In this document: positions 1-32,393 of the stretch, piece by piece | How positions within the stretch are numbered: position 1 is the first letter of the stretch | How the letters are laid out: each line of letters starts with the position of its first letter | Source: Phycisphaerae bacterium | GTDB lineage: Bacteria; Planctomycetota; Phycisphaerae; Sedimentisphaerales; SM23-30 | Length of the DNA: 32,393 bases | NCBI GenBank assembly: GCA_016342495.1 | Contig: JAEIOG010000061.1 | Span: forward strand, 1-32,393 | Direction: 5' to 3' | Notes under the pieces: generated by a model | Databases searched by the model: none | The model's input: the letters and a program-made list of their open reading frames with translations, nothing else | Told to the model about the DNA's origin: nothing | Program-made: the position numbers and the translations under genes

Positions 1-71
1 ACGTTATAGGCCAAACCGCCGTTGCAAGCTTTGGCTATGCCATCAATATGCTACCGGAAACATGGAAATAA
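1..71 (+). CDS. C-terminal fragment of an unidentified protein
   Basis: An open frame runs from the left edge (codons in phase with base 3) to a TAA at 69-71. It encodes a tail ending INMLPETWK. It is followed 22 bases later by a good intrinsic terminator, which supports it being the true end of a gene. About 22 residues are visible, too few to assign a family. The mix of small and hydrophobic residues would fit either a membrane protein end or a soluble one. Confidence 0.55.
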   Translation, partial: VIGQTAVASFGYAINMLPETWK

Positions 72-92
72 AATACTGTATCAACTATTCCA

Positions 93-127
93 AAGGGGCA
101 TGACTGAAAGGTCATCCCCCTTTTTTA
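93..127 (+). terminator. Intrinsic terminator of the upstream gene
   Basis: GGGGcATGAC pairs with GTCATcCCCC around the loop TGAAAG, with one internal mismatch, and is followed by TTTTTT. It ends the transcript of the truncated gene at the left edge. Confidence 0.85.
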
Positions 128-143
128 TGTAAAATTTAAGCAA

Positions 144-181
144 TTTACACACTTGAGATATAAATATAATTTTGTTATCCT
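144..181 (+). promoter_or_regulatory. Possible promoter of the ATP-grasp gene
   Basis: Two overlapping readings are possible. TTGAGA (153-158), a 17-base spacer and TATCCT (176-181) is one. A perfect TATAAT (165-170) with TTTACA (144-149) at a short 15-base spacing is the other. The region is AT-rich and lies just upstream of the start codon. The choice cannot be made from sequence alone. Confidence 0.4.
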
Positions 182-203
182 ATTAAAATAATTTTTTTTA
201 CGA

Positions 204-1382
204 ATGGATACAATTATGTTTATTATTGATTTACCCTATATGTCGCGGTTTTTGAATGAAACCATTATAAAAAATGCATTTGACGTCATTGATACCCCCC
301 ATGCACAAGAATTGCTTGATGGCAATATTAACTATATCAGCCAATCTGATGCCATCGAATATATCAGAAAAACTGAAAATCCGAAAATTTATACTTCTTC
401 GGAAAATTCCATTGATTGGCTGGAAACCCATATCGCCTTCAGCAGTCTGCCAGAATATGTCAGACTTTTCAAAAACAAGGGCAAATTCAGAGACTTGCTC
501 AAAACCGCCTACCCTGATTTCCATTATAAAGTTTTTGACCTGGAACAACTGGACAGTCTGGATATTTCTGAGCTTAGTTTCCCATTTGTAATCAAACCCA
601 CCACGGGGTTTTTCAGTCTGGGCGTATATCGCGTCGACAATGCCGGCCAATGGCAGGAAACCAAAGCTAAAATCAAACAGGAAATAACCCAAGTCAGTAA
701 TTTATACCCTGCTGCGGTTCTGGATTTATCATCGTTTATCATCGAACAATGTATCCAAGGCCAGGAATATGCTGTCGATGTCTATTTCAATGAAGATGGT
801 CAACCTGTCATATTAAATATCCTCCAGCATGTCTTTTCATGCAATGCCGATGTCAGCGACCGGGTTTATCTCACCAGCAAGGATGTCATTCTGGAAAATC
901 TGAATAAATTTGATGACTTCCTGAAAATGCTGTCCTCACGGATCAAGCTGATAAATTTCCCTATGCACATGGAAGTGCGTATTGATAACGATGGCAACCT
1001 TATGCCCATCGAGATCAACCCCATGCGATTTGGTGGCTGGTGCACAACCGGGGATTTCACCAACTATTGCTTTGGCTTTAATTCTTATGAATGTTTTTTC
1101 AATGACATCAAACCCGATTGGCAGGAAATTCTAAAAGATAAAGATGATTATGTCTATAGTCTGATAGTTCTAAATAATTCCACCGGCACCGCAGGCCACA
1201 AAATCAATGAATTTGATTATGACAGTCTGTTGGCCAACTTCGAAAACCCTCTGGAAATAAGAAAAATTAACCACAAAGAATTTCCACTGTTTGGCTTCCT
1301 GTTCACCCAGACCCATAAAAACAACTATGGCGAAATCCAGAATATCTTAGAATCAGACTTATCTGAATTTATCATTGAATAA
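204..1382 (+). CDS. ATP-grasp domain protein (carboxylate-amine ligase type)
   Basis: A 392-residue soluble protein with the layout of an ATP-grasp ligase. The nucleotide-binding lysine lies in FPFVIKPTTG (about residue 130), an FIIEQ segment (about 180) fits the adenine-contact strand, and the metal-binding end is HMEVRIDNDGNLMPIEINPM (about 255-275), with the E-x-N pair typical of the family. Such enzymes join a carboxylate to an amine or thiol through an acyl phosphate. Nothing in the sequence tells the substrate. The ATG at 204 has no clear ribosome site; an in-frame ATG at 216 follows TGGAT and may be the real start. It is a single-gene unit: a terminator lies upstream, and the next gene converges on it. 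No signal peptide or membrane segment is seen. Confidence 0.8.
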   Translation: MDTIMFIIDLPYMSRFLNETIIKNAFDVIDTPHAQELLDGNINYISQSDAIEYIRKTENPKIYTSSENSIDWLETHIAFSSLPEYVRLFKNKGKFRDLLKTAYPDFHYKVFDLEQLDSLDISELSFPFVIKPTTGFFSLGVYRVDNAGQWQETKAKIKQEITQVSNLYPAAVLDLSSFIIEQCIQGQEYAVDVYFNEDGQPVILNILQHVFSCNADVSDRVYLTSKDVILENLNKFDDFLKMLSSRIKLINFPMHMEVRIDNDGNLMPIEINPMRFGGWCTTGDFTNYCFGFNSYECFFNDIKPDWQEILKDKDDYVYSLIVLNNSTGTAGHKINEFDYDSLLANFENPLEIRKINHKEFPLFGFLFTQTHKNNYGEIQNILESDLSEFIIE

Positions 1383-1402
1383 ATCCAAGACGCATTGTTA
1401 TT

Positions 1403-1438
1403 AAAAAAAACGCCCCGCGACAATTAAGCCTCGGGGCG
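1403..1438 (-). terminator. Terminator of the sigma/LamG operon (shared end region)
   Basis: CGCCCCG (1411-1417) pairs with CGGGGCG (1432-1438). Read on the minus strand the stem is followed by eight T, so it ends the LamG operon 24 bases after its last stop. On the plus strand the T tract is poor, though the hairpin may still help stop the ATP-grasp transcript. Confidence 0.85.
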
Positions 1439-1461
1439 CTCATTATAAACTTTTCTTTTTA

Positions 1462-3621
1462 TCAGTCCGGCATAACAATTTTGCTATCCATCCAGGTTAA
1501 AGCAAAAGCTGCGAAGTCATAGATGTCAACTATACAGTCAGGTTCGCCATTAGGTCCTGTGGTGTCCATCTCGACAGCACCGGTACAAATTTCAGTATTG
1601 CTACCATCAACAAACATCTGAACAATATCAGCAGCAGCAAGTGGGTAATTCCACATTTCGATATCATCAAGCAAACCTCTATACAGACGATTAGAGCTAC
1701 CTGCAGTAACTGCCCCGGCTATACCAAAACGCACAGGTTCAGTCGAACCCGGTACAACATTTAACTGGGGGCCACTGCTTTCAAGCACACCATCAATATA
1801 CATCAAAACCTGCTGAGATTCTATATCATTGACAAAAGTCAGCATGTGCCAATCATTGTCGAGACTGATGCCAGGATTCAATGTACCAGTAGTCGCACCA
1901 GCAAGGCCAAATCTTGGTTTATCATCAGTCATACGAACAGCCCAACCAGCCGTATCAGTAGTTATTAATGGATATTTTGAAGCAACTCCATATTGTTCAC
2001 CAATAACTGCGGCGTCCTGATTATGTTTAAACCAGATATTCAATGTCATACCCTGAGGATAGAAATTGAAATAATCAGCACTGTTTGGTATTTCAACATA
2101 ATAATCTTCTAACATTTTCAGAGCATAGCTGCTCTCTGTCGAATTCAGTTTAGTAGATAATTCATATACCGCATTGGTCGGATTGGAAACATAAGTGAGA
2201 TCTTCATTTGGTACATAAGTCTTAGCTATACCAGTCCATTCAACGCCATCAACTGTTGGCTCACATTGAAGATTTTGTTCAAAACTCCATTTCACCAGAG
2301 AACGTTTACCTGAAATAGTTACCGGTATTTCAGTTTCACTTGCATCATATTGATTAATAAGCTTGCAAATATAGGTACCTTCTTTGTTAATGTCAATATT
2401 AACCAGCTCCAGGATATTGGTTGTTGAAAGAATAACTCCCGGGGAATTTTGTTTGTACCATTGATACTGACTGACATTGAGAGCAACTACTTCCAGCAAT
2501 ATATCAGAACCTTCAGCAACAACCTGATTTTCAGGAGCAGATACAATTATGGTATCCGAAGGCATAGTCGTGAAAGTCCATTCTTTACCTTTATATGGCG
2601 TTGCAACTCCGGTTTTAATGCTGTCTACCCGCCAGTAATGGGTGGTGTCAAAAGCAAGAGTAATACCCAGGCTTGTCAAATCAAGCTGACCATTTAGCCC
2701 GCCGGCAACAGCATGTTCATAAAGAATATAATTTGGGTCATTTGAAGGTTCTTCAAAATTAGGATCATTTCGTAAAGTCACCAGATAACTGGCCGCTTCA
2801 AACGCTTCAGGAGATTGCCATGCTAAAGTCAATTCACGATCAATATTTATCGCATTAGATTGCGGTTCAGGATTGATCGCATATTCAATCAGTATCGGAG
2901 AAGTACCATTAGCTAACTGAGTAATAACAGAGTCGCCAAGCACTTCATTATACACAGCTACTTCTGCCAGTTGAACGCCTTTGGCAACAGCTCCGGTATC
3001 ACGGTGATAATTGCCGATTTTAAAGACATCACCCATAAGATCAAGCTGATTGGTGTTAGCGACAATGACTGTAGATGTCAACAATGTTCCATTGACATAA
3101 TATTTAGCAGAATCGATAGTGCTATCTATAACATAAGCAACATGCACCCATTGGCCCGAAGCGCCGATAGAAGCACCGGTACCGGAATACCCCCCGCCAC
3201 CATCATGATAAGCATTGAGAAAACCGGATGTTTGCATCTGGAGTGCATAACATTGAGATACACCATTGATTCCAGGGCCCTGCGATACCAGAGTTGACTG
3301 CAAACCAGCATTATCTTTAACCCACAAACTAACCGTTATTTTCGCATTAGTTCCTGTAATGCCAGGGAAATCAGATTCAATAAAATCAGTATTGGTTGCA
3401 CCAAACTGCAAAGATTGCGATGCCCGCGAAACAATAGCCCCAGGAACATCATTTACAAAAGTCATGGAACCACTGCTACCAACCGTCTGACCATAGCCTT
3501 GGGTTACTTCATCATAAGAACCATTAAAGTCCCAGTAAGCGACCAGGTCTGCCTTTGCCGTCGATACCACAGCAAATAAGCACATCATTGTTATCATTAG
3601 TTTTTTTAGATTTATATTCAT
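1462..3621 (-). CDS. Secreted LamG/Ig-like/LamG protein with dockerin-like tail
   Basis: A 719-residue exported protein. A signal peptide (residues 1-24, ending STAKA) is followed by a concanavalin A-like LamG domain (about 25-245), a fibronectin-III-like segment containing HYWRVDSI (about 250-350), an Ig-like domain with QWYK and GTYICKL (about 355-435), a second LamG domain (about 440-680) and a short dockerin-like end (GPNGEPDCIVDIYDFAAFA). LamG and Ig folds bind carbohydrate or protein and carry no catalysis here, so this is probably a surface or matrix adhesion/glycan-binding protein. The start follows AAGGAGAAT, and the gene begins 20 bases after its paralogue at 3642-5789 ends, so the two are co-transcribed. 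It is the last gene of the sigma-factor operon. Confidence 0.85.
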   Translation of the reverse strand: MNINLKKLMITMMCLFAVVSTAKADLVAYWDFNGSYDEVTQGYGQTVGSSGSMTFVNDVPGAIVSRASQSLQFGATNTDFIESDFPGITGTNAKITVSLWVKDNAGLQSTLVSQGPGINGVSQCYALQMQTSGFLNAYHDGGGGYSGTGASIGASGQWVHVAYVIDSTIDSAKYYVNGTLLTSTVIVANTNQLDLMGDVFKIGNYHRDTGAVAKGVQLAEVAVYNEVLGDSVITQLANGTSPILIEYAINPEPQSNAINIDRELTLAWQSPEAFEAASYLVTLRNDPNFEEPSNDPNYILYEHAVAGGLNGQLDLTSLGITLAFDTTHYWRVDSIKTGVATPYKGKEWTFTTMPSDTIIVSAPENQVVAEGSDILLEVVALNVSQYQWYKQNSPGVILSTTNILELVNIDINKEGTYICKLINQYDASETEIPVTISGKRSLVKWSFEQNLQCEPTVDGVEWTGIAKTYVPNEDLTYVSNPTNAVYELSTKLNSTESSYALKMLEDYYVEIPNSADYFNFYPQGMTLNIWFKHNQDAAVIGEQYGVASKYPLITTDTAGWAVRMTDDKPRFGLAGATTGTLNPGISLDNDWHMLTFVNDIESQQVLMYIDGVLESSGPQLNVVPGSTEPVRFGIAGAVTAGSSNRLYRGLLDDIEMWNYPLAAADIVQMFVDGSNTEICTGAVEMDTTGPNGEPDCIVDIYDFAAFALTWMDSKIVMPD

Positions 3622-3641
3622 TTTATTCTCCTTCGTATAAA

Positions 3642-5789
3642 TTATTCAGTAGGACTGACAAGGTTAGAATCCATCCAGAACGCGGCAAAATACGCAAAAT
3701 CAAGCAAATCGACCTGACAATCAGGAGTTCCATCCGGTCCGGTGAAATCATTTTCTACCTGACCATAGCAAAACTCCTTGCCGGTGCCGTTTGCATACAT
3801 TTTCGCTACCATTCCAGGATCGATTGGATAATTCCAAATCTTCACATCATCAACAAGGCCATTAAATAATGAAGTCCCATCATTGTTAGCACCTATCTGG
3901 ACAATATTATCAGAAAGAGAAAGGTTACTATCACGGGCCCCAGTTGCCTCAAGTAAGCCATCAACGAATAATCTCATCTGAGCTTCCGCCGGAGAATACT
4001 GAACCGTAACCATGTGCCATTGACTATCATCTAAACCATTGGTTGGTCTGTGCGAAATTTGAGTATAGCCACTATTAAGCCGCATCAGGAATAAACCATT
4101 GCCACTACTGTCACAATTTACAACCCAGCCACTACTGTCAATATGCTTTGATATCAGGCAGTTATAGGCAGTTTGATCATCAAGCTTAACCCATAAATTA
4201 GCGGTCAAACCCTGAGGATAAAAATTGAAATAATCTTCACTATTAGGTATTTTCAGCCAGTAATCACCAGCCATCTCAACCGCATAGCCACTGCCATAAG
4301 TGCCAATTCCAGCTTTATTTTCAACAGCGACATAAACCGGTGTCGGAACAAAAGCATCAAGTAAATTAGGATCGCCAATAGTTGCCGTCCAGTCTGTACC
4401 ATCAGGAGTAGCTTCACTTGCCAGCGATTGTTCAAATTTCCAGCTTGCAATTTCACGTTCTAACATTATTCGGGCTGAAGCTGTAGCGGTTTCTTCTGGA
4501 ACAGCCCCATTGGTAATCTTACAAATATAATCATCTTCTTTAACAAGTTCCATATCTGTAATCGTTAAAGAATCTGTGGTCGAAAGAATTATTGCCGGGG
4601 CATCTGCTCGATACCATTTGAAACCAGCGACGTTTTTACCCGAAGCAATCAAAGTACATGCCCCGCCTTGCGCGACGGTTTGACTTTGGGGCACATCAAC
4701 AAATTCCGGAGTAGCGGCAACTGTAGTAAATTGCCATACATTACCCGTTACTGTTGCTCCGCCCGGCTTGACACTGTCTACACGCCAGAAATATGTACGC
4801 AAAAAATCAAGATCAACCGGAATATCAAAACTGCCGGTCGCACCACCTGCAACGGTTTGCTGATAAACAACATATTTTGGATTGGTTGATGGCTCTGTCA
4901 AATTAGGATCGTCAGCCATAATCGAAATTTTATAGCTTTCAGCTTCATATAGTGCAGAAGTCTCCCAGCTGAGATCATCTGTTACCTCAACAGCCGCATG
5001 ACCATTTACAGGGCTCGGATTAATCGCCTGTTCACTAATAGCTAAAGCATCAACTTCTGCTTCACTTAAAGCATGGTCATAAACCCGTAAATCTGCGATC
5101 TGACCATCCATCTTACACCATCCCATTGAAGGTACCGAACAACCAACGGTACAAGAACCTTCCATAGAATTAATAGGATTTGCATCACTGACAGCAGAAT
5201 TCACATCAAGAACGCCATCAATATAAATCTTTACACCTGAACAAAAATTAGTTGTTAATACAAATGCGATATGGTGCCACTTGCCATCATCAACTCTGGT
5301 GGTCCCCTGAACTGCCCCACCGCCAATTTCAAAACGGGCCTGGCCGGTATGAACCATAAATGATGCACGACCGCCAAGATACCCGCCAGCAGTTGTCGCC
5401 GAATTACCCCAGCCTATAATATTATCACGTCTTAAATCTATATCACCGGAACTTGGCTGAGGGCCATCCAGCTTAACCCAGCAAGCTACCGTACGAGTTG
5501 CTCCGCCTTCGATACCCTGAAAATCAGTTGTCACCCTTGTTGTTGCCAAGGTCGAAAAACTAACCGTAGCATCTTGACCGCCAGGGACATTCACCTGCGG
5601 AAACAAAACCCATTGGGCATCAGCCATATTGTCACCAGCATAACCGGTATTTGTATTTGCCACATCAGTTATAACTGTGCCAACACCTTCATTCAGTGGC
5701 CAATGAGCCACCAGGCTAGCCCTTGCAATACTCGCTAAACATAATAGCGATAAAGCGGTTGAAATAAGTTTGAACGAAATACTCCTCAT
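3642..5789 (-). CDS. Secreted LamG/Ig-like/LamG protein with dockerin-like tail (paralogue)
   Basis: A 715-residue paralogue of the downstream gene with the same domain order: signal peptide (ending ASIARA), LamG, a fibronectin-III-like segment with YFWRVDSV, an Ig-like domain with KWYR and DDYICKI, a second LamG, and a dockerin-like tail (GPDGTPDCQVDLLDFAYFA). The open frame extends 25 codons further upstream, but the ATG at 5789 is preferred: it follows AAGGAGAAT and is immediately followed by a basic, then hydrophobic, signal sequence. It lies 87 bases after the anti-sigma gene in the same direction. The pair probably arose by tandem duplication; only the fold-defining residues remain alike. 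Function is inferred as extracellular binding, not catalysis. Confidence 0.85.
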   Translation of the reverse strand: MRSISFKLISTALSLLCLASIARASLVAHWPLNEGVGTVITDVANTNTGYAGDNMADAQWVLFPQVNVPGGQDATVSFSTLATTRVTTDFQGIEGGATRTVACWVKLDGPQPSSGDIDLRRDNIIGWGNSATTAGGYLGGRASFMVHTGQARFEIGGGAVQGTTRVDDGKWHHIAFVLTTNFCSGVKIYIDGVLDVNSAVSDANPINSMEGSCTVGCSVPSMGWCKMDGQIADLRVYDHALSEAEVDALAISEQAINPSPVNGHAAVEVTDDLSWETSALYEAESYKISIMADDPNLTEPSTNPKYVVYQQTVAGGATGSFDIPVDLDFLRTYFWRVDSVKPGGATVTGNVWQFTTVAATPEFVDVPQSQTVAQGGACTLIASGKNVAGFKWYRADAPAIILSTTDSLTITDMELVKEDDYICKITNGAVPEETATASARIMLEREIASWKFEQSLASEATPDGTDWTATIGDPNLLDAFVPTPVYVAVENKAGIGTYGSGYAVEMAGDYWLKIPNSEDYFNFYPQGLTANLWVKLDDQTAYNCLISKHIDSSGWVVNCDSSGNGLFLMRLNSGYTQISHRPTNGLDDSQWHMVTVQYSPAEAQMRLFVDGLLEATGARDSNLSLSDNIVQIGANNDGTSLFNGLVDDVKIWNYPIDPGMVAKMYANGTGKEFCYGQVENDFTGPDGTPDCQVDLLDFAYFAAFWMDSNLVSPTE

Positions 5790-5876
5790 GCGATTCTCCT
5801 TTTCAAAATATATTATTAACGTAAACCCCATCCTGAGGGGAATTTCCTTAAAAATTTCTAACAAAACAACCTGAAA

Positions 5877-7553
5877 TTATTTTGTCTGGTAAAGTTCTTG
5901 AATTTCTTTTTCTGTCAAGGCTCTGTCATACAAAGCGACTTCGGCAATATCACCTTTGAAAGACTTATCATGTGAGCTGGGTTTATAGGAAATTGAATCT
6001 TTATAGATATTACCTATATAAATCTCTTTACAAATGCTGCCGCCACCTTCCATTGATACAAAGGGGCCGCATTTCTTGCCATCAACATATAATTTTTTCT
6101 CCTGATTTGGTTCTGCAGTTACAACTACATGATGCCATTGCCCCTGTTTCACTTTTTCTACACTTTTCTGGATATCATATGGCTGCCCAACATCGACAGA
6201 CCCGCCTCGAATAAATTGATGAGTAATATAACCCTCACCAGAAATCAACAAATGACCATAGCGGCCATAGCCAACAAAGAGATAATACTTATCTTCTACA
6301 TTGCTATCATCTGGGACAAAGTCAGGCTTGACCCACATACTATAGGAATACCCCCGGTATTGTGGCGAAATATACTGCTGCAAATCAGGAATATGAACAA
6401 AACTGTCATTACCATCCAATTTGATTGCACTGAATTTGTCAGCATCACCAAACCTGGGGCCCTGACCAAACTCTACATTACCCTGATACAGCCCTTTATA
6501 AGCCAAATGGCTACCGACTGAATTTAATGCCATTTCAGATTTGTCTTCATCAAAACGCCAGAAAGCCACAGGAGCAGTTTTTTTAACGATAAATTCATAT
6601 TCACAAGGAACCTTGCGAACAATCTTATTCTGTGTAAAATCAACAGATGTGATTGTTTTTGCTTCTAAAGCTACCCGGCCAGCCTGACCAGTTTGGAACA
6701 ATTCGAAATTTCTTTTATCCATTGTGGTTTTGGGCCCAGGATAAAAAGCAACCTTGCCATCGAAAACATATAATTCACTGCCATCATCGTTTACTTCAAC
6801 ACCAAAGTCTGTACCCAAATCCAAAAAAGAAGCATTAGGAGTTTCCACTTTGAAACCTTCGGCTCCTTTTGGCACATATACCGAGCACTTGCCCTGATCA
6901 ATAGCCATCAGGCTATCAGAGACCAGCTCAAAAGATACAGGAGCTTCCAAAACTATTTCGACATTATCATTAGTCTTAAGCCTGGCATAGCCAAACTGAA
7001 TGTCATAATGTCCTTCCTTCAGTGATTGATTAACTGTGACACTTTTATCACCATGAAACCATTCCAGTTGCGATGCGGCAATAACTTTTGCCAGGATTTT
7101 CTCTTCAGGCTCGTTTGTTGATGTAGCAATTTGATTCCTGTCAATTTCCTTGGGCCCAAGAACATTAAGCAAAATCGCCACCGCGACCAGGGCCGCTATC
7201 GCACCAATAACATGGCAAATAGCCAAAGGAGAAATCGCTTTACGTTGATAAGTAGATTGAGGAATCTCCGGAACTTTTATCTCATTGCTGTCGTCTAATT
7301 GAACCGCCAGCTGAGCTTCGACGATATCCCGAAGCACATTATCGGAATTAAATCCCTGATAAGACTCAGAATCCTGGACTTCAATGCTTGATAAACCTAT
7401 CTGCACCGAAAGGCAGGATAAATAATACTCACGTAATTGAGGACTTAAAATAATCAATTCATTTAATCGGGCCACCTGCTCATCATCAAGCTGACCATCC
7501 AGCGACAACAAAACTAAATCGCTAAGCTCTCTTTTTAACTGTTCAATATTCAT
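5877..7553 (-). CDS. FecR-like anti-sigma protein with extracellular LamG domain
   Basis: A 558-residue membrane protein. The cytoplasmic N-terminus (about 1-108) includes a helical segment with LDGQLDDEQVARLNEL, typical of anti-sigma proteins. One membrane span follows (about 109-133), then a FecR-type domain (about 180-290, with KVETPNASFLDLGTDFGVEV) and a C-terminal LamG domain (about 330-558). In planctomycetes such proteins are taken to hold the neighbouring ECF sigma factor and release it on an outside signal. The LamG domain would be the sensor or an anchor to glycans. The ATG at 7553 follows AGGAGG and overlaps the sigma-factor stop by four bases (ATGA), which implies translational coupling. 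An upstream start twelve codons earlier lacks a ribosome site. Confidence 0.85.
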   Translation of the reverse strand: MNIEQLKRELSDLVLLSLDGQLDDEQVARLNELIILSPQLREYYLSCLSVQIGLSSIEVQDSESYQGFNSDNVLRDIVEAQLAVQLDDSNEIKVPEIPQSTYQRKAISPLAICHVIGAIAALVAVAILLNVLGPKEIDRNQIATSTNEPEEKILAKVIAASQLEWFHGDKSVTVNQSLKEGHYDIQFGYARLKTNDNVEIVLEAPVSFELVSDSLMAIDQGKCSVYVPKGAEGFKVETPNASFLDLGTDFGVEVNDDGSELYVFDGKVAFYPGPKTTMDKRNFELFQTGQAGRVALEAKTITSVDFTQNKIVRKVPCEYEFIVKKTAPVAFWRFDEDKSEMALNSVGSHLAYKGLYQGNVEFGQGPRFGDADKFSAIKLDGNDSFVHIPDLQQYISPQYRGYSYSMWVKPDFVPDDSNVEDKYYLFVGYGRYGHLLISGEGYITHQFIRGGSVDVGQPYDIQKSVEKVKQGQWHHVVVTAEPNQEKKLYVDGKKCGPFVSMEGGGSICKEIYIGNIYKDSISYKPSSHDKSFKGDIAEVALYDRALTEKEIQELYQTK

Positions 7554-8092
7554 ACCTGGTCCTCCTGAATCATATTCCTTCGGACACAACGTAATAAAAT
7601 ATCCTGGATACGGGACAATGTCTTATAAATGGTTTTAGTGCTACTGCCCATTTTTTGCGATATGCTTTTTACCGGCGTCTCCTGGTCATATCGCTGATGT
7701 AATAATTCACGTTGATCTTTTTCCAGCTTCTTAACACACTCCCGTAAAATAACAAGCCGGTCATCTACATCCTGCATATATTCATATGCCTGCTCATTTA
7801 ATAACTCAATTGCATGTTCATTTAGATAATTTGCTTCACGTTTTTGTTTGCTACGATGAGTCATAACCCGAAAACGAGCAATCGCAATACCCCAGGAAAC
7901 AAAATCACTTTCCGGGCGAAAATTCTCGAATTTCTGCCACATGATTGTAATAGTCTCCTGGAGAATGTCATCAGCCAAAGACTTATTTGGTACCACCGAC
8001 AAAATATAACCATAAATACGATTACGGTTGGCAGTTGTTAACTGCAGAAAATTGGTAACCTGCACTTCATTTTTTTTATCTTCAATAGACAT
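7550..8092 (-). CDS. ECF-type RNA polymerase sigma factor
   Basis: A 180-residue sigma factor with region 2 (about 20-90; YILSVVPNKSLADDILQETI and FVSWGIAIARF) and region 4 (about 113-165; a helix-turn-helix around VKSISQKMGSSTKTIYKTL). It resembles the planctomycete/verrucomicrobial ECF family usually found beside FecR-like anti-sigma proteins. It is the first gene of the operon and is coupled by an ATGA overlap to its presumed anti-sigma partner. The start follows GGTGA. It probably directs transcription of its own operon and of other surface-protein genes; the target promoters cannot be read here. Confidence 0.9.
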   Translation of the reverse strand: MSIEDKKNEVQVTNFLQLTTANRNRIYGYILSVVPNKSLADDILQETITIMWQKFENFRPESDFVSWGIAIARFRVMTHRSKQKREANYLNEHAIELLNEQAYEYMQDVDDRLVILRECVKKLEKDQRELLHQRYDQETPVKSISQKMGSSTKTIYKTLSRIQDILLRCVRRNMIQEDQV

Positions 8093-8236
8093 TTAATCAC
8101 CATAAATTCAAAAAGGATAATTCAATCTCTTCTCAATAGGTAGGACCACCTCTGAGCTTATAGCCCTGCCTTTTGTTAGTAATTATCAACATAAGAGATT
8201 TTTCTCCACTTAAATACAATTTTACAGATAAAAATT
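8093..8236. other. Upstream region of the sigma-factor operon
   Basis: AT-rich, non-coding. It must hold the operon promoter on the minus strand, but I find no convincing -35/-10 pair with standard spacing. An ECF-type promoter would not be recognisable without other members of the regulon. Confidence 0.5.
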
Positions 8237-8277
8237 AAAAAAAAGGGGCATCGGAGATATTCTTACCCCGAAGCCCC
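8237..8277 (-). terminator. Terminator of candidate small RNA A
   Basis: Minus strand: GGGGC-TCGG arms (8245-8254) pair with 8268-8277 across an A-A mismatch, and are followed by a run of eight T. No protein-coding gene ends here, which points to a small RNA. Confidence 0.75.
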
Positions 8278-8349
8278 ATGAAGGAGATCAAAAAGTTTTC
8301 TATAATTTGGACCCTACCACATCGATTCTTGTAAAATCCAAATATAAAG
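8237..8349 (-). ncRNA. Candidate small RNA A
   Basis: A transcription unit without a credible reading frame. A strong promoter lies just upstream and a strong terminator ends it. The predicted RNA of about 110 nt has a first stem ATTTGGA/TCCAAAT (8343-8337 with 8311-8305), then an unpaired stretch carrying AUCUCCUU (8288-8281), then the terminator hairpin. The open frame crossing the region (8235-8459) ends inside the terminator and has no ribosome site, so it is treated as chance. The AUCUCCUU segment is complementary to purine-rich ribosome sites. The same eight bases recur in candidate small RNA B at 19.9 kb. Transcription is inferred. Confidence 0.5.
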
Positions 8350-8355
8350 CTTTTT

Positions 8356-8384
8356 ATTATATTCATATGGACCTTGCCATGCAA
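8356..8384 (-). promoter_or_regulatory. Promoter of candidate small RNA A
   Basis: Minus strand TTGCAT (8384-8379), a 17-base spacer and a perfect TATAAT (8361-8356). An inverted repeat (CATAaCATAGC / GCTATGcTATG, 8407-8435) lies about 25 bases upstream of the -35 box and could be an operator. Confidence 0.6.
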
Positions 8385-8593
8385 CAAGCTATCAATAAAT
8401 CCATTACATAACATAGCAAATATCGCTATGCTATGCACAAATCCTTTATTACCAGACACTTAAGTTAGACAACACACAACATAATCAACATTTAGTTCCA
8501 TAAATAATTTTTATCTGGTACAAAAAATATTTATAGATATAATATGAAAACTAAATAACTAACCCAGTTTACCAAGAGAAGAATAATGTATTG

Positions 8594-8699
8594 TTTTGCA
8601 ATAACAATGAATTTAACCACAAACACCTATGGCTGAGGCGGTATCCGTCGATGCTCGTGTCGAGTATCAGGTTCCTCTGGGATGTTATTGCATAGCAAA
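8594..8699 (+). promoter_or_regulatory. Structured 5' leader, candidate riboswitch
   Basis: A 10-bp closing stem, TGCAATAACA (8597-8606) with TGTTATTGCA (8683-8692), encloses 76 bases. Inside are two compact hairpins: GGCGG/CCGTC (8637-8649, loop TAT) and an eight-pair stem GATGCTCG/CGAGTATC (8650-8668, loop TGT), plus a possible ACCT/AGGT pairing (8625-8628 with 8669-8672). It lies in the leader of an ABC importer/selD operon and just before a perfect terminator, the normal layout of a transcription-attenuating riboswitch. A TATAAT at 8538-8543 could be the -10 box. I compared it from memory with TPP, molybdenum cofactor, glycine, cobalamin and guanidine classes and found no match. Confidence 0.55.
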
Positions 8700-8764
8700 A
8701 ATAAATAGCCATATTTCGAGCATATATTCCATTCGAGCCTGAAGCTATACAGCATAAAATCGAC

Positions 8765-8795
8765 GGGTAATGATTGATATCATTACCCTTTTTTT
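8765..8795 (+). terminator. Attenuator terminator before the ABC importer operon
   Basis: GGGTAATGAT (8765-8774) pairs perfectly with ATCATTACCC (8779-8788) around TGAT and is followed by seven T. It sits 37 bases before the first start codon, downstream of the structured leader, so it would control read-through into the operon. Otherwise it ends a leader small RNA. Confidence 0.85.
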
Positions 8796-8832
8796 ATGAA
8801 AATACCCCCCAAAATCGAAAGGAATCATAAAA

Positions 8833-9975
8833 ATGAAGAAACTATTATTAACCTTAATATGCATTTCAATGTTCATCACCGGATGCTCAAAAGAAACTGA
8901 ACCTCAGGGTTCTACTGAAATTAAACCTGTCGAACTAGCCTTGGGCTATGTCAAGCACGACCATCATCTGGCTTTGTATGTCGCGGCAGAAAATGCCGCT
9001 GAATATACCAAAACCAGCAATATCGAATTGAAAACAGTAAAAGATAAAGAACGCTATGAATTATCGGAGGCTGGCACCAAAATTGCCAATGTGCAGATTA
9101 GTGATGTACCTGGCGGGGCAAAAATGCCTATCGCTCTTAAAACCGGAACCATCGAATTTGGCTTTGGTGGCGTAGCTGCAATTCTGGCCGCCATCGATAG
9201 CGGGGTTCCCATCAAGATTGTTGCCCCACTTCATTATAAAGGTGATATGTTTGTAATGACCCCGGACAGTCCGGTCAACAATTGGCAGGATTTTGTCGAT
9301 TTAGTCAAAAAATCTGACAAACCCATCCGCATAGGCTACAAAAGCCCAATGGCCGTTGCTAAAGTTATATTTCAACAGGCACTGGAACTTGAAGGCATTA
9401 AATATGGAGATGCCGACACTGATTCTGTTCAGGTCAGACTTATCTGTACCCAGGGAGGCGGCAAATTAAATGTCGCCCTGCAAAATGAGATAATCGATGG
9501 CTATGTTGGTAATAACCCTTTTCCAGCTATTGGCATGGAAAAGAAAATCTTAAAGGTTATCTGTGACCTTGAAACCCTGCCACCGGGCAATTTTCTCAAT
9601 CATCCATGCTGCTGTCTGGCGGCTACCGAAGAAGCTATCAAAAATAAACCACAAGCCATCGCCGCGATGCTGGCATTATTCATACAGGCCAATGAAACAA
9701 TCAATTCCGACCTGGATAAATCTGTCGCCGCGGCAACCAAATGGCTGGGAACTTCCGAAGCTGTAGAAAAAATTTCAATTCCGACCAGTGGCTATTCCAT
9801 GGAAAACACTGACCAGTGGAATCAGACCATGAAAACCTGGGTAGATGAAATGGATAATCTCGGCCTGTTTGAAGGAAAACTCAAAGGCAAATCTTACGAA
9901 AATGCATCAAAGATGTCCTATGATTTTTCATTGCTGGAACAAGCCAATAACAAACTCAATAACTCAACTGAGTAA
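8833..9975 (+). CDS. ABC importer substrate-binding lipoprotein (NMT1/TauA-like)
   Basis: A 380-residue lipoprotein: the signal peptide ends in a lipobox ITGC at Cys18, so it is anchored outside the inner membrane. The rest matches the periplasmic binding fold of nitrate/sulfonate/taurine and thiamine-precursor importers (ALKTGTIEFGFGGVAAI; an IRIGYKSPMAV hinge). It captures a small substrate for the permease and ATPase that follow. An unusual HPCCC motif lies at residues 257-261; related proteins, as I recall, have HPCC. The triple cysteine could bind a metal, thiol or selenium compound, but that is inference. The start follows AAAGGA. Being directly behind a leader/attenuator, it is likely regulated by a small ligand. 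Confidence 0.85.
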   Translation: MKKLLLTLICISMFITGCSKETEPQGSTEIKPVELALGYVKHDHHLALYVAAENAAEYTKTSNIELKTVKDKERYELSEAGTKIANVQISDVPGGAKMPIALKTGTIEFGFGGVAAILAAIDSGVPIKIVAPLHYKGDMFVMTPDSPVNNWQDFVDLVKKSDKPIRIGYKSPMAVAKVIFQQALELEGIKYGDADTDSVQVRLICTQGGGKLNVALQNEIIDGYVGNNPFPAIGMEKKILKVICDLETLPPGNFLNHPCCCLAATEEAIKNKPQAIAAMLALFIQANETINSDLDKSVAAATKWLGTSEAVEKISIPTSGYSMENTDQWNQTMKTWVDEMDNLGLFEGKLKGKSYENASKMSYDFSLLEQANNKLNNSTE

Positions 9976-9976
9976 T

Positions 9977-10819
9977 ATGCAAAAAACCAAAAATGACATC
10001 TTATTAAAATTGGCTGGTTATATATTGACCCCTGCGATTTTGCTTTTAATCTGGCAATTGACAGCATCAATATATAACAAGCCTTATATGTATCCAACCT
10101 TTACCGCGGTCTTAAAGCAGTTGACCAATCCCTGCCAGGATCATTACACTCTCGGTTCGCTTATGAGCAATACCGCCATCAGCTTATTAAGAGTGGCAAC
10201 CGGATTTATCATAGCTGCGATTGTTGGCATTAGCGTTGGGCTGGCCCTTGGCACCTCAAAAATCCTTTGCAGATTATTTGAACCGGTAATCGAAATAATC
10301 AGACCATTATGCCCGATTGCCTGGATGCCCTTCGCTATTGCGATTTTTAAACTCAAAACCATCCCTAATATGATCGGAATGGGCTATACCAATACCGTTT
10401 TTGACCAGGTACAGCTCAGCATGATCTTTATATTATTTATGGGTGGCTTCTTTCCGATTATGACAAATACCCTTGATGGGGTCATCGGTGTCAGAAAAAA
10501 TTATCTCATTCTGGCCCAGGCACTAGGTGCTAATCGCAGACAGCAATTCTTCCATGTCTATCTTCCCGCAGCTATGCCCATGATCTTAACGGGTTTAAGA
10601 CAAGGCCTGGGTTTATGCTGGTTTGTCATTATCGCGGCAGAAATGACCATCGGAGCCGACAGCGGCATTGGCTATATGCTAATCTATGCCGCCGATCTTT
10701 CCGATATGGATATCGTGGTCGCGGCCATGATGATTATCGGCACCATTGGCGCTACACTCAATTTCGCTATGAGATCAGCCATGCAGACTTTTGTCAGTTG
10801 GCACGGAAAGGAAGTGTAA
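9977..10819 (+). CDS. ABC importer permease (NitT/TauT type)
   Basis: A 280-residue inner-membrane protein with about six hydrophobic segments, starting with ILTPAILLLIWQLTASIY. The permease EAA loop is visible near ALGANRRQQFFHVYLPAAMP (about residues 180-200), the docking site for the ATPase. It forms the translocation channel for the upstream binding protein's substrate. The ATG at 9977 lies one base after the preceding stop, so translation is probably coupled. The frame stays open 44 codons upstream, but those codons overlap the lipoprotein gene and do not look like a membrane-protein start. Confidence 0.88.
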   Translation: MQKTKNDILLKLAGYILTPAILLLIWQLTASIYNKPYMYPTFTAVLKQLTNPCQDHYTLGSLMSNTAISLLRVATGFIIAAIVGISVGLALGTSKILCRLFEPVIEIIRPLCPIAWMPFAIAIFKLKTIPNMIGMGYTNTVFDQVQLSMIFILFMGGFFPIMTNTLDGVIGVRKNYLILAQALGANRRQQFFHVYLPAAMPMILTGLRQGLGLCWFVIIAAEMTIGADSGIGYMLIYAADLSDMDIVVAAMMIIGTIGATLNFAMRSAMQTFVSWHGKEV

Positions 10820-10820
10820 T

Positions 10821-11567
10821 ATGCAAAATTGTGTAACAATCAAAAACCTGCATAAAACCTACGTAACCGAAGTCGGCAATAAAGTTAAAGCTTTATCCGA
10901 TATCAATCTCCAAATCGCCCAGGGTAAATTTGTCACATTACTGGGCCCCACCGGATGCGGTAAAAGCACAATTCTCAATACCATCGCCGGTTTAATTAAA
11001 CAGGACAAAGGCCAGATACAGTTAGATAACAACCTGGCTTTCGGCAAAAATATCGCTTCGGTTTTCCAGCATTATACTTTATTGCCCTGGCGAAATGTCA
11101 TAAAAAACGTAACTTTTTCCATGCAAATGCAGGGAATAAAAAGAAATCTGCGTAACCAGCAAGCCGCCCAGCTACTCAATGAAGTAGGACTGGATGGTTT
11201 TGAATATTCCAAAATCCATGAACTCTCCGGCGGCATGCGACAAAGGGCCGCTATCGCCCAGGCACTGGCATTAAAACCGGAATTATTACTGATGGACGAA
11301 CCTTTTGGCGCCTTAGATGAGATCACCCGCAGCGACTTACAGCAAATGCTGATAAAGCTTTGGCAATTACATAATATGACCACCATATTTGTCACTCATA
11401 GCATTGATGAAGCTTTGATTTTAAGCGATCAGATAATCGTACTGAGCGGCCGCCCCGGCAAAATCATTAAAAAATATGACATAACCCTGCCTCGCCCCCG
11501 TAACAAACTCAGCAAAGAATTCACCGATCTTTTTATTGATGTCAGAAAAACATTATCCCAGAACTAA
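10821..11567 (+). CDS. ABC importer ATPase (NitT/TauT type)
   Basis: A 248-residue nucleotide-binding subunit with all motifs intact: Walker A GPTGCGKST (42-50), Q-loop VFQHYTLLPWRN, signature LSGGMRQR, Walker B LLLMDEP (Asp159, Glu160), D-loop GALD and switch His in FVTHS. It powers uptake through the adjacent permease. The ATG at 10821 follows GGAAG and lies one base after the permease stop. The family powers uptake of nitrate, sulfonates, taurine, riboflavin or thiamine precursors, so the ATPase does not settle the substrate. Confidence 0.93.
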   Translation: MQNCVTIKNLHKTYVTEVGNKVKALSDINLQIAQGKFVTLLGPTGCGKSTILNTIAGLIKQDKGQIQLDNNLAFGKNIASVFQHYTLLPWRNVIKNVTFSMQMQGIKRNLRNQQAAQLLNEVGLDGFEYSKIHELSGGMRQRAAIAQALALKPELLLMDEPFGALDEITRSDLQQMLIKLWQLHNMTTIFVTHSIDEALILSDQIIVLSGRPGKIIKKYDITLPRPRNKLSKEFTDLFIDVRKTLSQN

Positions 11568-11584
11568 ATAAAATATTCGGGTGG

Positions 11585-11612
11585 CAATGTTCCAGATACG
11601 GCTGGAGCATTG
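11585..11612 (+). other. 11-bp hairpin in the ABC-selD gap
   Basis: CAATGTTCCAG (11585-11595) pairs with CTGGAGCATTG (11602-11612) around ATACGG, with a single T-G wobble. It stands alone in the 85-base gap before selD. A second CATTG (11631-11635), followed by six T, could compete for the 5' arm. It may stabilise the upstream mRNA or tune read-through to selD. Confidence 0.6.
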
Positions 11613-11652
11613 GAGAATGAAATTCATCCATTGTTTTTTGTTGGAGAAAAAA

Positions 11653-12957
11653 ATGAATAAGATAGATACTCAGCGTAGAAAACGTGTCATGAGCCGTTCG
11701 ATAAAACTAGGCCATTGCGTCTGCAACCCGGCCCAGCCTTGCCCTTGCGAGCAGTTCAAGAAAATGGATATCTGCGCCTGTGCCGGCGAACGCCCCGCAA
11801 GCCCCAATGGCAAAGTCGAATTAACTAAAACAGTTGAAAAGCCCGGCTGTGCCTCCAAGATTGGCCAAAAGTTTCTAAAAGACACACTGGGCGACCTGCC
11901 TCATTATGCAGATAAAAATGTATTAGTTGGCGTAGCCGCTGGCGATGATGCGGGCATCTATGATATGGGCAATGGCACCGCACTGGTCCAAACTGTTGAT
12001 GTCTTTACCCCTTCGGTTGATGACCCTTATACCTTTGGCCAGATCGCCGCGGCCAACTCCGTCAGCGATGTCTATGCCATGGGCGGCAAACCCTTAACCG
12101 CCCTGTCGATCATCGGTTTCCCCGTCGGGACAATTCCCGATAACGCTTTGCGGGAAATCCTCCGCGGTGGCATTGACAAAATGAAAGAAGCCGGCGTCTC
12201 GATCATCGGCGGTCATTCCATCAATGACCCCCAAACCAAAGCCGGATTTGCCGTTACCGGTATCATAGATACCAAGAAAATCAAAACCAACTCCACTGCC
12301 CAAAAAGGTGATGTATTAATCCTGACCAAACCTCTTGGTACTGGCATTATCGCCTTTGCCCACCAGATAAACCGGGCCAGCCAGAAAAGCATCGACGCCT
12401 CCGCTAAAAGCATGACCACCCTGAATAAAACCGCCTGTGAGCTAATGCTAAAATTTAATGCTAATGCCTGCACCGATGTCACCGGTTTCAGTCTCATGGG
12501 TCACCTCAAAGAGATGGCTACCACCAGCAAGCTCAATGTCGAGATTATCTGGGACAAACTGCCCTGGCTGCCGGGTGTTTTGGATTATGCCGCTGCCGGA
12601 ATGCTGCCCGGCGCTATCGAACGCAATAAAGAATCTTCGGCCCATAAAGTAACTACCGGAAAAGATGTTACCGAAACCATGGCCGATATGTGCTTTGACG
12701 CCCAAACCTCCGGCGGACTGCTGATCGCTATCGATAAAGCCAAAGCCAATGAGTTCCTGGCCAGACTTCACGCCAAAGGCATAGCCGATGCCGCCATTAT
12801 CGGCCATTTCAAAACCGAAGGATCAGGCCAGATATTTATCAAAACTGATAACACCAGAAAACTACCTGAAAAAGGAAATAATAAGAAAAATGAAAGCTGT
12901 TGCAGTTCAAAAGAATCAAGTTGTTGTGGTGGCGACAGTGGTAATGGCTTTATATAA
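11653..12957 (+). CDS. selD: Selenophosphate synthetase with Cys-rich extensions
   Basis: A 434-residue selenide, water dikinase, which makes selenophosphate from selenide and ATP for selenocysteine or selenouridine. The SelD core starts near residue 57, with the active site GCASK (Cys66, Lys69, matching Cys17/Lys20 of the E. coli enzyme) and the ATP/metal segments GDDAGIY and TVDVFTP. The N-terminus is extended by three CxC pairs (Cys22/24, 30/32, 41/43), spaced like a small metal- or selenium-binding domain. The tail ends in CCSSKESSCC. Both additions could hold selenium or a metal; this is inference. The ATG at 11653 follows TTGGAG. It lies 85 bases after the importer ATPase in the same direction, probably in the same operon. 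No selA, selB or tRNA-Sec is in the window. Confidence 0.92.
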   Translation: MNKIDTQRRKRVMSRSIKLGHCVCNPAQPCPCEQFKKMDICACAGERPASPNGKVELTKTVEKPGCASKIGQKFLKDTLGDLPHYADKNVLVGVAAGDDAGIYDMGNGTALVQTVDVFTPSVDDPYTFGQIAAANSVSDVYAMGGKPLTALSIIGFPVGTIPDNALREILRGGIDKMKEAGVSIIGGHSINDPQTKAGFAVTGIIDTKKIKTNSTAQKGDVLILTKPLGTGIIAFAHQINRASQKSIDASAKSMTTLNKTACELMLKFNANACTDVTGFSLMGHLKEMATTSKLNVEIIWDKLPWLPGVLDYAAAGMLPGAIERNKESSAHKVTTGKDVTETMADMCFDAQTSGGLLIAIDKAKANEFLARLHAKGIADAAIIGHFKTEGSGQIFIKTDNTRKLPEKGNNKKNESCCSSKESSCCGGDSGNGFI

Positions 12958-13016
12958 TCAGACCAAAGCCAACATTAAAGCATTGCAGAAATAAATTTCA
13001 GGGCTATAATCAACCT

Positions 13017-14615
13017 ATGATAAGAATAACAGATACTGCCCTTGCCTTTGACCACAAAGAACAATTGCTGATTCAAAGGATAATAAAGCTCCTTGGCATT
13101 AAACCCGCTGATATGCTTTCCTATACGATCATCCGCCGGGCTATTGACGCCCGACATAAAAGTAATATCATGGCGGTCTACACCATCGATGTCGCTGTTA
13201 TTGATGAAGCGGCCATCCTGGCAAAATTTGATGCCAACCCCAAGATCAAACCGGCCCCGGATATGCAATATCAAATGCCCCAGGCGGTAAAGCCTGCCGA
13301 AAAACCTCCAATTGTTGTCGGTAGCGGTCCTTGCGGGCTCTTTATCGCATTGCTTCTTGCTCAACTGGGCCTAAAACCAATCATGATAGAACGCGGCAAG
13401 GATGTACAATCCCGTATCGCAGATATTAACAGATTCTGGCGTGATGGCATCCTCGATACCGAGTCCAATGTCCAGTTCGGTGAAGGCGGAGCCGGCACTT
13501 TTTCTGATGGCAAACTCACTACCCAAATCAAAGATAAGCTTAACCGATCCCGTAAAGTCTTAACTGAATTTGTCAAGGCCGGAGCCCCTGAAGAAATCCT
13601 TTATCAGGCCAAGCCCCACATCGGTACCGACAACCTGATCCGTATCATAAAGAACATTCGCCAGGAAATCATCAACCTTGGCGGTCAGGTGCGTTTCCAA
13701 ACCCAACTGACCGGCATCGAAACCGCCAATGGCCACATCACCGCCGCTATTGTTAACGACAACGAAACAATACCAACCGATGCGATAGCCCTGGCTCTGG
13801 GCCACAGCGCCCGGGACACCTTCGAAATGCTCCATGCCGCAGGTATCGCCATCGAAGCTAAACCATTTGCTATCGGCGTACGTATCGAACATCCCCAGTC
13901 AATTATCGATAAAGCTCAATATGGCAAGTTTGCTGGCCACCCATCCCTCGGTGCCGCCGAATACAAACTCGTTCACCATTGTGCCAATGGTCGCAGTACC
14001 TACACCTTCTGCATGTGCCCCGGTGGCAAGGTCATCGCCTCATCATCTGAGGCCGGCCACCTGGTAACCAATGGCATGAGTTATTATAAACGCAACTGCG
14101 ACAATGCCAATAGTGCCCTTCTGGTAGGAATAAAGGTCGAAGACTTCCCCAGTGACCACCCCTTAGCCGGAATCGAGTTCCAGCGCCAATGGGAAGCTGC
14201 CGCTTACCGGCTCGGCGGGAGCAATTACCATGCACCTATCCAATTAGTCGGCGATTTTCTGGCCCATCGCCCATCAACAGTCATCGGCACCGTCAAACCC
14301 AGCTACGCACCCGGTATAACACCCTGCGACCTGGCCGGCTGCCTGCCCGAATACATCATTAAAACTATAAGAGAAGCTCTACCGCAACTGGATAAGAAGC
14401 TCAAAGGCTTTGCCATGGCTGATGCGGTGATGACTGCCATCGAATCACGTAGTTCAGCCCCGCTTCGAATACTCCGCGACAAAGAAACCCTCCAGTCTGT
14501 CACTACCAAAGGCCTCTTCCCCGCCGGCGAAGGCGCTGGCTATGCCGGAGGAATCATCTCCGCGGCTATCGATGGCATAAAAATCGCCGAAGCAATTACC
14601 AATTTATCTGATTAA
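13017..14615 (+). CDS. FAD-dependent dehydrogenase, COG2509 type
   Basis: A 532-residue flavoprotein. A short N-terminal domain (about 1-90, with SYTIIRRAIDARHK) precedes a Rossmann FAD site, VVGSGPCGL (GxGxxG at 102-107) ending at Glu in IMIERG. The family block FGEGGAGTFSDGKL follows, and a C-terminal FAD contact is FPAGEGAGYAGGI. It belongs to a widespread, poorly characterised group annotated as FAD-dependent dehydrogenases; the substrate is unknown. It lies 59 bases after selD, with a weak ribosome site, and may be co-transcribed. A redox role linked to selenium or sulfur chemistry is suggested by position only. It is not preceded by its own terminator. Confidence 0.85.
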   Translation: MIRITDTALAFDHKEQLLIQRIIKLLGIKPADMLSYTIIRRAIDARHKSNIMAVYTIDVAVIDEAAILAKFDANPKIKPAPDMQYQMPQAVKPAEKPPIVVGSGPCGLFIALLLAQLGLKPIMIERGKDVQSRIADINRFWRDGILDTESNVQFGEGGAGTFSDGKLTTQIKDKLNRSRKVLTEFVKAGAPEEILYQAKPHIGTDNLIRIIKNIRQEIINLGGQVRFQTQLTGIETANGHITAAIVNDNETIPTDAIALALGHSARDTFEMLHAAGIAIEAKPFAIGVRIEHPQSIIDKAQYGKFAGHPSLGAAEYKLVHHCANGRSTYTFCMCPGGKVIASSSEAGHLVTNGMSYYKRNCDNANSALLVGIKVEDFPSDHPLAGIEFQRQWEAAAYRLGGSNYHAPIQLVGDFLAHRPSTVIGTVKPSYAPGITPCDLAGCLPEYIIKTIREALPQLDKKLKGFAMADAVMTAIESRSSAPLRILRDKETLQSVTTKGLFPAGEGAGYAGGIISAAIDGIKIAEAITNLSD

Positions 14616-14779
14616 AACCTTGAAATACTGACAAATTCAGCGATAATAAACTGGTCTTTTGGCTCAGGCAACAGAAATATCTGCCTACAAATCCCGGCAT
14701 CTGTTTGCTCAGCGTATTTCAGACAGCAGCAAAGATATTATTTTTTCAGAAATTTATCAATATTACCGGAGTTGACAAA

Positions 14780-15976
14780 ATGCTTTCTAACATACACATC
14801 AAAAAACTCGCTATCTTAACTATTGTCCCTATATTAACATTTGCAATCACTGCCTGCGGTCAGCCCACAGCTAAAGATTATGTTCAATTTGATGATATGT
14901 TATTTAAAACAAATGTCATCGGCACCAAAAGTGCTTTTTCGGCTACCCGCTGGACCAATGGTATTGTTTATTATGAATTTGACAGCAATGTATCGGCCTC
15001 AAATAAACTGATATGGCTAGACGCAGCCCAGCAATGGGCAAATGTCTCTGACCTGCATTTTGTCGAAAGAACTACTCAATCAAATTATATTCATGTCCAG
15101 GATGATGACGGCAACTGGTCTTATGTTGGGATGATTGGCGGCAAACAGGAGATGGGTATATATAACTGGAATTATAAATTTATCGTTGCTCACGAAATTG
15201 GCCATGCAGTCGGCTTAATGCACGAACATTCCCGACCCGACCGCGATGATTACGTAACAATTCTCTTTGAAAATATTATCGAAGACAGAGAATCCAATTT
15301 CGAAATCCGTTCTGCTGACATCTATGGCCAATACGACTTTTATTCGGTAATGCATTACGACAATAAGGCTTTTTCTTCCAATGGTTTAAATACAATTGAA
15401 CCACTACCTGCATATTCTTCGATGTTAAATGTCATGGGCCAACGCACCTATTTAAGCGATCTGGATAAATCAGGCATGAATGACAGGTATCCCAATCTGG
15501 TAATCGGCAATATTTCTGTTACACCCAAAAACTCTTCTACGACGCCACCGACAGTTTCTGGCACCGTAACTGTCTCTGCAACCATTATCGATAATGACAC
15601 CATTACCGCTGAATTATTTGTCGATGACATACTTGTTGGCCCGATGACCAATATCTCAGGCGATACTTTTTCACTCCAATGGAATACCATATATTCAACC
15701 GGTGGCACTAAAACTATCAAAATAATTGCCACCGATGACAATGGTAATACCTCCAGCTCAACTTATCAGGTAATTGTCGATGCCCCAAATCCCGACATCG
15801 ATAATGATGGTAAAGTTGACCTCAATGATTTCTCTCTGCTGGCCAGCAGTTGGCTAAAATCAAACTGCAGAAGACAAAATCAATACTGCAATGGCATTGA
15901 TATCGACGAATCTGGAAAAGTTGACTTACCGGACATGGAAATAATAGCTGCCAACTGGATGTATGGCACCTACTAA
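14780..15976 (+). CDS. Astacin-like zinc metalloprotease with dockerin-like tail
   Basis: A 399-residue exported protease. A lipobox (ITAC) suggests a lipoprotein. The M12A catalytic core has the zinc site HEIGHAVGLMHEH (His138, Glu139, His142, His148), the RPDRDDY continuation and the Met-turn SVMHYD (Met191, Tyr193), all complete. After about residue 240 comes an Ig/cadherin-like domain. The protein ends with two calcium-binding dockerin-type repeats (DIDNDGKVDLNDFSLLA and DIDESGKVDLPDMEIIA). It cuts peptides outside the cell. The ATG at 14780 follows CCGGAG; an upstream in-frame ATG at 14705 has no ribosome site and would spoil the signal peptide. It lies 164 bases after the FAD gene, and belongs with the other exported enzymes rather than with the selD operon. 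Confidence 0.9.
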   Translation: MLSNIHIKKLAILTIVPILTFAITACGQPTAKDYVQFDDMLFKTNVIGTKSAFSATRWTNGIVYYEFDSNVSASNKLIWLDAAQQWANVSDLHFVERTTQSNYIHVQDDDGNWSYVGMIGGKQEMGIYNWNYKFIVAHEIGHAVGLMHEHSRPDRDDYVTILFENIIEDRESNFEIRSADIYGQYDFYSVMHYDNKAFSSNGLNTIEPLPAYSSMLNVMGQRTYLSDLDKSGMNDRYPNLVIGNISVTPKNSSTTPPTVSGTVTVSATIIDNDTITAELFVDDILVGPMTNISGDTFSLQWNTIYSTGGTKTIKIIATDDNGNTSSSTYQVIVDAPNPDIDNDGKVDLNDFSLLASSWLKSNCRRQNQYCNGIDIDESGKVDLPDMEIIAANWMYGTY

Positions 15977-16016
15977 AAACAATTGCCACATGAAAATTTA
16001 TTTTAAAAGGCAAAAT

Positions 16017-19231
<3,215 letters not shown>

Positions 19232-19251
19232 ATTCACTCTCTATAAAAACC

Positions 19252-19292
19252 AAAGGCGTGAGCAAAAACAGCTCACGCCTTTATTATTTTAA
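19252..19292 (+). terminator. Terminator of the beta-galactosidase gene
   Basis: AAAGGCGTGAGC (19252-19263) pairs perfectly with GCTCACGCCTTT (19271-19282), followed by a T-rich stretch. Confidence 0.95.
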
Positions 19293-19321
19293 ATTTAACG
19301 CAACATTTTAGCCATAAGTAG

Positions 19322-19375
19322 GACAAGCTTCCAGCTTGTCTTGTATCCCACAACTTTAAGCAAGTAGCATACTTG
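19322..19375. repeat. Two small palindromes (REP-like)
   Basis: GACAAGCT/AGCTTGTC (19322-19340) and CAAGTA/TACTTG (19361-19375) are spaced 20 bases apart in non-coding DNA. Each is a short perfect hairpin with a three-base loop, as in dispersed intergenic repeats. Copy number elsewhere cannot be judged. Confidence 0.45.
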
Positions 19376-19480
19376 ATGTCCTCTATTTAATTTACGGAGT
19401 AACAATAATTTAACGAAACTTCAGCATCAATTAAAAAAAATGGTTAATTCTCATCCTTTCGATCCACCAGAAATATTTTT

Positions 19481-19753
19481 GACAGGATAACAAAATTGCC
19501 AACAAACAGCGGCGAGCGGTAGCGACCCGCTAAAAAACGCAAATTGTAATTTAACGCTAGTCACTTTACTCATCATGGAATACAACATAAAGCCTTAGCA
19601 CGGCGCTGCCGCTTCGTGCTGTTTTGCTTCAAATAGCTAAAATGATACCAATAATTCTCTATCTTTATGTCAAAATAGCTTCCATTAGATGACTATCGAA
19701 CAAAAAACTTTGATAGACAGGATTCCATATCTTGTAAATCCAGTGATCCTGTC
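19481..19753. repeat. Degenerate GACAGGAT repeat region
   Basis: GACAGGAT occurs at 19481 and 19716, and its inverse ATCCTGTC at 19746-19753. The last two form an inverted repeat around 22 bases. Between lie two further hairpin-forming patches (AGCGG/CCGCT near 19515; AGCACG/CGTGCT near 19597-19620). No open frame or gene is seen. The block resembles remnants of a dispersed repeat family. Confidence 0.4.
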
Positions 19754-19849
19754 GAAAATTCTTACTCTTTTACCAACTTTATGGGATGAGAACCAAAAAA
19801 TTACATTCTATTATTAATATCAACCCACTAAAAAAATTTACACTTTTAT

Positions 19850-19878
19850 TTGCATCCCGCTCAAACGTATCTTATTAT
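19850..19878 (+). promoter_or_regulatory. Promoter of candidate small RNA B
   Basis: TTGCAT (19850-19855), a 17-base spacer and TATTAT (19873-19878). The -35 box and spacing are identical to those of candidate small RNA A. Confidence 0.55.
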
Positions 19879-19884
19879 TAGTGT

Positions 19885-19960
19885 ATCTTCTTTATTTAAT
19901 CTCCTTGGCTAGTCAGAAGCCGAAAAAAAGTAAACCCACCACAGAGGCGGGCTTTTTTTT
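19885..19960 (+). ncRNA. Candidate small RNA B
   Basis: About 76 bases between a promoter and an intrinsic terminator, with no reading frame and no plus-strand gene downstream. The predicted RNA has an unpaired AUCUCCUU (19899-19906), a small GGCT/AGCC hairpin (19907-19921), an A-rich spacer and the terminator stem. The order and the eight-base motif match candidate small RNA A at 8.3 kb. An exposed CUCCUU could pair with ribosome-binding sites such as the AAGGAGA of the LamG genes. Transcription and targets are inferred. Confidence 0.5.
19935..19960 (+). terminator. Terminator of candidate small RNA B
   Basis: CCCACC (19935-19940) pairs with GGCGGG (19946-19951) around ACAGA, with one A-C mismatch, followed by eight T. 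Confidence 0.75.
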
Positions 19961-19988
19961 CGCGCAAATATATTGATTATCAGACTAT

Positions 19989-20034
19989 AAAAAAACTGCC
20001 AATCAGCGACTAATTAAGTCATTGATTGACAGTT
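19989..20034 (-). terminator. Terminator of the clostripain-like gene
   Basis: On the minus strand, AACTG and TGATTG arms (20034-20023) pair with CAATCA and CAGTT arms (20005-19994), extended inward by GACT/AGTC, and are followed by seven T. It lies 66 bases after the gene's stop. A second perfect 8-bp hairpin, CATTTACC/GGTAAATG (20045-20063), sits between the stop and this terminator. Confidence 0.85.
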
Positions 20035-20099
20035 ATTATATTAACATTTACCGCAGGTAAATGCCGTAACGTTTCACTTTAAACTGTTAGTTTTTAACT

Positions 20100-22592
20100 T
20101 TATTCTGTCAGCATCCAATTCTCTGCCAGCATTGAAAAATCTATCATATTAACCACGCCATCATGATTGATGTCGCCAACAAGTCCAGCTGTAGTAAAAT
20201 TCCATACCGGCCCTTCGGTGGAGCCATTCTCATTTTTAGCGATAACCTTCCAGTAATAGGTCGCCCCCGGAGTAAGATGCGTTGGATCCCAACTGGTCGA
20301 TCCCCGATCTGCTGCAACCAGATCAACCGGGTTACTATCCAAACCAAAATATAAATCAAAATCTACTAAGGCCTTAGCCCCATTATTCCATGACAAAATC
20401 GCATTTAGCGAAACACCTAAAGCGCCATCCGCTGGAAAAGGCTCTGTTGGCATCGCCGGAGGTTCAATTACACAGGAAGAATAGCCACTCATATCACTTT
20501 CGCTAAATGCTACCGGTTCCGTGCCATTAGACAAACCCACAATCACAGTGCTGGAGTCAACTTGTAGCCAGGACATTCTTATCACACCATCAAAAAACAA
20601 CTCCAATTGAAAATTATTGGAATTGCCATAGCCATATTCAGGTATACCAATCCAGCTTACCACAATTCGATCAGCTAAAGCCTGATAATTAATCCAACCG
20701 CCATCTTCTGGATTAAGATCAGCACACAAAACCGAAATACGCTTCAATGCGAAATGCTCAGTGGAATCTTCAGGAAAACCAGTATCACCCTGCTCAAAAG
20801 TAATAAAACCATTACTGCCAATAAAAATTTCATTAAACTCATTTCCATAAAATGGAATAGATTCTGAAATACTAATTCTGCTAAAATCATCATCGCCAAC
20901 ATTAACCCGTGAACCTATGGCAGGGTTAGTCGGGAATTCGTCGATATTCATTATGCAAGCCGAATAATAACTATTTGAATTATCAGGTGTAAAAACAATT
21001 GACTTATTATCTAAATCAAAATCACTGACAAATTCTTCTGTAAAACTATCCAAACCTCCAACAATCAAAATAATCTCTCTTGTACGGCTTAGGCCCGTTG
21101 TCAGATTGTTAAAAGTCAAAGTATCAGAATAAATACCGTTGGGCAAAGAATTAGCCTCTGCCGCTATCGAAATAATCACATCAGCGGTTTCGGCCGGACC
21201 CAGATTTCCGGTGATGGCAGAATCTACCACAACCCAACTCTCAGTCCAAGTAATCTGCCAATCTATATTTTCAGTGCCAACATTTCTTATTTGACAATTA
21301 TTTATTGCCGATAAAAATGGGCCACCAACTTCGCCGGTAAATGCCAAATCATCTTCAGGGAAAACCGAAAGACTATCAGGTGCATTACTGATCAGCTCAT
21401 CACAAAAATCATATAAATCAGTATTTTCATTGCCATCATAAACCTGAGCCTGCCCTCTGGCAGTGGCAATCCATGAGTTTGCCATAGTGGTAGTAAAATC
21501 AACCAGGAAATCATCCCAGCCACTCGCACCCGGAAATCCTATTGGATAAATACTATATGAACTATCATAGCTTCCTTCCGGGCCATCCATAGGGAAATAT
21601 ATAGCCAGACCATTAGCGCCGGGCCAACCGTCGCCATGGGCTTCAGCTATAATAACCGAATCAAGTCTGGTCCGAAGCGACTGGGCCGCTGTCACGCAAT
21701 TAAGCACATTGCTGTCCCAATTATTCCTTAAGGTCTGGCCAAAAGAATTTATCTCCGTAGCCAAAGCATCTAATTGCGTTAAATCAATAGCCGACTGAGT
21801 CTGGTCATTTTGATAAGAATTATAATAGTCGTTAACAATAACACTGCCAAGTTCAGCCGCAGTCATTGTCGAATCAGCATTTAGATGTGTCAATATCAAA
21901 TCATAAGGCCAGCCGTCATTAGGTTCTAAATCAGCTGAACCAACCAAAACCTGAGCATGATTACGAATTTCATAAGCAACCTCAGTCATTCCCATCAAGC
22001 ATGCGTCAAAACCAAGCAAAGTTGGATTGCCACTGGCCGCTTCGATTGATTCCAAAGCTGCCCGCACTTCAGCCATATACAAACTATCGCCAGAGCTGGT
22101 ATCATCCCAGCACACTGCCTTGAAAGTTTGTTTAGTATAATCAGGTGTACTGTTACGCCAACCACCGCCATGATTCCACAGAACCAGAGCATAATTATCC
22201 GCCGGATAGGTAGTCATACCCCAGTTAGCAAAATCGGCCAATGTTTGAGGGTTAGCCATATTAAGCTCGCCCATCGATTGACCCCAATTAGGGTCAGGCA
22301 CATCACCGAAAGCTATCAGACCTCTGCGGGTATCGGTCCAGTTGCCATAACTGCTGTCATAGCCTGAAACACGATCTAACATAACTACAATTTTAACATT
22401 ATCATTTGATCCAACCGATGCCATCTCAATAAAATCTGAAATAGCGTCCCCTTCAAGATCATTATCTCCATCTAAATATACCAGCATAGTCCAGTCGGAA
22501 TTTTGAGCCTGAACCTGCGATGCTATTGAAGCCATCGTAATTAGTGCTAATACCATTACCAAAAACAGATTAGCATTTATTTTTTTCAACAT
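20100..22592 (-). CDS. Clostripain-like cysteine protease (family C11) with dockerin-like tail
   Basis: An 830-residue exported protease. A signal peptide (about 1-30, ending SQVQA) is followed by the C11 caspase-like fold starting at WTMLVYLDGDNDLE. It has the catalytic His in LVLWNHGGGW (His141) and Cys in GFDACLMGMTE (Cys198). Later regions contain two Ig/ASPM-type beta domains, a stretch with FIGSNGFITFEQG, a fibronectin-III-like domain (YYWKVIAKNENG) and a dockerin-type repeat (DINHDGVVNMIDFSMLA). It probably cleaves after basic residues outside the cell. The ATG at 22592 follows AAAGG and is chosen over a TTG six codons earlier. It is a single-gene unit. Confidence 0.9.
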   Translation of the reverse strand: MLKKINANLFLVMVLALITMASIASQVQAQNSDWTMLVYLDGDNDLEGDAISDFIEMASVGSNDNVKIVVMLDRVSGYDSSYGNWTDTRRGLIAFGDVPDPNWGQSMGELNMANPQTLADFANWGMTTYPADNYALVLWNHGGGWRNSTPDYTKQTFKAVCWDDTSSGDSLYMAEVRAALESIEAASGNPTLLGFDACLMGMTEVAYEIRNHAQVLVGSADLEPNDGWPYDLILTHLNADSTMTAAELGSVIVNDYYNSYQNDQTQSAIDLTQLDALATEINSFGQTLRNNWDSNVLNCVTAAQSLRTRLDSVIIAEAHGDGWPGANGLAIYFPMDGPEGSYDSSYSIYPIGFPGASGWDDFLVDFTTTMANSWIATARGQAQVYDGNENTDLYDFCDELISNAPDSLSVFPEDDLAFTGEVGGPFLSAINNCQIRNVGTENIDWQITWTESWVVVDSAITGNLGPAETADVIISIAAEANSLPNGIYSDTLTFNNLTTGLSRTREIILIVGGLDSFTEEFVSDFDLDNKSIVFTPDNSNSYYSACIMNIDEFPTNPAIGSRVNVGDDDFSRISISESIPFYGNEFNEIFIGSNGFITFEQGDTGFPEDSTEHFALKRISVLCADLNPEDGGWINYQALADRIVVSWIGIPEYGYGNSNNFQLELFFDGVIRMSWLQVDSSTVIVGLSNGTEPVAFSESDMSGYSSCVIEPPAMPTEPFPADGALGVSLNAILSWNNGAKALVDFDLYFGLDSNPVDLVAADRGSTSWDPTHLTPGATYYWKVIAKNENGSTEGPVWNFTTAGLVGDINHDGVVNMIDFSMLAENWMLTE

Positions 22593-22893
22593 TCTTATAT
22601 TACCTTTCAATAACGGACATTCTTAAAGTCCGCTATTATCTCTTTTCTCAAAAAAACTACAATTATAAAATACAATATAAAATGGAATTTGTAAAACACA
22701 TAATTGGGCCAACCAAGCTAATTAAAATAATCCCGTCCGAAGCTAATCTTATATTTGCTATATCCACATTTTCAATAATAAATATTATAATTTTCCCTAA
22801 AAACCTTCTTGACAGCCTGTCGCAAATCATATATAAATTTCTTTCTCGAAAGAAAATCGAGATTAAGGCCTTGAACTTCATCGCCAAAAAGAC
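22593..22893. other. Gap between protease and tRNA genes
   Basis: AT-rich, with no credible coding frame. A short hairpin CGGAC/GTCCG (22614-22632) lies in the protease leader. The promoters of the protease (minus) and of the tRNA pair (plus) must be here, but I see no clear boxes. Confidence 0.5.
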
Positions 22894-22966
22894 GCCCCCA
22901 TCGTCTAGCGGCCTAGGATATCTGGTTCTCAGCCAGATGACAGGGGTTCGAGTCCCCTTGGGGGTA
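22894..22966 (+). tRNA. tRNA-Glu (CTC)
   Basis: A complete cloverleaf: acceptor GCCCCCA with TGGGGGT (G-U at the first pair), anticodon stem TCTGG/CCAGA with loop TTCTCAG giving anticodon CTC, T-stem AGGGG/CCCCT with TTCGAGT. CCA is not encoded. Confidence 0.95.
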
Positions 22967-23033
22967 TTTGATACTGGATTATCAAAGCTTAATAGCCGAT
23001 AATTTCAGGACAAGACAATTTAATAGTTTTTTC

Positions 23034-23106
23034 GCCAGTGTAGCTCAATTGGTAGAGCTCCCGCTTTGTAAGCGGACGGTTGCGGGTTCGAGTCCCATCA
23101 CTGGCT
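23034..23106 (+). tRNA. tRNA-Thr (TGT)
   Basis: Acceptor GCCAGTG pairs perfectly with CACTGGC. The anticodon loop TTTGTAA gives TGT. There are two weak spots: C-A at the outer pair of the anticodon stem (CCCGC/GCGGA), and C-A plus G-U in the T stem (GCGGG/CCCAT). CCA is not encoded. The accessory island starts just after its 3' end. Confidence 0.9.
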
Positions 23107-23113
23107 TAACTGT

Positions 23114-23149
23114 AAAAACCCCGTTTTTCATGAAAAAATGGGGTTTTTT
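23114..23149 (+). terminator. Terminator of the tRNA unit
   Basis: AAAAACCCC and GGGGTTTTTT arms (23114-23122, 23140-23149) enclose a second complementary TTTTTCATGAAAAA core, and end in six T. It lies eight bases after tRNA-Thr. Confidence 0.9.
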
Positions 23150-23204
23150 AATGCCTTAAACGCGGTTTTTCACTTTTGAGTGTTTGCGAATAAAAATCCA
23201 TTTC

Positions 23205-23268
23205 TGTAACAGATTGTAACCTTTTGTCCCCAAAAATCAAGGATTTTGTCACAATTCATGTCACAATT
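23205..23268. repeat. Short direct repeats at the island edge
   Basis: TGTAAC occurs twice (23205, 23215) and TGTCACAATT occurs twice (23247, 23259), close to the tRNA-Thr 3' end. Paired short repeats beside a tRNA resemble integrase arm sites of an attachment region. The matching attachment core is not in the window. Confidence 0.35.
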
Positions 23269-23269
23269 A

Positions 23270-23572
23270 TCAGTATATTTGCTTATTTCCAACAATTATT
23301 GCCGGGCCAACTATCATTGATCCATACACCTCCGAAGCCATGATATTTACAGGTAAATTTTCCAATAAACCTTCCTCATTCACAACCATTACCATGCTTA
23401 TACCTCCAAATTTGTCCTCGTCCAGATATACAATTTGGATTAATCCCCCAACAATTTTCTGAAGAAAACCCAAAGAATATGTGCCATCTTTTCGGTCTGG
23501 AAAAATCTCTTCTATAGAAAAATCTGGTAATAACAGAAGCCCCGGAACCATTTTTTTATTTTTTTTAACCAC
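23270..23572 (-). CDS. DUF3846-like protein
   Basis: A 100-residue soluble protein of a small family frequent in phages and plasmids (LQKIVGGLIQIVYLDED, MVVNEEGLLENLPVN, ASEVYGSMIVGPAIIVG). The function is unknown. The GTG at 23572 is chosen because AAGGAG lies nine bases upstream; the longer frame to 23644 would overlap the preceding gene and has no ribosome site. It is the last gene of the island's leftmost operon, 19 bases after the MgsA-like gene. Confidence 0.75.
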   Translation of the reverse strand: MVKKNKKMVPGLLLLPDFSIEEIFPDRKDGTYSLGFLQKIVGGLIQIVYLDEDKFGGISMVMVVNEEGLLENLPVNIMASEVYGSMIVGPAIIVGNKQIY

Positions 23573-23591
23573 AACTACTAACTCCTTAAAA

Positions 23592-24134
23592 CTATTTAAT
23601 ATCATCGTCAAACAAACCCGGCTGCCTAGGGTCAAGAGCCTCAAACTCCTGAATCATAAACTGCTCTTTTGTCATTCCTTTTTTCTTACCCCTGCGGGTG
23701 TGCATATCAAGGGCATAGTCAGGTATCTCCTTAAGCTCCTGACGCTCGTTTTCAAGCTCACGGTCTATATCTTCATTAGTTACCCGTTGCAGGTCATAGA
23801 CAATATTAGTCAGGTGATCTGCATCCCGACTCTTACGGCACATGGCAAGCAGCACGGTCGCCTTGGACAGAAATACCCGGCCTGTGCCTTTGCGTTTCTT
23901 GTCAGCCATCTGCCAGCACTCATACAAAGCCTTAATCTCCTTGGTTATCAGACCCCAGCAATCCTCAGCTGAGATCACCAGCAAACGCCGCCAGGCATAT
24001 TCCCGATAACCCGACTCGAACAGCTCTATCGCCCAATACCCGGCAAACCGGGCATCGCCCCGGCGTATTGCTTTCTGCAAAGCCGAGGCTACCTCAAACA
24101 TATCATAGTTCCTTGTCGTTCTAAATTTACCCAT
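23592..24134 (-). CDS. MgsA/RarA C-terminal-domain-like protein
   Basis: A 180-residue protein. Residues about 14-70 (ALQKAIRRGDARFAGYWAIE, then RRLLVISAEDCWGL) follow the pattern of the C-terminal oligomerisation domain of the MgsA/RarA/WRNIP1 replication-repair ATPases, without the AAA+ part. The second half is charged and ends in PGLFDDD, which could be a beta-clamp-contact-like motif. Stand-alone versions occur in phages and plasmids and may act on the host replication machinery; that is inference. The start follows AAGGAG, and the gene begins three bases after the VWA-like gene. Confidence 0.6.
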   Translation of the reverse strand: MGKFRTTRNYDMFEVASALQKAIRRGDARFAGYWAIELFESGYREYAWRRLLVISAEDCWGLITKEIKALYECWQMADKKRKGTGRVFLSKATVLLAMCRKSRDADHLTNIVYDLQRVTNEDIDRELENERQELKEIPDYALDMHTRRGKKKGMTKEQFMIQEFEALDPRQPGLFDDDIK

Positions 24135-24137
24135 TAA

Positions 24138-25232
24138 TTAAGCTCCTTTTTGTAATTGGTTATTATTGTCGTTTAATTTCTTGACGGCCTGTTCAAGCCA
24201 TCGTGATGCTGAATACTGATCAAGAATGTCATAGTCCGCAAAAACATCATACCTGCCTCTTATACTCATAGGGACGCTGGTCGGAGAACCAAGATGAGAG
24301 ACAAGCTTGCCTGGCAATGCCCGTGCTTTGGCAAACAGGCACATGCGAGCATAGGCAATTTCGCAAAGCATGAAAGCCAGAGAATTTCGCTCCAGCGGCC
24401 AGTTATAATCTTTAGCTACAAATTGTCCCACCGACAGATTTGCCATTGGAGTCATACTGTCGCTGCACATCAGTAACTCGACTCGGACCGATACTCCCAT
24501 CGAAGATAAATAATCAACCAGTGCCATGACAGCTGCACCCCGATACTTCAAATGCTCCTCCCTGCGAGAAGCATTTACTGCACCGTTAATTGCGATACAA
24601 ACCTGTCTTGCCGGGACTTCCCGACGCTCCATCCGCTCCCACATTTCTGGAACTCTCATTAAAAATCTATCAGGGTCAATCTGATCGCCAAACTCGCAAC
24701 CTCGTCGCAAACGGCGGGTTGCACGTCGTCCTGTCAGGGCCGGGCTTAAAGCTGTAATCTCAGACTTTAGCTCATCGCATAACTCAATATACTTCGGTGA
24801 TGGGTTTACAAGCTCTTGCATGAACTTGGCTTTAGTAAAGTGATTACCCCAACTACCTGTGCCATCAAAATAATCGGACATCTGGCTATTGCAAACCAGA
24901 CGACTAGCATCAACAACCCCGAACTCAGAATCCCATGCCATGTTTACAACCTCGGTCAAAGAACCGACCTCGACATGATATTCTTTATCTTTAGGCATTG
25001 TCCTAATTGCAGAATACCCGCACTGCGGTCCGCCAAGAACAACTCTCGTGTCTTTAGGTGTTGGTACTGGGCTGCGGGGCTTCAGGTCAGCTGAAACATG
25101 AGGACCACAATCTTGACACTTAAATCCATAACGACGCTTGAACCATACCGGCTCGGCTGTCTTAAATGTTCTGCCACATGCCCGGCATTTACCTGCTCTT
25201 TTTGCAATTATTTTATCCGATTTGATTGCCAT
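24138..25232 (-). CDS. Zinc-ribbon/VWA-like protein, partner of the AAA+ ATPase
   Basis: A 364-residue protein. The N-terminus has a four-cysteine zinc ribbon (Cys16, 19, 39, 42). The middle region (about 200-270) reads as a VWA/CobT-like fold, VCIAINGAVNAS followed by a helix, then VRVELLMCSDS. The usual D-x-S-x-S metal motif is replaced by N-G-A-V-N, so a classic MIDAS is missing. Such proteins are commonly found beside MoxR/CobS-like ATPases in phages, and the AAA+ gene lies just upstream. The pair may form a chaperone-like remodelling complex. The start follows AGGAGC behind promoter copy A. Confidence 0.6.
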   Translation of the reverse strand: MAIKSDKIIAKRAGKCRACGRTFKTAEPVWFKRRYGFKCQDCGPHVSADLKPRSPVPTPKDTRVVLGGPQCGYSAIRTMPKDKEYHVEVGSLTEVVNMAWDSEFGVVDASRLVCNSQMSDYFDGTGSWGNHFTKAKFMQELVNPSPKYIELCDELKSEITALSPALTGRRATRRLRRGCEFGDQIDPDRFLMRVPEMWERMERREVPARQVCIAINGAVNASRREEHLKYRGAAVMALVDYLSSMGVSVRVELLMCSDSMTPMANLSVGQFVAKDYNWPLERNSLAFMLCEIAYARMCLFAKARALPGKLVSHLGSPTSVPMSIRGRYDVFADYDILDQYSASRWLEQAVKKLNDNNNQLQKGA

Positions 25233-25277
25233 TTTTTTTGCTCCTAAAAGTAAGTTAAGTTTCTTATTCTCTACGAA

Positions 25278-25306
25278 ACGTAACTCACACTCACGAATAC
25301 TGTCAA
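25278..25306 (-). promoter_or_regulatory. Island promoter, copy A
   Basis: Minus strand TTGACA, 17 bases, TTACGT, then TTCGTAGAGAATAAG. A-tracts lie directly upstream and may act as an UP element. It drives the VWA-like, MgsA-like and DUF3846 genes. Confidence 0.65.
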
Positions 25307-25343
25307 ACTGATTTGAATTTTTTTTTAAGTTTTTTTATTGCCC

Positions 25344-25372
25344 CACGGTATCAACGTCCATGTGATACCGTG
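25344..25372 (-). terminator. Hairpin after the AAA+ gene
   Basis: CACGGTATCA/TGATACCGTG, a perfect ten-pair stem with a nine-base loop. It lies 30 bases after the AAA+ stop and just before promoter A. No T tract follows on the minus strand, so it is either a weak terminator or a 3'-end stabiliser. It is related to the hairpins at 26444 and 27749. Confidence 0.5.
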
Positions 25373-25402
25373 AGGCGGGAAGCAAAGAAACTTAAATTTT
25401 TA

Positions 25403-26320
25403 TCAGGCTACCTTAGTCTGCTCGTCAAGTGACCATGATTGCAAGAACTTGCGCTTAATGAAATTCAGATCATGGCCCGAACTCAGGGCTTTCATTCCAT
25501 TAATGACCAAGCGGGTGCTGGCTACTCTTTGTAATCTATACTCGACTATTTTCTTACGTATATCCCAAACCCACTCCAGAAGGCTCGTGTGGCTTGGTGA
25601 ACCGTCAGTCAAGGCTCGTTCAAGGTCAGGGTCATAATCCACATAGACCGTCGATAATACGAATCTGTCCAGTGTCGAGGCATCTAATGGATTGCGACCA
25701 ACATACTGGGCATCAGCTCCGAGGCCGTAAGTGTTAGCTGCTGCAATTATAATGCACTCAGGGTGACGGTTGTGTACCTTACCATTGACCACATTACTTA
25801 GATGTCCGTTCGCCAAGGCAGCATTGACACTGACCATTAAATTCGGGTCAGCTGCATCAAGCTCATCCAGCAGAAATACTCCACCATTTTCATAAATGTC
25901 AACAAACTGGGTACTCTGATAACCCCAAGTACCATCAGCCTGTGGCAAGATACGCCCGAACAAGTGTGCTTCAGTTACACCGGCGGAAAGGCTCAAAAAA
26001 CCGTAGTTTAATTTCAAACCAGTTGCTAAATCTTTGGCCAGAGTTGTCTTGCCTGTCCCTGATGGACCGACAAGCAGAATATTGTCAATACCCTGATTGA
26101 CCAAATCAAGAACATCGGTCAGACTTGCGTGCGGAGTGTCAAGCTCGACTGGAAGCTTACCGTCTGACAAGTGGACTTCGATTTTCTTAGCTGCAATAGT
26201 CCCGACTTTCTCGTCGATCATCTTGCGGACGGCTTCCTCGTCAACCGAGCTTTTCATGTGCTCTTGAATTGCAGATGCCATTAATTCAAATACTTTTGTT
26301 TTGTCGTTTTCATTGCTCAT
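25403..26320 (-). CDS. MoxR/CobS-type AAA+ ATPase
   Basis: A 305-residue ATPase with Walker A GPSGTGKT (85-92), Walker B GGVFLLDELD (Asp152, Glu153) and a sensor-1 segment IIIAAANTYGLG. The FLSLSAGVTEAHLFGR and IYENGGVF segments are typical of the MoxR/CobS branch. These ATPases remodel proteins or insert metal together with a VWA-domain partner; here the next gene is a VWA-like protein. The start follows TTAGGAGC. The gene has its own promoter (copy B) and its own 3' hairpin, so it can be expressed separately from its partner. Confidence 0.88.
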   Translation of the reverse strand: MSNENDKTKVFELMASAIQEHMKSSVDEEAVRKMIDEKVGTIAAKKIEVHLSDGKLPVELDTPHASLTDVLDLVNQGIDNILLVGPSGTGKTTLAKDLATGLKLNYGFLSLSAGVTEAHLFGRILPQADGTWGYQSTQFVDIYENGGVFLLDELDAADPNLMVSVNAALANGHLSNVVNGKVHNRHPECIIIAAANTYGLGADAQYVGRNPLDASTLDRFVLSTVYVDYDPDLERALTDGSPSHTSLLEWVWDIRKKIVEYRLQRVASTRLVINGMKALSSGHDLNFIKRKFLQSWSLDEQTKVA

Positions 26321-26380
26321 TGTCTTGCTCCTAAAAAATTTAAGTTTCTAAAAAAAGTTTAATCATCAATTCTGTACGAA

Positions 26381-26409
26381 GCCTAACTCGCACAAACGAG
26401 AGCAGTCAA
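26381..26409 (-). promoter_or_regulatory. Island promoter, copy B
   Basis: Minus strand TTGACT, 17 bases, TTAGGC, then TTCGTACAGAATTG, with A-tracts upstream. It drives the AAA+ gene. Confidence 0.6.
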
Positions 26410-26443
26410 ACTGATTTAACTTTTTTTTTTGAATATTTTTTTG

Positions 26444-26478
26444 TCCCACGGCATAAACGTAATTGTTATGCCATGGGA
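26444..26478 (-). terminator. Hairpin after the MGLDMYL gene
   Basis: TCCCACGGCATAA (26444-26456) pairs with TTATGCCATGGGA (26466-26478). The one non-Watson-Crick position is G-U in minus-strand RNA but C-A in plus-strand RNA, which supports a minus-strand transcript. It lies 15 bases after the gene's stop. Confidence 0.55.
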
Positions 26479-26492
26479 CGTGAATATTTTTT

Positions 26493-26948
26493 TTACCATG
26501 ATGCGTAATAATAAAACCCGTCGGCGTCCTGTGAGTCTGCTTTTATATTTTTTAACATCGCAACAGTTGCCCTCAGGTCGTCAAAATAATACTCATCATA
26601 TTTAGCGTTGCCAAAAAAGAAACCCTCCTGAGCCGGCAGCAGATCGGGGGCAAGGCTATGGTCTGCCAGAACTTTCAGACAAGTATCAACCAGCTCCTCC
26701 ATCTGCTCAACTGAAACATAATATCGAGCACAGTTATCCTGTCCGTCTTGGACATTTCGGACAAACCAGCCATGGATCTGGTTGGCTTTACGCCAGTAAG
26801 CATAATCTTCTATGATTGACTTCACCTTATTGGTGTTGACCTTTACAAGCTTACCTTTACTCTTGAGATCAATAATACCTGTAACTTCGTTGTGTTCATA
26901 ATTAGCACCAATCCACACGCTTTTTTCTAAATACATATCTAAACCCAT
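26493..26948 (-). CDS. Phage-type conserved protein (MGLDMYL family)
   Basis: A 151-residue soluble protein of a conserved but uncharacterised family seen in phages and bacteria. It is recognised by its start MGLDMYLEKS, AYWRKANQIHGWFV, a DNCARYYVSVEQMEELVD segment, GFFFGNAKYDEYYFDDL, and an aromatic end. No catalytic motif is evident. It begins 63 bases after the preceding gene with only a hairpin between, so the two are probably co-transcribed. The start follows TAGGAGC. Confidence 0.75.
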   Translation of the reverse strand: MGLDMYLEKSVWIGANYEHNEVTGIIDLKSKGKLVKVNTNKVKSIIEDYAYWRKANQIHGWFVRNVQDGQDNCARYYVSVEQMEELVDTCLKVLADHSLAPDLLPAQEGFFFGNAKYDEYYFDDLRATVAMLKNIKADSQDADGFYYYASW

Positions 26949-26976
26949 TTTATTGCTCCTAAAATTTAATTGTTAT

Positions 26977-27000
26977 GCCGGGGCTTCACATCGCCCCGGC
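26977..27000 (-). other. GC-rich intercistronic hairpin
   Basis: GCCGGGGC (26977-26984) pairs perfectly with GCCCCGGC (26993-27000) around an eight-base loop. It lies between two genes transcribed together, with no T tract on the minus strand. It may protect or uncouple the upstream message. Confidence 0.6.
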
Positions 27001-27011
27001 TATTATTGTCC

Positions 27012-27434
27012 TCAATCAGTTGTAACTCGCCTTGACTCTGTTCCGGCATGATGCCTACTGCCGGGCCTCAGTTCGTCCGGCAAGAGGCTTGACCAGATAA
27101 AAACAGCAGAGCCATAAATCTGCTCACTGACAATCTCTGAAGCTCTGGTATTAAGATTACCGCCCAGCTGTTCTGCATTTATAACGTGTATCAGTGCAAT
27201 ACTAATACCATTGCTACTAGACTTGATAATGCAAATTTTCAGGGGTTCCGTAAGGTCCGCTTTAGACAAATCTAAACCTTCCTCCAGAACTTCTTGAATA
27301 TCCAGAATATTGACTTTCCCACCAACTTCACGAGGGGATATACCGCCAAACACATCCTTACCAGCTTCACTGCCCGGGATAAAAAAATAACATTTACCGG
27401 CTACCGTTTGACCTGGCTTGTTCTCTGCAACCAT
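27012..27434 (-). CDS. Unidentified island protein
   Basis: A 140-residue protein not recognised. It is mixed alpha/beta in composition, with an acidic middle (LDIQEVLEEGLDLSKADL) and a beta-rich stretch with ISIALIHVINAEQLGG. The segment SEQIYGSAVFIWSSLLP recalls the SEVYGSMIVGPAII end of the DUF3846-like gene at 23.3 kb, so a distant relation is possible. The C-terminus is polar (RPGSRHHAGTESRR) and probably disordered. The start follows AAGGAGC, 18 bases after the small upstream gene. Confidence 0.6.
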   Translation of the reverse strand: MVAENKPGQTVAGKCYFFIPGSEAGKDVFGGISPREVGGKVNILDIQEVLEEGLDLSKADLTEPLKICIIKSSSNGISIALIHVINAEQLGGNLNTRASEIVSEQIYGSAVFIWSSLLPDELRPGSRHHAGTESRRVTTD

Positions 27435-27452
27435 TATACTTGCTCCTTAAAA

Positions 27453-27629
27453 TTAATATTCTATTTTGACAGTCCCACATGGATTGCCATTGATGTCGTA
27501 AATTTTTGCTTTAATCTGATCGCTCTCTGCCTGACTCTGTAGCTCACGGAAGATTCTGGCAAGCTCCCAGCCAGCCTGCGGATGGAAAGCATCGTTGCCT
27601 GTGTCGATTTCGATAATTACTTTTTTCAT
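27453..27629 (-). CDS. Small phage-type protein (58 aa)
   Basis: A 58-residue frame, MKKVIIEIDTGNDAFHPQAG onward, ending CGTVKIEY. The pattern of a short beta strand IEIDTGNDAF, a helix around ELARIFRELQSQAES and a final strand DINGNPCGTV matches small conserved proteins common in phage genomes; the role is unknown. The ATG follows AAGGAGC behind promoter copy C, and the gene is 18 bases before the next, so the two form an operon start. Confidence 0.75.
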   Translation of the reverse strand: MKKVIIEIDTGNDAFHPQAGWELARIFRELQSQAESDQIKAKIYDINGNPCGTVKIEY

Positions 27630-27686
27630 TTTTTTGCTCCTTATAAAGTAAGTTAAATTATCAATGTTTTATACTTAACGTACGAA

Positions 27687-27715
27687 GCCTATCATACATA
27701 AACGTAGACAGTCAA
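27687..27715 (-). promoter_or_regulatory. Island promoter, copy C
   Basis: Minus strand TTGACT, 17 bases, ATAGGC, then TTCGTACGTTAAGTAT. It drives the 58-aa, 140-aa and 151-aa genes. Confidence 0.6.
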
Positions 27716-27748
27716 ACTGGAATTAAAAAATTTTGTAAAAATTTTAAT

Positions 27749-27785
27749 GTCCCACGGACTTTTTGCGTTTCAAAGACCGTGGGAC
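27749..27785 (-). terminator. Hairpin after the glycosyltransferase gene
   Basis: GTCCCACGG (27749-27757) pairs perfectly with CCGTGGGAC (27777-27785), extended inside by CTTT/AAAG after an A-A mismatch. It lies 36 bases after the gene and just before promoter C. It shares the CCCACGG outer arm with the hairpin at 26444. Confidence 0.55.
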
Positions 27786-27821
27786 GAGCAAAAAAATGGA
27801 TAAGAAAATGTTAAATATTCT

Positions 27822-28544
27822 TTATTTAGCCCGGCGTGGTACTTTAATGCCAAAATGTATCTGCGTTGCAGACTCACGGGTGTGCAAATACTTACCCCAC
27901 CGCTTCAGCAAATATTTAATCTCAGTCTGATGTCGCTCCTGACTCCGCAACTTAGCCCCGCCACCAGAACCGGCGAACAGGTCATAAGCAAAATCAAATC
28001 GACCATCGACCATGACAATCCGGTCACGCATCAAAGATTTAAGACAAAAATCAATATCTGCCCTCAGCAGGAGACTCGTATCATACCGCAGCTCACGGCC
28101 TATAATGCCGATAGAACCGCCCACCCAGGCATTTAGGTGATAAGGGTCAAAGGGACGGTAAGCAATCGGTCTGGCGCAAATCTGGAAGCCAAAAACCCTC
28201 GCTCCTGCGTCCTGAGCAACAATAGCAACCCGCTCCACAATAGCTTGAGCCTCAGCAGGGTCAGTAATTCTGCGCTTCTTAAACCCTGTCTGGTCATAGA
28301 GTTGCTTCAAATCATCGTCGATCATGTAAACTACCGGGTCAGCCACATTGTCCAGAATCCACTGTCGCAATGGACCGATACCCACCACATTGGCAGGATG
28401 GACTAAAAGCTTGTCCTTGGCCACCACATTGGAATACGCATCGACCTCATCTTCACCAACTGAGACAATGGCGTCAGGAAACCACTTCAAAGTGCGACCG
28501 GCAATAATATCCGCCCGGCCCTTACTTGGAATTACTATTTGCAT
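27822..28544 (-). CDS. GT-A-type glycosyltransferase of phage/DNA-modification type
   Basis: A 240-residue soluble protein with a GT-A-like layout: the N-terminal strand QIVIPSKGRAD with the nucleotide-binding turn, then YMIDDDLKQLYD (acidic cluster near residue 75, the expected metal/sugar-nucleotide site), and later LRADIDFCLK. It resembles glycosyltransferases tied to modified DNA bases in phages (TET/JBP-associated type), but I cannot confirm this without a search. It overlaps the ParB-like gene by 23 bases and has its own GGAGGG site, so the two are tightly coupled. This pairing hints at a sugar transfer to DNA or to a DNA-bound partner. Acceptor and donor are unknown. Confidence 0.6.
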   Translation of the reverse strand: MQIVIPSKGRADIIAGRTLKWFPDAIVSVGEDEVDAYSNVVAKDKLLVHPANVVGIGPLRQWILDNVADPVVYMIDDDLKQLYDQTGFKKRRITDPAEAQAIVERVAIVAQDAGARVFGFQICARPIAYRPFDPYHLNAWVGGSIGIIGRELRYDTSLLLRADIDFCLKSLMRDRIVMVDGRFDFAYDLFAGSGGGAKLRSQERHQTEIKYLLKRWGKYLHTRESATQIHFGIKVPRRAK

Positions 28545-29211
28545 CTAGCTTGCCCTCCAAGATTTTGACCGCCTTTAACCCGTCGATAACCCGGCCTAAA
28601 CCTACCTTGCGGCGGCCACCGGGGTACTTGATTTGAACTTTTTGAATACCCAGCTTTTCACACGCCTGCTGGAAGTCCTGACTGTCCCGAAACATCAACA
28701 TCACGTAATCATAATGCTCAAACGGCTGTAATTCCATTTCTGGAAAGGTGTTTTCGTCACCAACGGCCTCAGAATCGCCCAAATCCGGCTCAGGTTCGCT
28801 TGAAAGGGTCAAGCCAGTGTTTTGTATCAAATCACGAACCCAAAGGCTGTCAGCGTCAATTACGGAGCTCAGCTCGCCGTAAGCATCCCTGTCGCCCCGG
28901 GCCATATCGCCCACAGGGTCAAGAGTTGCCAGAATCTTCAGCTCAGCAGCTTCAGACCAGTCGCCAACCAACACAGGAATCGGAGTTGACGGGTCAACCA
29001 CACTGCGACGGGCGTGTCCGTCGATCAGACGGCCTGTACGCTCGTTGAACAGGCAGGCACCAGCCCAGCCTATCTCGGGGTCAGCTACCAAGTCCTTGAT
29101 CGAGCTTAGCTGCTCCTGATCGTGCTTACGCCAGTTGTGAGGATTCTCGGTGAGTGTGCCCGCTTCTATCCACTCCAAACGCAAGGGCATGTTCTGTGTT
29201 TTCTTAGCCAT
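28522..29211 (-). CDS. ParB/Srx-domain protein
   Basis: A 229-residue protein. An N-terminal ParB-like domain (about 10-110) has LTENPHNWRKHDQEQLSSIK, RLIDGHARR and IPVLVGDWSEAAELKILATL. The C-terminal half is acidic, then basic, and ends GRRKVGLGRVIDGLKAVKIL. ParB/Srx folds act as CTPases, nucleases or DNA-binding modules, and phages often place them beside DNA-modifying enzymes. No partner parA is present, so chromosome partition is unlikely to be its role. It overlaps the glycosyltransferase gene. The start follows CAGGAGC. Its promoter (29268-29296) differs from the repeated island promoter. Confidence 0.8.
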   Translation of the reverse strand: MAKKTQNMPLRLEWIEAGTLTENPHNWRKHDQEQLSSIKDLVADPEIGWAGACLFNERTGRLIDGHARRSVVDPSTPIPVLVGDWSEAAELKILATLDPVGDMARGDRDAYGELSSVIDADSLWVRDLIQNTGLTLSSEPEPDLGDSEAVGDENTFPEMELQPFEHYDYVMLMFRDSQDFQQACEKLGIQKVQIKYPGGRRKVGLGRVIDGLKAVKILEGKLDANSNSK

Positions 29212-29267
29212 TTATTTTTTTGCTCCTGTAGCTACTGTGATAATCCAACCCACATCGGGTACACACG

Positions 29268-29296
29268 AGTATGCCACAGGTTTTTGTGTCGTTCAA
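29268..29296 (-). promoter_or_regulatory. Promoter of the ParB-like/glycosyltransferase pair
   Basis: Minus strand TTGAAC, 17 bases, CATACT. It lacks the TTACGC/CTTCGT elements of the repeated island promoters, so this pair may be regulated separately. Confidence 0.45.
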
Positions 29297-29339
29297 ACGT
29301 CGGAGCTTTTTTTTTTGCGTTTTTTTTTGAAACTCAAAG

Positions 29340-29611
29340 CCCCCCCTATAGGGGAAAATAATTGCGACCAAAATTAAGATTCTTTTTGAGAGAGAAAAAA
29401 AGGCTTGTAGCACGCGGGCGAGGAGCATACTGTCGTCACCGTCGTCACTTGTCGTCATGTGTTTTCGTATCTTTGACTACAGGATTATCCCTTTTTTTTG
29501 TGCCATTATCGCTGCTTTTCTGCCTTGTCGTCATGTCGTCAGTGTTTTTTTCCTAAAGTCCCCAAAAGAAAGTTAATTTTAGACGTTATTATTTCCCCTA
29601 TAGAGGGGGGG
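29340..29611. other. Inverted-repeat-bounded AT-rich region with GTCGTCA iterations
   Basis: The left arm (CCCCCCC, TATAGGGG, AAAATAAT; 29340-29366) and right arm (ATTATTTCCCC, TATAGAGGGGGGG; 29584-29611) are near-identical inverted copies. Each holds a palindromic CCCCTATAGGGG core. Between them GTCGTCA occurs five times (29432, 29441, 29451, 29527, 29535). No gene is present. The layout would suit a replication origin or a partition/regulator-binding region. Confidence 0.5.
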
Positions 29612-29810
29612 TTTGGAAAGCGAAATCACCAAAAAAACCAGTATAAACCCTAGTGTTTTTGTCACTTCTCTACGTATAGATACGGTCATGTGGCAACCGA
29701 TAGGAAAGATTAAACATATTCTTGAGGGTTTCGTGTGAGGTCATCTCGCTTTCGTACGCCGGAAGGACCCATTGCTACTTGCTTGGCTGGGCACTGGCAT
29801 GTGTAGTAGT
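29612..29810. other. Gene-free stretch between the inverted repeat and the tandem array
   Basis: No reading frame, promoter or strong hairpin that I can support. Composition is moderate GC and differs from the AT-rich leaders of the island. Confidence 0.5.
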
Positions 29811-30082
29811 CGCTCACTGTACTGGTCACTAGAAACAGACAGACTCGCTCGCTGTACTGGTCACTAGAAACAGACAGACTCGCTCGCTGTACTGGTCACT
29901 AGAAACAGACAGACTCGCTCGCTGTACTGGTCACTAGAAACAGACAGACTCGCCCACTGTACCTGTCACTAGAAACAGACAGACTCGCTCGCTGTACCTG
30001 TCACAAGAAACAGACAAGCTCGCCCACTGTACTGGTCACAAGAAACAGACAAGCTCGCCCACTGTACTGGTCACAAGAAACA
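29811..30082. repeat. 35-bp tandem repeat array
   Basis: Seven full 35-base units start at 29811, 29846, 29881, 29916, 29951, 29986 and 30021, with a partial eighth from 30056. The core is CACTAGAAACAGACAGACTC. Units drift in steps (CTAG to CAAG, CAGACT to CAAGCT) towards the right. There are no spacers, so it is not a CRISPR. The core recurs at 31090 and 31990. Confidence 0.9.
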
Positions 30083-30083
30083 T

Positions 30084-30168
30084 AGACAAAAGGTCGTGCA
30101 CTGGTTGAATAAGTATCACATTGTTAGTATTGCTAGATAAAAAAAATCGGGAATTAATCCCGATTATA
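30084..30168. repeat. 85-bp direct repeat, copy 1
   Basis: Matches 31137-31221 at 83 of 85 positions by eye, including the terminator hairpin. The similarity extends leftward into the 35-bp repeats. Confidence 0.85.
30138..30166 (-). terminator. Terminator of the 110-aa gene
   Basis: On the minus strand, ATCGGGA and TCCCGAT (30064-series arms at 30064+82, i.e. 30146-30152 and 30158-30164) form a seven-pair stem followed by eight T. Confidence 0.8.
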
Positions 30169-30191
30169 AAGAAATGTTTATATTTATTATT

Positions 30192-30524
30192 CTAAAAAAC
30201 CCAGACTATGTCTTTAGCTGGGCACTCGCAATAGCCTATCATAAAGATCCCGCTCGCATAATATTTGTATTCAAAATTGATATTTGTTACTAAGTGCTCT
30301 GGCAATGAGATATTATCTTCATACAATTTGTCTTCCACAATTACTTTAATCGGGGTCGTGAAGTTTTGACCCCACTCACTCGGAGCTCCTATTTTTTCGA
30401 TAAAATTAATCCTAAAAGGGAATATTTGATCGTCCGCAATTCCCAGATTGGTTTTAATTGAATTGACAATATAATCAATTGAATAATTATCGCACATATG
30501 TTTTACAAGTCTCGGATAAGTCAT
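30192..30524 (-). CDS. Unidentified island protein (110 aa)
   Basis: A 110-residue soluble protein, not recognised. It starts MTYPRLVKHMCDNYSIDYI and ends CPAKDIVWVF, with mixed alpha/beta composition. The ATG at 30524 has AGGAG eight bases upstream, the spacing shared by its neighbours; a GTG three codons earlier lies too close to that site. It is the second gene after promoter copy D and ends at a strong terminator. Confidence 0.65.
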   Translation of the reverse strand: MTYPRLVKHMCDNYSIDYIVNSIKTNLGIADDQIFPFRINFIEKIGAPSEWGQNFTTPIKVIVEDKLYEDNISLPEHLVTNINFEYKYYASGIFMIGYCECPAKDIVWVF

Positions 30525-30548
30525 TTTTTGCACTCCTAAAAGTAAAAT

Positions 30549-30755
30549 TTAAGCTGATTTTTTATCACTATGTCTACGCTTCAGCTCTGCTGAGCAATAG
30601 CAAATCTCGTCACAATAGTAACCTGCATTAGGATTCTCAGGAAACGCTCTGAGAGCCTCACGGCAATCGTCGATAATAAATCTAATCACTGCATCGCTTT
30701 TACGCCTGATTGCTCTCTGATACTTACTGTGGTCCATTTTTTTATTCGTTCCCAT
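30549..30755 (-). CDS. Unidentified small island protein (68 aa)
   Basis: A 68-residue basic protein, not recognised. Its start is lysine-rich, followed by a helical stretch with AVIRFIIDDCREALRAF and a Cys-containing YYCDEICYCSAEL segment. The ATG at 30755 follows AGGAG with an eight-base spacing. It is the first gene after promoter D and is followed by the 110-aa gene. The size and context fit an accessory regulator or anti-host factor, but nothing proves it. Confidence 0.65.
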   Translation of the reverse strand: MGTNKKMDHSKYQRAIRRKSDAVIRFIIDDCREALRAFPENPNAGYYCDEICYCSAELKRRHSDKKSA

Positions 30756-30803
30756 TTTTTGCACTCCTAAAAAAGTTAAATTAAGTTTCTTATTCTTAAC
30801 GAA

Positions 30804-30832
30804 GCGTAACTCACGCTGACGATTACAGTCAA
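30804..30832 (-). promoter_or_regulatory. Island promoter, copy D
   Basis: Minus strand TTGACT, 17 bases, TTACGC, then TTCGTTAAGAATAAG, with A-tracts upstream. It is almost identical to copy E. Confidence 0.65.
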
Positions 30833-31089
30833 ACTGATTTGAAAGTTTTTTTAAGTTTTTTTTTAAGTTTTTTAACCGGTTTATTTGTCAGTAAAATAAT
30901 CACGGATAGAATGTAATGGGAGCGGAAACTCACCCAGGTACGCCTTAATCGTCACAATTAATGTAATATATCGCGGCACAAATAAAATCGTTTTAAGAGG
31001 CTGTTATGCACTTTCTAAGAGGGAAAAAACCTTATTATTATTGTTACAATAATAATTATTATTTTTATCCTTATAGGTGTTTTTTACTT
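30833..31089. other. Non-coding region upstream of promoter D
   Basis: It holds a segment (30926-30970) that recurs at 31301-31344, and a perfect AT palindrome ATTATTATTG/CAATAATAAT (31034-31056, loop TTA). No coding frame is seen. Confidence 0.6.
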
Positions 31090-31221
31090 CACTAGAAACA
31101 GACAAGCTCGCCCACTGTACCTGTCACTAGAAACACAGACAAAAGGTCGTGCACTGGCTGAATAAGTATCACATTGTTAGTATTGCTAGATAAAAAAAAT
31201 CGGGAACTAATCCCGATTATA
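31090..31221. repeat. Duplicated repeat/terminator segment, copy 2
   Basis: About one and a third 35-bp units, then the 85-base segment (31137-31221) of copy 1, including the terminator hairpin at 31191-31219. No gene lies upstream of this terminator, so it is an orphan. Confidence 0.85.
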
Positions 31222-31222
31222 C

Positions 31223-31260
31223 TGTCAAACTGAATTGAAAGTTTTTTTAATTTTTTTTTT
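31223..31260 (-). promoter_or_regulatory. Truncated island promoter, copy F
   Basis: The TTGACA box and its A-tract upstream are intact. The 17-base spacer and -10 region are replaced by the orphan terminator segment. It probably marks a deletion or recombination joint. Confidence 0.6.
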
Positions 31261-31300
31261 AAGAATACGCCAGTGACAAATATGTGATCTCAAAAGGCGT

Positions 31301-31344
31301 AAATCACCCTGATACGCCTTAGGCTGACCAATTAATATAGTGAG
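31301..31344. repeat. Second copy of the 30926 segment
   Basis: It shares TCACCC, TACGCCTTA and CAATTAAT in order with 30926-30970. Each copy lies some 70-95 bases upstream of an island promoter -35 box, so it may be an upstream regulatory site. Confidence 0.45.
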
Positions 31345-31390
31345 TCATGTGACAATTTAATCACCTCCATGGGCCTCTGAGCACCTCCCA

Positions 31391-31415
31391 TAAAAAAAGC
31401 CCGGCTTACCGGGCT
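31391..31415 (-). terminator. Terminator of the 87-aa gene
   Basis: AGCCCGG/CCGGGCT (31398-31404 with 31409-31415), followed on the minus strand by seven T. It lies ten bases after the stop. Confidence 0.9.
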
Positions 31416-31424
31416 CTGCTGCGA

Positions 31425-31688
31425 TTAGTCTCCATAGCTCATATCATATTCGAGCCGACCGGTCGCTCTTGAGTACTTTTCGGACAACATCAGGATCAGA
31501 CGCTCGTCACAATCGTAAATCAGGACTCTTGACTCACAGCACTCAGAAGTCGCTGACTGTCTGGGCAATTGTATTGTCTGCAAACAAGTCGGGGCATCAA
31601 TTCTGACTGACATTCCCGACACTTCTATTGTCGAGTATTGAGACTTGTACGCTTGGAAGGTTTTAAAGTTATATTCAGTCTTAAACAT
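31425..31688 (-). CDS. Unidentified small island protein (87 aa)
   Basis: An 87-residue soluble protein, not recognised. It contains SQYSTIEVSGMSVRIDAPTC, a CCESRVLIYDCDERLILMLS segment that reads as two beta strands, and an acidic-aromatic end. The start follows TTTTTTAGGAGTGC, the leader shared with the other island genes. It is a complete cassette: promoter copy E, leader, gene, terminator. Confidence 0.65.
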   Translation of the reverse strand: MFKTEYNFKTFQAYKSQYSTIEVSGMSVRIDAPTCLQTIQLPRQSATSECCESRVLIYDCDERLILMLSEKYSRATGRLEYDMSYGD

Positions 31689-31737
31689 TTGATTGCACTC
31701 CTAAAAAAGTTAAATTAAGTTTCTCATTCTTAACGAA

Positions 31738-31766
31738 GCGTAACTTACGCCCACGATTACAGTCAA
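31738..31766 (-). promoter_or_regulatory. Island promoter, copy E
   Basis: Minus strand TTGACT, 17 bases, TTACGC, then TTCGTTAAGAATGAG. It drives the 87-aa gene. Confidence 0.65.
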
Positions 31767-32006
31767 ACTGATTTGAAAGTTTTTTTGAAAGTTTTTTTGG
31801 CTCCAAATTCGCTCTGTGTGACCCGTTCAAGATACTGTTAGTGGATGGAGTCATAGAGCAAACAAATCGCCTTCAGTGGCCTTATGTGCACTGTGAGGGG
31901 GCGGTGCTATTTTTAGCTATTTAAGACGGGACTAGAGGGGTTTATACTGACTGTGGCTAGCGTTCACATGCGATACGCTGTTCTTATTACTAGAAACAGA
32001 CACGCT
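31767..32006. other. Gene-free stretch
   Basis: It starts with the A-tract upstream of promoter E (T-runs on the plus strand), then has no supported feature until a single copy of the TAGAAACAGACA core (31991-32002) that links to the 35-bp array. Confidence 0.5.
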
Positions 32007-32106
32007 GGCTACGCTACCTCGAGGCTACGCTGCTACGCTGCTCCAAGGCTACGCTACCTCGAGGCTACGCTGCTACGCTACTCCAAGGCTACGCTGCTAC
32101 GCTACT
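32007..32106. repeat. 40-bp tandem repeat built from GGCTACGCT
   Basis: Two 40-base units (32007-32046, 32047-32086) and a partial third. Each unit is a nested repeat of GGCTACGCTACCTCGA and GGCTACGCTGCTACGCT. It reaches the stop of the adjacent small open frame. Confidence 0.85.
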
Positions 32107-32335
32107 AATAACCTTGAGGCTTTGAACCTGGCACCTTGTCCAGTTGTTCTATTGCCTGCCATATTTCTAAGTACAACTGCTCTCTTGGAGCTCTTTTCGA
32201 GTTGGCATAAATCGGGTCTTTATGATTACAAAACCATACCGGAGATACACCGAAAGCAAGCCAGACTTTATTGATAAAATCTTGACGAGCTTTAGATTTG
32301 TCACTCTCGATGCAAGAGCGGTAATTGTCAAGCAA
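32105..32335 (-). CDS. Possible small protein (76 aa), start uncertain
   Basis: An open frame of 76 codons with protein-like composition (KVWLAFGVSPVWFCNHKDP, then REQLYLEIWQAIEQL). The only start is TTG, there is no AGGAG site, and a stop lies just upstream in frame, unlike all other island genes. It may be a decayed gene or one whose 5' part was lost. No family is recognised. Confidence 0.35.
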   Translation of the reverse strand: MLDNYRSCIESDKSKARQDFINKVWLAFGVSPVWFCNHKDPIYANSKRAPREQLYLEIWQAIEQLDKVPGSKPQGY

Positions 32336-32393
32336 AATGAGACAATTCTATTAGAAAATTAAGCTCTAATTTTTCACTTGTTTTGGGGGATTA

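Follow-up and report, generated by a model that had tools for sequence, protein, structure and literature searches.

What controls the operon for an ABC importer and the selenophosphate synthetase SelD in the window (the whole 32,393-nt stretch of DNA analysed here), and which signal would its structured leader read? The preliminary description proposed a transcription-controlling riboswitch, with a selenium or sulfur metabolite as a possible ligand or, alternatively, a known class in divergent form. A structured leader with a terminator before the importer/selD operon, likely to control transcription, was upheld, as was the connection with selenium (SelD is encoded downstream, and the leader contains an in-frame UGA with a SECIS-type element), whereas the metabolite-binding part of the interpretation was not.

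The structured leader and the operon behind it

The leader extends on the forward strand from about 8550 up to the start of the substrate-binding protein (SBP) gene at 8833, and its fold between 8570 and 8800 has a z-score of -3.2 against shuffled sequence. All of the pieces named in the preliminary description were found. The 10-bp closing stem, which joins about 8597-8606 to 8683-8692, appears when 8585-8705 is folded (z = -2.7; 1 of 200 shuffles was equally good), though translation from 8586 would melt it. The eight-pair internal hairpin lies at 8650-8668, and the intrinsic terminator is a perfect 10-bp stem-loop at 8765-8788 (loop TGAT, -13.0 kcal/mol), followed by a run of seven U at 8789-8795. 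The -10-like box TATAAT at 8538-8543 marks a putative leader promoter; a promoter scan gave no signal above chance there, and a promoter-like match inside the terminator (8774-8803) is also at chance level. The terminator is one of four terminator-like sites in 8350-8900, where 0.2 would be expected, and it stands, as in a ribosome-mediated attenuator, before the first structural gene, 37 nt separating the U run from the SBP start. Rfam 15 yielded no match to the leader at the gathering score and only chance-level matches at E-values up to 10.

The operon begins with an NMT1/SsuA-like substrate-binding lipoprotein of an ABC importer (8833-9975; PF13379, 64 bits; SsuA_fam and SaoX below cut-off), followed on the same strand by the permease (9845-10819; PF00528; SaoP/NtrB-like below cut-off), the ATPase (10791-11567; PF00005; SaoA/TauB-like below cut-off), SelD (11581-12957; TIGR00476, 367.9 bits, cut-off 125) and an FAD-dependent oxidoreductase (13017-14615; PF21688, 279 bits), which may be the last gene of the operon. 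The N-terminal extension of SelD contains ...GHCVCNPAQPCPCEQF.... SelD also has a Cys-rich tail, and the extension, with ...SRSIKLGHCVCNPAQPCPCEQFKKMDICACAGE..., is common to the SelD of genome G077. Beyond the selenium operon lie genes for an astacin-like metalloprotease (14705-15976) and a LacZ-type beta-galactosidase (16091-19231).

UGA codon and SECIS-type hairpin of the leader reading frame

Because a search with the SBP protein yielded few relatives, the leader itself was used as the query. blastn against related genomes returned recurrent matches to its central 38 bases in regions coding ...TTC GAG TAT GGC TGA GGC GGC ACA TGC TCG TAC TCG TGG CGA GTA CC..., that is, F E Y G U G G T C S Y S W R V P, with an in-frame UGA and a hairpin at a fixed distance. 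The window leader aligns without gaps to UGA/SECIS regions of this family (FEYGUGGTCxYSWRVP) from the same taxonomic order, and the matched genes are evidently selenoprotein genes with a bacterial SECIS. Pfam gave no significant match to four example stretches of the family. Members often occur in several copies per genome (L013, L015-L020 and L076-L252; for example, L019 around 2060).

The leader ORF at 8586-8708, MYCFAITMNLTTNTYG[U]GGIRRCSCRVSGSSGMLLHSKNK in translation with TGA as U, comprises 40 codons and is open once the UGA at 8634-8636 is read as selenocysteine; it is matched by both blastn and the covariance model to selenoprotein UGA/SECIS regions. A second in-frame ATG lies at 8607, and the start codon and Shine-Dalgarno sequence are weak. 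The UGA is in frame with the YG-U-GG of the homologues and is presumably decoded as selenocysteine in the window leader as well. The SECIS-type hairpin, GAUGCUCG-UGU-CGAGUAUC, has 8 bp and a UGU loop, occupies 8650-8668 and begins 14 nt after the UGA. It aligns with the family helix, in which four of eight pairs are altered on both sides and, in the attenuator set, 99.5% of cells are paired. The internal hairpin of the preliminary description is a SECIS-type element, matched codon for codon in selenoprotein genes. As in the SECIS of bacterial selenoprotein genes, it lies just 3' of an in-frame UGA and carries a G in its apical loop; unlike those, it would double as an antiterminator strand, in a leader ORF without evident protein function.

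The genome of the window encodes SelB (336 bits), tRNA-Sec (73.6 bits) and SelA (541 bits), each above cut-off, and thereby, with SelD, the complete set of SelA, SelB, tRNA-Sec and SelD. The covariance model of the UGA/SECIS element (R1) matched 57 of 161 genomes of the same order and 55 of 397 genomes of the class, and under a stricter cut only 6 of 392 genomes of a phylum-wide draw, the surveyed genomes being mostly incomplete assemblies. The window's own genome has four other strong R1 matches besides the leader.

Mutually exclusive pairings and their recurrence

Element A (AUCCGUCGAU, 8643-8652), the 5' strand of the antiterminator core, begins just after the UGA and overlaps the 5' arm of the SECIS; element C (AUCGACGGGU, 8759-8768), the 3' strand, overlaps the foot of the terminator, and a homologous element stands in the same place at 38 loci. 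The two are complementary at 10 of 10 positions (duplex -14.0 kcal/mol). A complement to C would arise by chance with P = 0.00065 at the place of A fixed by homology and with P = 0.08 if every 10-mer in the ORF is allowed, so that the window by itself is not proof of the pairing. Formation of A:C cuts the terminator from -13.0 kcal/mol to a 6-bp hairpin remnant of -2.4 kcal/mol, and a longer antiterminator uses up the 5' arm and loop of the SECIS; because the antiterminator takes both this arm and the terminator foot, it and the pair of SECIS and terminator are mutually exclusive. In the complete RNA, the state with SECIS and terminator reaches -55.8 and the alternative, an extended rod spanning 8643-8768, reaches -49.2; in RNA ending at C the rod is favoured (-44.9, against -39.0 with the SECIS forced). 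The terminator form is more stable at equilibrium without a ribosome, and antitermination would therefore be kinetic. Although the conserved Cys codon has been lost in the window and in G395, both retain the pairing; the window does so by way of two compensatory changes, one from C-G to U-A and the other from G-C to A-U. Beyond the 9-nt core, the window extension is out of register, with 2 of 9 pairs, and a bulged rod does the equivalent job in the fold.

A first automatic attenuator filter returned 50 loci, about 18 of which would be expected by chance, and was superseded by a test in which the strong terminator was picked regardless of pairing in 59 family loci. Nine of nine bases paired with the terminator foot in 14 of these loci and at least eight of nine in 30, where shuffled A in the same loci would give 0.25 and 5.5, respectively. 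Furthermore, the nine bases 5' of C, which were not used in selection, paired with the remaining SECIS arm and loop at 6.6 of 9 positions on average (shuffled, 3.6; maximum of 1000 shuffles, 4.4). Folding of RNA ending at C formed A:C and abolished the SECIS in 28 of 29 loci, a set curated by removing five weak positives by hand and adding four loci found previously; exclusive antiterminator and terminator helices, as in ribosome-mediated attenuation, are thus seen in the window and in 28 of 29 homologues. Column-shuffle tests of covariation in the antiterminator were not significant (at best 57 of 500 for the 9-bp core and 27 of 500 for 18 bp), because most rows are near identical. The support for the switch therefore rests on complementarity, position and the slid controls, in which 33-45% of positions paired compared with 84% at the true register.

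Two further loci may carry variant attenuators, namely G288:C429:11903+, with an A/C pair GCUGCGGGU/ACCCGCAGC at +332, and G000:C217:19585-, with CUUGUGGGU/GCCCGCAAC at +116.

The architecture recurs at 38 loci (29 curated and 9 from a rescan) in 23 genera, two of them in another class of the phylum; the counts are not independent, since the loci are related by descent. The terminator lies mostly tens of bases from the gene behind it. At most loci, the genes downstream on the same strand encode porin-SBP(-permease) importers, SelD, or a methyltransferase with a double-cubane reductase (NF040772, 411 bits, cut-off 350). SelD follows directly in G077 and G109, and a sodium symporter (G395) and an ABC ATPase (G048) occur once each. 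The importer leaders L003/G370 and G002, picked by their genes before the pairing filter, both carry the element. The association of 2-hydroxyglutaryl-CoA dehydratase-type proteins with selenium genes by function (PMC5322559) fits the double-cubane reductases downstream of the attenuators. As read from sequence, the attenuators L254 and L261, of another class, precede genes for a corrinoid protein and a uroporphyrinogen-decarboxylase-like methyltransferase, neighbours that may point to methyl transfer as part of the selenium pathway.

At 27 of the 38 loci, the reading frame 5' of the UGA stays open as far as the analysed stretch goes, in three of them up to a contig end, which is what a whole selenoprotein would show. 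The other 11 have reduced leaders of 40-100 codons, which would be expected if the end of a selenoprotein gene had been reduced to a regulatory leader: the window 40, G395 53, G013 54, G033 57, G448 58, L023 61, G419 62, L212 62, G358 69, G444 80 and G370 100. These short forms retain the UGA, SECIS, A, C and terminator, the remainder of the protein being gone, and in G358 and G444 the short leader directly follows an intact copy. A UGA-containing ORF with its SECIS is thus found at all 38 loci and is short, like the window ORF at 8586-8708 and as in ribosome-mediated attenuation, at 11.

The same selenoprotein gene lies about 60 nt before selD without an attenuator at G207:C247, G108:C128, G090:C35, G144:C102, G232:C90, G217:C292 and G173:C124, in other families of the class; this is perhaps the ancestral arrangement.

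Probable selenocysteine sensing and its alternatives

The architecture of the attenuator is well supported, with the UGA-containing ORF, the SECIS, the exclusive pairings, the terminator, the gene context and the recurrence all apparent at the level of sequence. Since the hairpin is a SECIS-type element after an in-frame UGA, the regulatory input is most likely selenocysteinyl-tRNA and SelB together with translation of the leader. We infer the polarity and function, and consider it highly likely that the leader is a selenocysteine-sensing transcription attenuator, OFF when Sec-tRNA is plentiful and ON when it is scarce. In cells, the switch would operate according to the following scenario. 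The leader mRNA would specify a short peptide whose UGA codon (Sec) is accompanied by its SECIS. When Sec-tRNA is plentiful, SelB-GTP-Sec-tRNA would hold the SECIS and the ribosome would read through the UGA, making A unavailable, so that no antiterminator arises, the terminator forms and the importer/SelD operon is OFF. When Sec-tRNA is scarce, the ribosome would be released at the UGA, leaving the bases of A free; the antiterminator would form once C is transcribed, and RNA polymerase would continue into the operon. The net effect would be repression of selenium uptake and SelD synthesis by selenium.

The polarity might instead be opposite. Insertion of selenocysteine would then clear the ribosome from the region and allow the antiterminator to form again in its wake (ON with selenium), and a ribosome waiting at the UGA would mask A and let the terminator form (OFF without). 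Going by the established ribosome footprint, a ribosome with the UGA in its A site would cover the first bases of element A. The full-length ORFs end +85 to +100 past the SECIS, some 20 nt ahead of C, so that a ribosome reaching the stop would have cleared both SECIS and C. However, the window departs from this spacing, with about 50 nt from stop to C, SelB binding opposes an antiterminator that takes the SECIS 5' arm and loop, and an importer and SelD would be expected to be induced by shortage; we regard this polarity as unlikely. SelB might also repress through the SECIS alone, favouring the terminator without leader translation in a manner comparable to E. coli selAB. The exclusion between SECIS and antiterminator and the weak ribosome-binding site of the window would suit such a site, but a pure SelB site has no need of the UGA and the open frame through it that the short loci retain, making this reading quite unlikely.

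It is very unlikely that there is no switch at all and that the leader is a decayed selenoprotein gene, or the end of one, with an ordinary terminator before an operon with its own promoter. This would agree with the weak column covariation and with most relatives being long selenoprotein-type ORFs followed by a terminator. Nevertheless, the 37 nt from the U run to the SBP start are too short to hold a promoter with its leader, the corresponding gap is about 20-50 nt at several other loci, terminators that follow other members of the family, four of them in the window's own genome, have no complement to A, and the short forms keep every part of the switch, some right behind an intact copy. A new class of metabolite riboswitch would explain a structured leader with a terminator and no Rfam match, yet the UGA codon, the SECIS and the antiterminator account for the conserved part, and no further conserved aptamer-like core was seen in the relatives; this ordinary riboswitch reading was rejected and is extremely improbable.

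The selenocysteine attenuator shares with trp/his/leu leader-peptide attenuation a short leader ORF with the regulated codon, alternative antiterminator and terminator helices, and a biosynthesis or uptake operon downstream. It differs in that the window leader would read the 21st amino acid through a single UGA requiring SelB and SECIS, in that the decoding element is itself the antiterminator strand, and in that failure at the codon would mean release at a stop rather than stalling only. With metabolite riboswitches and T-boxes that act on an intrinsic terminator, it has exclusive antiterminator and terminator helices in common, but no aptamer core was found and the proposed sensor is translation and SelB, not direct binding of a ligand or tRNA by the RNA. 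Thanbichler and Bock are said to have described, in 2002, a SECIS-like element in the 5' region of the E. coli selAB mRNA that gives feedback by Sec-tRNA/SelB. That element resembles the present one in placing a SECIS ahead of a selenocysteine-pathway operon; it reportedly acts on translation initiation, with the SECIS at the translation start and no terminator/antiterminator or leader ORF, whereas the window has both a UGA ORF and a terminator.

To our knowledge, no cis-acting transcription switch that reads the selenocysteine-decoding event itself has been known before, and this one, if true, would be the first. No earlier report of a Sec-codon attenuator was found in the literature searched, which covered few subscription papers, and two reviews of prokaryotic selenium use (PMC9312934; PMC13188914) mention neither attenuation nor riboswitches; as far as seen, the attenuator is real and undescribed. 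We think it likely that Sec-dependent transcription attenuation, with the SECIS as the switch strand, is a widespread selenium-control device of the Sedimentisphaerales-like order and its relatives, which would have arisen as the 3' part of a selenoprotein gene shrank to a leader peptide retaining only UGA, SECIS, antiterminator and terminator, and which stands before several selenium-related operons. The control of selenium uptake and SelD in bacteria is poorly understood, and the element offers a testable handle on it. Furthermore, it marks likely selenium-metabolism operons, namely those for the porin/SBP importer, the methyltransferase with the double-cubane reductase, the sodium symporter and the corrinoid methyltransferase pair.
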